The notes beneath the pieces are model-generated. The model worked only from the letters and a program-made list of their open reading frames with translations. It was not told the DNA's origin and did no database searches. From NCBI GenBank assembly GCA_014859685.1, contig JACUTU010000001.1, positions 397,416 to 461,415 on the forward strand: a stretch of DNA of 64,000 bases, in the 5' to 3' direction. Origin of the DNA: Sulfurospirillum sp. (GTDB lineage Bacteria > Campylobacterota > Campylobacteria > Campylobacterales > Sulfurospirillaceae). The position numbers and the translations under genes were made by a program. Below are positions 1-64,000 of the stretch, in pieces. Within the stretch, counting starts at the first letter, position 1, and every line of letters starts with the position of its first letter.

Positions 1-107
1 CCTGGATAATTGAAAAAAAGCTCAAATTTTGAATTTAAAGCTGGATCATTGTTGATAGGTTGTGAAAAATCCTCTTTTATTTTTTTCCATATTGAAATAT
101 CACTCAT
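1..107 (-). CDS. cysE: Serine O-acetyltransferase, N-terminal part only
   Basis: The reverse strand opens with ATG at 107 and stays open to the window edge, giving about 35 residues. They include KKIKEDFSQPINNDPALNS followed by KFELFFNYPG, which I recognise as the helical N-terminus of CysE, the enzyme that acetylates serine for cysteine synthesis. The start overlaps the speA stop as ATGA, so it is translationally coupled at the end of the hisS-speA operon. cysE next to speA is also the order I remember from Campylobacter. The catalytic hexapeptide-repeat domain lies outside the window, so the call rests on the N-terminus and synteny. Confidence 0.75.
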   Translation of the reverse strand, partial: MSDISIWKKIKEDFSQPINNDPALNSKFELFFNYP

Positions 108-1945
108 TTATGGTTCTCGCTTTTAATGGTTTTAAGATAGCCGTTATCGTTGAGTAAAAGATAAATCTCTCCTAAGATATGTTTTCGTTCGCTATCTTCA
201 ATCAGATTTGAATTTTCTATTTTTTCCTTAAGATTTTCTTGAATTTCTTTCACATCATAATCTAAATCTTCTAAGATATCATTAATGCTTTGAGATTCTA
301 ATATATTTTCAATTTTATAACCTTTATCATCAACAAAAACTGTCATTTCGGTTGGATGGGTAAAAAGATTGTGTTTCATACCAAGCACTTCCTGATAAGC
401 TCCGACAAGAAAAAATCCTAAAAAATAATCATCCTTGCTCAAATCTACATCGTGCAAGAAGAGGGGTTTTTTTGGATTGAAGCTAAACTCTCCATCACTA
501 TCACATGTAATATCCCAAATTGAAGCTGAACGAGTAGGTTTTTCATCCAATCTATCAAGTGGCATGATAGGAAAATGTTGCCCCAATCCCCAAAAATCAG
601 GCAGACTTTGAAAGATAGAAAAGTTTACAAGGTATCGTTCTTGTACCCGCTCTTGAATAGAGAGTAACTCTTTATACTGCTTGTCTTTAAGTAAATCAAC
701 CGCTTTTTTTATAATCAGATTTACAAATATCTCTGTGTTTGAACGATCTTGCAGATCTACATATCCTAGATCAAAAAGTGTCAATAAAGATTCCATATGA
801 TCAATGCTATCATGGAGATATTCAAGTGCATTGCGTGCATTTATTGTATGATAGAGATCAAAAAGCTCTTGAATGAGTGGCGGATTGATCTCTTTTAAAT
901 CAAGTTTTTCTTCTGTATATTCTTGAGAAAAAAGCTCAAGTACAGGTGCTACTAAAACAGCATGGTGCGCTGCTATATAACGACCAGATTCTATGAAAAT
1001 ATTTGGCTCTTTGACCCCTTTAGCAAGAGCAACTTCTCGTAAAAGATAGACAACATCGTTTGCATATTCTTGCAAAGTGTAGTTCCTGTGAAGTTTATTT
1101 TCATATTGTGAATATTCTACAGCTAAACCACCGCCTAGATTGATAGATTGGAGATTTGTAGCCCCCATTTTGATGAGTTCTGCATAAATATTCCCAGCTT
1201 CTCTAAGTGCTTTTTTCAAAGGAGCTATTTCGCTGATTTGTGAACCTATATGGAAGTGAATCATAGAAAAATGATCAAGTAACTTTGCTTCTTTGAGTGC
1301 ATTTACAGCAACGATAAGTTCGGTGGAAGTAAGCCCAAATTTTGAATTTATGCCTCCACTTTTTGCCCATATACCAGTACCTGAACTGTGCAATCTGATG
1401 CGAAGTCCAATATTTGGCACCGTTCCAAAGCGTTTTTTGGCGATCTCTATGATGCTCTCAAGTTCATTAAGCCCCTCTATAGTCAAAGTGATGTTATAGC
1501 CCATCTCTGAGGCTATAAAACCAAGAGCAATCATCTCTCGATCTTTAAAACCATTGACCGTAATAGGTGCTTTTGGATTGTTGTATGCCATCGCCAAAAT
1601 GAGTTCCGCTTTACTCCCAGCTTCTAAACCATAGTTGTATTTTTCACCAAGTTTCACAAGGTTTTTTACAAAATTTGGAAACTGGTTTACCTTAAGTGGA
1701 TACACAGCTTGAAATTTACCTTTGTATTGAAACTCTTTAATCGCTTGATTGAAGAGGCTATACATAAAATGTATTTGTTTTTTGATAAGATGTGGAAAAC
1801 GCAGAAGAAGTGGTCCTGTGTAGCCTTCGCTTCGTATTTCTTTGACTATATCAATGATTGCTGGCTGTGAGAGTGTAGTAAGTTTTACCTTGCCATCTCT
1901 TATGATAAAATTATCATTTCCCCAAATATCTATACCGTAGCTCAA
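104..1945 (-). CDS. speA: Biosynthetic arginine decarboxylase
   Basis: PLP-dependent, fold-III decarboxylase that converts arginine to agmatine, the first step of one polyamine route; cytoplasmic. At 613 residues it is near the usual length of the biosynthetic family. The PLP lysine is in YPLKVNQ (about residue 85), followed by GLEAGSKAEL, HFHIGSQ and INLGGGLAVEY in barrel order. The start is TTG at 1945, preceded by AAGGA about eight bases upstream. It overlaps the hisS stop by three bases (TTGA), and no upstream ATG is available in frame. The 3' end overlaps cysE by four bases. It belongs to the flgA-cysE operon. Confidence 0.95.
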   Translation of the reverse strand: MSYGIDIWGNDNFIIRDGKVKLTTLSQPAIIDIVKEIRSEGYTGPLLLRFPHLIKKQIHFMYSLFNQAIKEFQYKGKFQAVYPLKVNQFPNFVKNLVKLGEKYNYGLEAGSKAELILAMAYNNPKAPITVNGFKDREMIALGFIASEMGYNITLTIEGLNELESIIEIAKKRFGTVPNIGLRIRLHSSGTGIWAKSGGINSKFGLTSTELIVAVNALKEAKLLDHFSMIHFHIGSQISEIAPLKKALREAGNIYAELIKMGATNLQSINLGGGLAVEYSQYENKLHRNYTLQEYANDVVYLLREVALAKGVKEPNIFIESGRYIAAHHAVLVAPVLELFSQEYTEEKLDLKEINPPLIQELFDLYHTINARNALEYLHDSIDHMESLLTLFDLGYVDLQDRSNTEIFVNLIIKKAVDLLKDKQYKELLSIQERVQERYLVNFSIFQSLPDFWGLGQHFPIMPLDRLDEKPTRSASIWDITCDSDGEFSFNPKKPLFLHDVDLSKDDYFLGFFLVGAYQEVLGMKHNLFTHPTEMTVFVDDKGYKIENILESQSINDILEDLDYDVKEIQENLKEKIENSNLIEDSERKHILGEIYLLLNDNGYLKTIKSENHK

Positions 1946-3162
1946 TTTTTTTCCTTGAAATTATTTATAAGAAGTGTTTGTTCCTCTTTAGTTTCTAAAT
2001 CTTTCATCCAAACTGTGCCATTTTTCAACTCATCTTCACCGATACATACAAAATATTTGACAAGTGCCTTATCTGCCGCTTTCAAATGTGCTTTGAGACT
2101 TTTTGCTTGATAAGAGGTGAGTGTGATATGTTTTTTTCTTTTCGCGATTGTCAATGAAAAAACACTCTCAAGCGCTGCTTCACAAAGTGCCGCTAGATAA
2201 TAACCCTCTCGTTTTTGCTCACCCATAACGATAAGCTCCATAAGTCGTTCAATTCCCATAGCAAAACCTACGCCAGCAGTCGGTTTTCCATCCAAAAACT
2301 CCACAAGTCTATCGTATCTTCCACCCCCAGCAATGGCACTTTGGGCACCTATCTCTTCACTTATAAATTCAAAAGCAGTGTTATTATAATAATCAAGTCC
2401 TCGCACGAGTTTTGTATCAACTTCGTAATGCACCTGAAAACTATCCAAAACACTTTGGAGTGTTTCAAAATCCTTCTTACATGTAGGTGATAAAAAATCA
2501 AGCACAACAGGAGCGTCTTTGAGCAGCGATTGACAATGTTCATCTTTACAATCAAGCACCCTAATGGGATTTGTGGCTTTTCGCGTCAAACAATCTGCAC
2601 AAAATCCAGGCGTTGCATCCAAAAAATTGACAAGTTTTTCTTTGTAAACCCGCATTGATTCATTTGAGCCTAAAGAGTTGAGTTTTAATTTCGTACGGAT
2701 ACCAAAAAAATCAAATATCTCAACAAGCATCAAGATAACATTTGCATCTTCCATCGCACTTGCTTCTCCAAAACTCTCAACACCAAATTGATGAAATTGT
2801 CGCAATCTTCCTTTTTGCGGTCTTTCGTAACGAAACATAGGACCATGATAAAAAAAGCGTTTTACGCCGCCTATCTTATCGTATTTTGCACTGATAAAAG
2901 CACGCACAACACCAGCCGTTCCTTCAGGACGCATACAAACATCATGCTCTCCTTTGTCGGTAAACTGATACATTTCTTTATTGACTATATCGCTACTTTC
3001 GCCAACGCTTCTTTTGAACAGTGCGGTCTCTTCAAGTATTGGTGTTTCGATAAATGCAAAACCATAGTTTTTTGCAATGCGTGAACAATGCTCTATAAAA
3101 TAGCTGTATCGCTCACTATCATTATCGATCAAATCTCGCATTCCTCTTAATGGATTAATCAT
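1942..3162 (-). CDS. hisS: Histidyl-tRNA synthetase
   Basis: Class II aminoacyl-tRNA synthetase that charges tRNA-His; cytoplasmic. All diagnostic motifs are visible in 406 residues: MRPEGTAG (about 77-84), motif 2 FRYERPQKGRLRQF (about 109), the histidine-A motif RGLDYY (about 254), GGGRYD (about 280) and motif 3 GVGFAMGIERL near residue 300. A short C-terminal anticodon-binding domain follows. GAGGAA sits eight bases before the ATG. The gene overlaps tmk by eight bases and speA by four, so it is read from the same transcript. Confidence 0.97.
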   Translation of the reverse strand: MINPLRGMRDLIDNDSERYSYFIEHCSRIAKNYGFAFIETPILEETALFKRSVGESSDIVNKEMYQFTDKGEHDVCMRPEGTAGVVRAFISAKYDKIGGVKRFFYHGPMFRYERPQKGRLRQFHQFGVESFGEASAMEDANVILMLVEIFDFFGIRTKLKLNSLGSNESMRVYKEKLVNFLDATPGFCADCLTRKATNPIRVLDCKDEHCQSLLKDAPVVLDFLSPTCKKDFETLQSVLDSFQVHYEVDTKLVRGLDYYNNTAFEFISEEIGAQSAIAGGGRYDRLVEFLDGKPTAGVGFAMGIERLMELIVMGEQKREGYYLAALCEAALESVFSLTIAKRKKHITLTSYQAKSLKAHLKAADKALVKYFVCIGEDELKNGTVWMKDLETKEEQTLLINNFKEKN

Positions 3163-3736
3163 CTATAAATTCCTCAATTTTTTTGTAAATTTTTTCAACG
3201 CTCCATGCAGCATCTACGCACATGTAAGGCAATTGCAATATTTTAATAGTTTCCAACATCATACTTTGTACCGCCAAAAGATACTCGATACCTCTTTGCT
3301 CAATTTTATCTTGAGTTTTTGTTCCCAATCTTTGCTTGATGAGCGTTGCATTTGTTTCAAAAAGCACTATTTTTTCAGGAAGTGAATCATTGAGTGCAAA
3401 TTTGTTAATACGCAGCAAAAAATCCAGTGAAAGCTTTGGATGATTGAGCTTTGCATAAGAAATTCCAGAGATAAAACCCCGATCACTTATGATCAATTTA
3501 TCGCTATTGTTTGCGATAACTTTTGCATAATGTTCCGCTCGATCTGCTAAAAAAAGCAAAAGTTCAGCATTGAAAGAGATCTTGGCATCACTTTGCAATA
3601 GTATCTCTCGTAAACGCACGCCAAGATCCGTACCACCTGGCTCTTTTGTCGTGAGAACATTTGGTTTTCTTGTAGCAAACAGGTCTATCTGTGTACTTTT
3701 TCCGGATGTATCTACGCCTTCAAAGAGGATGTACAT
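3155..3736 (-). CDS. tmk: Thymidylate kinase
   Basis: Phosphorylates dTMP to dTDP for DNA synthesis. The 193-residue protein has the P-loop EGVDTSGKST (residues 6-15), the TKEPGGTDLG segment that contacts the nucleotide, FLADRAEHY and the DR motif ISDRGFISG (about 83-91). The length is slightly short of the typical ~205-210 but all core motifs are present. It overlaps coaD upstream by 25 bases and hisS downstream by 8, the usual dense packing of this operon. Confidence 0.96.
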   Translation of the reverse strand: MYILFEGVDTSGKSTQIDLFATRKPNVLTTKEPGGTDLGVRLREILLQSDAKISFNAELLLFLADRAEHYAKVIANNSDKLIISDRGFISGISYAKLNHPKLSLDFLLRINKFALNDSLPEKIVLFETNATLIKQRLGTKTQDKIEQRGIEYLLAVQSMMLETIKILQLPYMCVDAAWSVEKIYKKIEEFIDD

Positions 3737-4209
3737 AATTGCTCTTTCAAAATTTTTACAGTGGATGGAGGCACTAAATGTGAAAAATTACCCTTGTGTC
3801 TGATCACTTCTCGCACGACAGTAGAGCTTATAAAAGCGTTTTCCAAACTTGGCATCAAATACACCGTTTCTATCTCTTTGTTGAGCGAAGCATTTGCATA
3901 ACCCATTTGGAGTTCATATTCAAAATCACTCACCGCCCTCAAGCCTCGCACGAGTGTTCTGACACCATTTTCTTCACAAAGATCTACAAGCAATCCATCA
4001 AAAGGAACAATGATCACGCGTTTAAAATATTCCGTTGCACTTTTTGCCATCTCAACACGGCATTGTGTGTTAAACATAGGATTTTTGAACTCAGAAACAG
4101 CAATCGCCACGATGAGCGTATCAAAAATTCCTAAAGCTCTCTTGATGATATCCAAATGCCCATTAGTAATAGGATCAAAAGTTCCTGGATAAATGGCAAT
4201 GCGACGCAT
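3712..4209 (-). CDS. coaD: Phosphopantetheine adenylyltransferase
   Basis: Transfers AMP to 4'-phosphopantetheine in coenzyme A synthesis. The N-terminus carries the nucleotidyltransferase signature YPGTFDPITNGH and the C-terminus has the family's ISSTVVRE motif; length is 165 residues, normal for CoaD. The longer open frame begins five codons upstream (4224), but I place the start at the ATG at 4209. That ATG forms TAATG with the ubiX stop and has GGAGG about eight bases upstream. Same operon as tmk and ubiX. Confidence 0.95.
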   Translation of the reverse strand: MRRIAIYPGTFDPITNGHLDIIKRALGIFDTLIVAIAVSEFKNPMFNTQCRVEMAKSATEYFKRVIIVPFDGLLVDLCEENGVRTLVRGLRAVSDFEYELQMGYANASLNKEIETVYLMPSLENAFISSTVVREVIRHKGNFSHLVPPSTVKILKEQLCTSSLKA

Positions 4210-4736
4210 TAGTTCCCTCCCCATCTTTGAAAAAGTTGGTGTTCAACACCCAAAAGATCAAACCACTTTCCGATAAAAAATCGCTCCATATCTTCAATAT
4301 TATTTATATTTGCATAATACCCAGCAACTGGCGGGGCTATGATAACTCCAAAATTTGAGAGTTTAAGCATATTTTCTAAAGCTATGGAAGAATAGGGCAT
4401 TTCACGAGGAGCGAGCAAGAGCGTTCTTTTTTCTTTAATCATCACGCTTGCTGCTCTTGTAAGCAAGTTATCAGCAATGCCACAAGAAATTTTTGCAAGT
4501 GTATTCATACTACAAGGAATGATCACCATAGCATCGGTTTTGAAAGATCCTGAGGCTATATTTGCTGCTATGTCGTGATTGTCAAGATAAGTTCGTTTTT
4601 CCTCTTTATTGAGTACAACTTTTGAATGATCAGAATAAACCACAAGCGCTTCTATATCTTTTGGGAGATATTGCAAAAAAGCTTCACCAAGTCGTACACC
4701 ACTTGCACCGCTGATGCCTACTATTATTTTTTTCAC
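4209..4736 (-). CDS. ubiX: Flavin prenyltransferase UbiX
   Basis: Makes the prenylated FMN cofactor used by UbiD-type decarboxylases. The 175-residue protein begins with the Rossmann-like GISGASG motif (about 7-13). It also shows PCSMNTLAKISCGIADNLL and KRTLLLAPREMP, both characteristic of the UbiX/Pad1 family. Translation starts at GTG (4736), overlapping the flgA stop as GTGA. The ubiD partner is not in the window. It sits between flgA and coaD, as in Campylobacter. Confidence 0.93.
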   Translation of the reverse strand: MKKIIVGISGASGVRLGEAFLQYLPKDIEALVVYSDHSKVVLNKEEKRTYLDNHDIAANIASGSFKTDAMVIIPCSMNTLAKISCGIADNLLTRAASVMIKEKRTLLLAPREMPYSSIALENMLKLSNFGVIIAPPVAGYYANINNIEDMERFFIGKWFDLLGVEHQLFQRWGGN

Positions 4737-5619
4737 TGGATTATCATCGCCTCACTTTTTGAGATAATTTTTGCATAGAAAAATTTGTTTTTTTCCGTTT
4801 TAATACGCACTCTATCACCAATGTTTCCATCTTCTAAGAGTACAGATTCTGTGCTTAAAACCAAAGGACCTTCTATGATATAAGCTCTAATTTGTACGCC
4901 TTTTAAAAGGTCTTTTTTGATTTGCAATTTGTTGAAACTCAGTAATTCGTGCTGTTTTATATAATTTTTTGTTATAAGATTCGCTGGTATTTCACAAGTG
5001 ATAAGATTGCTTGCGAGATTTTTTATGCGTATCATTTGCTCTTCATAGTCACTATTTGAAAGAATTTTATCGTTATGCATATTATGTTTCGCTTTAAAAG
5101 CAAGAATGCTGGCATCTATCTCATAAGTCAAGTATATCTTTTTATTATTTGTAGGAGTTTGCCACAAAGACCAAAAACTTCCCTCTTTGTTGCGAAACTT
5201 TGAGCTATTAAAGCCCACATCTAAAAGCGTATATGCTCTAAAATCAGCAGGAAGAGGAGTTGTAGTATTTATTTGAAGTTTGTTGATCAAGATACATGGA
5301 TATGCTTTTGTATACAGTGAGGCTATCTTTTGAATAAGCAACTCTTTTTTACCGCCAAGGTCGCAATTTCGTTTAAATGTGATAATGCCACGGCTCTCAT
5401 CGATTACATTGATATTGTGTTGCTCTAAAACGCTTCTTACATGTAAGCTTGGAACATCAAAATTGACGAAAGATTTTGGAATTTCAATAATGGGAAAATG
5501 TGATAAATTTTTATCAAAAAATTGTGCATCAAGCTGAGTTTCATCTTGTAAACAGTATGAAGAAAGTAGGGTTATTTGGCTAGAAAAGAGTGCTACATGT
5601 AAGCATAAAAATAAAAATA

Positions 5620-5620
<1 letters not shown>
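4733..5620 (-). CDS. flgA: Flagellar basal body P-ring chaperone FlgA, unusual start
   Basis: FlgA is a periplasmic chaperone for P-ring (FlgI) assembly. The C-terminal third matches the SAF/FlgA pattern: residues resembling [17 protein letters not shown], then [15 protein letters not shown] and a final [18 protein letters not shown] segment. The hydrophobic leader [19 protein letters not shown] looks like a signal peptide. No in-frame ATG, GTG or TTG exists between the tRNA-Gly gene and this leader. The first usable codon is ATA at 5620, overlapping the final A of the tRNA CCA end. The longer open frame merely translates the tRNA. The start is therefore uncertain: a rare ATA start, a downstream ATT, or a sequence error. 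First protein gene of the operon. Confidence 0.8.
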
Positions 5621-5694
<74 letters not shown>

Positions 5695-5712
5695 TTGTTT
5701 TTTGAGGATAAA

Positions 5713-5741
5713 ATATTAGCAAAAAAAATCCCTTCTGTCAA
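5713..5741 (-). promoter_or_regulatory. Sigma-70 promoter for tRNA-Gly and the flgA operon
   Basis: On the reverse strand there is a perfect -35 TTGACA (5741-5736), a 17-base spacer and a -10 TAATAT (5718-5713) with the TG extension. Transcription would start around 5706, about a dozen bases before the tRNA. It is the only clear consensus -35 I saw in the window, fitting a stable-RNA gene. Confidence 0.8.
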
Positions 5742-5795
5742 ATATATTTTCAACTGAGGGGATATTTTAACACAATTTAAATTGATTTAAAAGTT

Positions 5796-7421
5796 TCAAA
5801 CTTTAAATACTTCGATTTCTGCTTGCAAGTCTTGTGTTGTGTTTTGCAGATTTTGAGAAACTTGCATAAGGTTATTGGCAACTTCTTTGTTTTTGGCAGT
5901 AAGTTGCGTTGCTTGACTCACGCCATCTGCTAAATCTTTGATCTTTGCAGAGATTATAACGCTTTTATCTCTTGCTGTATTTGTTATTTCTAAACTTTTG
6001 ACAGTCGACACTTTTGTATTATTTGCTAAAGCAGAAATTTCATTGGCATTTTTGTTGAGTTGGGCAACTTGATCTGAGTTTATTTTGATGCGTTCACTTA
6101 CTTTTGTGACACTCTGCACAACGATACTTATAGTTGTATCAATTTCAAGCAATGATTTTTGTGTACGCTCTGCAAGGTTTCTGACTTCTTCAGCAACCAC
6201 TGCAAAACCTCGCCCATGTTCTCCTGCCCTTGCTGCTTCTATGGCGGCGTTAAGAGCTAAAAGATTTGTTTGATCGGAAATATCGCTGATAATCTCCAAG
6301 ACATTGCGTATCTGCGTAGTTTGTTCAGTAAGTTGATGCATACTCATAGCGATATCTTGCTCATCAGTGCTGATATGATTGATGCTTATCACGATAGCAT
6401 CTAAAGTATGAATCATTTTTTCAAGCATATCAAAATCTTCTTGCATATAGTTTGCGGATGTTTGTGCAATCTCTCTTGATTCATCGAGTTGTGCATAAAT
6501 GATATTTGTATTGTTGTTTACATTTTCTACTATCTTGTCTTGTTCATTTGCTAAGGAGATGATATTTTGTGAAGAATTATTGACTTGTATATTCACTTTT
6601 GCTGTTTCATTTATTGTGATTTTTGCTTTGATAAGGGCTTGCTGAATGGCTTGCATGAGCCTGTTTATGTTATTGCAAATTTGTCCAAATTCATCTTGCC
6701 TTGCAAATTGAATCGGATTGTTAAGATCAAGATTTTTGACATTTTCAGAGATGTGCGCATCTATGTATTTGATGCTATTTACAAGGTATCTTCCTATAAG
6801 CCATAAAACTAAACAAGTTGTAAAAAGGATAATAATCGAAAAAATGATATTGAGGTAAAAGTTTTGTTGCAATGTCGCTCGTATCTCTTTGCTGATTATT
6901 TGAATTCTCTTATCAGTAAATGCTGTCATATTTTCAAATCTTTTTGAGATGTACTTTGCAGTCTCTTCAATTTCTATAGCAATATCTCCTATATCATCAA
7001 TATTATCTTGAGTATAAACTTCATAAATTTTATCAAATTTTGGCAAGATATCTTTTTGGTAGCGATCATAGGCTTCTTGAAGATTTGTTTTTAAAAAAGG
7101 ATCGGCGTAGAAATCATTCTTAAAAGCATCTTTAAAAAAAATATTTATATTATCTCTTGTTTGATAGATTCTCTCTTTTGCTTGTCCTGTTGGAAGATAT
7201 TGACTTGTTACATGTATAAGATTGTTTAAAATGCTATTAAACTCTTCTCTTGCATGATTGACCTCATTTTGTGGTATAACATTTTTTTCATAAATTTTTT
7301 CAAGTGCATTGCTTCCAATATTGCTTGAATTTATACTTATGCCCGAAAGCAGTGCGAGCCCTGCAACAGAAGCGATAGAAATACCAAGTAACATTGCCGC
7401 AATTTTAAGATTTTTGAACAT
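5796..7421 (-). CDS. Methyl-accepting chemotaxis protein
   Basis: Membrane chemoreceptor of 541 residues that passes ligand signals to CheA/CheW. TM1 lies at about residues 9-31 and a helical periplasmic domain at about 35-185 resembles the four-helix-bundle sensor type. TM2 is at about 190-212, followed by a HAMP region and a long cytoplasmic hairpin whose tip is [15 protein letters not shown] and [18 protein letters not shown]. The protein ends in a coiled coil without a CheR-tethering pentapeptide that I recognise. It is transcribed alone, with a TATAAT -10 at 7456-7451. The ligand cannot be told from sequence. Confidence 0.93.
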
Positions 7422-7450
7422 TATTTGCCTTTTGAAAATTAAATTCGTTT

Positions 7451-7456
7451 ATTATA
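7451..7456 (-). promoter_or_regulatory. -10 box upstream of the chemoreceptor gene
   Basis: The reverse strand has TATAAT about 30 bases before the start codon, in a very AT-rich run without an obvious -35. It does not resemble the flagellar sigma-28 consensus, so the receptor appears to use the housekeeping sigma factor. Confidence 0.5.
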
Positions 7457-7498
7457 TATTTGCTATGATTAAGTAAAGATTAATTTACCTTATACACA

Positions 7499-8695
7499 TT
7501 AAAAAAGAATAATTTCTAGGAGTTCATCGGCTTCAATAACACCTGTTTGTGTGTCAATTATCAAGATAGCATTACTTTGTACAAGTGGTGTTATCATCCC
7601 CGAACCATATCTATTTTCGTGACTTACATAAAATCTATTATTTTCTAATTTACCTAGTATGATGTTTGTTCTGCCTGTTTTTGCTTTGAAACTTGTAGCA
7701 TTGTTTGCTAAAACACTTTTGTGAGCAAAGTTTGTTGCACCTTGTAGTTTTTTGATAACTGGTAGCAAAAATAAAAATGCATTGACAAAAGCAGCAAGTG
7801 GGTTTCCAGGGAGTGAGCAGACGATAGTTTCACCCATTTTGCCCATCATAGTTGGTTTTCCAGGTTTGATATTTATGCCATGAAAACTACTCTCAAAGCC
7901 ATTGGCCTCAAGTGCTTGCTCAATATAATCGGCCTCTCCCATACTAATGCCGCCACTTGTTATGAGTACATCAAATCTTTTCATAGTTGCCAAATAGTTT
8001 GTGCATTGCTCCAAGTTATCAGGCATTACACCACAATAAGTTGCTTCAAAACTATGTTCACCAAGAAGTGATTGAATGCTTTGTGCATTGATGTTGTATA
8101 TCTGATCTTCGCTCGCATTTTGCCATGGTTCTTTGAGTTCATCACCACTTGAAAAAATTCCGATAGAAACTTTTTTATATACTGGTACATGTGTGATGCC
8201 CTGTGATGCAAGCAATGCGATAGATCTGGCATTAAGCATCTCTCCTTTTGCAAGGAGTAAAGCGCCTTCGCAAACTTCTTCACCTTTTAGTCGCAAAGCA
8301 TTGCCTTTTTTAAGGTTTTTTGCCAACTTTACGCTTGTATCATCAAATGTAACCGCATCTTCAAATGGTACTATTGTGTCAATTCCGCCGGGAACTTTTG
8401 CTCCTGTCATAATCTTGAAACAGTGATCTTCTTTGAGTTTTTCCTCGCAATTCATACCAGCATAAATGGTATCTTGAATCAAAAGTGTTTTTCCCCCATC
8501 GCTTACATGTAGGGCAAAACCATCAAGTGCCGCATTGTTGTATGAAGGAAGATTTTTAACACAAAAAAGATCTTGTGCTAAGACTCGTGATCGTACATCT
8601 TCTGTGTTTATAAATTCTATTACTGGATCTTTTGAGACAAGTGCGAGTGATTTTATAACTGCATCTGCAAAATGAAGTGTTATAAACTTTTTCAT
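7499..8695 (-). CDS. moeA: Molybdopterin molybdenumtransferase MoeA
   Basis: Inserts molybdate into adenylylated molybdopterin to finish the molybdenum cofactor. The 398-residue protein shows LPSYNNAALDGFAL near residue 50, GIFSSGDEL (about 180), TSGGISMGEADY (about 245), PGKPTMMGKMG and CSLPGNPLAAF, in the order of the MoeA family, plus a C-terminal beta domain. The ATG is one base after the murA stop, with GGAGG in the end of murA, so the two are cotranscribed. No other Moco genes are nearby. Confidence 0.94.
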   Translation of the reverse strand: MKKFITLHFADAVIKSLALVSKDPVIEFINTEDVRSRVLAQDLFCVKNLPSYNNAALDGFALHVSDGGKTLLIQDTIYAGMNCEEKLKEDHCFKIMTGAKVPGGIDTIVPFEDAVTFDDTSVKLAKNLKKGNALRLKGEEVCEGALLLAKGEMLNARSIALLASQGITHVPVYKKVSIGIFSSGDELKEPWQNASEDQIYNINAQSIQSLLGEHSFEATYCGVMPDNLEQCTNYLATMKRFDVLITSGGISMGEADYIEQALEANGFESSFHGINIKPGKPTMMGKMGETIVCSLPGNPLAAFVNAFLFLLPVIKKLQGATNFAHKSVLANNATSFKAKTGRTNIILGKLENNRFYVSHENRYGSGMITPLVQSNAILIIDTQTGVIEADELLEIILF

Positions 8696-8696
8696 A

Positions 8697-9959
8697 CTAT
8701 TCCTCCAATCTTTCTATTTTTGCACCAAGAGCAGAAAACTTGCCCTCAAGATTTTCATAGCCTCGATCAAGATGGTAAATCCTGTGAATTCTTGTTGTTC
8801 CATCAGCCACAAGAGCGGCAAGAATCAGTGCTGAACTTGCTCGTAAATCTGTTGCCATTACATCCGCAGCTTTGAGTGCCACACCTCCATACACTGTGGC
8901 GCTATGACCCTTGAGTTTGATCTGCGCCCCCATGCGCAACAGCTCGCTTACATGCATAAAACGGTTTTCAAAAAGTCGCTCATCAATGATGCTTGTTCCA
9001 ACAGCTTGCGTACAAAGTGCCATCATTTGTGCTTGCATATCAGTTGGAAATCCTGGATATTCACTCGTTTCAATATCACAAGATTTTATGGTTGTAGCTG
9101 GCAATATCGTGATACTTTTTTCGGTTATATCGATGCCAAATCCCATCTGTTGAAGCTTCAGAGTTAATGCTTCAAGATGCTTTGGAATAACATCTGTGAT
9201 AGTTATCTGTGAATTTGTGATAGCCCCAGCACAAAGATAAGTTCCAGCTTCAATGCGATCAGGAATGACGCTCATGTCTTGAATATCAATCAGTTTACCA
9301 TAACTGCCAACTATTGTAAGATTTGCAGTCCCTATGCCATCTATCTTTACTCCAGCTTCTTTGAGTATTTCGCATAACTGCACAACTTCAGGTTCTTTTG
9401 CTACATTTAAAAGTTCTGTGACTCCATGTGCAAGAGCGGCTGCCATGATGATGTTTTCACTGCCAGTTACAGTAACTTTATCAAAAATGATCGTCGCTCC
9501 CTTGAGTCCATTGGGTGCTTTTGCGATCACATACCCTTCTTGTATATCTATAACAGCACCCATCATTTCAAGCGCTCGCAAATGCAAATCAATAGGTCTT
9601 TGTCCGATAGCACATCCACCTGGTAATGAAACTTCGCAATGTCCAAATCTTGCCAATAATGGCCCAAGACTAAGAATGGACGCTCGCATTTTTCGAACAA
9701 TATCATAGTTAGCACACGCAGAATTGACCGTAGTTGCATCTACAACAACACTGCTTTCTCCTCGTTCATAAGTAGCACCGAGATTTTCCAAAAGTTTAAG
9801 CAAGGTTGCAACATCAGCAACTTGTGGGAGATTTTTGATAGTGATTTTGTTTTTTGAAAGAAGCGTTGCAGCAAGCAAAGGAAGAGCTGCATTTTTAGCC
9901 CCAGAAATAGAAACAGAGCCACTTAATTTTTGTTTACCCTTAATGGAAAGATATTGCAT
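8697..9959 (-). CDS. murA: UDP-N-acetylglucosamine 1-carboxyvinyltransferase
   Basis: First committed step of peptidoglycan synthesis, transferring enolpyruvate from PEP to UDP-GlcNAc. At 420 residues it is typical. [15 protein letters not shown] near residue 20 and the catalytic-loop cysteine C116 in [15 protein letters not shown] are present; the loop has the fosfomycin-sensitive Cys, not the Asp variant. The C-terminal [18 protein letters not shown] is also diagnostic. AAGGA lies about ten bases before the ATG. Cotranscribed with moeA. Confidence 0.97.
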
Positions 9960-10026
9960 AATTGATAGTCCTTTTGATTGTTAGGCTGTATTGTAGTGAA
10001 TTTTGTATTAAAATATTACAAAAAAC

Positions 10027-10179
10027 TTGAAAGGTTTTGTATTGCAAGCGGTTCTTTTTATCATTTTATCAAATGTGGTGGCGTATTTTTTACAAAATTC
10101 ATTTGATCGTTCAGATCTATTTTTGGCTCCCTTGCTACTTGGTCTACATGTAGCGTGGTATGCACATTTGCAATACTGA
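10027..10179 (+). CDS. Possible small membrane protein or gene remnant
   Basis: A 50-codon frame starting at TTG reads as two hydrophobic stretches (LQAVLFIILSNVVAYFL and LFLAPLLLGLHVAWYAHL) joined by a short polar turn. This looks like a small two-helix membrane protein, and it includes one copy of the TACATGTA palindrome in its LHV frame. There is no ATG and no clear ribosome binding site, so it may equally be the relic of a larger gene. It lies in the 384-base gap between divergent murA and the PilZ-type gene. I do not recognise it. Confidence 0.3.
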   Translation: MKGFVLQAVLFIILSNVVAYFLQNSFDRSDLFLAPLLLGLHVAWYAHLQY

Positions 10180-10230
10180 AAAACTGACCTTACGCACTTT
10201 TGTAAAAAAGTTCGTAAAATACCTCTCATT

Positions 10231-10268
10231 TTCTCGAAAAGTACCCTTTTTGTAGCTTTAGCGGCAAG
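10231..10268 (+). repeat. Short dispersed repeat, copy A
   Basis: The 30 bases from 10231 match 26821-26850 at 27 positions, and both copies continue with GCGG after a one-base length difference. The shared core is AAAGTACCCTT then GTAGCTTTA. This copy lies between genes, 50-90 bases upstream of a putative -10 box; the other copy covers the end of the fused transferase gene. Function unknown. Confidence 0.5.
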
Positions 10269-10275
10269 GACATCA

Positions 10276-10347
10276 ATGAAAAAAATAGACTTCTGCTCTT
10301 TTTTGTGCTACTATATTTGGAAATTTTTAAGGCTTATGACAATATGA
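10276..10347 (+). CDS. Possible 23-codon leader ORF
   Basis: ATG at 10276 is preceded by AAGGA at a good distance and reads 23 codons (starting MKKIDFCSFLCYYIWKF, ending LMTI). It terminates in TGA that overlaps the ATG of the next gene as ATGA. This spacing suggests translational coupling. However, a plausible -10 box (10309-10314) lies inside it, which would exclude it from the transcript. Too short to recognise. Confidence 0.25.
   Translation: MKKIDFCSFLCYYIWKFLRLMTI
10306..10314 (+). promoter_or_regulatory. Extended -10 promoter for the PilZ-type gene
   Basis: TGCTACTAT, an extended -10 of the TGnTAnAAT type, preceded by a T-run, lies 30 bases before the ATG at 10344. There is no recognisable -35, as is usual in this group. 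Confidence 0.45.
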
Positions 10348-12230
10348 ACTTAGATATCGCTCAAAATATTACAGTTGGTTACTTTTTCTTCGATACTCCT
10401 CATTTTTCGGAACTTTTACGATTAAAAAAAACTTTTAAAAATTTTTTTACGATTGATTGCAATACGCTACCTCCAAAACTTCCAGTTTGTGATCTGCTTT
10501 TTTTAGAGATAGATACGCTTTTGAAAGAAAAAATCACAAAGCTCAATACTCTTGCTAAGCACTATGGTGCAAAAAATTTAACGCTCGTTAGCAAAGATTC
10601 TGACAATAGTTTTTTGCTGAAATTTGCTCTGCATTTTTCTATGCACAGACTACTTTCTTACGAACTTGATGCCATAGCTTTGGAAAAATATCTCTATGAA
10701 ATTTGCAAAAAACATATGACGCAGCAAGTGCAAGTCCAACAAAGTGAGATTTTTAAACAAATTAGTAATTTTATAGGCGTAATCACTCTAAGAGATCATG
10801 AGCTGATTTTTGCAAATGAAAAAGCGTTGCAGATATTTGTAGCAAAAGATATGAATGCTTTGAAAAATTCACTTAAAAATATTACGCCCATGAGCGTTTT
10901 GTGTGAAAAAAATCTAGATACACAAACCAATATCACGCTACAAGAGTGGGAATTTTATGCGTTCTTACATGTAATGCCAAATTTACGAGACAAGATCATC
11001 ACTATTACACCTTTGAAAAATGCTCCAAAAAATACAAAAGATGACAATATCCTCAATAGATTTCAATTTGTAGAATTACTCAAAGATATGCTACTGCAAA
11101 ATTATGCTCAAGAACAAAACATTTCACTGATATTTATCAATATAGCAAACTACCAAAAACTCATAAGCCAAGAATCACAAGCATTGCACCTCTATGATCT
11201 TTTGCAAAACTTCGTCCACAAAATCTCACAATACAAGCACGAAACACAAAAAATCATAGAATGGAATCCCAGTTTTTTCATTCTTACATGTGAGAATGAA
11301 AGTTTTGAAAGTTTGCAAAATGCACTTGATTCGTTACATCAAAAACTTATCTACAGTGATTTTAGTGAACAAGTGCATCCTGCCATTATCTCATCTTTGT
11401 TTCGAACAAAAAATGATAATATAAATGAGATTTTAACACAGATTGAAGCTATCAACGCTAGAGATTTTAATAGTGATACTTTTAAAAATGATCAATTTTT
11501 CGAGATAAATGATCTTAGTTTATATCTCAGTCCATCAGAACAGATCCATCATTATCTCAAAAGCTGTATTGCCAACAAAATTAACTTAAAACTGCTCAAC
11601 ATTTACAAAGGCTTGTGTATCAATACAAATACGCAAGTGATAAGGCAAAATGATGCTGGCTATTTTTTCTCTTTTGAGATGTTGCAAGGTTATTCTATGG
11701 AGCTTGAGAAAAAAAGTACCATTCAGTCTGCTGATTTACCACACGATATCAACGCGGATGTTTCTTATGTTGATTTTGAAAAATCGCTGGTATTTTTGAC
11801 TAATTTCACCTTTGCAAAAACGAGTGCAAACAACAGGCAGCATACAAGAGTGCAACCGAGTTTTCGAACACCTATCATGCTTAAATATGACAAATACTCT
11901 TATCAAGGCGAAATCGTTGATATGTCGATAACAGCAATCGCTGCAAACTTTTTTCAACAGATCAATGAAAAACTCTATTCACAAAAGGTTTCACTTGTTT
12001 TTAGGCTTGTAGACGCAACGCATGAGGATGGATTTGTACAGATGGCTATAAGTGCCAAACTCACATTTATAGGCGAATTTGACAAATCACTTAAGGTTGT
12101 ATTTTTACTTGATAAACTTGAAAAGCCTTATGATGCCTATATGCTTAAGTACATGTACACCAGACAAAAAGAGTTGATACTAGAATTAAAAAAACAAACA
12201 AAAATAAATGCTAATGCAAGAAAGAGATAG
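10344..12230 (+). CDS. Degenerate GGDEF and PilZ domain protein, probable c-di-GMP effector
   Basis: About 628 residues, soluble. The N-terminal ~130 residues are unfamiliar (possibly receiver-like). A PAS-like segment follows, then a GGDEF-fold region (starting FQFVELLKDMLLQNYAQ) in which the signature loop is WNPSFFILT in place of GGDEF, so cyclase activity is not expected. The C-terminal ~110 residues fit PilZ: RxxxR as RQHTR, then DMSITA in place of DxSxxG. The likely role is binding c-di-GMP and passing it to a partner. I chose ATG 10344 over an upstream GTG at 10305 because the protein similarity seems to begin there and AAGG precedes it. Domain calls are by eye. Confidence 0.65.
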   Translation: MNLDIAQNITVGYFFFDTPHFSELLRLKKTFKNFFTIDCNTLPPKLPVCDLLFLEIDTLLKEKITKLNTLAKHYGAKNLTLVSKDSDNSFLLKFALHFSMHRLLSYELDAIALEKYLYEICKKHMTQQVQVQQSEIFKQISNFIGVITLRDHELIFANEKALQIFVAKDMNALKNSLKNITPMSVLCEKNLDTQTNITLQEWEFYAFLHVMPNLRDKIITITPLKNAPKNTKDDNILNRFQFVELLKDMLLQNYAQEQNISLIFINIANYQKLISQESQALHLYDLLQNFVHKISQYKHETQKIIEWNPSFFILTCENESFESLQNALDSLHQKLIYSDFSEQVHPAIISSLFRTKNDNINEILTQIEAINARDFNSDTFKNDQFFEINDLSLYLSPSEQIHHYLKSCIANKINLKLLNIYKGLCINTNTQVIRQNDAGYFFSFEMLQGYSMELEKKSTIQSADLPHDINADVSYVDFEKSLVFLTNFTFAKTSANNRQHTRVQPSFRTPIMLKYDKYSYQGEIVDMSITAIAANFFQQINEKLYSQKVSLVFRLVDATHEDGFVQMAISAKLTFIGEFDKSLKVVFLLDKLEKPYDAYMLKYMYTRQKELILELKKQTKINANARKR

Positions 12231-12264
12231 TTTTACCCCTTGCATGTAAGCATAAGGGGTAAAA
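12231..12264. terminator. Bidirectional terminator between convergent genes
   Basis: TTTTACCCCTT (12231-12241) pairs with AAGGGGTAAAA (12254-12264). The loop contains GCATGTAAGC, a one-base variant of the window's recurrent palindrome. A/T runs on both sides make it usable from both strands, ending the PilZ-type gene and the dcu gene. Confidence 0.8.
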
Positions 12265-12270
12265 ACAATA

Positions 12271-13632
12271 TTATACTAAACCGTAGATTTTTGCTAAGAA
12301 AAATCCGACACTAGAAGCTACTCCAACGCCTATAAATCCTGGCAAGATAAAGCTATGATTGATAACAAATTTACCTATTTTTGTAGTACCAGAGCGGTCA
12401 AAACTGATGGCGGCAAGGTCGCTTGGATAAGTAGGCAGGATAAAATATCCATACGCAGCAGCTGCAAAAGCGGCGATAACTCCTGGAGGAACACCAACGC
12501 CAAGTGCTATAGGTACGATAGCAGCAAGTGCTGCACCCTGAGAATTGATAAGTTTTGAAACAAGCAATAAAACAACCGCATAAGCCCAAGGATAAGCTTT
12601 TACAACGCCTCCCATAACTTCTTTTACTTCACTTACATGTGAGTTAAACATAGTTGAAGTCATCCAAGCGATTCCAAAAACAGCAACAACCGCAGTCATA
12701 CCGGCTTTAAATACTTCATTGCTAACGATATCTTTTGTTTTAACATTGGCAACCACAAAGATAATAGCACCAGCTGCTAGCATAAACATTTGGATAACAT
12801 CAACCATAGAGAGGATTACATCTTTGCCTTTAATTTTAAAAACCGGTAGTAAAGATGGAAAAGCTCCAACAAGAGCTACTATTGCAATGGCTCCAAAAAA
12901 TATCCACATCGCATTCCATTGTGATTGGGGAAGTTTTTTATTAAGAAGTGTTGCACTTGATCCATAAACATATTGTTTTGTTTCAGGATCTTTGATATAT
13001 TCTTGAAACTCAGCATCTTTTTCCAAATCTTTTCCTCGAAACATACTCCAAATTCCCACAACAAGCACACCTGAAAGTCCAGCTGGAATCGTGATAGAAA
13101 GCAGTTGCACAAGACTCAATTCTTGTCCATTAATCATCAAATGTCCCGAGAGCATAGCAACTATGGAAACAACCGCCACTGAAACAGGAGACATAACGAT
13201 ACCCATTTGAGCCGCAATTGTACTTGCAGCCATCGCGCGTTCTGGCCGTACTCCTGTTTTGATGGAGATATCATAAATGATTGGAAGCATTGTATAAACA
13301 ACATGCCCAGTACCGCATAAAAATGTTAAAGTTACTGTAGAAAGTGGCGCTAAGATAGTGACATAACGAGGATGTTTTCTGAGAAGTTTTTCAGCGATTT
13401 GCAACATAACATCCAAACCGCCGCTCGCTTGAAGTGTGGCACCTGCTATGATAACCGAGAGCATAACAAGCATAACAGCAACAGGTGGCTTGCCTGGAGC
13501 TAAATTGAAACCAAAAACAAGGATGATAACACCTATCCCACCAAAAAGACCTAGCGCTATCCCGCCTTTTCTAGCACCGTAAAATAGTACCGCTAAGACA
13601 AGTAGCATCTGTATGTAAAACATAGCCGACAT
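12271..13632 (-). CDS. dcuA: Anaerobic C4-dicarboxylate transporter, DcuA/DcuB family
   Basis: Inner-membrane carrier of 453 residues with 10 or more hydrophobic segments, exchanging fumarate, aspartate or malate for succinate. Family patterns include [42 protein letters not shown] and a C-terminal [21 protein letters not shown] cannot separate DcuA from DcuB by eye, so the symbol is tentative. AAGGAG lies six bases before the ATG. It is divergent from a two-component system, which may control it. Confidence 0.88.
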
Positions 13633-13706
13633 AAAAACTCCTTTGCATTTCTAAAAATATTTGACGAAGTATAAGATTGTTAGAAGGATAAAAATGGGAC
13701 TTTTTT

Positions 13707-13715
13707 TGCTACAAT
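13707..13715 (+). promoter_or_regulatory. Extended -10 promoter for the sensor kinase operon
   Basis: TGCTACAAT after seven T residues, 22 bases before the ATG at 13738. The same element recurs before acnB. Confidence 0.65.
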
Positions 13716-13737
13716 ACCCGAAAAAAAACGAGTCATT

Positions 13738-15930
13738 ATGCGATTTATTGTGATATCTATCCTACTGCTCATACAACTTTTTGCTGATACTCCAAAAGAG
13801 ATTTTATTGTTACACTCTTACAATAAGGGTTTAAAATGGAGCGATGGAATCTCTGATGGAGTTTTAAGTGTGGTTAAAAATTACCCAGAGTATGAACTGA
13901 CCACTGAGTATATGGATAGCAAAAAAATAAACACACAAGCGTATTTTACATCACTACTTGATCTCTATCAAAAAAAATTTACAAATAGAAAATATGCAGC
14001 GATTATAACAGCAGACAACTACGCTTTTTCATTTGCACTCAAATACCACGATCTACTTTTTAAAGATACTCCCATCATTTTTTGTGGAATTGAAAATTTT
14101 GAAAATATAGAGATTCCGCAAGATAAACAGCAATTTGTAACGGGTGTTATAGAATATAAAGAGATCGATAAAAACCTCAAACTTATCAAAAAAATAGCAC
14201 CACATGTAAGCACGCTTTATATCTTATCAGATGATTCACTTTCTTCATTAGCTATCAAAAAACAGATTTTAGATGCTATAAAACCTTATCAAAAAGAGCT
14301 TGATATCATCTATGATAACAACATAAGCTTGAATGAACTTGAAAAAAAAGTAGCTGCTTTGCCGACAAAGAGCGCGGTACTTTTTACTAGTTTTTATAAA
14401 GACAAATACGCTAATTATGTACCCTATAATGCTTTGCGAAAACTTTTTAAAAATGCTCCTTATCCTATTTTTGCATTGAACAGCATCCACCTAGGCGAGG
14501 GGATTTTGGGCGGATATATGATAAGTCCGATTGAGCAAGGCTCGCTTGCTGCGCAAAAGGTGTTTCAAATTTTGCATGAGGAAAAAAAACCAAATCAGAT
14601 TGCGATCTCACAACCGCCTGCAACGGTATCATTTGATTTTGAAGTGATGCAAAAATTTTCAATTACACAAGACGATTTGCCATCTGAGGTCAATATTATC
14701 AACAAACCAGCTGATTTTTTTGAGCGAAATAGAAAAATTATCGATAGTGTTTTTGTACTTATGCCTCTGCTTATCGCACTCATCTTGGGACTTATCATAA
14801 ATATCTCCAAAAGAGTTTGCCTAGAAGTTCGCTTGATAGAGCAAAGCAAACTCGATAGCGTTTTGCTTAACAATATACAATCAGCCATATTTTGGAAAAG
14901 CAATAACGGATATCTACTAGGTTGCAACGATACGCTTTGCACGCTTTTAGAAAAAAATAAAGAGGAACTTCTAGGCAAGCAAATAAAGAAGATTTTACCT
15001 GAAATATGTGAAAAATGTGATAATGATAGTTTTGTGCAGGAGTTAGAAACAACACTTGTCAAAACTGCAAAAGAACCGATATATGCTATGATTCGCCAAA
15101 AGCAATATCTCAATAAAAACAATGAAATCGCGGGTGTCATCATCATTATCACTGATATAACAGAATATAAAAAATTACAAAATCAGCGAAAAAAAGAGGA
15201 ACAGTTTTTAATCCAAAGATCCAAACTCTCCGAAATCGGCGAAATGATCACTTCCATCGCTCACCAATGGAAATCCCCACTAGTTGAGATTTCCGCGATC
15301 GCACAAGAACTCTTTTATAAAAAGAAAAAAGGTGCGATGACACAAGATGTTGTAGGTACTTTTGTAGATGATATAATGGCTCAAGTTACTTACATGTCAA
15401 ATACTATCGATGATTTTAGAGCTTTTCTCAAACCTTCAACAAAAAAGACAATTTTTGATATACATAGTGCTGTTTTGCAAATTCTCAGTATCATCGAACA
15501 TAATCTCAAATATAACTACATCGAGGTAAACCTTATCTGCCATGATAATCACACTTTTGTCTATGGCTACCCAAATGAATTTAAACAATCTATTTTAAAC
15601 ATCATCAACAATGCAAAAGATAGCATTTTACAAAAAAAGAGTTTTGAACTTATCGAGGGAAAAATCGATCTTGAGATTACATGTGAGGATGATCTTGTGT
15701 GCATCACAATCAAAGACAATGGGATTGGAATCAAAAAAAAGCATTTAGAAAAAGTTTTTGAGCCATTTTATACCGAAAAAAAAGATGGTGATGGCTTTGG
15801 ATTGTATATGGCTCGCATGATTATTGAAGAGAAAATGCAGGGGAAAATTCAAGCAAAATTTATTGAAAATGGTGCTTGTTTTTCTATCTGTATGCCAAAA
15901 AAGGAACAGAATGAAGATTTTACTGCTTGA
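13738..15930 (+). CDS. Sensor histidine kinase with periplasmic ABC-substrate-binding-like domain
   Basis: A 730-residue membrane kinase. The signal segment is residues 1-16. A periplasmic domain (about 18-330) resembles ABC-type substrate-binding proteins (ILLLHSYNKGLKWSDG at its start). One TM helix lies at about 336-358, then a PAS region (NIQSAIFWKSNNGYLLGCND). The dimerisation/phosphoacceptor site is SIAHQWKSPL (His about 508) and the ATPase domain has IINNAKDSIL, DNGIGIKKKH and DGFGLYMAR. It overlaps the response-regulator gene by 20 bases and is divergent from the dcu transporter. I infer, without proof, that it senses a dicarboxylate or related small molecule. Confidence 0.9.
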   Translation: MRFIVISILLLIQLFADTPKEILLLHSYNKGLKWSDGISDGVLSVVKNYPEYELTTEYMDSKKINTQAYFTSLLDLYQKKFTNRKYAAIITADNYAFSFALKYHDLLFKDTPIIFCGIENFENIEIPQDKQQFVTGVIEYKEIDKNLKLIKKIAPHVSTLYILSDDSLSSLAIKKQILDAIKPYQKELDIIYDNNISLNELEKKVAALPTKSAVLFTSFYKDKYANYVPYNALRKLFKNAPYPIFALNSIHLGEGILGGYMISPIEQGSLAAQKVFQILHEEKKPNQIAISQPPATVSFDFEVMQKFSITQDDLPSEVNIINKPADFFERNRKIIDSVFVLMPLLIALILGLIINISKRVCLEVRLIEQSKLDSVLLNNIQSAIFWKSNNGYLLGCNDTLCTLLEKNKEELLGKQIKKILPEICEKCDNDSFVQELETTLVKTAKEPIYAMIRQKQYLNKNNEIAGVIIIITDITEYKKLQNQRKKEEQFLIQRSKLSEIGEMITSIAHQWKSPLVEISAIAQELFYKKKKGAMTQDVVGTFVDDIMAQVTYMSNTIDDFRAFLKPSTKKTIFDIHSAVLQILSIIEHNLKYNYIEVNLICHDNHTFVYGYPNEFKQSILNIINNAKDSILQKKSFELIEGKIDLEITCEDDLVCITIKDNGIGIKKKHLEKVFEPFYTEKKDGDGFGLYMARMIIEEKMQGKIQAKFIENGACFSICMPKKEQNEDFTA

Positions 15931-16558
15931 GGACAATGAACGACTGAGCGCACTCATGAAAGAGGCATTGGTGCAAAAAGGTTATCATGTGGATCATTTC
16001 AATGATGGCAAAAAAGCACTTGAAGTTATTGACAATGGTTATAACTGTTTTATTCTTGATATCAATGTTCCAGGAATCGATGGTTTGAGTTTTTTAGGAC
16101 AGGTGCGGATGATGGATACAAAAACGCCTGCCATTATCATCAGTGCCAATGTTGAACTTGAAAGCATACAAGATGCTTACAAAAAAGGTTGTGATGATTA
16201 TCTCAAAAAACCTTTTTACATGTATGAACTAGAAATGAAGTTAGAAAAAATATGCAAAATCCAAACATCATATATCATGTTTAAAGGCGGATATAGCTTT
16301 GATTTGATATATGAAAAACTCTATGATTGTGAAAAAAATGAGATAAAAATTGCCAAAAAAGAGATCTTGTTACTTGAGCTACTTTGTACAAATTTGCACA
16401 AAGTTGTGAGTTTTGAGATGATCGAACAACATGTTTGGGAGGGTGAACTTACGAGTATGGAAAACATCCGTGCGCTCATCAAAAGATTGCGTAAAAAACT
16501 GCCTGCTTGCACTATCGCATCGCAAGGTGGCGTAGGATATGAGTTACAAATAGTATGA
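15911..16558 (+). CDS. OmpR-type response regulator
   Basis: A 215-residue regulator. The receiver has acidic LLLEDNE, phospho-acceptor Asp at about residue 50 in FILDINVPG, ISAN for the Ser/Thr switch and LKKPF for the lysine. A C-terminal winged-helix domain ends in RLRKKLPACTIASQGGVGYEL. I place the start at ATG 15911 with AGGAA upstream; a longer frame exists but adds 29 non-homologous residues. Partner of the kinase it overlaps. The target is probably the divergent dcu gene (inference). Confidence 0.92.
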   Translation: MKILLLEDNERLSALMKEALVQKGYHVDHFNDGKKALEVIDNGYNCFILDINVPGIDGLSFLGQVRMMDTKTPAIIISANVELESIQDAYKKGCDDYLKKPFYMYELEMKLEKICKIQTSYIMFKGGYSFDLIYEKLYDCEKNEIKIAKKEILLLELLCTNLHKVVSFEMIEQHVWEGELTSMENIRALIKRLRKKLPACTIASQGGVGYELQIV

Positions 16559-16603
16559 TATACATTATTTTTTAAAAAAATTAAATGACATAGAGTGTAA
16601 AAT

Positions 16604-16873
16604 ATGGAAAAATTTCAATTTACTTTAGAATATACAGATAACAAAAAAAACTATAATGTCAAAGATTTTTTTACAAAAGATGGGCATTTACCTTTTGATA
16701 CACACTCAAAAGAGGAAACACTTATCATGATGCAAGAGATTGCTGCTAGCTTGCAAATCAATGATGCGTATGGTTTGAGTAGATTAGAGCTTATGCTTCG
16801 TTATGAATTGCCATTTTTTACAACAAATAGAATTCTTGTGAAAAATTGGGTTATGGGAAATTTTATCTATTAA
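16604..16873 (+). CDS. Small conserved-looking protein of unknown function
   Basis: An 89-residue protein, acidic to neutral, without signal or membrane segment: it starts MEKFQFTLEYTDNKKNYN and ends NWVMGNFIY. It sits 45 bases after the response regulator and 15 bases before sixA, so it is probably cotranscribed with one of them. Codon use looks like its neighbours. I do not recognise the family. Confidence 0.6.
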   Translation: MEKFQFTLEYTDNKKNYNVKDFFTKDGHLPFDTHSKEETLIMMQEIAASLQINDAYGLSRLELMLRYELPFFTTNRILVKNWVMGNFIY

Positions 16874-16888
16874 GAGGTATCATTTCGT

Positions 16889-17401
16889 ATGAGCAAAAAT
16901 ACAAAAAAAATCTATCTCATCCGACATGCAAAATCAAGCCAAAAAGAGTTAGATCTCGATGATTTTGATAGACCTTTAAATAAACGGGGAAAAAGAGATG
17001 TGGTATTTATGGCTAAACGCTTAAAACATTTTGGTATAAAACCAGATCTCATCATCTCAAGCCCAGCATTGCGAGCAACAACAACCGCCCAAGAGATAGC
17101 TAAAATTATCAAATACAAAGAAGAAGACATCGTGTATGAGCTTGCGTTATATGCGAGTAATTATGAAAAATATCGCTATCTTATAGATTCGATAGATCCT
17201 GCATGTAAGAGTGTTTTTATCATCGCTCACAACCCTGAGATGACAGAAGTTGGAGAGCGACTTAGTGGGGCAATTCTCACAGATATACCCAGTTGTGCTA
17301 TCGTTTGCATCGAATTTTTGGTTGATTCTTTTACTGATATCAAAGAGGAGAGTGGCAAAGTACTCTTTTTTGATTATCCTAAAAAACATAAAATTGACTA
17401 A
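16889..17401 (+). CDS. sixA: SixA-like phosphohistidine phosphatase
   Basis: Histidine-phosphatase-superfamily protein of 170 residues. It has the catalytic YLIRHAKSS motif at residues 8-16, ISSPALRATTTAQEIA near 55 and the second histidine in IIAHNPEMTEV near 110. SixA removes phosphate from phosphohistidine in phosphotransfer proteins, but the small-molecule substrate cannot be excluded here. It begins 15 bases after the unknown gene and is followed by a transporter after three bases. Confidence 0.85.
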   Translation: MSKNTKKIYLIRHAKSSQKELDLDDFDRPLNKRGKRDVVFMAKRLKHFGIKPDLIISSPALRATTTAQEIAKIIKYKEEDIVYELALYASNYEKYRYLIDSIDPACKSVFIIAHNPEMTEVGERLSGAILTDIPSCAIVCIEFLVDSFTDIKEESGKVLFFDYPKKHKID

Positions 17402-17404
17402 TTT

Positions 17405-18991
17405 ATGATCCAAAGCGAAGTATTTTATCTTTTTTGCATTATCAGTATTGGATATATCTTTGGTAACATAAAGATCAAAGGTTTCTCGCTTGATATCACA
17501 GCTATGCTTATCGTTGCCCTTGTTGCTGGGCATTTTGGTATGGTTATCTCTGACAATTTTAAATTTTTTGGACTTGCTATTTTTATCTATGCAGTTGGTT
17601 TGCAATCTGGCCCAGGTTTTTTTGAAAATATTAAAAAAGATGGCGTACGACTCAACATACTAGCGGCAATTCTTTTAAGTAGTATATTTTTCATTATTGT
17701 TGCCATTGGTTTGTATTTTAAGATGCCTATAAGTGTTATTGAAGGGATATTTACAGGTTCTCTTACAAGTGTTCCTTCTCTAGCAGCAGCGCTTGAGGTA
17801 AAAAATGACCCTATTATCTCAGTTATTTTTGGGCTTGTATATCCTTTTGGTATCCTTGCCACAGTTTTATATATACGACTTTTGCCGTTCATTTTTCGCG
17901 TAGATTTAGCACAGGAGCTTGAGCGATATGAGTTGGCACAAAGAGAAAAATATCCCGATATTTTGACTAAAAATTATATGATTACCAATGATAATTTTTC
18001 TAAAAATGCTACGACAAAACAACAAATTGAAAGTATGAGTGGTACCATTATCCAAAGAATTGAAGCCCAAAAAGAAGAGAGTTGTCTCATCGAAGAAAAC
18101 CCGATTTTGCATCACAATGATGTAGTTCGTGCTTGTGGAACTTTGGAAAATCTCAAAAAATTAGAGCTTATTTTGGGTAAAGAGATGCAAGAAACACACG
18201 AATTTCATGATGATATGAAAGTTTTTCGATTGCTTGTTTCTTCAAAAGAGATCGTAGGCAAAAAGATAGCAAGCTTAGGAGAACTCAAATCTATGCGGGC
18301 TGTGATCACAAAAGTAAGGAGAGCCGGCATCGATATAACAGCACATCCGAGTTTGACTTTGCGACTTGGTGATAAACTCTATGTAGTTGCGCCAAGTGAA
18401 TACAGCCAAAGAGTTACAAAAATAATCGGCGATGATCTTTTAAAATACCCAGCAGCAGATTTTCTGCCGATCTCACTTGGCATTATGTTAGGTATCATAG
18501 TGGGTAGCATTCCTATAGCTTTACCTTTTATTGGAAGTATCAAACTCAGTTTTGTTGGTGGCATCTTGCTTGTTGCACTTATTCTTGGTAGAAGAGGGCG
18601 TATCGGACCTATTGTGACACAACTTTCGCCACACTCCACTTCTATGCTCAAAACGCTTGGTCAGTTGATATTTGTAGCAACACTTGGCACAAATGCTGGT
18701 AAATATCTAGTAGAAGCAATCAGCGCCAATGGTTTTATACCAGTGTATATCGCTATCTTTGCACTCATTTTTGTACTTACATGTATGGCGTTACTGTGTC
18801 GATTTGTTTTCAAAATGAACTTTCTCAATATATTAGGTTTACTCTCAGGCTCGATGACATCAACGCCAACCTTAAGCATGGCAAATAGTATCTCAAAATC
18901 AGATTATCCCTCTATCTCATACGCTGCTGTATATCCTTTATCGCTCGTACTTGCAATACTTTTTTCACAATTAGGTTTGAAGTTATGGTAA
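17405..18991 (+). CDS. AspT/YidE/YbjL-family transporter with TrkA-C domains
   Basis: A 528-residue membrane protein built as two homologous membrane halves (about 1-165 and 350-528) around a soluble centre with two TrkA-C-like segments, for example DDMKVFRLLVSSKEIVGKKI and RAGIDITAHPSLTLRLGDKLYV (quoted in parts). Each half carries a GSLTSVPSLAAALE / GSMTSTPTLSMA repeat, the hallmark of the AspT-YidE-YbjL duplication. AspT is an aspartate-alanine exchanger, but the substrate here is unknown. The stop codon overlaps the -10 box of the next gene. Confidence 0.85.
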   Translation: MIQSEVFYLFCIISIGYIFGNIKIKGFSLDITAMLIVALVAGHFGMVISDNFKFFGLAIFIYAVGLQSGPGFFENIKKDGVRLNILAAILLSSIFFIIVAIGLYFKMPISVIEGIFTGSLTSVPSLAAALEVKNDPIISVIFGLVYPFGILATVLYIRLLPFIFRVDLAQELERYELAQREKYPDILTKNYMITNDNFSKNATTKQQIESMSGTIIQRIEAQKEESCLIEENPILHHNDVVRACGTLENLKKLELILGKEMQETHEFHDDMKVFRLLVSSKEIVGKKIASLGELKSMRAVITKVRRAGIDITAHPSLTLRLGDKLYVVAPSEYSQRVTKIIGDDLLKYPAADFLPISLGIMLGIIVGSIPIALPFIGSIKLSFVGGILLVALILGRRGRIGPIVTQLSPHSTSMLKTLGQLIFVATLGTNAGKYLVEAISANGFIPVYIAIFALIFVLTCMALLCRFVFKMNFLNILGLLSGSMTSTPTLSMANSISKSDYPSISYAAVYPLSLVLAILFSQLGLKLW

Positions 18992-18994
18992 AAT
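18987..18994 (+). promoter_or_regulatory. Extended -10 promoter for the dehydrogenase gene
   Basis: TGGTAAAAT overlaps the TGG-TAA end of the preceding transporter gene, about 30 bases before the ATG at 19023, which has AAGGAG upstream. Confidence 0.5.
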
Positions 18995-19022
18995 CTTTTT
19001 TAACAAAAAAAAGGAGTCAAAT

Positions 19023-19877
19023 ATGGCAATTGGATTTATAGGACTTGGAAATTTAGGTAGTGCTATAGCCAAAAGGCTTGAATGTATGAGTGAAGAAGTA
19101 AAAGTTTGGAATAGAACAGCACAAAAAGCAAGAGACAAGGGATTTAGCACTGTTTTGGACACGCCAAAAGAGTTAATCGAAGCTTGCAATGTAGTTTTTA
19201 TGTGTCTTTTTGATTCAAATGGCGTACGAAGCGTTTTGACGCAAGAAAATGGACTCTTGAGTGCAAATCTTGAGGGTAAAACGATCATAGATTTAACGAC
19301 AAATCATTTCAAAGATGTGCTTGATTTTCATACATTGGTGCAAGAAAAAGGAGGATCTTACCTTGAATCTCCTGTATTTGGCAGTGTTGTGCCTGCAAGT
19401 AAGGGCGAAGTCACTATCGTGGTTTCTGGGGAACAAAGCGTGTATCTTACATGTAAGCCTCTTTTAGAAAAATTTGGTGCAAATATATTCTTTTTGCCAA
19501 CTCCGTCTACAGCCTCAAAAATGAAACTCATCAACAATCTCTGTCTCGGTTCATTTATGGCAACTATCGCTGAGTGTGCTGCACTTGGTGAAGCTTGTGC
19601 TATTGAGAAAAAAGATCTTTTAGAAATTTTAGGAATGGGTGGCGGAAAGTCACTTGTACTTGCTGCTAAAGCACAAAAACTTATCGATGAGGATTTTTCA
19701 CCACACTTTAGCAACGCAGCCATCAACAAAGACTTGCACTGCTTGCAAGATTTAGCTTATAGCCTCAATCGACCTTTATACACTGCAAGTCTTACAAAAG
19801 AGCTTTTTGCAAAAATGAAAATGCTTGGCAAGGGTGAAGAGGATTTTAGTTCTATCTACCAGCTTTTCAAAGCTTAA
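19023..19877 (+). CDS. Beta-hydroxyacid dehydrogenase family oxidoreductase
   Basis: A 284-residue NAD(P)-dependent enzyme of the 3-hydroxyisobutyrate dehydrogenase / glyoxylate-succinic semialdehyde reductase family. The nucleotide fold is GFIGLGNLGSAIAKRL at the N-terminus. The substrate loop is ESPVFGSVVPASKGEVTIVVSG (read in parts; SPVxGS then GxLxIxxG). The catalytic lysine is in KMKLINNL near residue 170. By itself the sequence does not decide the substrate. It ends at a shared terminator with xerH. Confidence 0.85.
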   Translation: MAIGFIGLGNLGSAIAKRLECMSEEVKVWNRTAQKARDKGFSTVLDTPKELIEACNVVFMCLFDSNGVRSVLTQENGLLSANLEGKTIIDLTTNHFKDVLDFHTLVQEKGGSYLESPVFGSVVPASKGEVTIVVSGEQSVYLTCKPLLEKFGANIFFLPTPSTASKMKLINNLCLGSFMATIAECAALGEACAIEKKDLLEILGMGGGKSLVLAAKAQKLIDEDFSPHFSNAAINKDLHCLQDLAYSLNRPLYTASLTKELFAKMKMLGKGEEDFSSIYQLFKA

Positions 19878-19899
19878 AAAAGAGAAATTTTTTCTTCTT

Positions 19900-19936
19900 T
19901 AGTGATGATTATAATTTTTATGTCATCACTACTTGT
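19900..19936. terminator. Bidirectional terminator, dehydrogenase gene / xerH
   Basis: TAGTGATGA (19900-19908) pairs with TCATCACTA (19923-19931) around a 14-base AT-rich loop, followed by a T-run (CTTGTTTTTT). It lies between two convergent genes. Confidence 0.65.
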
Positions 19937-19939
19937 TTT

Positions 19940-21004
19940 TTACTGCAAGTCATCCATTACTTCGCTTGCTTTTTTAAGTCTGTCTTTGTCAAAATGTGTG
20001 TAGATGCGAGAAGTATTGAGATCTGCGTGTCCGAGTGCTTCTTGCACTAAAATAAGATCTTTGTTTTTTTGATACAACCTTGTAGCAAATGTATGTCGCA
20101 ACATATGTGCGCCATTTTTTTCTTTTCGGATACCTGCATTTTGTAAGATTTTATCCATAATGTAGCTTACATATGCTTGCGTAAGAGGCTGATCTGTTCT
20201 GCTTATAAAAAGAAGAGGGGATTTAGTGTTGCGAATTGCAAGCCACTCTTGCAAATCCTTTTGGATATAAATTTCTTTGATCATAGCAATGCGGTACTTG
20301 TTCCCTTTGCCAAGAATTTGGAAGATATAAAAACCATCTTCGCACACAATTTCTTTGAGTTTAATGCCAAGTGCTTCACTTACACGCATACCGCTGTAAA
20401 GAATGATCTTGATAAGCAATCTGTTTTTCGCTTGTGCATAGAGCTTGAATTGTGTGGCATCGATAGCTTCCAAAAATCGCTCAATCTCGCCATCTTGCAT
20501 ATGCGCTGGCAGTTTGTTTGCATTGTTGCCTTTAAGTCCACCCCAATTTTTGAGCTCTATGCGAAACTGGTACGATGCACCTTTTTTATCCTCATTTTGT
20601 TTTTCTATGAAAGTAAAAAATCCCAAAACTGCCATGCGGTAATTTTTCTTTGTAGCATCTGAGAGTGAAACAGTTTGTGAAGCAAGAAATTCGCTCAAAA
20701 GTTCCTCATCAACCTCTTTTAGATTTTTAAGACCCATGGCGCAAAGATAGTGAAAAAGTTTTTCGAGTGGATTAAAATAAGTGTTGATACCAATAAGTCC
20801 TATATTTCTGGCTTCTTTGGCTAAAATGTGTAGCTCTTCAATGTTTTTTGTGCCACGGTTGAGAGCTGCTATGATGAGTGAAAGTCTTGTTCCTTGAACG
20901 ACTTGCCTATTGGAGAGTGATGTGAGTTTTGATTTTACAAATCGCTCAAGCCAGAAAAGCAGGTTTTCATCAAATTTTTTTTTATATTCTAGTGGGTATC
21001 TCAT
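19940..21004 (-). CDS. xerH: Tyrosine recombinase XerH
   Basis: A 354-residue site-specific recombinase. The catalytic residues are all visible: Arg in YSGMRVSEAL, Lys in GKGNKYR, HMLRHTFATRL, His in LGHADL and Tyr in SRIYTHFD. The length and the family-specific N-terminus match the single-recombinase XerH, which resolves chromosome dimers at a difH site in Campylobacterota. No difH-like site was recognised in the window. It lies nine bases after the sco gene, so it may be read from the copper operon as well. Confidence 0.9.
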   Translation of the reverse strand: MRYPLEYKKKFDENLLFWLERFVKSKLTSLSNRQVVQGTRLSLIIAALNRGTKNIEELHILAKEARNIGLIGINTYFNPLEKLFHYLCAMGLKNLKEVDEELLSEFLASQTVSLSDATKKNYRMAVLGFFTFIEKQNEDKKGASYQFRIELKNWGGLKGNNANKLPAHMQDGEIERFLEAIDATQFKLYAQAKNRLLIKIILYSGMRVSEALGIKLKEIVCEDGFYIFQILGKGNKYRIAMIKEIYIQKDLQEWLAIRNTKSPLLFISRTDQPLTQAYVSYIMDKILQNAGIRKEKNGAHMLRHTFATRLYQKNKDLILVQEALGHADLNTSRIYTHFDKDRLKKASEVMDDLQ

Positions 21005-21012
21005 AAGAGAGA

Positions 21013-21588
21013 TTATAGCATTTTTTGTAGCACTTCAAGAATCGCTTCTGTGTTGTTTACATGTTGTATCTTGTCTTTAAGCTTTCCATTTTGATCGAAA
21101 AAATAGACAAATGTTGTGTGATTCACTGAATATTCCAGATTTGAGCCCTCAAGGTACTCTTTTGCATAATAAGTGCCATAGTTATCAGTAATTTTTTTAA
21201 GATAATTTTCATCACCGCTTAATCCAATGGCATTTTTATCAAAATAATTGGCATACTCTTTGAGTTCTTTTAGTGCATCCCTTTGTGGATCAACACTGAT
21301 AAAGATAATTTGAAATTGCTCTGCTTGTTCTTTTGGTAGTTTGTGTAATGCACTGCTTAGAAGCGAAAGTGTAGTAGGGCAAATGTCAGGACAATACATG
21401 TAGCCAAAATAAACGATAGGTTTTTTGCCTTTAAAATCGCTCATTTTTACCACTCCATCAACACTTTGCAATGTAAAAGCATACTGGTTTATCGCATTTT
21501 GATTTTGCATATAACGAAGACTCCACCAAACAAGCGCTAATGCAACAAGTGGTACAGCTAGCGCCATAATCGCAACTTTTTTTTGCAT
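21013..21588 (-). CDS. sco1: SCO1/SenC-family copper chaperone
   Basis: A 191-residue membrane-anchored thioredoxin-fold protein. The N-terminal TM segment is at about 5-24, the copper-binding pair is CPDIC in YFGYMYCPDICPTTLS, and the distal histidine is in SVNHTTFVYFF. Sco proteins deliver copper to the CuA site or assist cbb3 oxidase assembly. It follows the unknown anchored protein and PCuAC with spacings of two bases or less, forming a copper-delivery operon. Confidence 0.92.
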   Translation of the reverse strand: MQKKVAIMALAVPLVALALVWWSLRYMQNQNAINQYAFTLQSVDGVVKMSDFKGKKPIVYFGYMYCPDICPTTLSLLSSALHKLPKEQAEQFQIIFISVDPQRDALKELKEYANYFDKNAIGLSGDENYLKKITDNYGTYYAKEYLEGSNLEYSVNHTTFVYFFDQNGKLKDKIQHVNNTEAILEVLQKML

Positions 21589-21590
21589 CT

Positions 21591-22073
21591 TTACTCCGTT
21601 TTAAAATGAAAAGCACCACCATAGCTTTTGGTTGGTGCATCTATCTTAACTTCTGCCCGCCATTGCATTCCACCAACACTACATGTAGGTAAAATTGCCT
21701 TTGCCGCGTAAGTGTTTTCAGTAATTTTTTGCATCGCTACAGTGTGGTAGCCCATATTCATATTGGTAGCATAAATCGCTAAATCAAGTGTGTCTTTTGA
21801 CAAAGGTTTCGCAAGCTTTACTTCAAAATGCAATTCTTGCATTAAAGGGATACTTTTTGGTTCTATATCAAAAAACATCTCATTTTCAGTAACGCTTAGC
21901 TTTACGCCACATGCACTTACATGTAAGTCACAATCCTCATTTTGTGTCGCAAAAACTGTATCGCCAGCATAGAATTTATAGATATCACTCGCATCCACAA
22001 AAAAGAAGAGGGCAATCGCTATGATGGCTAGGATCTCAAAAGCCAAGATCTTAAAAAATCTTTTTTTTTGCAT
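21591..22073 (-). CDS. Membrane-anchored periplasmic protein of a copper-delivery operon
   Basis: A 160-residue protein with one N-terminal TM (KILAFEILAIIAIALFFFVD) and a soluble beta-rich domain. Possible metal ligands include two Cys (EDCDLHVSACG), a Met-rich MNMGYH and LPTCSVGGMQWRAEV. The fold pattern recalls FixH/YtkA-like domains, but this is a guess. It is the middle gene between PCuAC and Sco1, so a role in copper handling for a terminal oxidase is likely. I do not have a family name for it. Confidence 0.75.
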   Translation of the reverse strand: MQKKRFFKILAFEILAIIAIALFFFVDASDIYKFYAGDTVFATQNEDCDLHVSACGVKLSVTENEMFFDIEPKSIPLMQELHFEVKLAKPLSKDTLDLAIYATNMNMGYHTVAMQKITENTYAAKAILPTCSVGGMQWRAEVKIDAPTKSYGGAFHFKTE

Positions 22074-22514
22074 CTATTTTTTTTGCATCCCCATCATCAC
22101 ACTTTTAACTGGCACTTCATGGAGTGTTATCGTTTCATTGTTTGAAAAGATAAGTTCAATCGTAACCATATCGCCAGCTTTGAGTGGTTTTTTCAAACCT
22201 AAAAGCATTACATGGAGACCACCTGGTTGCAAGATAGTTTCAGAATGTGGTGCAATAGCGATATGGGAAATTTGCTGCATTTTCATCATACCATTTTCCA
22301 TGATATGTTCATGCAGTTCTACATGTAAAGCTGCATCAGAATTTGCAGCTACGAGTTGCACTGTATTATCAGAATTATTGAGTATCCGCATAAATGAAGC
22401 AGAATTTGGAAGACTTGGCGGCACAGCTCGTACATAAGAATCTTTGATCTCAATAGAAGCAGCAAAAAGCGAAAGCATACAGAAAGAAAGAGCGAGAATG
22501 ATTTTTTGAAACAT
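22074..22514 (-). CDS. PCuAC-family periplasmic copper chaperone
   Basis: A 146-residue exported protein with a signal peptide (about residues 1-19). The copper motif of the family is visible: HEHIMENGMMKM, and later PGGLHVMLLGLKKPL, giving the His-Met-Met-His-Met ligand pattern. PCuAC delivers copper to Sco/CuA or cbb3 oxidase. It is the first gene of the operon, one base before the next gene, with a TATAAT -10 and an inverted repeat upstream. Confidence 0.92.
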   Translation of the reverse strand: MFQKIILALSFCMLSLFAASIEIKDSYVRAVPPSLPNSASFMRILNNSDNTVQLVAANSDAALHVELHEHIMENGMMKMQQISHIAIAPHSETILQPGGLHVMLLGLKKPLKAGDMVTIELIFSNNETITLHEVPVKSVMMGMQKK

Positions 22515-22545
22515 ATAATTTTCCTTAGAATGTTTTGATTGAGTG

Positions 22546-22551
22546 ATTATA
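22546..22551 (-). promoter_or_regulatory. -10 box of the copper-chaperone operon
   Basis: TATAAT on the reverse strand about 32 bases before the start of the PCuAC gene; an inverted repeat covers the region where a -35 would lie. Confidence 0.55.
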
Positions 22552-22562
22552 TATAAAGAGTA

Positions 22563-22593
22563 TTAGTTTAGTGTTAAACACCACTTAGTTTAA
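22563..22593. promoter_or_regulatory. Candidate operator upstream of the copper operon
   Basis: GTGTTAAACAC (22571-22581) is an inverted repeat around a central A, flanked by two direct copies of TTAGTTTA (22563-22570 and 22586-22593). Its distance from the -10 box puts it over the -35 region, where a repressor or MerR-type activator would bind. No matching regulator is next to it. Confidence 0.4.
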
Positions 22594-22688
22594 TCGAAAA
22601 ATTTCAAAAACAAAGATATAATTACGGCTTGGGCTTTACTGTTGATTAAATCAAGATAAAATACGAAGAACAAAAAAAGGGAAAAATT

Positions 22689-23327
22689 ATGTTAGATTTG
22701 CAAGATATGCGAAGGGACTATGCAAGTGCTTCACTTGATGAGCAAAGTGTCGATGCCAATCCATTTGTACAGTTTGAAAAATGGTTCAATGAAGCTAAAA
22801 ATGCTGAAGTTTTAGAGCCAAATACGATGATCTTAGCCACAAGCGATAAAGACAATATTCCAAATATAAGAGCAGTTTTGTTGAAGATATTTGATGAAAA
22901 AGGTTTTGTATTTTTTACCAATTACACTTCTGATAAGGCACGAGAGATAGAACAAAATCCACGAGTAGCTCTTGAGTTTTTATGGCTAGATCTTGAAAGA
23001 CAGATCCGCATATTGGGTACATGTGAGAAGATAAGCACTATGGAATCGCTTTCATATTTTATGAAACGCTCCCGCGATAGTCGTATAGGGGCGTGGGTAA
23101 GTACGCAAAGTAAAGTGATAAGTTCACGAAAATTTTTAGCGATGCAAGTGGAAAAAATCAAAGAAAAGTTTAAAAATTCAGAGGTGCCACTGCCAGATTT
23201 TTGGGGTGGATATCGGGTAAAACCTACAAAGATAGAGTTTTGGCAAGGTAGAGAAAGCAGGTTGCACGATCGCATTCTCTACACAAAAGATGCAGAAAAT
23301 TGGGTAATCTCAAGACTTGCGCCGTGA
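22689..23327 (+). CDS. pdxH: Pyridoxamine 5'-phosphate oxidase
   Basis: FMN enzyme that makes pyridoxal 5'-phosphate. The 212-residue protein has MRRDYASASLDE at the start, FTNYTSDKAREIEQNP and RQIRILGTCEKIS in the FMN-binding fold, and the C-terminal signature KIEFWQGRESRLHDRI. It is preceded by a TAAAAT -10 (22657-22662). The next gene begins 35 bases later and may be cotranscribed. Confidence 0.96.
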   Translation: MLDLQDMRRDYASASLDEQSVDANPFVQFEKWFNEAKNAEVLEPNTMILATSDKDNIPNIRAVLLKIFDEKGFVFFTNYTSDKAREIEQNPRVALEFLWLDLERQIRILGTCEKISTMESLSYFMKRSRDSRIGAWVSTQSKVISSRKFLAMQVEKIKEKFKNSEVPLPDFWGGYRVKPTKIEFWQGRESRLHDRILYTKDAENWVISRLAP

Positions 23328-23362
23328 TTAGTTTATAGAAATTTTTTAAGAATGGACATACA

Positions 23363-23863
23363 ATGATAGAAAGTTATAGAAATGCAACCATAGAAGATTT
23401 AGCGGCGATAGTACATATCTATAACGCTGCAATAGAAGATGGTATTTCAACCGCAGATTCGTACAAAGTAAGTATTGATTCTAAGATAGATTGGTTTAGG
23501 GCGCATGATAGAGAAAATAGACCGATTTTAGTCAAAGAATATCAGGGTAAAATCATCGCTTGGCTTTCGTTGCAACCTTTTTACCCACATTTAGCATATG
23601 AACATAGTGCGAGAATTAACATCTATATCGACCGCAATTTTCGGGGTAAAAAACTCGGACAGCAATTTTTGCAAGAGATTTTAAATCAGGCTAAAAAGTT
23701 TCACATAGAAAACTTTTTAGCACTTATCTTTACCGATAATGAAACAAGTTTGAAGCTTTTTAAAAAATTGGGTTTTAAAGAGTGGGGCAAGTTTCCAGAA
23801 ATTGCAAATATTCAAGGATCGCAAAAAGATTTGCTTATCCTTGGTTATAAAGTAGAAAAATGA
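23363..23863 (+). CDS. GNAT N-acetyltransferase, phosphinothricin-acetyltransferase-like
   Basis: A 166-residue acetyl-CoA-dependent acetyltransferase. Family patterns include IYNAAIEDGISTAD near residue 15, the acetyl-CoA loop RNFRGKKLGQQF near 95 and a final KLFKKLGFKEWG. It resembles the Bar/Pat subgroup that acetylates phosphinothricin-like or methionine-sulfone-like amino acids; the true substrate is unknown. It overlaps the HAD gene by four bases (ATGA), starting the four-gene operon that ends with the fused transferase. Confidence 0.85.
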   Translation: MIESYRNATIEDLAAIVHIYNAAIEDGISTADSYKVSIDSKIDWFRAHDRENRPILVKEYQGKIIAWLSLQPFYPHLAYEHSARINIYIDRNFRGKKLGQQFLQEILNQAKKFHIENFLALIFTDNETSLKLFKKLGFKEWGKFPEIANIQGSQKDLLILGYKVEK

Positions 23864-24513
23864 AAACCTTATCTTTTCAATCAATAATTTTTGATATGGA
23901 TGGAACATTGCTTGATTCAAGTTTTGCTATGTTGCAAAGCGTCAATCATGTGCGTGGCACTTTAGGGTTGGAGCCTGTGAGTAAAGAGTTTTTAGAATAC
24001 TCCATCAACGAACCAGACTGTGATTTGCCGATGCTTTTTTATGGCACAAAAGAGTATGTCCCGCAGCACAAAGAAGCATTTAAGCAACACTATCTCACTT
24101 TCGCGAATGATTATATTAAGGTATACGATGGCGTGCATGAACTTTTGGAATATCTGCAAGCCTTACATGTAAACATATCTATAGCAACCAATGCGAGTGA
24201 TTTTTTTGCCAAAAATATGCTTGAACATAAAAATCTTTTGCATTATTTTTCACACATAGTGGGTGCAAATTGTGTAAAAAATCCAAAACCGAATCCAGAT
24301 ATGATCCACCATATCGCTACAAATACACAAATTCCGCTCTCGCATACGCTGCTTGTGGGTGATAGTATCAAGGATGAGCTTGCTGCAAAAAATGCTGGTA
24401 TTGCATTTTGTTTTGCAAATTGGGGTTATGGAGTTGGAAGTGCGCAGAGTTCAAAGTATAGCAATATCAAAGAATTGCTCAATTTTTTAGAGCAACATAC
24501 GCAAAGGCAATAA
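23860..24513 (+). CDS. HAD-family phosphatase, Gph-like
   Basis: A 217-residue haloacid-dehalogenase hydrolase. Motif I is DMDGTLLDSS (nucleophile Asp near residue 11), motif II ATNAS, and motifs III/IV KNPKPNPDM and VGDSIKDELAAKNAG. The cap is of the small helical type as in phosphoglycolate phosphatase. It overlaps the genes on both sides (ATGA and TAATG), which ties it to the kinase and transferases downstream; removal of phosphate from an intermediate of that pathway is a reasonable inference. Confidence 0.85.
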   Translation: MKTLSFQSIIFDMDGTLLDSSFAMLQSVNHVRGTLGLEPVSKEFLEYSINEPDCDLPMLFYGTKEYVPQHKEAFKQHYLTFANDYIKVYDGVHELLEYLQALHVNISIATNASDFFAKNMLEHKNLLHYFSHIVGANCVKNPKPNPDMIHHIATNTQIPLSHTLLVGDSIKDELAAKNAGIAFCFANWGYGVGSAQSSKYSNIKELLNFLEQHTQRQ

Positions 24514-25514
24514 TGAAAAATTTTAATTTTGATGTCTCATCCCTTATGGATATAAGCAAATGTGAAGTTACAGAGATAGGCGATGGAAACTTAAACTTTG
24601 TTTTCAAACTCAGCGATGGAACGCACACATACGCACTCAAACATGCAAAACCGTATCTGAAGATTTTGGGTGAAGATTTTGCACTCACGCCCCAAAGAAT
24701 CATAGCGGAGATGAATTCTATGGAGTATTTTTACTCACTGTTACCGCAATACATCCCGCAAATCTATCTGAAAAATGAAACAGAGTATTTTTTTGTGATG
24801 CAATACCTTGATGGTTTTACAAGTTTGCGAGAAGATCCGCAAAGTGGTATTTATGAAAAACTTGGCGAAGTTTTATATACACTAGCAACCAATCAACCAA
24901 CAAAAGAAGCTTTTTATGCATGCGATGAACTCAAAGAGATCACAAAAAATTATGTATTTGAGTATGCTTTCATAAAAGATCATCCAGCCCTAAGCATAGC
25001 AGATTACGCTCTTCAAAAGCAGTTTAGCAAAGCTTTTTTAACCAATAAAGAACGCCTAAAAGAGATCTTTTTACATGCAAAAACTTCCTTAATTCATGGC
25101 GATTTTCATACAGATTCCGTGATGTGCAAGGGTGATGAGGTTGCTATCATTGATAGTGAATTTTCTCTTTTTAGTGAAATTTCTTTTGATATAGGCAATA
25201 TCTTAGCACATACTATTTTTAGCAGTATCGCTCGCAATGATAGGCTTTATAGAGAAAAATTCCTATTACTTTTTTCAAAATTAGAAGCTTTGGAAAATTT
25301 TTCACAGATTTTAAAAAACAGTATAGGTTTTTGTGCTATTGAAATGGCTCGCAGACTCTATGTACCAGCAAAATCCAAAGATCTTGAGAGTATAAAAATT
25401 ATGCAAGACAAAAAAGATGCCTATGCTTTGAGTTTTGCACTAGCTGATGAATTAGGAGCTAATGATTATACTAATGTCACTTCATTTATTAAAAGGCTTG
25501 ATAATTACCTATGA
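24513..25514 (+). CDS. 5-methylthioribose kinase-like phosphotransferase
   Basis: A 333-residue small-molecule kinase. The opening GDGNLNFVFKL, then ALKHAKPYLKILGEDFALT, the catalytic LIHGDFHTDSV and metal-binding IDSEFSLFSEISFDIGN follow S-methyl-5-thioribose kinase (MtnK) closely. MtnK phosphorylates C1 of a 5-substituted ribose. No other methionine-salvage gene (mtnA, mtnB, mtnN) is present, and the partners are a HAD phosphatase and sugar-transferase-like domains. The substrate may therefore be another 5-deoxy-5-substituted ribose. Overlaps: TAATG upstream, ATGA downstream. Confidence 0.8.
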   Translation: MKNFNFDVSSLMDISKCEVTEIGDGNLNFVFKLSDGTHTYALKHAKPYLKILGEDFALTPQRIIAEMNSMEYFYSLLPQYIPQIYLKNETEYFFVMQYLDGFTSLREDPQSGIYEKLGEVLYTLATNQPTKEAFYACDELKEITKNYVFEYAFIKDHPALSIADYALQKQFSKAFLTNKERLKEIFLHAKTSLIHGDFHTDSVMCKGDEVAIIDSEFSLFSEISFDIGNILAHTIFSSIARNDRLYREKFLLLFSKLEALENFSQILKNSIGFCAIEMARRLYVPAKSKDLESIKIMQDKKDAYALSFALADELGANDYTNVTSFIKRLDNYL

Positions 25515-26845
25515 AGCAAGCGCTTATCTGTTTTACTAAAGAACCCGTTATGGGCAAGGTTAAAACAAGACTTGCTCGAAGTATTGGGGATTCAAAAGCT
25601 TTTGAAATCTATAAATTACTTTTGGAAAATATTCTCACAATGCAACTCAAGACCAGTATAAAAAAATTTGTATCGGTTTATCCCTACACAAAAGAGTATG
25701 CCACACACTTTGAGTCATGGGAATGTTTCACACAAATTGGAATGAGTTTTGGTGCAAGAATGGCACATGCGTTTGAATATGTTTTTGCACAAGGCTTTGA
25801 ACGAGTTGTCCTTATAGGCGGCGATATTGCACTTATAGATGCGGCCATCATTGACGATGCTTTTGCGTCATTGGTTAGCAGTGATGCTATATTGGGTCAA
25901 ACAATCGATGGTGGGTATTATCTTATTGGTTTTACTAAAAAAAGTTTCACAACAAAACCTTTTTTGATAGATTTTAGTCATGATGTTTTCGCACAAACTC
26001 TTACAGCTTTAAACCCCTTACATGTAAAGCTAGGGAAAACTCTTTTTGATATCGATGAACTCGCAGATGTGCGAGCATTGCATACTTTGAACCTCCAAAC
26101 TCAGCTCAGTTTAGGAATTAAAAAAATCTTGCAAGATTTGCCAAAAATCAGTGTCATCATACCTGTGTATTTTGAAAAAGACAATATCACAAAAACGATT
26201 TTACATCTGCGAAATAACGCCAAAGATAATGATTTTGAAATCATTCTTTGCGATACACCAGAAAAAACAACTATAGATAGTGTTGCAGACTTACATGTAA
26301 GAACCTGTCTTGCTCCAAAAGCTAGTCGTTCACAGCAACTCAATACAGGATCTGCACACGCTTGTGGTGAAATCTTACTTTTTGTACATGCTGATACTTT
26401 GTTGCCAAAAGATTGGGATGCTTTTATCTTAAAACTTTACGAGGAAGAAAGAGATTTTGCGGCTGCTTTTAAACTTGGTATCAAAACTGAAAATCTTTTT
26501 ATCAAATTGATCGCATTTTTTGCAAATGTGCGAGTTTTTTTCACAAATACCCCCTATGGCGATCAAGCACAAAGTTTCAGTGCCTCAGTGTTTCACACAA
26601 TCGCAGGCTACGATGAGATAGAACTTATGGAAGATATTGCCATCATTAAAAAGCTACATGTAAGAAAAAAAAGAGTTCATATCTTTGATGCAAAAGTTTT
26701 TACTTCAGATCGTAGATGGAAAAAAGAGGGTATTTTATACACAACTTTTCGAAACAGACTTCTAAGCATACTCTACTTTTTCGGAGTATCACCAAAGAAA
26801 CTCAAAAGATACTATAAATTTTCTCAAAAAGTACCCTTGTCGTAG
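25511..26845 (+). CDS. Fused transferase: TIGR04282-like plus TIGR04283-like
   Basis: A 444-residue protein of two GT-A-type domains. Residues 1-200 start MKQALICFTKEPVMGKVKTRLA and contain LIGGDIALID and GQTIDGGYYLIG, matching the CofC/MobA-like TIGR04282 (DUF2064) family. Residues 205-444 start KISVIIPVYFEKDNI and contain RSQQLNTGSAHACGEILLF with VHADTLLP, matching the TIGR04283 glycosyltransferase family. These two families are named in databases as transferases 1 and 2 linked to a radical SAM protein later tied to arsenosugar synthesis. No such radical SAM gene is in the window. Last gene of the operon. Confidence 0.85.
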   Translation: MKQALICFTKEPVMGKVKTRLARSIGDSKAFEIYKLLLENILTMQLKTSIKKFVSVYPYTKEYATHFESWECFTQIGMSFGARMAHAFEYVFAQGFERVVLIGGDIALIDAAIIDDAFASLVSSDAILGQTIDGGYYLIGFTKKSFTTKPFLIDFSHDVFAQTLTALNPLHVKLGKTLFDIDELADVRALHTLNLQTQLSLGIKKILQDLPKISVIIPVYFEKDNITKTILHLRNNAKDNDFEIILCDTPEKTTIDSVADLHVRTCLAPKASRSQQLNTGSAHACGEILLFVHADTLLPKDWDAFILKLYEEERDFAAAFKLGIKTENLFIKLIAFFANVRVFFTNTPYGDQAQSFSASVFHTIAGYDEIELMEDIAIIKKLHVRKKRVHIFDAKVFTSDRRWKKEGILYTTFRNRLLSILYFFGVSPKKLKRYYKFSQKVPLS

Positions 26846-26856
26846 CTTTAAGCGGT
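26821..26856 (+). repeat. Short dispersed repeat, copy B
   Basis: Matches 10231-10260 at 27 of 30 positions. This copy includes the last codons and stop of the fused transferase gene and runs up to the terminator. The other copy is intergenic. Confidence 0.5.
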
Positions 26857-26896
26857 AGTAGGGACTTTTGTCCCTACTACAAAACGGACGCGTTTT
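26855..26896. terminator. Terminator between convergent genes
   Basis: GTAGTAGGGA (26855-26864) pairs perfectly with TCCCTACTAC (26871-26880) around CTTTTG. A second small stem AAAACG/CGTTTT with a long T-run follows (26881-26900). It ends the transferase operon and could serve the reverse-strand gene as well. Confidence 0.8.
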
Positions 26897-26915
26897 TTTT
26901 GGTGCGTAAGATCAG

Positions 26916-28007
26916 TTACAATATCTCTTGTGAAGTGAAGTTATAACTAAATGTTTTTGGATTGTAGTAATTAAGTGCTTCGCCATCAATTTCAGCGTAC
27001 GGATAACCAAAATTGTTTATAGTCGCATTTGCAGGTTTTGGTGAAAGTGTAAAATCTCGTCCCCAGTTAAATCCGACCCAATTCATTTCCCATGAATGCA
27101 AGTATCTTTTTTTCAACTCTTGCACACGCGGATCTTCGTATTTTAAATCCTCAACAAGGATAAGTTTTCTGATATCCGCAGGATCGCAAGGAATCCAGCC
27201 AGCCCCTGCTATGTAGTACTCTGTTCGACAGTGTTGTCCACCTGAAATTTTTGCAAAACCTTTTGCATCAGCACCGCCTAATGCTTTGGCTGAATACTCA
27301 GATTTACCAAGTCTAATACCAAATACTTCTCGCGCAGGGATATTAACTGAACGCAAAAATGAAACAAAAATAGAGCTTATATCCGTGCATTTACCGCCCA
27401 AATATCCAGCATCCATCGCTTTGCCGACATGTCCAACACCGCAACCGATAGTTTTTGGATCTCTATAAGTGTTGTAACAAACCCATTCATAAATAGCTTG
27501 AACTTTTTCAAAAGTATCACTGATGCCTTGTGTGATCTCGAGCGCTTTTGCTTTTGCTTTGCCACTAGTTGGGATGTGTTCGGTTGGTTTTAAAAACTCT
27601 TTGACATCTTGCGGTATTGGTAGATTTGCTTGGCTTGCTTTTTTTATAAGCTCAAGTGGAACACTCACATTTTTTGTTTCGATCTCCATAGTGATGCGAA
27701 GCAATTTAGCTTTTTCACTACTAGAATACTTTGCATAATGTGTATTGACATCGTAAGCATTATCGCTATTGATTGAATGACTTTCAAAATTGCCATCGAT
27801 TTGCAAAAATCGTAACTGTTGAAAGTCACTATTGAAAGGCAATGGATTATAAAGATCAAGTGGAAAGTTTTTTTTATCTGATTTGACATCAAAATCAAAA
27901 ACAACATGGAACCTTCGCTCGCCTGAAAACGCCAAAGCATTGCTTGAAGCAAGTGAAAGCGCACCTAAACCAACAAGGGAAGTTTTAAAAAAATCTCTTC
28001 TTTGCAT
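26916..28007 (-). CDS. Tat-exported transglutaminase-like protein
   Basis: A 363-residue exported protein. The N-terminus QRRDFFKTSLVGLGALSLA is a twin-arginine signal ending near SSNALA. A transglutaminase-like core has the Cys in GGKCTDISSIFVSFLRS and His in GGQHCRTEYY, followed by the Asp in WIPCDPADIR; the triad looks intact. Function could be peptidase or transferase; in bacteria this fold is mostly proteolytic. The longer frame begins at 28046 but the Tat motif fixes the start at ATG 28007. A TACAAT -10 lies at 28038-28033. Confidence 0.85.
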   Translation of the reverse strand: MQRRDFFKTSLVGLGALSLASSNALAFSGERRFHVVFDFDVKSDKKNFPLDLYNPLPFNSDFQQLRFLQIDGNFESHSINSDNAYDVNTHYAKYSSSEKAKLLRITMEIETKNVSVPLELIKKASQANLPIPQDVKEFLKPTEHIPTSGKAKAKALEITQGISDTFEKVQAIYEWVCYNTYRDPKTIGCGVGHVGKAMDAGYLGGKCTDISSIFVSFLRSVNIPAREVFGIRLGKSEYSAKALGGADAKGFAKISGGQHCRTEYYIAGAGWIPCDPADIRKLILVEDLKYEDPRVQELKKRYLHSWEMNWVGFNWGRDFTLSPKPANATINNFGYPYAEIDGEALNYYNPKTFSYNFTSQEIL

Positions 28008-28090
28008 TCGATAAGTCCTTAAAAAAAGAATTATTGTAAGAAACATAATAAAACTACAGAAGATAAAAGCAGTTTGTAGTACTTATGTTC

Positions 28091-28105
28091 GCTCAAGCCT
28101 TGAGC
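28091..28105. repeat. Perfect 7-1-7 inverted repeat upstream of the Tat-exported gene
   Basis: GCTCAAG, one base, CTTGAGC. It lies about 85 bases before the Tat-exported gene and 75 bases after the end of the diguanylate cyclase gene. No T-run follows, so an operator is more likely than a terminator. Confidence 0.4.
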
Positions 28106-28178
28106 ATATACAACATTGCAAAATAATAACAAAAATTAATAAAAATAAACTTAAAAATTGTTTCGTAGCGTCAGTCAA

Positions 28179-29461
28179 TCACTCAAAAAAATGTATAGCA
28201 TTTTTACTAGATTGTTTTACACTATACATCGCTTTATCGGCTCGCTCAAAAATCTGCTCCATGTTTTGATCGTCTTTACATATAAGTGTGATGCCAATGC
28301 TAAGGCTACATGTACAGATCGTATCAGCAAGTTGATAAGGCTTGCTACATATGTCTTGTATCTTTTGTGCTATCGCTATACTCTGTGTTTTGGCAAGTTT
28401 GGCATCTGTATCAAGTGCGTCTAAGAGTATACTAAACTCATCTCCGCCAAATCTCGCAACAGTATCATTTTCTCTCACCCAAGATTTCACTCTGAGTGCA
28501 ATTTGTTTAAGAAGCTCATCGCCAGCTAGATGACCATATCTGTCATTGATTGGTTTAAAATCATCAACATCAAGCACCATAAGCGCTCCGTAATTTGAAT
28601 TTCTTTTTATTTGTGCTAGCAGAAGATTAAATCGCTCACTAAGTAGTCTTCTATTTGGAAGATTTGTGAGTGGATCATAAAAAGCGAGTTGTTTGATGCA
28701 ATCTTGGGATCGTTCAAGTTCAATCGTTCTTGCTTTAACCTTCTCTTCGAGTTTGGCATTGTAATTTTGTATAAATTTTACCATCGTTTGAAATTGTTTT
28801 GCAAGATCAGCAATCTCTGCTTTGCCAACAATACTCACTTGCAGATTATATTCGCCATCTTCTATGCGTTTCATCATTGCTTTAATCTTTGCAATAGGAT
28901 TGAGCACAAGAGAATGCAGAACATATCCCACAAAAATCAAAGAAAGAAGAAAAAATAGGCTTAGTATGGGAACAAGAGCTGATTGGTTTATCAATGAAAG
29001 CTCTTTTGCATCGATGAGTGTCAAACTAAACCAGTCTATCTCTTTAAGGTACGCGACACCTAAAAGTTCTTTTTTACCTTCAAAAGTTACTAAAATGGAT
29101 CGCACTTCATCAGGATTTTTGGATAACTCTTGCATAGTTTCTTTTAAAATGGCTAAATCTTTTGCATCACTTATAAAAAATTTCATCGTCCCATCTTGCC
29201 CGATCGATGAGCTTTGTATCACGAGCAAGTTGAATTTGTAAGTTTTTATTGACAAAATAATTCCGTACGCCTTGTTGTTCAAGTCCGACTGAATTTTTCA
29301 AAAACAATGCTGTGAAACATATTCTTTGAGTTTATGATAAATCTTTTTGCCCATTCTTTATTTATCTGCTCAAGCATAGATCCAGTATACACCCAAACAA
29401 CAGAAGTAAAAATGATAAATAATCCAAACATAAATATAAAAAGTCTTGTTTTGAGATTCAA
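28179..29461 (-). pseudogene. Membrane diguanylate cyclase split by a frameshift
   Basis: Two overlapping frames make one normal protein. The first (29461-29279, TTG start) gives the N-terminal membrane helix LFIFMFGLFIIFTSVVWVY and a periplasmic start, then stops after VFEKFSRT. The second, one frame over, continues KIQSDLNNKAYGIIL if a single A is added in the AAAAA run near 29297-29301. The rest has a second TM (PILSLFFLLSLIFVGYVL), HAMP, coiled coil and an intact GGDEF domain (RFGGDEFSILLD, with DVDDFKPINDRYGH). Either a true frameshift, phase variation at a short A run, or a sequencing error. The -10 TATAAT is at 29497-29492. Confidence 0.8.
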
Positions 29462-29491
29462 AATTACACTACTGCGATATTTTAAAAATTT

Positions 29492-29497
29492 ATTATA
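29492..29497 (-). promoter_or_regulatory. -10 box of the diguanylate cyclase gene
   Basis: TATAAT on the reverse strand within TTGTTATAATAAAT, about 30 bases before the TTG start and divergent from the acnB promoter. Confidence 0.5.
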
Positions 29498-29530
29498 ACA
29501 AAAAAAGATTTGGGAATCATATGTTTTTTT

Positions 29531-29539
29531 TGCTACAAT
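29531..29539 (+). promoter_or_regulatory. Extended -10 promoter of acnB
   Basis: TGCTACAAT preceded by eight T residues, 33 bases before the acnB ATG at 29572; AAAGGAG precedes the start. Confidence 0.65.
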
Positions 29540-29571
29540 CTACAATAAAATTTCACAAAGGAGTTACAACG

Positions 29572-32127
29572 ATGTCATTTTTTGAAACATACCAACAAGA
29601 AGTTGATGAGAGAATCGCACTCAATATTCCGCCATTGCCACTTGATGCAAGCAAAACTGCACAAGTTATAGAATTGCTTAAAAACGAAGAGGGTGATCAA
29701 GCATTTTTATTGGAACTTTTGCAAAACAGAGTACCACCTGGAGTGGATGAAGCTGCATATGTCAAAGCAGCATTTTTAAGCGACTTAGTCAATAAAAAAG
29801 CTACATGTAAGGCTATAGACCCACTCAAAGCCGTTTTTTTACTAGGTACTATGCTTGGTGGTTACAATGTCCAACCGCTTGTAGATGCACTGAAAAATTC
29901 TGATGTAAAGATAGCTCAAGCAGCTGCTGAAGCACTTAAGCATACCATCTTAGTGTATGAATCATTCAATGAAGTAGAAGCACTTGCAAAAACAAATGCT
30001 TATGCCAAAGAGGTTATGGCATCTTGGGCAAATGCTGAGTGGTTTACAAATAGAGCGAAACCAGAAGAAAAAATTACGCTAGCTGTTTTAAAAGTTACTG
30101 GTGAAACAAATACAGATGATCTCTCTCCAGCAAGTGAGGCATTTACAAGGAGTGATATTCCTTTGCATGCCAATGCAATGCTTCTTAAAAGACAAGCAGG
30201 TTCTATAGAAAAGATTAATGAACTCAAAGCACAAGGCTATGAAGTGGCATATGTTGGTGATGTTGTTGGTACAGGAAGTAGCCGAAAATCTGGCATAAAC
30301 TCTGTGCAATGGCATATGGGAAGAGAGATACCATTTGTACCAAACAAAAAAACAGGTGGTTTTGTTTTAGGAAGCATTATCGCACCTATATTTTTCAACA
30401 CAGCAGAAGATAGTGGCGCATTGCCAATAGAAGTAAATGTAGATGCGCTTGAAACTGGTGATATCATTGATTTGTATCTGTATGCTGGCAAGATAGAAAA
30501 AAATGGAGCAGTTGTTGCGACATTTACGCTTGCGCCAAATACAATCATCGATGAATACAGAGCAGGCGGACGCATTCCGCTCATTATCGGTCGTGGACTT
30601 ACCGCAAAAGCAAGAGCGAGTTTGGGCATGGGAGCTGAAGACATCTTCGCAAAACCAGAGCAACCAAACGATAGTGGCAAGGGATATACTCAAGCACAAA
30701 AGATAGTTGGACGCGCTTGTGGTGTTGCTGGTGTGCGACCCGGTATGTATGTCGAACCACTAACACTCACCGTAGGCAGTCAAGATACAACAGGGCCTAT
30801 GACACGAGACGAAATCAAAGAATTAGCAGCATTAGGATTTAGTGCAGATCTTGTGATGCAAAGTTTTTGTCACACAGCAGCATATCCAAAACCAAGCGAT
30901 GTAACCCTGCAACACACACTTCCAGATTTTATGAAAAGTAGAGGCGGAGTGAGTTTGAAAGCAGGAGATGGCGTTATCCACTCATGGCTTAACCGTATGG
31001 TGCTTCCAGATACGGTTGGTACAGGCGGGGATTCACACACCCGTTTTCCTATAGGCATCTCTTTTCCAGCGGGTTCAGGACTCGTTGCATTTGCAGGTGT
31101 AACAGGTTCAATGCCACTCAATATGCCTGAATCTGTACTTGTGAGATTTAAAGGTGAATTGCAACCAGGAATTACGCTTAGAGATCTTGTCAATGCGATA
31201 CCGTATTATGCCATCAAACAAGGTATGATGACTGTTCCAAAGAAAAATAAAAAAAATATTTTTGCTGGCAAAATTCTTGAGATAGAGGGTTTGCCAAAAC
31301 TTAAGGTTGAACAAGCATTTGAGTTGAGTGACGCAAGTGCAGAAAGAAGTGCCGCAGCTTGTTCAGTGGCTTTAGATAAAGAGCCAATCATTGAGTATCT
31401 TAATTCAAATATCACGCTATTGGAATCTATGATACAAGCTGGCTATGGAGATGTTGCAACTATCCAAAGAAGAGCTGACAAGATGAAGGCATGGGTAGCA
31501 GATCCACAACTTTTAAAAGCAGACGCAGACGCACAATATGCAGCAATAATCGAGATCGATTTAGCGGATGTAAAAGAGCCGATTTTAGCATGTCCAAATG
31601 ATCCAGATGATGTCGCAACACTCTCAGAAATACTTGCAGACGAGAGTCGTCCAAAGAAGATAGATGAAGTATTTGTAGGCAGTTGTATGACAAATATAGG
31701 ACACTATCGAGCATTAGGTGAAGTCCTCAAAGGCGAGGGGCAAGTGCCAACAAAACTTTGGATAGCACCTCCTACAAAAATGGATAAAAGACAACTTACA
31801 CAAGAGGGATACTACTCTTTATTTGGTGCAGCAGGTGCGCGTATTGAGATTCCTGGCTGTTCATTGTGTATGGGAAATCAGGCTAGAGTAGCTGATGGTG
31901 CAACCGTTTTTTCAACAAGCACAAGAAATTTTGATAACCGTATGGGGATGGATGCAAAAGTCTATCTAGGGAGTGCTGAACTAGCAGCACTTTGCGCACT
32001 TCTTGGACGCCTTCCAAGCGTTGAAGAATATATGAGCTTAGTTCCTAAAAAGCTTGCAGGTAAAAGTGATGATGTGTACAAATATCTCAACTTTAACCTC
32101 ATACAAGATTACGCTCTCGCTGATTAA
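29572..32127 (+). CDS. acnB: Aconitate hydratase B
   Basis: TCA-cycle and reductive TCA-cycle enzyme interconverting citrate and isocitrate, with a 4Fe-4S cluster. The 851-residue protein has the AcnB-specific N-terminal helical domain (about 1-155), then the swivel domain ([13 protein letters not shown]) and the catalytic domains. Cluster ligands lie in [20 protein letters not shown] and [12 protein letters not shown] longer frame from 29521 covers the promoter, so I start at ATG 29572 with AAAGGAG. Followed by a strong terminator, so it is monocistronic. Confidence 0.97.
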
Positions 32128-32136
32128 ATCCACAAC

Positions 32137-32167
32137 AAAGGTCATCTTTTTTGATGACCTTTTCTTT
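32137..32167 (+). terminator. Rho-independent terminator of acnB
   Basis: AAAGGTCATC, loop TTTTTT, GATGACCTTT followed by TCTTTTTT, ten to twelve bases after the acnB stop. Confidence 0.85.
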
Positions 32168-32228
32168 TTTTATAACCAATTAACCAATTTCAAAGTACAA
32201 TACAAAACTTTATACATGTAGGATCTGT

Positions 32229-33149
32229 ATGCTCAAAGATAAAATTAAAAATGCCCAATCTGGGATATTATTGTATGGAATGACGCCTCCAAAGGCGCAA
32301 CATAGCCAAGAAGAGTTAGAAAATATCGCACAAAAACATATACAACGCGTGGGGAATTTGGATATCGATGGCTTGATTTTATACGATATACAAGATGAGA
32401 GTGACCGTACAAATATGCAAAGACCCTTTGCGTTTATGCAAACGCTTGATCCTTGTAATTATGCAAAAAACTATCTCGATGCACCTTTAAAATTTCCTGT
32501 AGTTATCTATAAAGCTGTTGGAAAGTATGATAAAACAGAGTTTAAACAATGGTTGTGCGAGCGAAAAGGGCGTAATTTTCATACAGTTTTTGTAGGGGCT
32601 GCGAGCAAAGACACAAAAGTAACCATCGGAATGCAAGAAGCCTATAAACTCAAAAAAGAGGTGTGCGAAGATGCAATACTCGGCGGCATTCTCATTCCAG
32701 AGCGGCATATGAAAAAACATGATGAGCATCTGCGAGTGGCTGCAAAGATACAAAATGGCTGCGAATTTTTTGTAAGCCAGTGCGTATATGATCTGATGGC
32801 TGCCAAAAAATTTCTTGATGATTATGCAACACTTATAAAAGAGCAGGGCGTCTCACGAGTTCCAATCATCTTTACTATCACGCCTTGCGGCTCCACAAAG
32901 ACGCTTGAATTTATGCAATGGCTTGGCATCAATATTCCGACACATCTACAAGAACGGCTCAAAAATTCAGAAGATATATTGCACGATTCACTCAAGCTTA
33001 GTCGCGATATCTTTGAGATTCTTTACTTCTATGGCAAAGGCAAAGGCATACCTATAGGCTGCAATGTTGAAAGTGTTGCTATTAGAAAAACTGAAATAGA
33101 TGCTTCTATAGAGTTATTGCATGAAGTTCGCAAGATCATGGAGCGTTGA
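32229..33149 (+). CDS. Methylenetetrahydrofolate reductase-family protein
   Basis: A 306-residue TIM-barrel protein. The opening ILLYGMTPPKAQHSQEEL, GLILYDIQDESDRTN and the C-terminal GIPIGCNVESVAIRKTEIDAS fit the divergent MetF-like group (COG0685), not classical MetF. Classical flavin-binding residues cannot be verified by eye, so actual MTHFR activity is an inference. It starts nine bases after a TACATGTA copy and is followed directly by a B12-binding radical SAM gene with no gap, indicating linked function. Confidence 0.75.
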   Translation: MLKDKIKNAQSGILLYGMTPPKAQHSQEELENIAQKHIQRVGNLDIDGLILYDIQDESDRTNMQRPFAFMQTLDPCNYAKNYLDAPLKFPVVIYKAVGKYDKTEFKQWLCERKGRNFHTVFVGAASKDTKVTIGMQEAYKLKKEVCEDAILGGILIPERHMKKHDEHLRVAAKIQNGCEFFVSQCVYDLMAAKKFLDDYATLIKEQGVSRVPIIFTITPCGSTKTLEFMQWLGINIPTHLQERLKNSEDILHDSLKLSRDIFEILYFYGKGKGIPIGCNVESVAIRKTEIDASIELLHEVRKIMER

Positions 33150-34676
33150 TTGAAAATCATACTTGCCACTTTTAATGCTCGTTACACGCATAGTTCGTTG
33201 GGGTTGCGATATCTGTACGCAAATATGCACGAACTTCAAGCAAACACGCAGATACTTGAGTTTGTCATCAATACACAAGTTGTAGATGCAGTTGCATCGA
33301 TTATGGAGTGCGGTCCTGATGTCGTAGGACTTGGAGCGTATATTTGGAACGCCAACGAGATCAGCGAAGCAGTAACCATCATCAAGCAAATTTCACCACA
33401 AACCATCGTTGTGCTTGGTGGCCCAGAGGCTAGTTATCTGCCCCATCGCGTAGATTTTAGTGTAGCTGATTTTATCATCAAAGGTGAAGGTGATATCGCT
33501 TTTTATGAACTTTGCAAGAGTATACAAAATGGTAAAAAACCATCACAAAAATTCATACAAGCCCCTCTTGTGGATATCAACGCTATAGAACTTCCCTATA
33601 CATACTATAGCGATCATGATGTTGCACATAGATACATCTATGTAGAAGCGAGTAGAGGTTGCCCGTTTACATGTGAGTTTTGTCTCTCATCGCTTGATAA
33701 AAAAGTACGCAATGTGGATTTGCAAAATTTTTTAAATGCTCTACAAAATCTTTGGGATAGAGGTGTTCGTAATTTCAAATTTATCGATAGAACTTTCAAT
33801 CAAGGGATCGAGAGAGCCAATAGGCTGATGGATTTTTTTCTTGCAAAAGAACCGCCTTATTTTATACATTTTGAGGTAATTCCAGATAATTTTCCAGCAT
33901 CACTCAAAGAAAGAATTATCCAATTTCCACCTGCTTGCTTACAGCTTGAAGTTGGCGTTCAAACGCTCCATGCAAGCATAGCTGAAAATATAAACCGCAA
34001 ACTCAATATTCCAAAAATCAAAGATAATCTTACATTTTTGCAAACGCAGACAAACGCACATTTACATGTAGATCTCATTGTTGGACTTCCTGGCGAATCG
34101 TTGGAACAATTTGGAGCAAATCTAGATATGCTTTATGCTATGTGCAAAAGTGAGATCCAAATCGGTATCCTTAAAAAACTCTCAGGAACAACACTTAATC
34201 GGCACGACACACAAGAGGGTATGGTGTATTCGCACAAACCACCGTATGAAATACTCCAAAATAATCTCATTTCATTTGCACAAATGCAGGAGATAAAACG
34301 ATTTGCTCGGTTTTGGGATATGCTTTATAATAGCGGCAATTTTCAAAAAAGCGTTACTTACCTTTTTATCGATGGCAAAGTATATGCTGGATTTTTAGCT
34401 TTTTCCAACTGGCTTTATACGCAAACACTCTCAACTTGGCAAATCTCACTCGATAGACTTGCCTTATTACTTTTTACTTATCTCGATGCAGTCTTACATG
34501 TAGCGTGTGAAAAACTCAAAGCTGATATGATTGAGGATCTTATGGTAGTACGAGGAAGAAAGCTGCCAAATTTTTTGCGTTATGATGAAGTTTTTGAAAG
34601 TAAAAATGATGCTATAAAAGTAAAATTTAACAAACGGCAACAAAAACACGCCCACAACAAGTGTTCTTTGGTTTAG
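33150..34676 (+). CDS. B12-binding radical SAM protein, DUF4080 type
   Basis: A 508-residue protein. The N-terminal cobalamin-binding-like Rossmann domain has GPDVVGLGAYIWNANEI and VVLGGPEASYLPH. The radical SAM cluster is RGCPFTCEFCLSS (CxxxCxxC) near residue 175, followed by IDRTFNQG and LIVGLPGES. The C-terminal region matches DUF4080. Translation begins at TTG directly after the stop of the MTHFR-like gene. The reaction is unknown; the family is usually grouped with methyl- or thio-transfer enzymes. Confidence 0.85.
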   Translation: MKIILATFNARYTHSSLGLRYLYANMHELQANTQILEFVINTQVVDAVASIMECGPDVVGLGAYIWNANEISEAVTIIKQISPQTIVVLGGPEASYLPHRVDFSVADFIIKGEGDIAFYELCKSIQNGKKPSQKFIQAPLVDINAIELPYTYYSDHDVAHRYIYVEASRGCPFTCEFCLSSLDKKVRNVDLQNFLNALQNLWDRGVRNFKFIDRTFNQGIERANRLMDFFLAKEPPYFIHFEVIPDNFPASLKERIIQFPPACLQLEVGVQTLHASIAENINRKLNIPKIKDNLTFLQTQTNAHLHVDLIVGLPGESLEQFGANLDMLYAMCKSEIQIGILKKLSGTTLNRHDTQEGMVYSHKPPYEILQNNLISFAQMQEIKRFARFWDMLYNSGNFQKSVTYLFIDGKVYAGFLAFSNWLYTQTLSTWQISLDRLALLLFTYLDAVLHVACEKLKADMIEDLMVVRGRKLPNFLRYDEVFESKNDAIKVKFNKRQQKHAHNKCSLV

Positions 34677-34707
34677 TCTTGTGCTTGGGTAGTTTTAACC
34701 TTTTTTT

Positions 34708-34715
34708 ACTATAAT
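34708..34715 (+). promoter_or_regulatory. -10 promoter of the DUF445 gene
   Basis: ACTATAAT after seven T residues, 23 bases before the ATG at 34738, with TTAGGAG as ribosome binding site. Confidence 0.6.
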
Positions 34716-34737
34716 TCCAAAAAAATTAGGAGTTTTT

Positions 34738-35448
34738 ATGCAAAATAAAAGTCTTGTAACCGATATCATCTCTCTACTTTTTATCGCAATTTCTTTTTTT
34801 ATCCCGCAACATGTAAGCCATCTTTTTTTATTTGTAGGTCTTTTTGCACTCTCAGGCGCCCTTACAAATCAGATAGCTATCTATATGCTTTTTGAAAAAG
34901 TGCCATTGTTTTATGGCTCTGGAGTGATTGAATTACGATTTGAAGCGTTTAAAAAATCTATAAAAATCCTTATGATGGAACAATTTTTTACGCAAGAAAA
35001 GCTCAATGATTTTTTTTCACACGAACAAGCACAAATCAACTTTGAGCCTATCATCGAAGATGCAGATTTTTCGCTGGCGTATGATGCACTCACAAAAACA
35101 GTCATGGAGTCTTCATTTGGTAGTATGCTTGGTATGTTTGGTGGAGTAGGGGTTTTGGAAAATTTGCGAGAACCTTTTACATGTAAGCTCAAAGATGCAG
35201 TCAAGATGATTACACAAAGTAAAGATTTTAAAACCAAGCTCAACGCACACCTGCAAACTTCTAGTTTGAGCGAGGATATGCTCATCTCTATTGAAAATAT
35301 CATAGACAAAAGACTCGATGAACTTACACCAAAAATGGTAAAACAGATAGTGCAAGATTTTATCAAAGAACACTTAGGTTGGCTTGTAATATGGGGCGGA
35401 TTTTTTGGCGGTACAATAGGGTTAATCTCAGCTTTAATGATGTTTTAA
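34738..35448 (+). CDS. DUF445-family membrane protein
   Basis: A 236-residue protein with two N-terminal hydrophobic segments (LLFIAISFFIPQ and LFLFVGLFALSGALTNQIAIYMLF), a long soluble central part and a C-terminal TM (LGWLVIWGGFFGGTIGLISAL). GALTNQIAIYMLFEKVPL is the conserved DUF445 start. Biochemical function is unknown. Its stop codon lies inside an 11-base triple tandem repeat. Confidence 0.85.
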   Translation: MQNKSLVTDIISLLFIAISFFIPQHVSHLFLFVGLFALSGALTNQIAIYMLFEKVPLFYGSGVIELRFEAFKKSIKILMMEQFFTQEKLNDFFSHEQAQINFEPIIEDADFSLAYDALTKTVMESSFGSMLGMFGGVGVLENLREPFTCKLKDAVKMITQSKDFKTKLNAHLQTSSLSEDMLISIENIIDKRLDELTPKMVKQIVQDFIKEHLGWLVIWGGFFGGTIGLISALMMF

Positions 35449-35471
35449 CGATGTTTTAACGATGTTTTAAC
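35439..35471 (+). repeat. Three tandem copies of an 11-base unit at a stop codon
   Basis: GATGTTTTAAC occurs three times head to tail (35439, 35450, 35461). Because 11 is not a multiple of 3, the TAA in each copy falls in a different frame, so the array supplies a stop in all three frames right at the end of the DUF445 gene. Confidence 0.9.
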
Positions 35472-35496
35472 AAATTCCATTAGAAACAATTGATGG

Positions 35497-35733
35497 CTAT
35501 TTCTCTAAAAATTCTTTTCCTTTTTTTATCTGCTTGTTGATAATTCTTATAAAATCTTTGAGATTTTCTCTTGATGGAATTTCTGTGGTATCATTGAGTT
35601 GTGCTTTTAGAATTTTTTTTCTTTCATAAAGTTTTTCAAGTAAAACAACAATCTCCTCTTTTTTCTTTTTGTATTCATCTGTTTCAATACCTAAAAATGA
35701 TTTTACTTTGTTGATAAACTTTGCTTTTCCCAT
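35497..35733 (-). CDS. Small coiled-coil protein of unknown function
   Basis: A 78-residue, lysine-rich, fully helical-looking protein (KKKKEEIVVLLEKLYERKK), without signal peptide. It starts three bases after the stop of the Na/Pi cotransporter gene, with GGAG as ribosome binding site at its end, so the two are cotranscribed. It may be an accessory of the transporter; I do not recognise it. Confidence 0.7.
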   Translation of the reverse strand: MGKAKFINKVKSFLGIETDEYKKKKEEIVVLLEKLYERKKILKAQLNDTTEIPSRENLKDFIRIINKQIKKGKEFLEK

Positions 35734-35736
35734 AAT

Positions 35737-37551
35737 TTACTCCTGATGTGTAGCGTTCATAACATCTTTTATCTCATCTGTATTCAATAACAATTCATGC
35801 TGAGAGCCTTTTGTGATCTCTTTTGCTTGGGATAATTCTTTGACAATTTTAAGTAAATGCATCGAAATATCCATAGCGTAGGAGTTATCATTCATCAATG
35901 AAGTTGCCATAGTATAGGTTATGTGGTTGTTTCTTATGAGCGTATCAATGGCGTTATTTGAGGCGATAGCGTATTTGTTTGTTTCAAGTTCTATCTTGTT
36001 GATAAGCAACATTGCCACATCTTCTTCGCCGGTATTGAGTATTATTTGAGCATGGCGAAGATGTTTTATCAAAAATTTTCGTATTTGATTGTATTGTGAT
36101 TTGATATGTTCATTGTCTGATGTTATATATTTGAGCATATTTTTTTGCATATGCTTGCTTGCTTTAAAAGCTTCTACCATCGACATGGTCGCATTTCTTA
36201 CATGCACAGTATCTAAATGCTCTTCTTCATTAAATTTTCCCTGTATGAGTACTGCAAAGTTGATGATTTTTCCATAAATTTCTTTAATTTTTTGCAAATA
36301 AAATAGATCCATGTCTATCTTTATAGGTACATTTTTTCGAGCGATTAAATCCTCAATTTCAAGTCCTGACATAATATCTTCTTTTGTAACGCTCAAACCT
36401 TTTGCAATAATCTCAAAAACATTGTTATAAAGGTGTTTGGCTTCTTTAAATAGAACAATATTTGCCGTGTCTGCAAAATCTAAAGCTGCTTGATTGATAA
36501 ACCAAACATCATCATTCTCGTCTTCTTTGTTATTTGCTTGTTTTGCTATATAAGTGTTTAAAAATTTAATGAGTTGGTGAATAAACGGAAGAATAATCAA
36601 AACGCCTAAAACATTAAAATAAGTGTGGAAGAGGGCGAGTTTTAAAGTATAGTTTTGTGGATCGAGACCAATAAATTGCACCGAATAATCAACCACAAAC
36701 ATTAATTGGTTTATGAACAAAATGGCAATTATTCCAGTTAAAATATTGAAAATAAAATGCGCACCAGCAAGTTTCTTTCCATTTATATCTGAACTGAGAG
36801 AGCCTATGATAGCGGTAACTGTTGTGCCAACATTTGAGCCAATCGCTAAGGCTAAAGAGTTTTCATAAGTGATCTGGTGTGCGGCTAATGCTGTGATGAT
36901 GAGAACCATAGTTGCATGAGAAGACTGCATAATAATAGTAGCTAAAAAACCAAGTAGAGCAAAAAGTATAAGTCCCTTGAAGCCTTCAATCGCATATTTG
37001 CTCAAATCAATATTTTGTTTGAAGGCTTCAAAACCTTCCTTCATATAAGCAATGCCTAAAAATAAAAAGCCCAGACCCGCAAGAATTTGCCCAAAACCCT
37101 TGAGTTTTTTGTTGGACTGTAACACCAAAATAACGCCAAAAACAATCATAGGCATCGCATAAGCTGCTATATCAACTTTTAAGCCCAAAGTTACAACAAG
37201 CCACGCACCAGTAGTTGTTCCGATATTTGCACCTAAAATAATGCCAATACCTTGATACAAACTAATCATACCAGCGCTGATAAATGAGATTGAAATGATA
37301 GAAACAAGAGAGCTTGACTGCATGATTGTAGTAGAGATAACACCAAAACTTATACTTTTTGGCAATGTGTCGGTTGTGTTTTTAAGAATATTTTCCAAAA
37401 ATCCTCCACAAAAAGCTCTAAAACCTTCCTCAAGTAAAAGCATTCCAAATAAAAAGATAGCAACACCAGCTGCGATATCAAGTGTATTTTTGCTTTTTAA
37501 AAAGAAATACGAAAGGAGTGCAAAAAAAATCAGTAAAACAAATCGTTTCAA
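35737..37551 (-). CDS. Na+/phosphate cotransporter family protein with PhoU-like tail
   Basis: A 604-residue membrane protein. The two inverted Na/Pi repeats are visible as GVISTTIMQSSSLVSIISISF and LLGFLATIIMQSSHATMVLI (read in parts; both contain the conserved QSS), with GANIGTTTGAW and GSNVGTTVTA. The C-terminal ~230 residues are helical and PhoU-like. Start is TTG with GGGAG upstream. It probably imports or exports phosphate by sodium coupling. The small gene after it is coupled. Confidence 0.9.
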   Translation of the reverse strand: MKRFVLLIFFALLSYFFLKSKNTLDIAAGVAIFLFGMLLLEEGFRAFCGGFLENILKNTTDTLPKSISFGVISTTIMQSSSLVSIISISFISAGMISLYQGIGIILGANIGTTTGAWLVVTLGLKVDIAAYAMPMIVFGVILVLQSNKKLKGFGQILAGLGFLFLGIAYMKEGFEAFKQNIDLSKYAIEGFKGLILFALLGFLATIIMQSSHATMVLIITALAAHQITYENSLALAIGSNVGTTVTAIIGSLSSDINGKKLAGAHFIFNILTGIIAILFINQLMFVVDYSVQFIGLDPQNYTLKLALFHTYFNVLGVLIILPFIHQLIKFLNTYIAKQANNKEDENDDVWFINQAALDFADTANIVLFKEAKHLYNNVFEIIAKGLSVTKEDIMSGLEIEDLIARKNVPIKIDMDLFYLQKIKEIYGKIINFAVLIQGKFNEEEHLDTVHVRNATMSMVEAFKASKHMQKNMLKYITSDNEHIKSQYNQIRKFLIKHLRHAQIILNTGEEDVAMLLINKIELETNKYAIASNNAIDTLIRNNHITYTMATSLMNDNSYAMDISMHLLKIVKELSQAKEITKGSQHELLLNTDEIKDVMNATHQE

Positions 37552-37850
37552 ACTTCAATCTCCCGAATATTTTGTTAAAACTAATGGTACCACAATTTTT
37601 GTTTCACATCGTAAATAGTGCATAAAATCTGCGTTTCACAAACTACACGAAATACTGCACAATGTATGCAAACATCTATAAATACGCATTACAAAATATC
37701 AAAAGAGAGTAAAATAGCAGACTTTGATTTAACTGTGAAAATTTGTGTTTTCAACAATTAGAAAAAATAACAAAACCATTACTTACTACTAAGAATATCA
37801 AAAATATACCAATTTTAACAAACAAACCTTAAACCATATTGGAGGCAAAA
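37552..37850. other. AT-rich intergenic region between divergent genes
   Basis: About 300 bases between the divergent Na/Pi cotransporter gene and the small gene at 37851. A weak -10 (GAGTAAAATAG near 37710) faces right. I see no RNA gene, hairpin or repeat. The AT-rich gap marks the boundary to the accessory-looking stretch that follows. Confidence 0.4.
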
Positions 37851-38063
37851 ATGGGACAAGCAGTAACATATAGCAGATGTGACATATCGTCTATATACTA
37901 CAAAAGATTCGAGGATGGCAAAAGTATTGAGATTGAAACTAAAAATCTTGATAAATGCGTAATAGACAATAGGTTTGTAAAAATTGTTTTACAAAATCAG
38001 ACTGTACTAGAGTTTTTGAAACAGTTTATGGACATAAGACTTACACACGAACAAGGTCTATAA
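37851..38063 (+). CDS. Small protein of unknown function
   Basis: A 70-residue soluble protein, from ATG 37851 with GGAGG six bases upstream; it begins MGQAVTYSRCDISSIYYKRF. No recognised domain. It lies two bases before the HD-domain fragment, so the two are coupled. I suspect both are leftovers of an acquired element, but no integrase or repeat was seen to prove it. Confidence 0.6.
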   Translation: MGQAVTYSRCDISSIYYKRFEDGKSIEIETKNLDKCVIDNRFVKIVLQNQTVLEFLKQFMDIRLTHEQGL

Positions 38064-38065
38064 AA

Positions 38066-38602
38066 ATGTTGCAAAAAAGAGACCTAAAAGAGTTTTATAC
38101 GCGAGTTGCATCCATTAATAGCATATTTAACACTATTACCAAAAGCAACCAAAAGCTTGAAGATGAACTTGCACTTTCGGAAACTAAAAAAGGTCCTACC
38201 GTCACTCTTCCAAACAAACCCACACATAATGCCTTAAAATATATTATTAGGCACGTTTCTAATGTAACAATCAAAGAGGCAATTGTGGAACTTTTTGATG
38301 TTATGGTTGATATGGAGTTTGAGAAAATATCAAGCGTTCCAAACCATGTGCCGACAAATAGCGAAAAAAACACATGTAACATAAGAGCTAAAGTCAATCT
38401 CTTTAACCATACCATAAATATAATGACAGAGGCTATTGATATTTGTGAACACGAGCCAAGCGCAACTAGGGATATAGTTATTTTACTTGCCCTACTCCAC
38501 GACTTTGGCAAATGTGCAAAACTCGTTGAGACCTATAGTCTCTCTAATGCAACACCACATGAAGCTAATTTCTCTATTTTTCTCTACTCTTTTACTGCTT
38601 AA
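38066..38602 (+). pseudogene. HD-domain protein, C-terminally truncated fragment
   Basis: Codes for 178 residues, of which about 20-165 look like the N-terminal half of an HD phosphohydrolase (HTINIMTEAIDI, LLALLHDFGKCAKLVE). The HD pair is present but the downstream metal ligands and roughly half of such a domain are missing. The frame then runs into the signal peptide region of the histidine kinase and stops at 38602, overlapping it by 44 bases. This suggests a deletion that joined the fragment to the kinase. The HD type recalls plasmid relaxase-associated domains, only a guess. Confidence 0.6.
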
Positions 38603-39563
38603 TGCCATCATCTTTTCTCTTTATCACCATGACCAAAAAGAGGAATTACGAAATGAGATATTTAACAAAATAAAACTCTATAACTATACCTTTGAAGATA
38701 AAAATATTGTTATTGATGTTGTCAAATCCAAAGATGCAGCAGAGCTTTTTACTCTTAAGATTGAAAAAAATGAGATATTTGCCTATTTTAATATTCCAAA
38801 CTCAAAGCAAAACTCTTTAAAAATCATATATGATTTTGAAAAATATCAAGAGAAACTTGACTCTTTAGCTCTTAACAGTATACTCAATTTTTTACTCAGC
38901 TCTCTTGTCTTGATCTTTTTATCACTTGCCTATTCCCTCTTTGCACTTAAACCACTTAAGGAAGCTATAAACTTGCTTGAAGTGTTTTTAAAAGATATCA
39001 TTCATGACCTCAATACTCCTATCACATCAATACTTTTAAATCTAAAAATTTTGAGTAAAAAACCCTCAACGGAAGCTATAAAAAGAATAGAGTATAGTGC
39101 TAAAAGCATAGGTTCGCTCTATAAAAACCTTGAAGCAAATATCCATGAAACTACCTTGCATATTGAAGATGTAGATATTCAAAAACTCTTACAAGAAAAA
39201 ATCGAGTATTTTTCTTATCTCTACCCACATGTACAGTTTTCTCTTGAACTGAAAAATACTTCTTTGCAAACTTCTTATGATGCTCTCTCTATCATTCTTG
39301 AAAATCTTCTTTCAAATGCTTGTAAATATACAAAGGAAAATGCCAAAGTAACTATCAAGACAGAAGATAAAACTATATGGATACAAGACAATGGCATTGG
39401 CATCAAAGATGTGAACAAAGTATTTGACCGTTTTTATAAAGAGAGTGACCGAGGACTTGGTCTTGGACTTGATATCGTCAAAAAACTCTGCCATAAACTA
39501 AACATCGATATAAATCTTAAAAGCTCGCCAGAAGGGACAACTTTTGAATTAACACTTAGGTAA
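38559..39563 (+). CDS. Orphan sensor histidine kinase
   Basis: A 334-residue membrane kinase. TM1 is at about 4-20 (LISLFFSTLLLLNAIIFSLY), a short periplasmic loop of ~100 residues follows, then TM2 at about 110-128 (ILNFLLSSLVLIFLSLAYSL). The phosphoacceptor is DIIHDLNTPITSIL, and the ATPase motifs are LENLLSNACKYT, DNGIGI and RGLGLGLDIV. There is no HAMP domain. I chose ATG 38559; a longer frame exists. Unusually, no response regulator gene precedes or follows it; in its place is the HD fragment. Three small exported proteins follow. Confidence 0.85.
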   Translation: MKLISLFFSTLLLLNAIIFSLYHHDQKEELRNEIFNKIKLYNYTFEDKNIVIDVVKSKDAAELFTLKIEKNEIFAYFNIPNSKQNSLKIIYDFEKYQEKLDSLALNSILNFLLSSLVLIFLSLAYSLFALKPLKEAINLLEVFLKDIIHDLNTPITSILLNLKILSKKPSTEAIKRIEYSAKSIGSLYKNLEANIHETTLHIEDVDIQKLLQEKIEYFSYLYPHVQFSLELKNTSLQTSYDALSIILENLLSNACKYTKENAKVTIKTEDKTIWIQDNGIGIKDVNKVFDRFYKESDRGLGLGLDIVKKLCHKLNIDINLKSSPEGTTFELTLR

Positions 39564-39607
39564 CATTTCTATGTTATGATTTCATTATCAAACAAAAGGA
39601 GTAGGAA

Positions 39608-39910
39608 ATGAAAAAGTTCATTTTACCATTGATTTTTTTAGGTAGTGTTGCTTTTGCAACTGATTATAAAACGCTGAGTACTGAAGAATTGGTAGCACTT
39701 AGAGGCACTGTCTCAACAGAGGAAAGAGATGCTTTTAAAAGTGAAATGCAAAGTAGAACTAGTACTCTTAGCTATGATGAAAAAGTTGCGCTTGGCGTTC
39801 CATAGCAAAAAAGCACAACAGCTTCTAACACTAGACAAAAACTTAGAGATGGGAGTGGTGCAGGAAGCATGAGCAGAGGTGCAAATGCTGGTGGAAAAAG
39901 CAGAAGATAA
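39608..39910 (+). pseudogene. DUF1104-family exported protein interrupted by an amber codon
   Basis: The first 65 codons give a signal peptide (KKFILPLIFLGSVAFA) and a DUF1104-like repeat (LSTEELVALRGTVSTEERDAF; LSYDEKVALGVP). A TAG at 39803-39805 interrupts the frame. The same frame then continues 34 more codons to TAA at 39908, giving a basic, Gly/Ser/Arg-rich tail (LRDGSGAGSMSRGANAGG). The next gene's start lies 10 bases after that TAA, with its ribosome binding site between. This indicates that 100 residues is the original length. Could be a recent mutation, tolerated truncation or readthrough. Confidence 0.65.
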
Positions 39911-39920
39911 AGGAAAAAAA

Positions 39921-40343
39921 ATGAAACTAAAATTTTTTTTGATAGGTATTTTGGTGGCAAGCGTATCTTTATTTTCCGATGAACTTGCAGATGTTGATGC
40001 TGACATAGCAACAACCACAAGTGTTGATCAACTTGCACAAAAGATGACACAAGCAAATCATCAATATAAATATCGTTATATGAATGCCATCAAAAATCAA
40101 ATTGCTGCTTCAAAAGCGGAAGATAGAGCAGCAAAGTTGGAAAATATGCTTATTCAAATTCAAAGTCAGAAAGCAGAGCAGCTGGGAACACTCCAAAGAT
40201 CTATGAGTCGTAGCGGAAGCCTCGCTGGGCATGGTGGCACAAGTAGTGATGGCGGACATGGTGGCTCTGGTGGCTCTGGTGGTGGTGGCTCTGGTGGTGG
40301 TGGCTCTGGTGGTGGTGGCTCTGGTGGTGGTGGACGCAACTAA
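39921..40343 (+). CDS. Exported protein with glycine-serine repeat tail
   Basis: A 140-residue protein. The signal peptide is at residues 1-19 (KFFLIGILVASVSLFS). A helical middle follows (MTQANHQYKYRYMNAIKNQI; RAAKLENMLIQIQSQKAE), then a C-terminal tail of about 35 residues of Gly and Ser including four GGGGS units. I start at ATG 39921 with AAGGA upstream; the 14-codon longer frame overlaps the previous gene. The stop overlaps the next gene by one base. Function unknown; likely periplasmic or surface. Confidence 0.7.
   Translation: MKLKFFLIGILVASVSLFSDELADVDADIATTTSVDQLAQKMTQANHQYKYRYMNAIKNQIAASKAEDRAAKLENMLIQIQSQKAEQLGTLQRSMSRSGSLAGHGGTSSDGGHGGSGGSGGGGSGGGGSGGGGSGGGGRN
40265..40335 (+). 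repeat. Tandem 15-base repeat coding for GGGGS
   Basis: GGTGGTGGTGGCTCT-type units, about four in a row after shorter GGS units, encode the glycine-serine tail. The unit is a multiple of three bases, so copy-number changes would alter tail length without shifting the frame. Confidence 0.8.
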
Positions 40344-40600
40344 TGCAAAAACTCTCATTTTTTATCTTTTTTTGCTTTATTTTAGGTGGTTGTTCACTTT
40401 CACAAATTCTCTTAGACACTGATAATGATGGTGTTTTGAATCACAAAGATATCTGTAAAGACACTCCATTGGGAGCATTAGTAGATAAGTATGGATGTGC
40501 TTTAGATAACGATAAAGATGGGGTTATCGATATTTATGATAAGTGCAAAAATACTTTATCACTAGATATAGTCGACGCACAAGGTTGTACCCAAAGATAA
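40343..40600 (+). CDS. Small lipoprotein with thrombospondin type-3 repeats
   Basis: An 85-residue protein with a lipoprotein signal (FFIFFCFILGGCSLS, lipobox GGC). Two calcium-binding repeats follow, DTDNDGVLNHKDICKDTP and DNDKDGVIDIYDKCKNT, of the thrombospondin type-3 kind usually seen before OmpA domains. No OmpA domain follows, so it is either a stand-alone calcium-binding lipoprotein or a truncated OmpA-type protein. TAATG overlap with the previous gene. Confidence 0.8.
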   Translation: MQKLSFFIFFCFILGGCSLSQILLDTDNDGVLNHKDICKDTPLGALVDKYGCALDNDKDGVIDIYDKCKNTLSLDIVDAQGCTQR

Positions 40601-40625
40601 AAACTGCTACATGTAAGGAGTTCTC

Positions 40626-41138
40626 ATGCAAAATATCAATGCAAGTAGCTACAGCTACAATGATTTTAATTTTTCTATGCAAACAAGTAGTGGCGACAAG
40701 ATAGATCTCAAGCTCTATGATGAAAAAAACTCTGCACTCTCATATGAAAAAGATAAAAATACAACTATTGCAATGCTCAGCCTATCGCATTCTTATGGTT
40801 ATAGTTTCTCTTATGAGGGAAATGGCATCGATACAAACGACGCCTTGGAGATAGCACAAGCCATGGAGATGATAAAACCTATACTAGAGGAATATTTTGA
40901 CAATATAAAAGAGCCAAAATCAAACGCCGAAGTCATCAATAAAGCTTTCGATATCAACACATATTTACCAAAGTCGCAAGATCTCACAACAAAAAATTAT
41001 CTCAACGATCAAACACTCAAAAACATAGACAAAATACTAGAAAAAACTCAAAATCAAAATGAGAAAATCTTAAAAGAAGCTCAAAAACTTTTTGATGCAC
41101 TGATAAAACAAAGCGAGAGGTTTGAGCTGTACATGTAA
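40626..41138 (+). CDS. Protein of unknown function
   Basis: A 170-residue soluble protein, no signal peptide, starting MQNINASSYSYNDFNFSM and ending in a long coiled-coil stretch (DKILEKTQNQNEKILKEAQK). The ribosome binding site AAGGAG is formed by the end of a TACATGTAAGGAG element, and its last codons and stop are formed by another TACATGTAAG copy (41130). It faces fliP tail to tail. I do not recognise the family. Confidence 0.65.
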   Translation: MQNINASSYSYNDFNFSMQTSSGDKIDLKLYDEKNSALSYEKDKNTTIAMLSLSHSYGYSFSYEGNGIDTNDALEIAQAMEMIKPILEEYFDNIKEPKSNAEVINKAFDINTYLPKSQDLTTKNYLNDQTLKNIDKILEKTQNQNEKILKEAQKLFDALIKQSERFELYM

Positions 41139-41179
41139 GCTTATAAGTTGAAAACTCTGGTGAAGAGTATTGGGGCAAG

Positions 41180-41908
41180 CTACCTAAAACTATCCACCAG
41201 ATTTCCAACGAGAAGATTCCACCCATCTACAAGCACAAAGATGAGGAGTTTAAACGGCAAAGATATCATAACAGGTGGCAACATCATCATACCCATACTC
41301 ATAAGTACCGAAGCTACTACCATATCGATTACTAAAAATGGCAAATAAAGTAAAAAACCTATCTGAAATGCGGTTTTAAGTTCACTAATCATAAAAGCGG
41401 GCATCGCTACTGTAAGTGGCACATCTTGGATATTTTTTGGATTTTCTAACTTTCTTATACGAAAAAAGAGTGCGAGATCTTTTTCGCGGGTGTTTCGAAT
41501 CATAAAAGTTTTAAAAGGCAAAACTCCCTTCTCAAATGCTTCCTCATAGCCAATTTGCTCTGCTAGATAAGGTTTTATCGCTTCATCATATGATTTATTT
41601 GCTACAGGTTCCATGATAAAAAAAGTAAGAATAAGAGCAAGAGAAACTAGGAGTTGATTTGGTGGCATCTGTTGTGTGCCGAGTGCTTGCCGCAAAAAAG
41701 AAAAAACGATAATGAGCCGCAAAAAACTTGTCATAACAAACACAATCGATGGTGCAAGCACCAAGATTGTGAGAATAACAAGCAAATTTAAGCTAGTTAC
41801 GAGCTGTTGGGGCGTATCTGGGGCGCTTAAACTGAGATTTACAGTCGGAATCGGATCAGCACCAAAAAGCATACCAAAAGCAAGCAGGAGCAAGAAAATT
41901 TGCTTCAC
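41180..41908 (-). CDS. fliP: Flagellar export gate protein FliP
   Basis: A 242-residue membrane protein of the flagellar type III export gate. The signal-like N-terminus (FLLLLAFGMLFGADPIP) is followed by FMTSFLRLIIVFSFLRQALGTQQMPPNQ, a highly conserved FliP stretch (quoted in parts), and C-terminal membrane segments with MGMMMLPPVMISLPFKLLIF. Start is GTG at 41908. It follows motB after a 12-base gap, so the motAB-fliP group is one transcript. Confidence 0.95.
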   Translation of the reverse strand: MKQIFLLLLAFGMLFGADPIPTVNLSLSAPDTPQQLVTSLNLLVILTILVLAPSIVFVMTSFLRLIIVFSFLRQALGTQQMPPNQLLVSLALILTFFIMEPVANKSYDEAIKPYLAEQIGYEEAFEKGVLPFKTFMIRNTREKDLALFFRIRKLENPKNIQDVPLTVAMPAFMISELKTAFQIGFLLYLPFLVIDMVVASVLMSMGMMMLPPVMISLPFKLLIFVLVDGWNLLVGNLVDSFR

Positions 41909-41920
41909 AAAATCCTCTTA

Positions 41921-42694
41921 TTATTGCCCAACAGAGTCTAAAACGCTCTGTTGTGCTTGCTCTTTTTTATCTCCATCAAGCGAGAAGAAATGCAATTCCA
42001 CGCGACGATTTCTCGCCCTACCCTCTGGTGTTGCATTTGAAGTCAGTGGCTCAAATTCAGCTCGTCCTGAAGCTCGAATTTTTTTAGGTTCTATCTGATT
42101 TTTAATGAGTTCCTTTATAACACTCACCGCTCTTGCTGTTGAAAGATCCCAATTGTCTTTATACGGACTTGTTTGATCAGGCATGATATCATCTGTATGC
42201 CCTGTAGCGTTTACATGTAAATCTTCTGGGAGTTTATTGACTATCATAGAGATGCGTTTTAAAAACAAAAGTGCATCTTCATTCTTGATCACTGCTGAGC
42301 CTGACTCAAACAGCAATCCATCAGGCAATCTGATGATAAATCCATCTTCTGCTTCTTCAAGCGTTATTTCAGGAGAACCTGAAGTTTTGAGCATTTCGTT
42401 GATCTCAATGATTGATTTTGACATTGTTTTGACACGGTTTGCAGTTTCTTCTTTGGATTCTATGGGAGTTGCTTGCTGCTGGCGTTCACGGCTGATCTCT
42501 GTTTTGGTTCCACCCTCAAGTACACTGAGTGCTCCCGCAAGTGAACCGATTGCTTCTTGTACTTTTTTGGCATCCATCGTGGACATCGAAAGCAAGAGAA
42601 CGAAGAAACATAAAAGCAATGACATCAAATCGCCAAAAGCAGCAAGCCAAGCTGGCAAACATTTTGGACAATCTGGACATTTTTGTTTTGCCAT
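41921..42694 (-). CDS. motB: Flagellar motor stator protein MotB
   Basis: A 257-residue stator subunit anchored to peptidoglycan. The TM lies near residues 16-36 with the proton-accepting Asp in WLAAFGDLMSLLLCFFVLL. The periplasmic C-terminal OmpA-like domain has NATGHTDDIM and ARNRRVELHF. It begins 8 bases after motA. Confidence 0.96.
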   Translation of the reverse strand: MAKQKCPDCPKCLPAWLAAFGDLMSLLLCFFVLLLSMSTMDAKKVQEAIGSLAGALSVLEGGTKTEISRERQQQATPIESKEETANRVKTMSKSIIEINEMLKTSGSPEITLEEAEDGFIIRLPDGLLFESGSAVIKNEDALLFLKRISMIVNKLPEDLHVNATGHTDDIMPDQTSPYKDNWDLSTARAVSVIKELIKNQIEPKKIRASGRAEFEPLTSNATPEGRARNRRVELHFFSLDGDKKEQAQQSVLDSVGQ

Positions 42695-42702
42695 ATCTTA
42701 GC

Positions 42703-43467
42703 CTAATTAAATTGGGATACACGCTCTTTAGGCGGTAAAAATGAGAGCAATTTACCTTCAAGCGTTCGTGGATTGTCTCCTGATTGAATTGCCATAATCC
42801 CCTCAAGTATGAGTGTTTTCGCGAGCAATTCATCTCCATCTCGGATTTGTAAGATATTTGCGATCGGCGCTCCAAAGATATTTCCGATCATCGCTCCATA
42901 CATCGTTGTAAGCAACGCAACTGCCATAGATGGCCCGATCGCTGATGGGTCAGCCATATTTAAAAGCATTGCAACAAGCCCTATGAGTGTTCCGATCATA
43001 CCCATCGCACCGGAAAAACCACCCATCTGTTCAAAAATCATCGCATTACCGCGGTGTCTTGTGCTTGTTTGATCCATCTCGATTTGCAAAAGATCTCGAA
43101 TTGTGTCTGGCTCATTGCCATCAACTGCCATCGAGAGTCCTTTTTTCAAAAAATCATTTGTTTCTGTATTGGCATCTGTTTCAAGTGCCAAGATACCATC
43201 GCGACGAGCTTTTGTGGAGTATTCAACCATTTTTGTTATAAGTGCTGGAAGATTTTCTTGTGTAGGTTTGATGGCGATCATAAAAAATTTGGAGATACTC
43301 TTCATTTGCTCCATCTTGAAACCAACAAGCAAAACACCTGTTGTACCACCAAAAACGATCAAAACTGAAGGGATATCGATATAAGGTCCGATACCAACGC
43401 CCATAGCCATAGCACCAAATAAAAGTGCCAAAGTTAAAACTAAACCAACGACGGTTCCTAAATCCAT
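42703..43467 (-). CDS. motA: Flagellar motor stator protein MotA
   Basis: A 254-residue membrane protein with four TM helices. The opening LGTVVGLVLTLALLFGAMAM, the cytoplasmic loop with charged residues contacting FliG, and the final GMIGTLIGLVAMLLNMADPS and MAVALLTTMYGAMIGN are typical. Together with MotB it makes the proton- or sodium-driven stator. The promoter TATAAT is at 43494-43489 on the reverse strand. Confidence 0.96.
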   Translation of the reverse strand: MDLGTVVGLVLTLALLFGAMAMGVGIGPYIDIPSVLIVFGGTTGVLLVGFKMEQMKSISKFFMIAIKPTQENLPALITKMVEYSTKARRDGILALETDANTETNDFLKKGLSMAVDGNEPDTIRDLLQIEMDQTSTRHRGNAMIFEQMGGFSGAMGMIGTLIGLVAMLLNMADPSAIGPSMAVALLTTMYGAMIGNIFGAPIANILQIRDGDELLAKTLILEGIMAIQSGDNPRTLEGKLLSFLPPKERVSQFN

Positions 43468-43488
43468 GCTATGCTACCTTTTTGCAAA

Positions 43489-43494
43489 ATTATA
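43489..43494 (-). promoter_or_regulatory. -10 box of motAB-fliP
   Basis: TATAAT on the reverse strand within AAATTTTATAATTTTG, about 22 bases before the motA start. It does not look like a sigma-28 or sigma-54 flagellar promoter. Confidence 0.55.
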
Positions 43495-43571
43495 AAATTT
43501 CACTATTTTAATTTCTTTTATGTTAAAAAGTGGTTAAAGGTTAGATTTTCGAAAGCTTTAAACATTTTTCT

Positions 43572-43579
43572 GTTAAAAT
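43572..43579 (+). promoter_or_regulatory. Extended -10 promoter of the glmU operon
   Basis: TGTTAAAAT (43571-43579) with a T-run upstream, about 38 bases before the ATG at 43617; AAGGA precedes the start. Confidence 0.6.
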
Positions 43580-43616
43580 ATCGACCTTTTACAATAAGAG
43601 TTAAGAAGGATTTTTT

Positions 43617-44918
43617 ATGAACATATCTATTGCAATTATGGCAGCTGGCTTTGGAACGCGTATGCGTTCAGCTACACCAAAAGTTTTGCACACAATTAGT
43701 GGCTATCCCATGCTCTATCACATCATCAAAGAAGCTAAAAAAATCAGCAATGATATCCATGTTATCCTTTATCACGAAGCGTCGCTCATACAAGAACAGA
43801 TGAATCAATACTTTGAAGATTTACATTTTATATTGCAAGATCATAAAAAATTTCCCGGAACGGGTGGAGCGCTTATGGGCGTTAAACCAAAGTATGAAAA
43901 ACTTCTTGTACTCAGTGGCGATATGCCTTTGGTGAGATCGCAAGATATGGAAATGTTTATAAATCCAGATGTAAAGATAGTTTTAAGCAGCTTTAAAAGC
44001 CAAAACCCCTTTGGCTATGGTAGAGTTATCTGTGATGATGGCGGTGATGTTTTAAAAATAGTTGAAGAAAAAGACGCAAACGAAAAAGAGAAAAAAGTAC
44101 AGATATTAAACGGTGGCATCTACTGTTTTGACACACAATTTCTCATACAAAATCTTACAAAATTACAAAACAATAATGCCCAAAAAGAATACTATATAAC
44201 CGATCTTATCGCTATCGCAAAAGCACAAAACTTCAAAGTCACAGCCTTAGAATTCACAGAAACTACCCTTTTAGGAGTGAACTCAAAAGTGCATTTAGCA
44301 CAAGCCGAAGAGCATATGCAAAGGCGTATTAAAGAGCATTTTATGCACCAAGGCGTACTTATGCGATTGCCAGAAAGTATCTACATCGAAAGTGGCGTCG
44401 TTATAGAGGGTGAGTGTATCATAGAAAATGGCGTCTCCTTACTTAAAGACGCACGCATCATCAATTCACACATTAAAACAAATAGCGTTGTAGAAGCGAG
44501 TATCATAGAAAACTCTTCCGTTGGACCGATGGCTAGAATCCGTCCAAACTCACATCTTATAGACTCACATGTAGGCAATTTTGTAGAACTCAAAAATGCA
44601 AAATTGCGAGGGGTAAAAGCGGGACACTTAAGCTATCTTGGCGATTGTAGCATCGACGAGGGTACAAATATAGGCTGTGGCACTATCACATGTAACTATG
44701 ATGGCAAAAACAAATACCAAACCACAATCGGCAAAAATGTCTTCATCGGCAGTGATTCACAACTCATAGCACCTGTGACAATCGAAGACGATGTGATCAT
44801 CGCTTCAGGTACAACGATCACGGAAAATATAAAAAAAGGCTCTCTTGCCATCAACCGTGCTCCGCTTAGAACCATCGAAAATTTCTTTTATCGTTTTTTT
44901 AACAAAGAGAGCAAATAA
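43617..44918 (+). CDS. glmU: Bifunctional GlcNAc-1-P uridyltransferase / GlcN-1-P acetyltransferase
   Basis: Makes UDP-GlcNAc for peptidoglycan and LPS. The N-terminal pyrophosphorylase has MAAGFGTRMRSATPKVLH, followed by LVLSGDMPLV and VEEKDA. The C-terminal left-handed beta helix has hexapeptide repeats, GPMARIRPNSHL, GNFVELKNAKLRG and GCGTITCNYDGKNK. Length 433 residues. First gene of a long operon; TAATG overlap with coaBC. Confidence 0.96.
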   Translation: MNISIAIMAAGFGTRMRSATPKVLHTISGYPMLYHIIKEAKKISNDIHVILYHEASLIQEQMNQYFEDLHFILQDHKKFPGTGGALMGVKPKYEKLLVLSGDMPLVRSQDMEMFINPDVKIVLSSFKSQNPFGYGRVICDDGGDVLKIVEEKDANEKEKKVQILNGGIYCFDTQFLIQNLTKLQNNNAQKEYYITDLIAIAKAQNFKVTALEFTETTLLGVNSKVHLAQAEEHMQRRIKEHFMHQGVLMRLPESIYIESGVVIEGECIIENGVSLLKDARIINSHIKTNSVVEASIIENSSVGPMARIRPNSHLIDSHVGNFVELKNAKLRGVKAGHLSYLGDCSIDEGTNIGCGTITCNYDGKNKYQTTIGKNVFIGSDSQLIAPVTIEDDVIIASGTTITENIKKGSLAINRAPLRTIENFFYRFFNKESK

Positions 44919-46111
44919 TGCTACAGGGCAAAAAAATACTTTTAGGCGTCACGGGAAGCATTGCTATTTACAAATCCCTTGAACTTGTTAGATTGTTTGT
45001 CAAAGCAGGTGCGGCGGTGCGGGTTATCATGAGTGAAGATGCAAAAAAATTTATAACGCCTTTAAGTTTTGAAGCACTCAGCGCACAAGAAGTTTTACAT
45101 GTAAATACAGAAAGTTGGACAAACGACAATAATCATATTCATATAGGAAAATGGGCAGATCTTTTTATCATAGCACCCACTAGTGCCAATACTATAAATA
45201 AATTAGCATGTGGCATTGCTGATAATCTTCTCCTAAGTAGCGCACTTGCATTCAACAAAACAACCATCATAGCCCCATCAGCTAACACAAATATGCTCCT
45301 CAATCCACGCACGCAAGAAAGTGTCCACAAATTAAAAAAACTAGGTTTTATCGTTGTTGATGCACAAGATAAATTGCTGGCGTGTAACGATAAAGGCATA
45401 GGTGCCATGAGTGAGCCACAGGAGATTTTTGATGTGGCAGCAAGGGTATTGTTGCAAGAAAGTTTTTGGAGCAACAAAGAAGTGATTATCACAGGTGGCG
45501 GCACACAAGAAAAGATAGATGATGTGCGTTGTTTGAGCAATTTTTCGAGCGGAAAGATGGCAACAGCTTTGGCTTATGCTTTTTATCTGCAAGGTGCGAA
45601 TGTTTCGCTCATAACTTCTGCAAAAATGTTGCATATACCTCTTGGGGTACGCATGTATGATTTTGAGAGTTCCGCAGAACTTGATGCAACACTAAATACT
45701 GTTTTGCAAGCCGCAAAAAGTAAAGCGTACCTTTTTATGGCAAGTGCTGTGAGTGATTTTGTTCCCTTACATGTAAGTAGTGGGAAACTCAAAAAAACCC
45801 TACTTGATGAGGAATTCACGCTTGTCTTGAAAAAAAATAAAGATATCCTTGCCTCTTTAGACAAATCCAATATTTTTGCGATTGGTTTTAAAGCAGAATG
45901 TGATGATAAAAATGCTTTGCAAAATGCACGAGATATGCTTAAAGAAAAAAAACTTGATGCGGTATGTTTGAATGTTTTGGGTGAAAAAAATAACTTTGGT
46001 AGCTCGCAAAATGAGATAACGCTCATCACCAAAGAGAGCGAAACCTCACTTGCACTTGCTAGTAAATTTGAGATAGCACAAAGTCTTGCAAAGCTTTTAA
46101 AAAGCCTATGA
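44918..46111 (+). CDS. coaBC: Phosphopantothenoylcysteine decarboxylase/synthase CoaBC
   Basis: Bifunctional enzyme of coenzyme A synthesis, 397 residues. The N-terminal flavoprotein CoaC has GVTGSIAIYKSLELVRL, HIHIGKWADLFIIAPTSANT and ACGIADNLL. The C-terminal CoaB part has VIITGGGTQEKIDDVRCLSN and AFSSG-like FSSGKMATALA. Overlaps glmU (TAATG) and the next gene (ATGA). Confidence 0.96.
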   Translation: MLQGKKILLGVTGSIAIYKSLELVRLFVKAGAAVRVIMSEDAKKFITPLSFEALSAQEVLHVNTESWTNDNNHIHIGKWADLFIIAPTSANTINKLACGIADNLLLSSALAFNKTTIIAPSANTNMLLNPRTQESVHKLKKLGFIVVDAQDKLLACNDKGIGAMSEPQEIFDVAARVLLQESFWSNKEVIITGGGTQEKIDDVRCLSNFSSGKMATALAYAFYLQGANVSLITSAKMLHIPLGVRMYDFESSAELDATLNTVLQAAKSKAYLFMASAVSDFVPLHVSSGKLKKTLLDEEFTLVLKKNKDILASLDKSNIFAIGFKAECDDKNALQNARDMLKEKKLDAVCLNVLGEKNNFGSSQNEITLITKESETSLALASKFEIAQSLAKLLKSL

Positions 46112-46842
46112 TTAGTACTCTGAGCAAGATAAATAAAACATTAAGCGCAAGCGACAAATCATCAAATATCCAATTTAATGCTGCCTTGCCTATAAGTATC
46201 ACGGTACTTGAGCGTTTGGAGATGGATCGCTACACATTGCTTTTGGGCAATCGAAAATTTAAAACAAAATCACAAAAAAAACTACGATCTGGTGCGAAGT
46301 ATTGGGGAAATTTTGGCGAGAGCAAAGATGGCATTATCACAATCTCTGGGCTTTTAGAAAAACCCTCGCTCTTTCAAGATGGTGTGCATTTTTTACCTTT
46401 TGAATATCAAGAATTTATGCAAAAACTCATCAAGCAAACAGATGCAATGCGTGTATTTAAGGAGTGGCTCATCGACAATCTCGCTGATAAAAATACCGAT
46501 AGAGCAAATTTTATGATTTTAAGCGATATGCTGCTCGCTTTGCAAAAAAATATTTTTCACCTGCCATTGATGGGCGATTCAAAACCTTTTTTAATCCAAT
46601 TTCAAGCGTATACAAATGAGTTAGAATTTTACTTAGCACATGAAAATTTAGGGCCGCTCAAGGGTTTTTTGATACAAACTAAAGAAACTTCCAGCTTACG
46701 GCTAGAGGTATTTTTTGAAAAAACACTCTATTTTTTACAACAAGAATTTGACAAGATAAACTTACAAGCAGATTTACAAATCAAGAAAAATATCTCACCA
46801 CTTTATGATAAAAATATGCTCACACTGGATTTACAATGCTAA
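46108..46842 (+). CDS. Conserved protein of unknown function in the glmU-truA operon
   Basis: A 244-residue soluble protein. It has no signal peptide or recognised motif; it begins MISTLSKINKTLSASDKSSN and is rich in Lys, Leu and Phe. It overlaps coaBC and uppS, and the same position between coaBC and uppS is occupied by an uncharacterised gene in Campylobacter. That argues for a conserved role near cell-envelope synthesis. No function is assigned. Confidence 0.8.
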   Translation: MISTLSKINKTLSASDKSSNIQFNAALPISITVLERLEMDRYTLLLGNRKFKTKSQKKLRSGAKYWGNFGESKDGIITISGLLEKPSLFQDGVHFLPFEYQEFMQKLIKQTDAMRVFKEWLIDNLADKNTDRANFMILSDMLLALQKNIFHLPLMGDSKPFLIQFQAYTNELEFYLAHENLGPLKGFLIQTKETSSLRLEVFFEKTLYFLQQEFDKINLQADLQIKKNISPLYDKNMLTLDLQC

Positions 46843-47519
46843 AAAATCAACTCTCACACCTCGCTATCATTATGGATGGAAACGGCAGATGGGCGCAACA
46901 ACAAGGAAAAAATCGCTCTTTTGGGCATGAGATTGGGGCAAAAAATGTGAGAACCATTACAGAATATTGCGCCAAAAGAGGTATCGATTATCTTACACTA
47001 TATGCTTTTAGCACCGAAAATTGGAAACGCCCACAGGCTGAAATACAATTTTTGATGAAACTTTTGGAGAAATTTTTGAAAGATGAACAAAACGCACTAA
47101 TGCAAAATAATATCCGTTTTACCACCATTGGGGATCAAAGCAGATTTTCTGCTGCCTTGCAAAAACAGATCCAATCACTCCAAACAGCAACGGCACAAAA
47201 CAGTGGTTTAACACAAATTTTAGCGATAAATTATGGCTCAAAAGATGAAATCATACGCGCTATACACAAATTCAGAGAAAGTGGACTTGCTCTCAATGAA
47301 ACAAACTTTACACGGTGTTTGGACACAGTTGATTTTCCTGAAGTTGATCTACTTATCCGTACAGGTGGTGAGCAGAGACTCTCGAACTTTTTACTCTGGC
47401 AAGCTGCATATGCTGAACTTTATTTTACTAAAACTCTCTGGCCAGATTTTAGCATAAAAGAGCTTGCTAGTATGATTGATACTTACAAAAAAATATCTAG
47501 AAAGTTTGGTACAGTATGA
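46836..47519 (+). CDS. uppS: Undecaprenyl diphosphate synthase
   Basis: Cis-prenyltransferase that makes the C55 lipid carrier for peptidoglycan. The 227-residue protein has the P-loop-like IIMDGNGRWA at the start and FSTENWKRP in the middle. RTGGEQRLSNFLLWQ and AYAELYFTKTLWPDF stand at the end. Overlaps upstream by 7 bases and downstream by 4. Confidence 0.97.
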   Translation: MLKNQLSHLAIIMDGNGRWAQQQGKNRSFGHEIGAKNVRTITEYCAKRGIDYLTLYAFSTENWKRPQAEIQFLMKLLEKFLKDEQNALMQNNIRFTTIGDQSRFSAALQKQIQSLQTATAQNSGLTQILAINYGSKDEIIRAIHKFRESGLALNETNFTRCLDTVDFPEVDLLIRTGGEQRLSNFLLWQAAYAELYFTKTLWPDFSIKELASMIDTYKKISRKFGTV

Positions 47520-48247
47520 GTGAAATTATCTTTATTGCCCTTATCGGTTTGTGTGTTGGTTCTTTTCTTAATGTCGTCATTTTACGCATTCCAAAAGGTG
47601 AAAATATAGCATTTCCAGCATCTCATTGTCCTACATGTAAGCATTCATTACGATGGTACCACAACATTCCACTTCTCTCATGGGTATTTTTACGAGGCAA
47701 ATGTGCGTTCTGCCATACATCCATCTCGATACAATATCCACTCATTGAATTTGGAAGCACACTGCTGTTTATCCTTGCATTTTTACAAAGCGATACTCTT
47801 TTGCAAGCTGCCATCAGCGCTACTTTATTTAGTTTACTTTTGGCTCTAAGTATCATTGATCTTCGCTACAAGGCAGTTCCTGATAGTTTGAGTATCCCAG
47901 CATTTTTTATCGCTTTGTTTATGGATGATTTTCTTATATCTTTGCAAGCGGCACTCTTGTTAGCAGGTGCTTTTGCCATGCTTCGCATCATCATCTCATG
48001 GGTCATCAAAAAAGAAGCTATGGGAGAAGCAGATATTATCATAGCAGGTGTTATAGGTGGAGCTTTGGGCGTGCAACTTGGTTTATGTGCCATCTATATA
48101 GCAGCACTCATTGCATTGCCTATTTTTGTATATGTTGCTAAAAAAGGATATGAACTGCCTTTTATCCCTTTTTTAAGCCTAGGCTTATTGATCTCTTGGC
48201 TTGCAAAAATACGGATTTTAGAATTTATAGGAACATGGTATGCGTAG
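47516..48247 (+). CDS. Type IV prepilin peptidase
   Basis: A 243-residue polytopic aspartic protease and N-methyltransferase for prepilin-like proteins. The N-terminal cytoplasmic loop has two cysteine pairs, CPTCKHSL (coded across a TACATGTA copy) and CAFC. The catalytic aspartates are in DLRYKAVPD and GEADIIIAG. No pilin genes are near; the gene is kept in this operon across the group, and may process competence or type II-like pilins. Confidence 0.93.
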   Translation: MSEIIFIALIGLCVGSFLNVVILRIPKGENIAFPASHCPTCKHSLRWYHNIPLLSWVFLRGKCAFCHTSISIQYPLIEFGSTLLFILAFLQSDTLLQAAISATLFSLLLALSIIDLRYKAVPDSLSIPAFFIALFMDDFLISLQAALLLAGAFAMLRIIISWVIKKEAMGEADIIIAGVIGGALGVQLGLCAIYIAALIALPIFVYVAKKGYELPFIPFLSLGLLISWLAKIRILEFIGTWYA

Positions 48248-49265
48248 AGTCAATCACTATCTTTTGAAAAATTTTCTTTCCCTTTTTGGATCACTTTTTT
48301 TTATCCTTTTTTTTATAACTTCGGTTGTTTTTTTTATCAAAATTGCTACGCTTACTTCGATTATTAAGATAAACTTCCTCGAACTTGGCGAAATGTATCT
48401 CTATCTTTTGCCTCGCATTTTTCTCTATACCTTGCCTATCACCTTTTTTATCGCTGTATGCGTTTCTATGTATAATCTATCGAAAGAAAATGAAACAATC
48501 GTGCTTTTTACGCTTGGCTATCCACCGAGTAAAATCGCCAAATTTTTTATCTCTTTGGCTTCGTTTTTATGTCTCTTGCTTATTTTTGATTTTTTTGTAT
48601 TGGTTCCGCTTTCAAAGCAACTGAATCAAAATTTTATTGATTATAAAAAAGTTGAAGCAAAATTCAACATCAAAGCTACAGAATTTGGACAAAACTTTTC
48701 AGATTGGCTCGTATACATCAACCATATAGATGAAAATGGTAGCTACAACGATGTTGTGATGTACCAACAAAAAACAACCAAAGATGAGCAAAAACTCGTC
48801 ACTGCAAAAAGTGCGCAGGTTGATAATAGTTCAGGATTGTTGCAGTTAAAACTCGATGATGGCAAGATTTTTGAGATAGGCTCTCAAAAAATTGATCAGA
48901 CCAATTTTGAAAAAATGCTTATTAATTCGCTTTCACAAAATTTCATTACAGAAGTTTTAAGCATCAAAGAATATTGGAAAGAAGCATGGAATAATGAAAA
49001 ACGGTCTGCTGATTTTTCATTTTTTCTACTGATCGCACTTTTTCCACTTGCAAGTATTCATTTTGCTCTCTCCATCTCAATCGTTACTTATAGGTATGAA
49101 AAAAGGAGTATTTATCTGCAAATGTTTCTCTTTATAGCAGCATATATTGCTTCAATCATAGTGCTTGTAAACATACTCTTTTTTTATACTGTGTTTGTAG
49201 TATTTTTTGGTGCATTTATCATTTCATGGCTATTTTATCGCAAGAAGATTTTCGCAAGATATTAA
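48240..49265 (+). CDS. lptF: LptF/LptG-family LPS export permease
   Basis: A 341-residue membrane protein with TM helices at both ends and a periplasmic jellyroll-like middle. The opening RRVNHYLLKNFLSLFG and RIFLYTLPITFFIAVC fit the LptF/LptG permeases that, with LptB, pull LPS from the inner membrane. Which of the two it is cannot be fixed by eye. Overlaps the prepilin peptidase by 8 bases. Confidence 0.85.
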   Translation: MRRVNHYLLKNFLSLFGSLFFILFFITSVVFFIKIATLTSIIKINFLELGEMYLYLLPRIFLYTLPITFFIAVCVSMYNLSKENETIVLFTLGYPPSKIAKFFISLASFLCLLLIFDFFVLVPLSKQLNQNFIDYKKVEAKFNIKATEFGQNFSDWLVYINHIDENGSYNDVVMYQQKTTKDEQKLVTAKSAQVDNSSGLLQLKLDDGKIFEIGSQKIDQTNFEKMLINSLSQNFITEVLSIKEYWKEAWNNEKRSADFSFFLLIALFPLASIHFALSISIVTYRYEKRSIYLQMFLFIAAYIASIIVLVNILFFYTVFVVFFGAFIISWLFYRKKIFARY

Positions 49266-49266
49266 G

Positions 49267-50001
49267 ATGCACAAAGTAAAGATAGTCTTTAGCTATGATG
49301 GAAGCAAATATTTTGGCTTACAAATTCAAAAACAACAAACCAAAATGCCCACAGTTATAGGGGCATTTGCAGAAGCGCTCAAAGTACTTAACATCCAAAT
49401 GCCATTAGTAGCAAGTGGACGCACAGATAGGGGTGTACATGCCATCAGACAAGTCGCACATCTTGAAATTCCAGATTTTTGGAGCGATCTTAATAAGTTG
49501 CAAACTAAATTAAACGAGCTTTTAGATGCAAGTATTTATGTGCAAAGTATAATAAACTGTAAACAAAGTTTTCATGCCCGCTATCACGCTACCAAAAGGC
49601 ATTATCGCTATGTCTTGCACACTGGAAAAATTTCTCCTTTTTTAGCACCTTATGCCTTACATGTAGAAGAACTTGATGTCCAAAAACTTGATTTTGCACT
49701 TCAAAATTTTGTGGGCATTCATAATTTTGAATTTTTTCATAAAAAGGGAGATATTGCGCAAAACTACTTTCGACAAATCTACAAAGCGCGGGCGTATGCG
49801 TATAAAAATTACATCATCATTAGCTTTATCGGTAGTTCATTTTTACGCTCACAGGTGCGAATGATGAGTGATTTTGCCATCAAGATAGCAAAAGGAGAAT
49901 TGAATCAAGAACAATTACAAGAACAATTGTATTGCCAAAAAAAACACTCTTATATGCTCACGCCACCAAATGGACTCTATCTTAGTCGTGTTCACTACTA
50001 G
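49267..50001 (+). CDS. truA: tRNA pseudouridine(38-40) synthase
   Basis: Modifies U38-U40 in the anticodon arm. The 244-residue protein has FSYDGSKYFGLQIQ and the catalytic SGRTDRGVHAIRQ (Asp near residue 50). SFLRSQVRMM is near the end. The longer frame from 49207 overlaps lptF; ATG 49267, one base after the lptF stop, is the natural start. Its TAG overlaps the dgkA stop on the other strand in CTAG. Confidence 0.95.
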   Translation: MHKVKIVFSYDGSKYFGLQIQKQQTKMPTVIGAFAEALKVLNIQMPLVASGRTDRGVHAIRQVAHLEIPDFWSDLNKLQTKLNELLDASIYVQSIINCKQSFHARYHATKRHYRYVLHTGKISPFLAPYALHVEELDVQKLDFALQNFVGIHNFEFFHKKGDIAQNYFRQIYKARAYAYKNYIIISFIGSSFLRSQVRMMSDFAIKIAKGELNQEQLQEQLYCQKKHSYMLTPPNGLYLSRVHY

Positions 50002-50360
50002 AAAAAATTGCTATAAATCACAAAAAACCAAGTACTGCAAGCGATGGCAATACTCAAGAAAACGACACTACTGCCAACATCTTTTGCTCTGCCTGCCATT
50101 GGATGGTATTCTTTAGTCACCAAATCAACCACTCGCTCGATCGCACTATTGATACTCTCAGCCACCAACACTTGCATAAGCGTTATAAAAAGAAGCAATT
50201 TTTCGATGATGGACAAGTCTATAAAAAAAAGTGCCGGCACCAATACAAGTGCAAATATGAGTTCAATCTTAAATGATTTTTCATTCGATATGATATCTAC
50301 TAAACCTTTTAGTGCGTAGCTTGTATTTTTAAAAAAATTATACTTTGGCTGATTTCTCAT
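49998..50360 (-). CDS. dgkA: Diacylglycerol kinase
   Basis: A 120-residue membrane kinase with three TM helices; recycles diacylglycerol produced by phosphoethanolamine transferases. NTSYALKGLVDIISNEKSFK, VAESINSAIERVVDLV and the final GRAKDVGSSVVFLSIA are diagnostic. It overlaps the upstream eptA by four bases, which fits: EptA releases diacylglycerol. Confidence 0.95.
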   Translation of the reverse strand: MRNQPKYNFFKNTSYALKGLVDIISNEKSFKIELIFALVLVPALFFIDLSIIEKLLLFITLMQVLVAESINSAIERVVDLVTKEYHPMAGRAKDVGSSVVFLSIAIACSTWFFVIYSNFF

Positions 50361-51952
50361 CGAACATCCTTGTTAAAAATATCTTTTTTTGAATCATAAG
50401 AGACTGTACTGACGCCCATAATACCAAGTATTGAATGAAAAAGATTGTCATGCGAATACTCTTTGTGAGCGTTTTTTTGTAACTGTGCAAACCCGACTCT
50501 CTCTTTGATGCGTTCACTCCCTATCCACACCATACTAGCAACTCTTTTTTGTGCAATAGGTGCCATTATATAGGGCATACCATGCAAATAAATTCCATTT
50601 TCGCCCAAAGACTCACCGTGATCACTCATATAAATCATTGCCGTTTCAAACATACCTTGCTTGCTTTTAAGATACGCTATGACTTTGGAGAGAAAAAAGT
50701 CTGTATAAAGTGCTGTGTTGTCATAAGTATTGCTTATCTCCTCGATAGTGCAATTTTCGATCTGATTACTCTTACATGTAGGCGTAAATCTTTCAAATTC
50801 TTGCGGATAGCGTTTAAAATATGCTGGTCCATGGTTTCCCATTTGGTGTAAAACTATAAAAATATTGTCTTTATTTTGTTTTGCAATAAAATCATCAAGT
50901 CCCACAAGCATCCCGATATCACGACACTCGCCTTCGCATATGCTATTTGTTGCTGGTGTTCTAAAATCCTCATACACCACTCGTTGTGCCACACCTTTTG
51001 AATCTGAATTATTATCCCTCCATAGTACGCTCACTGCTTGCGTGTGTTGCAAAACATCAAGAACTGATGCAGTTGAGATACCTTTAAGATACGAATAATT
51101 GCTCCTATCATACACAGAAAACATACAAGGCACACTATGTGCTGTACTTGTACCACATGAAAAGAGATTTGAAAAGCTTATCACATCCTCTTTTTCTAAC
51201 AATGGATTTGTTTTTTTCTCGTATCCATTGAGAGAAAGGCGATCGGCTCGAAGCGTTTCTCCTAAAACCATAATCATAAGTTTTTTATGCGGATCATGCA
51301 TCTTTGCATCAAGCCCGATATCTTTAAAATCAGGCTTTTTAGCGTAAGTTTTAACGATATATTTTCCAAAAGAATAGAGCGTGTAGGTTGGATTTGTATA
51401 ATAGCGAAGCGGTTTGTGTTCTCTAAAAAATGAAGTGTAGTATTTGCTAAAGCTAAGCAATACGATCATTATTATCAAGATACATGTAAAAATATACACA
51501 ATTTTGTACAAAATTTCACGAGGAAAGCTCGCATAGATGATTTTTGTTTTTACAATAAAATAGCTAGGAACTATTGCTAAGACAAAAAGATAGAGGAGCA
51601 TTTTACTATTTACGAGATCTGCGGTTTCTTTCAAATCTGTTTGCATCGAATTGCGAATCATCTCATCATCAATCGCAATACTGTATGTCATCATAAAATA
51701 ATTAGTTATAGCACTCAAAAAAAGCATAAAGATCAAAGTAATTTTCAGCGTAAATCGAGTTGTTATGAGTACAAAAATAAGAACGATAAGTGCCCATAAA
51801 AAAATTACTGTAGAGAGTAAAAAGCCACTATTTTGCCAAGTAAATGGAAATACTTTGAGTACATTTTGCATAAAATTTATATTGTCAAATACAACAATAA
51901 AAAACGCAGTAAATAAAATTACAACAATTGGAGAGACACCTTTTCTTCTCAT
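50357..51952 (-). CDS. eptA: Phosphoethanolamine transferase
   Basis: Inner-membrane enzyme transferring phosphoethanolamine from phosphatidylethanolamine to lipid A or other acceptors. Several N-terminal TM helices (about 1-165) precede a periplasmic alkaline-phosphatase-like domain. That domain has VLGETLRADRLSLNGY, the nucleophile Thr in CGTSTAHSVPCMFS, and YMSDHGESLGE with HGMPY. In Campylobacter the corresponding enzyme is called EptC and also modifies flagellar FlgG. Length 531 residues. Confidence 0.92.
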   Translation of the reverse strand: MRRKGVSPIVVILFTAFFIVVFDNINFMQNVLKVFPFTWQNSGFLLSTVIFLWALIVLIFVLITTRFTLKITLIFMLFLSAITNYFMMTYSIAIDDEMIRNSMQTDLKETADLVNSKMLLYLFVLAIVPSYFIVKTKIIYASFPREILYKIVYIFTCILIIMIVLLSFSKYYTSFFREHKPLRYYTNPTYTLYSFGKYIVKTYAKKPDFKDIGLDAKMHDPHKKLMIMVLGETLRADRLSLNGYEKKTNPLLEKEDVISFSNLFSCGTSTAHSVPCMFSVYDRSNYSYLKGISTASVLDVLQHTQAVSVLWRDNNSDSKGVAQRVVYEDFRTPATNSICEGECRDIGMLVGLDDFIAKQNKDNIFIVLHQMGNHGPAYFKRYPQEFERFTPTCKSNQIENCTIEEISNTYDNTALYTDFFLSKVIAYLKSKQGMFETAMIYMSDHGESLGENGIYLHGMPYIMAPIAQKRVASMVWIGSERIKERVGFAQLQKNAHKEYSHDNLFHSILGIMGVSTVSYDSKKDIFNKDVR

Positions 51953-53181
51953 GACTTTACCATCTCTCCACCAACAAAAACTTTTGTGATAGCTCCATAA
52001 AGCGTTTCACCTGCGTATAAAGAACTTATCTCGCTCACTTTTTGCATAACTTTAGGGTCAAAAATCACCAAATCAGCATCAAACCCTTCAGCAACAGTTC
52101 CTTTATTTTGCAAGCCTAAAATCTTTGCTGGGTTTTTACTCATCAGTTCCATCAAAGTAAACATATCAATATAACCTTTTTTCACCAAAAAAGTATATGC
52201 CAAAGCAAGATACTCCTCGATAGCCCCCAATCCAAACGCTGCATCTTCAAAGGCAACATCTTTATACACGATCGATTTTGGTGCATGTGCTGCTGTAAGC
52301 AAATCGATATCACCGTTACACAAAGCTTCTAAAAGCCCCAATCGCTCCTCTTCATCACGAAGTGGCGGCATAATCTTGGCATAAGTATTGAATCCATTGC
52401 AAGCGCTATCATTTTTGATGAGATGATGGATCGAAACTTCTTTATACATTTTTGAATCTTGCTTATCGCAAGCCTTAATTATATCAAGTGATCTTTTGGT
52501 GGAAAGTTTTTGAAAAACAACAGACACTCCAAATGCACTTGCCATCTGGGTTATTTTAGCAACTTCTGTATTTTGTGAAAGTTTTGAAATACCAGATAGC
52601 CCGAGCTTAGCAGAGATTATCCCTTCGTGCATCACGCCGTTATCATCCAAAGAGGGATCATAGCAGCTACAAAAAAATGGCTTATCTTTCATTAAAGCGT
52701 ACTGCATACCTCTCTTGAGCAAGTTTGATGCACACGCAGAAGTGCTAAAAATAGCACAAGCTCCATTGTTGAGCAAAGTTGCGATATTGTTCAATTTTTC
52801 TTGATTTTCTCCGCTTAAAGGCGCTGCCACAAGCAAATTTGCATCTTGCATATCGGCTTTGATTTTAAAGTGTTCAAGCTGGATAGAACTATCTAAACTA
52901 GGGGTAAAATCAGGCATAATCACCGCAGTACTCACTCCGCCATTTAATGCTGAAGCACTCAATTTCTCAAGGCTTGACTCGTTTAGTTGTGAATTTGCCA
53001 AACGAACATTGAGATCAATTACTCCAGCAAGCAAAAAATTGCCCACAGCATCAATCACTTCACAACCGTTTTGTGCATCTATACTTTGGGCTATCTTCTC
53101 AATTTTTCCATCTTTGATCAAAAGATCTCGCCGCACCTCTTGATTATTTTCAAATATGATTGCATTTTTTATAAGCTTCAT
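51949..53181 (-). CDS. pyrC2: Dihydroorotase-like protein lacking the metal site (PyrC2 type)
   Basis: A 410-residue amidohydrolase-fold protein whose order of segments matches type I dihydroorotase. The metal ligands are gone, however: the usual DxHxH reads DLNVR, the HCED region reads SCYDPS, and the TDHAPH region reads TAAHAPKS. Substrate-side NPPLR is kept as MPPLRDEEE. This resembles the non-catalytic dihydroorotases that help assemble aspartate transcarbamoylase. A second gene at this position next to gpsA is annotated pyrC2 in Campylobacter as I recall. Overlaps its neighbours by 4 bases. Confidence 0.85.
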   Translation of the reverse strand: MKLIKNAIIFENNQEVRRDLLIKDGKIEKIAQSIDAQNGCEVIDAVGNFLLAGVIDLNVRLANSQLNESSLEKLSASALNGGVSTAVIMPDFTPSLDSSIQLEHFKIKADMQDANLLVAAPLSGENQEKLNNIATLLNNGACAIFSTSACASNLLKRGMQYALMKDKPFFCSCYDPSLDDNGVMHEGIISAKLGLSGISKLSQNTEVAKITQMASAFGVSVVFQKLSTKRSLDIIKACDKQDSKMYKEVSIHHLIKNDSACNGFNTYAKIMPPLRDEEERLGLLEALCNGDIDLLTAAHAPKSIVYKDVAFEDAAFGLGAIEEYLALAYTFLVKKGYIDMFTLMELMSKNPAKILGLQNKGTVAEGFDADLVIFDPKVMQKVSEISSLYAGETLYGAITKVFVGGEMVKS

Positions 53182-54104
53182 AATCCCTCTTTTAATTTTT
53201 TAATTCTGTTATATGCCCTAGCAATCTGTTCTTCGCTCAAATCTCCCTCTTGTATCGCTTTATAGATAATTTCTCGCACGACTTTTGGAATGTTTGAATT
53301 GTTGTAAAAATAGGAGGAAAAAAAGAGTATATCTACTCCTGAATTTATTGCCTTGGTGATATTTTGTGCTAAAGTATGCCTCTCTTGCAAAGTTTTTGAA
53401 AGCATATCATCACTGATTATAACGCCATTATAACCCATGCGAATTCTTAAAATATCTCGTATGATCTTTTGTGAGTGCAATGCAACAAGATCCTTATCGA
53501 GTGCCTCAAATACTGATTGACTTGGCATAATCATATCAATTTTATCGTGTTTTATAAGCGAATAATACGGTTTCATGGCTTCAAATCGCCACAGATTTGG
53601 AACTCCTGGAAAATGTTTTGCAACACTAAAAATTTTTGCTTTGTGCAATGCATCTATAAAAACAGAGCCATAAGCTAGCACAATCTCCTCATTTTCACCG
53701 TCCAAATCAAAACTAGGAGCAAATAAAAGATTGATGCCGGCATCTTTGAGTGTATTGGCAAGTTTTTCATAACGCAAAGAGGCGTTTGCAAGCGTTTCAT
53801 TTAAAGCCAAATTATTTGTATCATTCATCGCCATAAAAAGAGGTAAAGAGGATTTGTTACTTTTTTTCAAAGAAGTTATGAGTGTTTTGAGTTGTGTTTG
53901 ATTTTCGATATTTCGTTCAAGCACAACAACCCCGCTTATCCTTGAAAATTCTATATCATTTTTAATCTGTTCGATCCACTTATCGCCATCCACTTTTCCA
54001 CTAAAGCCTGTGAGAATCATCTGTGAAATCATCAAATCAAGCTGTGGCACTTTTGAAGCATTCAAGAAAGTAAGTAAAAAAGCTATGATAAAAAGCTGCT
54101 TCAT
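53178..54104 (-). CDS. Exported GH3-family homologue, probably degenerate
   Basis: A 308-residue protein with a signal peptide (KQLFIIAFLLTFLNA) and a NagZ-like barrel: KHFPG near residue 163 and the nucleophile segment VIISDDMLSK near 230. Compared with NagZ, the flexible loop that carries the catalytic Asp-His pair (KHFPGHG...DSH) is shortened to KHFPGVPNLWRFE. The substrate-binding DQEGGRV is replaced by MNDTNN. Activity is doubtful; it may have become a binding protein. Part of the gpsA-pyrC2 operon. Confidence 0.8.
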   Translation of the reverse strand: MKQLFIIAFLLTFLNASKVPQLDLMISQMILTGFSGKVDGDKWIEQIKNDIEFSRISGVVVLERNIENQTQLKTLITSLKKSNKSSLPLFMAMNDTNNLALNETLANASLRYEKLANTLKDAGINLLFAPSFDLDGENEEIVLAYGSVFIDALHKAKIFSVAKHFPGVPNLWRFEAMKPYYSLIKHDKIDMIMPSQSVFEALDKDLVALHSQKIIRDILRIRMGYNGVIISDDMLSKTLQERHTLAQNITKAINSGVDILFFSSYFYNNSNIPKVVREIIYKAIQEGDLSEEQIARAYNRIKKLKEGL

Positions 54105-54991
54105 CGATCCGCCAACAAGTCATAAAGGCTCTGTTTTGGAGATTTTCCCTGCAATATCTCATGTACTTCATGTGCAATTGGTGTGTAAATTTTGTGTTTA
54201 AGTGAGAGTTGCTTGATGGCTTCACTCGTAAAAACACCCTCTGCCACTTCACCAAGCCTCTGTAAAATCTGTGACAATTCTTCGCCTTTTGCAAGTCCTA
54301 AGCCAACACGATAATTTCTTGAAAGCGTACTTGATGCGGTAAGAAAAAGATCTCCAGCTCCACTTAAACCCAAAAAAGTGTCCTCTTTAGCACCAAAAAT
54401 CAGTCCAAAGCGTTGCATCTCAACAAGCCCTCGTGAAATCAAACTAGCTCTTGCATTATTTCCAAGTTCCAATCCATCACAAATCCCACTCGCTATCGCT
54501 AAAACATTTTTATATGCACCACAAATCTCAGCGCCTATTACATCGGTGCTTGTATATGTTTTCATAAAATTTGGAAAAAAAGCACTCAACTCTTTGCTGA
54601 GCGTTTCATTGTGCGAATTTATCACCACACAAGTTGGCAATGATTGCATCACCTCAGTAGCAAAAGAGGGTCCTGAGAGAAAAGCAAGATGTGAAGAGGG
54701 AACATACTGGCTGTATATTTCATTTAAAAATGCTCCGCTTCCTTGTTCGATACCCTTGGCAGCAACAAGAATTTTTTGTCCATCAAACACAAAGTTTTCA
54801 GCTAACCATTGCCTTATCATTTGGGCTGGGAGTGCAAATATAAGATACTTACATGTAAGTGCATCTTGGAGTGAAACAAAATGCTCAAGCTCTTTTTTGG
54901 TTCTTGAAGTTATCTTACATGTAAGCTTTTGTGAAATCGCAAAATGCAACGCTGTTCCCCATTTTCCAGCCCCAATAATCGCTATACTCAT
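54101..54991 (-). CDS. gpsA: Glycerol-3-phosphate dehydrogenase (NAD(P)+)
   Basis: Makes sn-glycerol 3-phosphate for phospholipids. The 296-residue protein has IIGAGKWGTALHFA at the start, LVAAKGIEQGSG, FLSGPSFATEV and AYKNVLAIASGICDGLELG with the catalytic lysine. LSGAGDLFLT and SRNYRVGLGLAKGE follow. Overlaps both neighbours by 4 bases. Confidence 0.96.
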   Translation of the reverse strand: MSIAIIGAGKWGTALHFAISQKLTCKITSRTKKELEHFVSLQDALTCKYLIFALPAQMIRQWLAENFVFDGQKILVAAKGIEQGSGAFLNEIYSQYVPSSHLAFLSGPSFATEVMQSLPTCVVINSHNETLSKELSAFFPNFMKTYTSTDVIGAEICGAYKNVLAIASGICDGLELGNNARASLISRGLVEMQRFGLIFGAKEDTFLGLSGAGDLFLTASSTLSRNYRVGLGLAKGEELSQILQRLGEVAEGVFTSEAIKQLSLKHKIYTPIAHEVHEILQGKSPKQSLYDLLADR

Positions 54992-55680
54992 GATGCACCT
55001 ATCTTTTCTTTTAATTTTTTTATATTTTCTTTGCTACCCAAGACTACTACCACATCGCCACAATCTATTTTGTGATTGATTCCTTTTGTAAAAAAGATAA
55101 ACTCATCACCCATTTCTCGATCCAAGATACCTAAAAACATTGTGTCAAACTCTTTAAAAATACTCACATCTTTAAAATACAGACCGTCCAGAATTGAGCC
55201 TTTTGGAATTTCAATCTCTTGTATAGAAAGCTTATTGCTTTGTCTTGCAAAAAGATTGAGAATACTGGACACTTTTGGCTTATCGATAATCCTAAAAGCC
55301 TTTATAGCGCCTACACCATAGGGACTAATCGTTCTATTTGCTCCTGCTAAAATCATTCGTTTTTCATCTTTTTGATTTTGAATAAGCGTTAGAATTTTTA
55401 ATTCTTTATCTAAGCTTCTCGCACTTAATGTTACAAAAAGATTGAGACTTTCGTCATTTGAAGCACAAAATAAAACGCTCACATCAGCACCAATGCCCAT
55501 ATCTACTAAAAGTTTGTCATCACTAAATACTGAATGTTGTGCGAAAAAACCATCCTGATTTGCTTGTGCAACCCGCATAGGATTTTCATCAATGATGTAA
55601 AGATCGTATTCATTTTTAGGCAACAATTTTGCGATCTCTCGACCTGTTTTTGTGTACCCAAAGATAAGCACTTTCTTCAT
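54988..55680 (-). CDS. TrkA-like K+ uptake regulatory protein
   Basis: A 230-residue cytosolic protein. RCK-N domain: VLIFGYTKTGREIAKLL, LYIIDENPMRV and the following NAD-binding fold; TrkA-C domain in the last ~80 residues (FDTMFLGILDREM, INHKIDCGDVVVVLGS). It overlaps the channel gene upstream by 4 bases, so it probably gates that channel. A TrkH partner is not present. Confidence 0.85.
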   Translation of the reverse strand: MKKVLIFGYTKTGREIAKLLPKNEYDLYIIDENPMRVAQANQDGFFAQHSVFSDDKLLVDMGIGADVSVLFCASNDESLNLFVTLSARSLDKELKILTLIQNQKDEKRMILAGANRTISPYGVGAIKAFRIIDKPKVSSILNLFARQSNKLSIQEIEIPKGSILDGLYFKDVSIFKEFDTMFLGILDREMGDEFIFFTKGINHKIDCGDVVVVLGSKENIKKLKEKIGAS

Positions 55681-57230
55681 GTTAGCTGCCTTGCTATATT
55701 CTTTTTGATCTGTAAAATATTTTTTTCTTCACCGATAACAACCAAAGAATCATTAAGTTCAATTTTATAGGTATCGGGGTCTGGATTGAAAATAAAATTT
55801 TTAATTCCGCCCTCTTTTAAAACAGCTATGGTTTGAATACTCAATTTTTCTAGTCCAATTTGCGCAAGAGTTTTACCAACCATTTCAGTCGTATCGTGTA
55901 TGTCTATCTCATCAAGCGTGATAGAACTTTTGTGCAACAAAATATTGTCTATAGCATCAAATTTTACTGCACTGCCTATATATTCAACTGCCATTTCTGC
56001 GACTGTCTCATAAGGAAATATTACAAAATCCGCTTTTGCTATCTTGAATTTTTTAATATTTTCATCACTATTGGCTCTTACAATCACTTCAATTTTATTA
56101 TTTTCTGCCTTGATAGTTAAGAGAATTGAGAGATTTAAAGCATCATTTTCCGTTGTTATCACAACTTTTGCAACATCATTTTTAAACACTATCTTTTCGA
56201 TAACTTCATATTCACCGGCATCGGCTTTTACAAAAAGATAACCAAGTTCTTTTGCTCTAGAAATACTTTGCTCGTTTTTATCGATAATGACAAAGCGTTT
56301 ACGCTCCTTGCGCAAAGCTTGTGCTAAAGTCTGCCCCATCCTTCCAAAACCAAAGATTACAATGAGGTTTGAAAGTTTATTTGCTTGCGATAAAAGCTTG
56401 TTTTCTCTCACTATTTCCATTTTTTCAGAGAGTGCATTTGTGACAACAGAAGTCGCTAAAACGAGGATAAAAAAACCGCCAACAACCAAAAAAAGAGTGA
56501 CGATTTTTCCGTTCAATGTCACAGGCGTTATGTCACCATAACCCACGGTCGCCATCGTGATGATTGCCCAATATACAGTATCTACATAGGAATTAATATT
56601 TGGATTATTGCCAATTCCCTCAAAAACATACATAGTAGTAGAAGACATAAATATAAAAAATATAGCAACAAGAAAGAGAAAATTAAACTCAAATTTTTTG
56701 TCATTTAAGATCTTAAAAAAAGAGTTCAAACTCTTTGTATAGCGAAAAATCTTGAGTAATCTAAAGATCAAAAATATACGCAAAATTCGTAGTGGTCTAT
56801 ATGCTGGAAGTATTGCTAGCAAATCGATGATTGACATAGGAGAGAAAATAAATTTTAGTTTTTGTACTAAGATTATCATCAGGATTTCTATAAAATTTGA
56901 ATGTTTTTTTTCTTCTAATTTTTTTTCATGATAGCGTATAATCTCATGACGCAAATCAGCACTAATCCAAAATCTTCCCAACCATTCAAAGATAAAAATA
57001 CTCACAGCTATATCTTCAATAATTTCAACATAATCAGGTAATTCATGCGCAATGCTATAGATAAGTATAAAAACAGTGATAAAAACCAAAAATATAATCA
57101 AACCATCAAAATATGGCTTTATTTTTGACTTTGGATTTTCTAGCAAATTATAAATAAATTGCTTTGTGTTTTTATATGCGGTAAAAGCATCTAAAAAATA
57201 CGCTAAAGAGACAAAAAGCCTTGCTATCAT
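55677..57230 (-). CDS. Voltage-gated-like potassium channel with RCK domain
   Basis: A 517-residue membrane protein. Six TM helices in the first ~260 residues include an arginine-rich voltage-sensor-like helix (YRPLRILRIFLIFRLLKIFR) and the selectivity filter TMATVGYGDITP. The C-terminal half is a TrkA-N/TrkA-C unit with VIFGFGRMGQTLAQAL. The following TrkA-like gene is translationally coupled. The pair likely controls K+ flux. Confidence 0.92.
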   Translation of the reverse strand: MIARLFVSLAYFLDAFTAYKNTKQFIYNLLENPKSKIKPYFDGLIIFLVFITVFILIYSIAHELPDYVEIIEDIAVSIFIFEWLGRFWISADLRHEIIRYHEKKLEEKKHSNFIEILMIILVQKLKFIFSPMSIIDLLAILPAYRPLRILRIFLIFRLLKIFRYTKSLNSFFKILNDKKFEFNFLFLVAIFFIFMSSTTMYVFEGIGNNPNINSYVDTVYWAIITMATVGYGDITPVTLNGKIVTLFLVVGGFFILVLATSVVTNALSEKMEIVRENKLLSQANKLSNLIVIFGFGRMGQTLAQALRKERKRFVIIDKNEQSISRAKELGYLFVKADAGEYEVIEKIVFKNDVAKVVITTENDALNLSILLTIKAENNKIEVIVRANSDENIKKFKIAKADFVIFPYETVAEMAVEYIGSAVKFDAIDNILLHKSSITLDEIDIHDTTEMVGKTLAQIGLEKLSIQTIAVLKEGGIKNFIFNPDPDTYKIELNDSLVVIGEEKNILQIKKNIARQLT

Positions 57231-57234
57231 AGCT

Positions 57235-58659
57235 CTAACCTAGTCTTTGTTTTAAAAGCTCATTGACCTTCGCTGGATTTGCGGTACCTTTGCTCTCTTT
57301 CATAGTTTGCCCTACAAAAAATCCAAAAAGTTTTTCTTTACCCGCTTTATATTCAGTGACTTTATTGCTATTTGCATTTATGATTGCGTCAATAATTTCT
57401 AATATCGCACCATCATCACTGACTTGTTTTAATCCTAATTTTTCGATAGCATTATCAACACTTATAGCATCTTGCATTAAATGATCAAGCACCTCTTTTG
57501 CGGCCTTACCGCTGATTGTACCATCACTTATTCGCATTACAAGCATGGCGAGTTTTTGTGCATCAACGGGACTGGTTGCAATGCTTAAACCATCTTTTAA
57601 TCTCGCAAGCAATTCAACACTGAGCCAAGTCACGCTCATCTTGGCATCCGCACCCGCATCCAACATAGATTCAAAAAAATGAGCCATCTCAACACTGCTC
57701 GTAATCACACTTGCATCATAATTTTTGATACCAAATTCACTTACAAATCGGGCTTTTTTTGCATCAGGCAATTCTGGGATAATGCTTGCTTCTTCGAGCA
57801 TCTCTTTAGCGATAACAACAGGCAATAAATCAGGATCTGGAAAATAGCGATACTCAGCACTGTCCTCTTTACTACGCATACTTCTTGTTTCATTTTTTTC
57901 TACATCATACAAACGCGTTTCTTGTACAACTTCTTGCGCATATACGCCATCTTCCCAAGCGTTTGTTTGTCTTGTAATTTCATATTCTATGGCTTTTTGC
58001 ACGAAACGAAAGGAATTTATATTTTTGATTTCTGCTCTGGTATAAAGTTTTGTATCGCCTTTTGGTCGGATTGATATATTGACATCGCAACGAAAACTTC
58101 CCTCTTGCATATTGGCATCGCTGATATCTAGATAACGCAAAATTGCATGGAGTTTTTTTAGATACCGTACCGCTTCATCACCACTTCGCATATCAGGTTC
58201 ACTTACAATTTCAAGCAATGGTGTGCCAGCTCTGTTAAGATCGACTTGACTAAATGTGCCTTGATGTACATTTTTACCAGCATCTTCTTCAAGGTGAGCT
58301 CTTGTTACACCTATGCGTTTTGTGCTGCCATCTTCAAAGTCAAGAATAATTTCACCACCCTCAACGATAGGGATCTCAAACTGACTTATCTGATAGCCTT
58401 TTGGCAAATCTGGATAAAAATAATTTTTACGATTAAAGATAGATTTTTCATGCACACACGCATTGATAGCCCTTCCAAAAGCAATCGCTTTTTTTACAGC
58501 TTCTGCATTTAAAACAGGCAAAGCACCTGGTAATCCGAGGCAAACTGAACAAACATTTGTATTTGGTTCATCACCAAAACTCGTAGGACAGGAACAAAAT
58601 ATTTTCGTTTTTGTATTTAATTGTGCGTGGACTTCTAAACCTATAACAACTTCAAACAT
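57235..58659 (-). CDS. gatB: Asp-tRNA(Asn)/Glu-tRNA(Gln) amidotransferase subunit B
   Basis: Amidates misacylated Glu-tRNA(Gln)/Asp-tRNA(Asn). The 474-residue protein begins [20 protein letters not shown] and has the zinc cysteines CSCP and [31 protein letters not shown] and the C-terminal YqeY-like tail domain are present. It starts within the end of the thiE-like gene (8-base overlap). Confidence 0.97.
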
Positions 58660-59215
58660 TGCAAACCTTTTTTAAAAAATAACGAATAGAAGCAAAACCG
58701 TAAGAACCCGCCTCTTCGCAAGCTTGTATTTGCTCCTTGGTTATGATGCCACCGAGTGCAAAACATTTGATGGAGATTGTATCATTTATTTCTTTTAACT
58801 TCTCTAAACCTTTTGGCAAACCCTTGTTTGGCGTTGCGTAAATAGGGCTAAAAGTGATCGCATCTGCTCCTTGTTTTTCAGCCATCATCACCTCTTTCAT
58901 GGTATGTGTTGCGATGACAACAAAAAGTCCTAATGACTTTGCTTTTTCTATAGCTGCAAAGCTCTTTGAATCCAAATGCACTCCATAAAATCCAAGTTCT
59001 TTTGCTAGCGTAAAATCGCTATGCAAAAGACATTTTGCAGTTGTTTGAAAGCTTGTAAATGCATAGGCCAATTGTTTATAATCACTCGTTTGCTTGTCTC
59101 GCAAACAGATAAAATCAGGCTTACATGTAGCGAGTACACTTGAGAGTTTTTGCGGGAATATTTGTGGATTTGAACTATAAAACGAGGGGTCAGTTATGAG
59201 GTAATGTTGTATCAT
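58652..59215 (-). CDS. Thiamine phosphate synthase family protein, TenI-like
   Basis: A 187-residue TIM-barrel protein with [20 protein letters not shown], the [17 protein letters not shown] region, [16 protein letters not shown] and FALGGII. The pyrophosphate-binding and thiazole pockets of true ThiE are partly altered (no TxTK motif), so TenI-like aminopyrimidine aminohydrolase or thiazole tautomerase is possible. I start at ATG 59215; the longer frame overlaps the gene before it further. Overlaps that gene by 26 bases. Confidence 0.75.
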
Positions 59216-59480
59216 TTTGCAGTTTTTGTAAAATCGCTTCAAAAAGAGATGTGTGCTTTTTGAGTTCATTGAGTTTTTCGATCTGCAAGAGCGCTAACTC
59301 AGTTATAATTACACCAAATAAACCAAATAACGAACCAGCAAAAGCACTCAACAAAGCAATCAAAAAACCAAAATGAACAAATGTACTGAAGGCATAAAAA
59401 GCACCAATAAACACAAGCGCCCATGAGGCTCCTTGCATAAAACTTAGCAATCGCTCAAAGGTGCTTTTATTGTGTAACAC
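59190..59480 (-). CDS. Small membrane protein of unknown function
   Basis: A 96-residue protein with two TM helices (WALVFIGAFYAFSTFVHFGF and LIALLSAFAGSLFGLFGVII) and a polar C-terminal coil. It follows atpB after 11 bases; a similar small integral membrane gene is next to atpB in Campylobacter as I recall. Possibly an assembly aid for the ATP synthase a subunit, purely from position. Confidence 0.7.
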   Translation of the reverse strand: MLHNKSTFERLLSFMQGASWALVFIGAFYAFSTFVHFGFLIALLSAFAGSLFGLFGVIITELALLQIEKLNELKKHTSLFEAILQKLQNDTTLPHN

Positions 59481-59491
59481 TCTTAAAACTT

Positions 59492-60169
59492 CTAATGTTC
59501 TTCGCTAATCAAAACAGCGCTTGCAAGATATACATATGTTAAGATCATAAAGATAAAAGTTTGCAAAAATGCCATAAAAGTAAGTAGCGTAAATGGAACT
59601 AAAGGAACAAGCCATGGTGCGAGCATCAACATAACGCCTAAAAACATATCATCACCTTTGATATTTCCAAACAAACGAAAAGACAAAGAAACAATGCGTG
59701 AAGTGTGGGAAATCACTTCAACAGGAAACATAATAGGAGCTAATACTTTCATAGGCCCCATAAAATGACCGAAATATTTTGCAACACCATTGACACGAAT
59801 GCCTTCAAAATTATAATAAACAAATACAATAAGTGCCAAAAGTAGCGTCATATTTATATTGCTTGATGGTGATTCAAAGCCTGGAATGATACCTATAACA
59901 TTTGCAAAAAATACAATCAAACCTATAGTTGCCACAAGTGGAAGATACTTTCTTGCTAACTTTTCACCGATAACATCTTTGCCCATAGCAACAACACCCT
60001 CAAGATATGCTTCCATTACATTTTGTACGCCATTTGGAACAAGTTGCATAGAACTCGTAGCAAGTTTTGCCAAAGCCAACACAATGATGCCTACCAATAC
60101 AATGTGTGATACAAAAATAAATCCATGGGAGTGGTTGATAAGACCTAAAAATGTAAAAACCTCATTCAT
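59492..60169 (-). CDS. atpB: ATP synthase subunit a
   Basis: Proton-channel subunit of F0, 225 residues and about six TM helices. The essential arginine lies in [31 protein letters not shown] and [16 protein letters not shown] close the protein. As is usual in Campylobacterota, atpB is away from the other ATP synthase genes. First clearly placed gene of the long reverse-strand operon to dgkA. Confidence 0.97.
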
Positions 60170-60230
60170 TACACTTTTCCTTACTTGTAGAAATTTTTGA
60201 GATTATAGCTTTAACTGCTTTAATGCTTGA

Positions 60231-60977
60231 TTAAAAAACAATTTTTTCTTGTCCAATTTTGTAAAGCGCAAAGTCATATATCAAAGGATCTTCACTGTTG
60301 CTTTTTTTGAGATTTTCTGTAAGTTCTAAGACGGCTTTAAAATCATATGATTTTCTTTTGATAAGCCCCAATTTTTGCCCGATATGAAAAGTATGCGTAT
60401 CGAGTGGCATCAGCAAATCTTTTGTTTGCACTTTGCTCCACAAGCCCATATCTAAGCAATCTTTTCGCACCATCCAACGCAAATACATCATCCATCGCTT
60501 AAGTGTCGATTTGTTTGTACATGTAGGAGGTTTTGAGAGTAAAAATTCATATCCTTTAGAGCGATATGGATTTGTGTCATATAGTGCGCAAATGCTTACA
60601 TGTAAGCCTTCAAGAATAGAATTTTTTTGAACATAACCTTGTAAAAACAGATCTTCAAGCTTCTCTTTTTTGCTTAAAATACTCAGCGTATGGAACAATG
60701 CTATAATATCTTTTGCACTTTGAAACCTATAGCGATGATTTTGTAAGCCTTGTTCAATCGCACTAAAATCCTGCTTCAAAAGTGAAAAATCAAGCGATCT
60801 TAAAAAATTTACGATTGAGCGTACATTCCCATATGAAAAAAGTGCGCAAATGAGTGCGATATACTCATCATTGTATTTTTTAGCAACTATAAGCGGGTCT
60901 AAATTTGTCTCACTAATGGCGTTTTGCGTATCTCGTTTTTGTACCTGTGCATCTAAAAAAGCAAATACTTTATCCAA
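60231..60977 (-). CDS. TIGR02757 (DUF2400) family protein
   Basis: About 248 residues, soluble and helical. DPLIVAKKYNDEYIALICALFSYGNV and LRWMVRKDCLDMGLW followed by DLLMPLDTHTFHIGQKLGLI (quoted in parts) are family landmarks. A DNA-glycosylase-like helical fold is likely but its function is not known to me. Two starts are possible: TTG at 60977 (8-base overlap with the permease gene, chosen) or GTG at 61019 (50-base overlap). Confidence 0.82.
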   Translation of the reverse strand: MDKVFAFLDAQVQKRDTQNAISETNLDPLIVAKKYNDEYIALICALFSYGNVRSIVNFLRSLDFSLLKQDFSAIEQGLQNHRYRFQSAKDIIALFHTLSILSKKEKLEDLFLQGYVQKNSILEGLHVSICALYDTNPYRSKGYEFLLSKPPTCTNKSTLKRWMMYLRWMVRKDCLDMGLWSKVQTKDLLMPLDTHTFHIGQKLGLIKRKSYDFKAVLELTENLKKSNSEDPLIYDFALYKIGQEKIVF

Positions 60978-61776
60978 TTTGCAAGTCTTTTGAATTTGTT
61001 TTACTTTGCAAATAATCACTTATATTGATGAGCGAGTAAGTCACGATAAAGATCATAAGTCCTGGAAAAAAACTCAACCACCATGCTATATCAATCACCT
61101 CTTTTCCCTCACTAAGCATCGTTCCCCAACTAATTTGTGGTGGATTTATCCCTATGCCTAAAAAAGAAAGTCCACTCTCAGCAAGGATGGCACCACTAAT
61201 TCCAAAAGTGAAACTGATAAAAAATATAGGAGCAAGCAAGGGGGCGAAATATTTGAAGATGATTTTTAATTTACTCACTCTTGCAAGAGTTAAAATCTTG
61301 ATATAAGGAGCATTAGATATCGCAAAGCTCTCAGAACGAATGAGCCTCGCCATCCCCATCCAGCCCGTTATAGAGATCACAAAAACCAATACCCACAAAG
61401 AAGCATTGATATAACTCACGAGTGCAAGTAGAAGAAAAAAAGTTGGAAAAGTGAGAAAAAGATCAATTAAAACAACGATAATTTTGTCTGTATTTTTTTG
61501 AAAAAAACCAGCACTCACACCGACACTTAAGCCTATAAAGCTAGTTATTATCGAACTTAAAAGTCCGATGCTCAAAGAGATTTGCCCTCCTTGTAAAACC
61601 CTTGCTAAGACATCTCTCCCAAGCCTATCTGTACCAAAAAGATGCTGCATGGATGGCGGCAATAAAACGGCTTGCGTATTGAGTTCATACGCATTAACGC
61701 TATAAAAATACGCACCAAAAAAGCAAGCAAAAACAATAAGAACTATGCAAAACAGACTAAAAAATGGAGGCTTCAC
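60970..61776 (-). CDS. DppC/OppC-like ABC transporter permease
   Basis: A 268-residue inner-membrane protein with about six TM helices. LFGTDRLGRDVLARVLQGG near the N-terminus, the EAA loop GAILAESGLSFLGIGINPPQ (20 residues) and WGTMLSEG are those of dipeptide/nickel permeases of the DppC type. The start is GTG in TAGTG with the flgK stop. No DppB, ATPase or binding-protein gene is adjacent, so its partners must be elsewhere. Confidence 0.9.
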   Translation of the reverse strand: MKPPFFSLFCIVLIVFACFFGAYFYSVNAYELNTQAVLLPPSMQHLFGTDRLGRDVLARVLQGGQISLSIGLLSSIITSFIGLSVGVSAGFFQKNTDKIIVVLIDLFLTFPTFFLLLALVSYINASLWVLVFVISITGWMGMARLIRSESFAISNAPYIKILTLARVSKLKIIFKYFAPLLAPIFFISFTFGISGAILAESGLSFLGIGINPPQISWGTMLSEGKEVIDIAWWLSFFPGLMIFIVTYSLINISDYLQSKTNSKDLQIG

Positions 61777-63644
61777 TACTGTTTGATGCCTAAAAGCGTA
61801 TTGAGCATTTGATCGATTGTTGTGATAACTTTTGCATTGGCACCATAGGCAGTTTGAAACTTCATCAAATCAGCAAGTTCCTCATCTATATTTACTCCGC
61901 TAATGGATTGAAACTCTGCATTGATAGTATTAAATAATGCCTCACTTGTTTGGAATCGTCTGCCTATACTCTCACCATCGGTTGAAATCTCTGTAGTAAC
62001 AAAACGATAAAATCCTTCAATACTTTCAGTAATACTTGCACCATTTTTACGGTTAAATTCAAGCGTTTCGTATTGTAATTGCACCATAGCATTGGCAACA
62101 TCATTGTTTCCATCTATCGGTGCTGCATATGCGTTGAGCTTATCTGGATCGTCTTGATACGCTCTTGCAACTTGCATATTGCTCGCACTATCGCCTTGTA
62201 AAAATTGGCTGATACCAACAACGCCAGGAAAATTGGTGCCATTATCTTCAAATGCAATCTTATAGCCTTTGAGTGCATTTTGATCTTTTGGCTGAATGCT
62301 TAAAGTGCCTGTTTTGCTATTTGGATCATACGAATAAATTGCTTTAAAATAATCATCGATATCATTTGTAGTATTATTGTCACCGTTATCATCACTGTTT
62401 GTGTTGAATTGTGCGATGATACTATTTGAATCTGAAGCTTTATCCATAGTAGTTGCAGGATTTATCGTGATCGTTTTTCGAGCCACCTCTTTACCTGCAT
62501 TGTCATACACGATTAGAGCAAAAGATCCATCATTGATATTTTGCGCATAATTGCTCAACACTGTATCTTCTTTAAGATCAACAAGCGGGATTGAACTCAT
62601 CTGTGTTTGCGCACTTTGTGCATAAATATTGTTTGTTTGTTCGATAAAAGTTTTTGCAAAAGTATCAAGATCATCTATATATTTTTGCAGCGTTCCATCT
62701 GTTGGAAACCCTGAATTTACCTGTGGATCTATCCGTCTACCTCGCAAATCCAGCATCGCGCCAACTTTTCCGCCCCATAATTTTTCAGTTATCTCTATGC
62801 GTGATCCATCTTGTGATTCTGAATAAATCGAATAATAATTACTCTCATTAGTGCTATTTTCAATAACGATAGGATGAAATGTCATGCCATCTACAAAAGA
62901 GTTTCCAGCGATATTCATATGGTAGCCAGTTCCTTGATCAGTGAGGTTTGCATCAACACTATTTTCACTCAGTAAATCGCCCTTAAAAACAGAGATATTT
63001 ATAAGATCTGAGAGTGTGAGTTCAAGCTGATCTCTTTGATCTCGAAGATCATTGGCTCTACTTGTATCAAGTGCTTCCGCCCTTCCTATGGCTTTATTGA
63101 GATTTACTATCTCTTGACCTATGCGATTCATTTCATCAACATTTGTTTTTAACTGTTCATTTATAGAAGTTTGCAAGGCACGCACATTGTCTCGTGAAAA
63201 AGAGAGATTGTTTGCTAGTGTTTGAGCGTTTTGTACAAGAGCAATCTTTTGCGCACCGTCATTTGCATTCGATGCGAGGTCATTCCATGAGGCAAAATAA
63301 TTTTGTATATCCACGCCAATGCCTACATCTTGCAAATCTGGAAAATATTTTGAAATTTCTTCAAGTGATTTTTTTGTAAAAGTATCATATGAGAGATTTG
63401 ATGAGCTATCTTTGAGCCTTGAATATACAAATTCATCATGAATTCTCACGATAGTAGTCACGCTTACACCCGTCCCTATATCTCCAGGTGTACTATGAAA
63501 TGGGGTACTCGCTTGTGTTACTAGTCTTTGTCTTGTGTAGTATTGGTTGTTTGCATTTGAGATATTGTGTCCAGAAGTTGCGATACCAATTTCTGATGCT
63601 TTTAAGCCAGAAGTGCCTGTATTGAGCGTACTAAAAAGACTCAT
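61776..63644 (-). CDS. flgK: Flagellar hook-associated protein FlgK
   Basis: Joins hook to filament; exported through the flagellar export apparatus. A 622-residue protein with typical ends: SLFSTLNTGTSGLKASEIGI, then TSGHNISNANNQYYTRQR at the N-terminus, and LADLMKFQTAYGANAKVITT followed by IDQMLNTLLGI at the C-terminus, forming the coiled D0/D1 domains. The middle is variable. The next gene upstream is FlgN-like, its probable chaperone, ending one base before flgK. Confidence 0.96.
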   Translation of the reverse strand: MSLFSTLNTGTSGLKASEIGIATSGHNISNANNQYYTRQRLVTQASTPFHSTPGDIGTGVSVTTIVRIHDEFVYSRLKDSSSNLSYDTFTKKSLEEISKYFPDLQDVGIGVDIQNYFASWNDLASNANDGAQKIALVQNAQTLANNLSFSRDNVRALQTSINEQLKTNVDEMNRIGQEIVNLNKAIGRAEALDTSRANDLRDQRDQLELTLSDLINISVFKGDLLSENSVDANLTDQGTGYHMNIAGNSFVDGMTFHPIVIENSTNESNYYSIYSESQDGSRIEITEKLWGGKVGAMLDLRGRRIDPQVNSGFPTDGTLQKYIDDLDTFAKTFIEQTNNIYAQSAQTQMSSIPLVDLKEDTVLSNYAQNINDGSFALIVYDNAGKEVARKTITINPATTMDKASDSNSIIAQFNTNSDDNGDNNTTNDIDDYFKAIYSYDPNSKTGTLSIQPKDQNALKGYKIAFEDNGTNFPGVVGISQFLQGDSASNMQVARAYQDDPDKLNAYAAPIDGNNDVANAMVQLQYETLEFNRKNGASITESIEGFYRFVTTEISTDGESIGRRFQTSEALFNTINAEFQSISGVNIDEELADLMKFQTAYGANAKVITTIDQMLNTLLGIKQ

Positions 63645-63645
63645 A

Positions 63646-64000
63646 TTACGCCCTTATTTTCAATAAAGAAGCTGGTTTGTGATGTGACCTTTGATACCCT
63701 TCCATTTCTCGTGGAAAAACACTATCTAAAAGCGAATTATAAAACTCGCTGACACTCACCACAAATCGTGCATATTCTTTGTTTACAGCTCGCAATGAGA
63801 GTAATTTTTCTTTGATGAGAGAAAGCATATCTTTTTGAGAAACATCTAAAATATCTTCCAAATCCCTATCTTTATTGGCATTTACAAGTTTGAGAAGTTC
63901 ATTATCAAGAAGTGATTTTTTATTTTCAAAAGAACGAACAAGATCATTTTTTATCCGAGTTCGATCAAATATGGCTTGGTGTTTTGCTTCTTTTATATCA
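63646..64000 (-). CDS. FlgN-like flagellar chaperone, partial
   Basis: The frame is open to the window edge (118 codons), reading DIKEAKHQAIFDRTRIKNDL onward, then KKSLLDNELLKLVNANKDRD and LLSLRAVNKEYARFVVSVSE. The helical, charged composition and the end RSHHKPASLLKIRA, together with position just before flgK, match the FlgN chaperone that escorts FlgK/FlgL. The ATG-like start inside the window (63861) is not real. N-terminus lies outside. Confidence 0.7.
   Translation of the reverse strand, partial: DIKEAKHQAIFDRTRIKNDLVRSFENKKSLLDNELLKLVNANKDRDLEDILDVSQKDMLSLIKEKLLSLRAVNKEYARFVVSVSEFYNSLLDSVFPREMEGYQRSHHKPASLLKIRA

Follow-up and report, generated by a model that had tools for sequence, protein, structure and literature searches.

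Two adjacent genes, encoding a kinase that resembles MTR kinase and a fused TIGR04282-TIGR04283 transferase, form a functional unit at positions 24513-26845 of the window (the whole stretch of 64,000 nucleotides of Sulfurospirillum sp. DNA that was analyzed), and this pair is very likely part of arsenic metabolism. As judged from sequence, the pair would supply the middle and late steps of arsenosugar synthesis, and the scheme that we propose for these steps is probably right in outline. In the literature surveyed, enzymes have been assigned only to the first steps, those of ArsM and ArsS, which precede the conversion of the adenosyl intermediate into a glycoside. The scheme provides a specific, testable order of enzymes with a ribose 1-phosphate intermediate, suggests substrates for TIGR04282 and TIGR04283 and singles out a kinase clade that can be recognized by its pocket residues. 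In addition, a second radical-SAM enzyme may exist that forms arsenic-carbon bonds. If the scheme is right, a sugar kinase of sulfur recycling has been borrowed for a step that seems to be carried out by a different enzyme in other bacteria.

The pair is the downstream half of a run of four ORFs, whose features are as follows.

23363-23863, + strand: GNAT acetyltransferase ORF, co-transcribed, probably a bystander
23860-24513, + strand: HAD phosphatase ORF, co-transcribed, probably a bystander
24513-25514, + strand: MTR-kinase-like, APH-fold kinase, the proposed C1 kinase of 5-deoxy-5-dimethylarsinoyl-ribose
25511-26845, + strand: whole fused TIGR04282-TIGR04283 gene; the same kind of fusion adjoins the kinase in 15 relatives
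25523-26071, + strand: TIGR04282 half of the fusion, proposed nucleotidyltransferase acting on ribose 1-phosphate
26147-26815, + strand: TIGR04283 half of the fusion, proposed family-2 glycosyltransferase

A preliminary description of this DNA reported that the four same-strand ORFs overlap at every junction, and their coordinates confirm it (ATGA, TAATG and ATGA, in order). Such overlaps indicate that the genes are transcribed together but not that they act together. Scans for promoters and terminators at the locus gave matches at chance level only, repeats within the operon were unremarkable, and the G+C content of the kinase-transferase pair resembles that of its surroundings. The window also encodes a XerH-type recombinase domain (PF18644), one reason to place its organism in Campylobacterota.

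Comparison with family models gave assignments of differing quality. The best match of the GNAT protein is ArsN1a (114.7 bits, cut-off 170), and ArsN1b gives 55.8 bits (cut-off 210); both scores are below the cut-offs for arsinothricin N-acetyltransferases (ArsN1). The HAD protein is near phosphoglycolate phosphatase, and is under all specific (equivalog) cut-offs shown. The kinase scores 177 bits with the MTR kinase model TIGR01767, and thus does not reach the family threshold of 275 bits. The fused protein passes narrowly for TIGR04282 (136 bits, cut-off 134) and also passes for TIGR04283 (204.8 bits, cut-off 182). Its TIGR04282 half has weak similarity to CofC and a solved relative in 3cgx (E 4.6e-22). 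The TIGR04282 match is the sole one in the genome, as is the TIGR04283 match at E<=1e-20.

The preliminary description treated all four ORFs as one operon and suggested that the phosphatase could finish the aglycone. In relatives, kinase and transferase remain linked, but these two genes and the GNAT-HAD pair sit at separate places; the four-gene arrangement was seen in this genome alone. Of 60 relatives, 28 encode the acetyltransferase, and many of the 28 have no kinase. Among 20 acetyltransferase loci examined, that of the window included, the HAD gene follows the GNAT gene in 19, also in kinase-less genomes, and the kinase adjoins the pair only in the window. A genome of the same genus, without a detected kinase, carries acetyltransferase, HAD and transglutaminase-like genes in identical order, from which it appears that the kinase-transferase pair occupies an otherwise older neighborhood. 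Given these placements, we rejected the acetyltransferase and phosphatase as pathway members, and the proposed role in the aglycone is unsupported. The two genes, an ancestral pair in this bacterial family, probably have no role in the route.

The phosphatase also bears on a different reading of the locus. In the AmgK-MurU system of cell-wall sugar recycling, an APH-fold anomeric kinase is followed by a nucleotidyltransferase, as it is here; with the phosphatase MupP included, the enzyme types occur in the same order as in an AmgK-MurU-MupP-like recycling of an amino sugar, and the HAD protein does match MupP, if weakly (59.9 bits, cut-off 359). However, the kinase of the window belongs to another subfamily, being of the MTR type with its RR ribose-binding motif, the nucleotidyltransferase is of another family, and an arsenosugar-type glycosyltransferase is fused on. 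Because of the kinase family, and because the HAD gene is unlinked to the kinase in relatives, we rejected recycling of this kind, which we regard as extremely improbable.

The remainder of the genome (2.1 Mb, 23 contigs, listed as 100% complete) encodes proteins that could act before the pair. The preliminary description advised looking elsewhere for arsM, arsS and nucleosidase genes, and the search found an ArsS-ArsM fusion and a single MTA/SAH nucleosidase. The fusion, a protein of 663 residues on contig C12, joins ArsS (TIGR04167, 360 bits, cut-off 300) to an arsenite methyltransferase. This ArsM part is under the NCBIfam ArsM cut-offs. It can be aligned along its length with ArsM proteins of solved structure (E about 1e-89 to 1e-91, among them 5e-91), and it retains the three cysteines with which CmArsM binds arsenic, whose roles are described in PMC12608789. 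Near the gene are those for a rhodanese lipoprotein, two VTT membrane proteins, a dicluster protein and a pyridine-nucleotide-disulphide oxidoreductase. In this genome, the kinase-transferase pair and the ArsS-ArsM fusion are on different contigs.

Within the phylum, the pair tracks arsenic genes. In 15 relatives, the kinase and fused transferase occur together and close to a protein of roughly 995 residues, and most of these relatives also have rhodanese, VTT and dicluster genes nearby. Three parts make up this protein: a radical SAM domain, an ArsM-like methyltransferase that keeps the three arsenic-binding cysteines, and DUF5714. Its radical SAM part has no ArsS family match and is akin to ArsS in the domain core only (142 columns). 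Among 249 genomes of the phylum, ArsS was found in 11 and the 995-residue fusion in 11 others, with zero overlap; TIGR04283 matches of at least 180 bits occur in exactly these 22 genomes, the next match scoring 109 bits. The divergent kinase is present in 16 of 32 genomes of the family examined for both kinase and fusion, 15 of them with the 995-residue fusion and one, that of the window, with ArsS, and the other 16 genomes have no fusion (Fisher test of kinase versus fusion, 6e-8, with genomes counted as independent despite kinship). All 16 kinases adjoin the TIGR04282-TIGR04283 fusion. The carriers belong to three genera, and the genus richest in them also has members with neither kinase nor fusion.

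This co-occurrence suggests that the two radical-SAM-ArsM fusions are functionally equivalent and act before the same kinase and transferases. The pattern also answers an objection anticipated in the preliminary description, namely that the operon might appear in genomes lacking a plausible source of the ribose: relatives without ArsS have the 995-residue fusion beside the kinase. An unlikely alternative is that the unit makes a glycoside of a 5-substituted ribose free of arsenic, such as 5-methylthioribose, 5-deoxyribose or a selenium analogue. Every genome does have a nucleosidase, which would release MTR and 5-deoxyribose, and TIGR04282 and TIGR04283 are uncharacterized families named from context. 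However, the unit tracks ArsS or the 995-residue fusion and not the nucleosidase, which is present in 43 of 43 genomes tested, and both radical-SAM-ArsM fusions keep their arsenic-binding cysteines.

The kinase itself shows both its ancestry and a change in its binding pocket. Its closest solved relatives are the MTR kinases 2pyw and 2olc. In MTR kinase, ribose is bound by the aspartate of the HGD motif, by the phenylalanine that follows DxE and by the first of two paired arginines (RR), and the 5-methylthio group is capped by W76, V184 and V370 in the Arabidopsis enzyme and by W74, L180 and L345 in that of Bacillus (PMC2194712). D197, D214, E216, F217, R280 and R281, which make up the HGD, DxE-F and RR motifs, are invariant, and the catalytic and ribose positions do not vary across 16 divergent and 19 genuine kinases. 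The cap positions, which were placed by alignment to the Bacillus MTR kinase chain and by counting, read Phe56, Tyr147 and Pro285 in all 16 divergent kinases. At these positions, the genuine kinases have Tyr, Trp, Phe or His; Phe or Leu; and Leu, Ile, Val or Met, respectively, so that the residues of Tyr147 and Pro285 are found in none of the 19 and that of Phe56 in three. A branch with 100/100 support sets the 16 divergent kinases apart as one clade. This pattern would be expected for a kinase of ribose with a different 5-substituent, although the residues do not identify the substituent. The preliminary description allowed either methylthio or dimethylarsenic; the altered pocket, together with the tracking of arsenic genes, favors dimethylarsinoyl over methylthio.

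We also considered an ordinary function, in which the kinase would act on MTR or 5-deoxyribose, serve methionine salvage or 5-deoxyribose disposal and lie beside the transferase by chance. By sequence, it does belong to the MTR kinase family, sharing the fold family and the three motifs with MtnK (TIGR01767), and MTR kinases tolerate various 5-substituents (PMC2194712, PMC6079011). DrdK, like the kinase proposed here, is an MTR-kinase paralogue that acts on another 5-modified ribose (PMC6079011). In contrast to MtnK, however, the kinase of the window is below the cut-off, lies in a separate clade, has changed cap residues and resides in a genome in which mtnA, the gene for MTR 1-phosphate isomerase, was not found. 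This last finding bears on the preliminary description, which had held that a complete methionine salvage pathway using this kinase would speak against its proposal; with mtnA absent, the genome has no such pathway. More broadly, mtnA is present in all eight tested genomes with a genuine MTR kinase (>470 bits) and in none of the 16 with the divergent kinase, every one of which has the TIGR04282-TIGR04283 fusion adjoining. Disposal of 5-deoxyribose uses the same kind of isomerase (PMC6079011), and is therefore unlikely as well. The partners of DrdK are an isomerase and an aldolase (PMC6079011), whereas the partner here is a nucleotidyltransferase-glycosyltransferase fusion, and no mtnA-type isomerase was found. 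We thus rejected salvage and disposal because mtnA is absent, and consider an ordinary kinase of either type very unlikely.

ArsS loci outside the phylum suggest what the kinase would replace. Genome contigs were scanned for ArsS, which gave 80 loci, none labeled as belonging to the phylum of the window. Within 7 kb of ArsS, TIGR04282-like genes were found in 42 of the 80 loci, TIGR04283-like genes in 24 and ArsM-like genes in 25. A purine nucleoside phosphorylase (PNP) occurs in 22, and matches to the kinase models at E<=1 in none; most of these loci have neither PNP nor kinase close by. Conversely, PNP of the ArsS-locus type was detected in none of 33 genomes of the window's phylum, and all five outside controls were positive. 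MTA phosphorylase, on the one hand, and nucleosidase with MTR kinase, on the other, are alternatives in methionine salvage (PMC2194712). By analogy, a phosphorylase would yield a 5-substituted ribose 1-phosphate in one step, and nucleosidase and kinase would yield the same product in two. We place the kinase at the ribose 1-phosphate step mainly because PNP is absent, and the kinase present, in the phylum.

The kinase might instead act elsewhere in arsenic metabolism, for instance on the acceptor or the completed glycoside, with ribose 1-phosphate supplied by another enzyme. At many ArsS loci, PNP and kinase are both missing from the neighborhood, so other sources may exist. However, the lack of an ArsS-locus-type PNP in the 33 genomes argues against this possibility, as do the residues that hold O1, O2 and O3 of the free 5-substituted ribose, which are kept in the kinase, and we think it quite improbable.

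In brief, the route that we propose would begin with the ArsS-ArsM fusion, which would methylate arsenite and add the SAM-derived 5'-deoxyadenosyl group to dimethylarsenic. Arsenic methylation and adenosylation are known for other ArsM and ArsS proteins, according to work cited in PMC12159101 and PMC8552651. The single MTA/SAH nucleosidase would then take adenine off the arsenical nucleoside, and the MTR-kinase-like enzyme would phosphorylate C1 of the resulting 5-deoxy-5-dimethylarsinoyl-ribose to give the alpha-1-phosphate. In this way, the nucleosidase and kinase would replace the PNP that occurs at many ArsS loci outside the phylum. The TIGR04282 half is predicted to turn the alpha-1-phosphate into a nucleoside-diphosphate sugar, and the TIGR04283 half to transfer the sugar with inversion to an acceptor, yielding a beta-riboside. 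Family-2 glycosyltransferases are inverting. MTR kinase takes the alpha anomer of its sugar (PMC2194712), and the arsenosugars found in nature are beta-D-ribofuranosides (PMC10456119). An alpha-1-phosphate and an inverting TIGR04283 transferase would thus lead to a beta-riboside, as in the natural compounds.

The core of this scheme (a kinase making the 1-phosphate, activation by TIGR04282 and transfer by TIGR04283) was put forward in the preliminary description, and the co-occurrence with arsenic genes and the kinase residues support these predicted activities. In the literature searched, no description was found of a kinase acting in arsenosugar synthesis. Compared with arsenosugar synthesis by ArsM and ArsS of Synechocystis, as cited in PMC8552651 and PMC12159101, the genome is alike in having ArsS and ArsM domains, and TIGR04282 and TIGR04283 as in the ArsS loci of many phyla. 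It differs in having ArsS and ArsM in one protein and an MTR-type kinase linked with the transferases, and in having no PNP.

It is possible, although we lean slightly against it, that arsenosugar synthesis in the phylum has been rebuilt at two steps, with nucleosidase and a repurposed MTR kinase in place of phosphorolysis and, in the relatives, the 995-residue fusion in place of ArsS. If this is true, the fusion would represent a second enzyme, of separate evolutionary origin, for attaching the 5'-deoxyadenosyl group to arsenic.

Two further arrangements in the phylum parallel this linkage of a kinase-type protein with the transferases. In another family, eight ArsS loci have TIGR04282 fused to an APH-fold domain that is not MTR-kinase-like and has only a weak profile match. 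The HGD motif of this domain reads NTE in all eight, so it may be an unusual kinase or a dead one, and we downgraded these fusions from clean proof of an active kinase. Another genome, G208, carries ArsS and no mtnA. Its ArsS is C-terminal to a region without family assignment, and we therefore rejected this protein as an ArsS-ArsM fusion. The same genome has an MTR-type kinase (302 bits) beside TIGR04283.

In genomes without ArsS, the radical SAM enzyme of the arsenosugar route, the pair formed by the MTR-kinase-like kinase and the fused TIGR04282-TIGR04283 gene adjoins a gene for a fusion protein of about 995 residues. This protein, with homologues in 14 more genomes, is a candidate for a second enzyme that forms an arsenic-carbon bond. 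Example loci from relatives are as follows.

L047, 8809-11796, + strand: fusion of radical-SAM, ArsM-like methyltransferase and DUF5714 domains
L046, 8348-11323: homologue of the L047 protein

A further set of genes was repeatedly found close to both kinds of arsenic radical-SAM genes.

L032, 3034-5834, + strand: rhodanese, VTT, dicluster and VTT genes

Fusions were also observed at ArsS loci, and one genome (G016) carries an additional TIGR04283 gene apart from its kinase locus.

L075, 9605-11494, - strand: 629-residue protein of genome G208 with ArsS as its C-terminal half
L076-L083 (for example, L078, 6145-7587, + strand): TIGR04282 fused to an APH-fold domain
L084, 8638-9333, - strand: second, separate TIGR04283 protein of G016 (264 bits)

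The first 320 residues of the G208 protein matched no NCBIfam model and look, by eye, phosphoesterase-like. In the APH-fold domain of the TIGR04282 fusion, NTE replaces the usual HGD catalytic motif (eight of eight sequences).

Separately, the palindrome TTACATGTAA occurs 14 times in the window, versus 0.1 to 0.2 copies expected.

Window 24163, 26018 and 26291: example copies of the palindrome

It is also common in certain relatives, and the loci fetched from other relatives lack it. Several copies fall within genes, and the core TACATGTA is present in 39 copies in the window.
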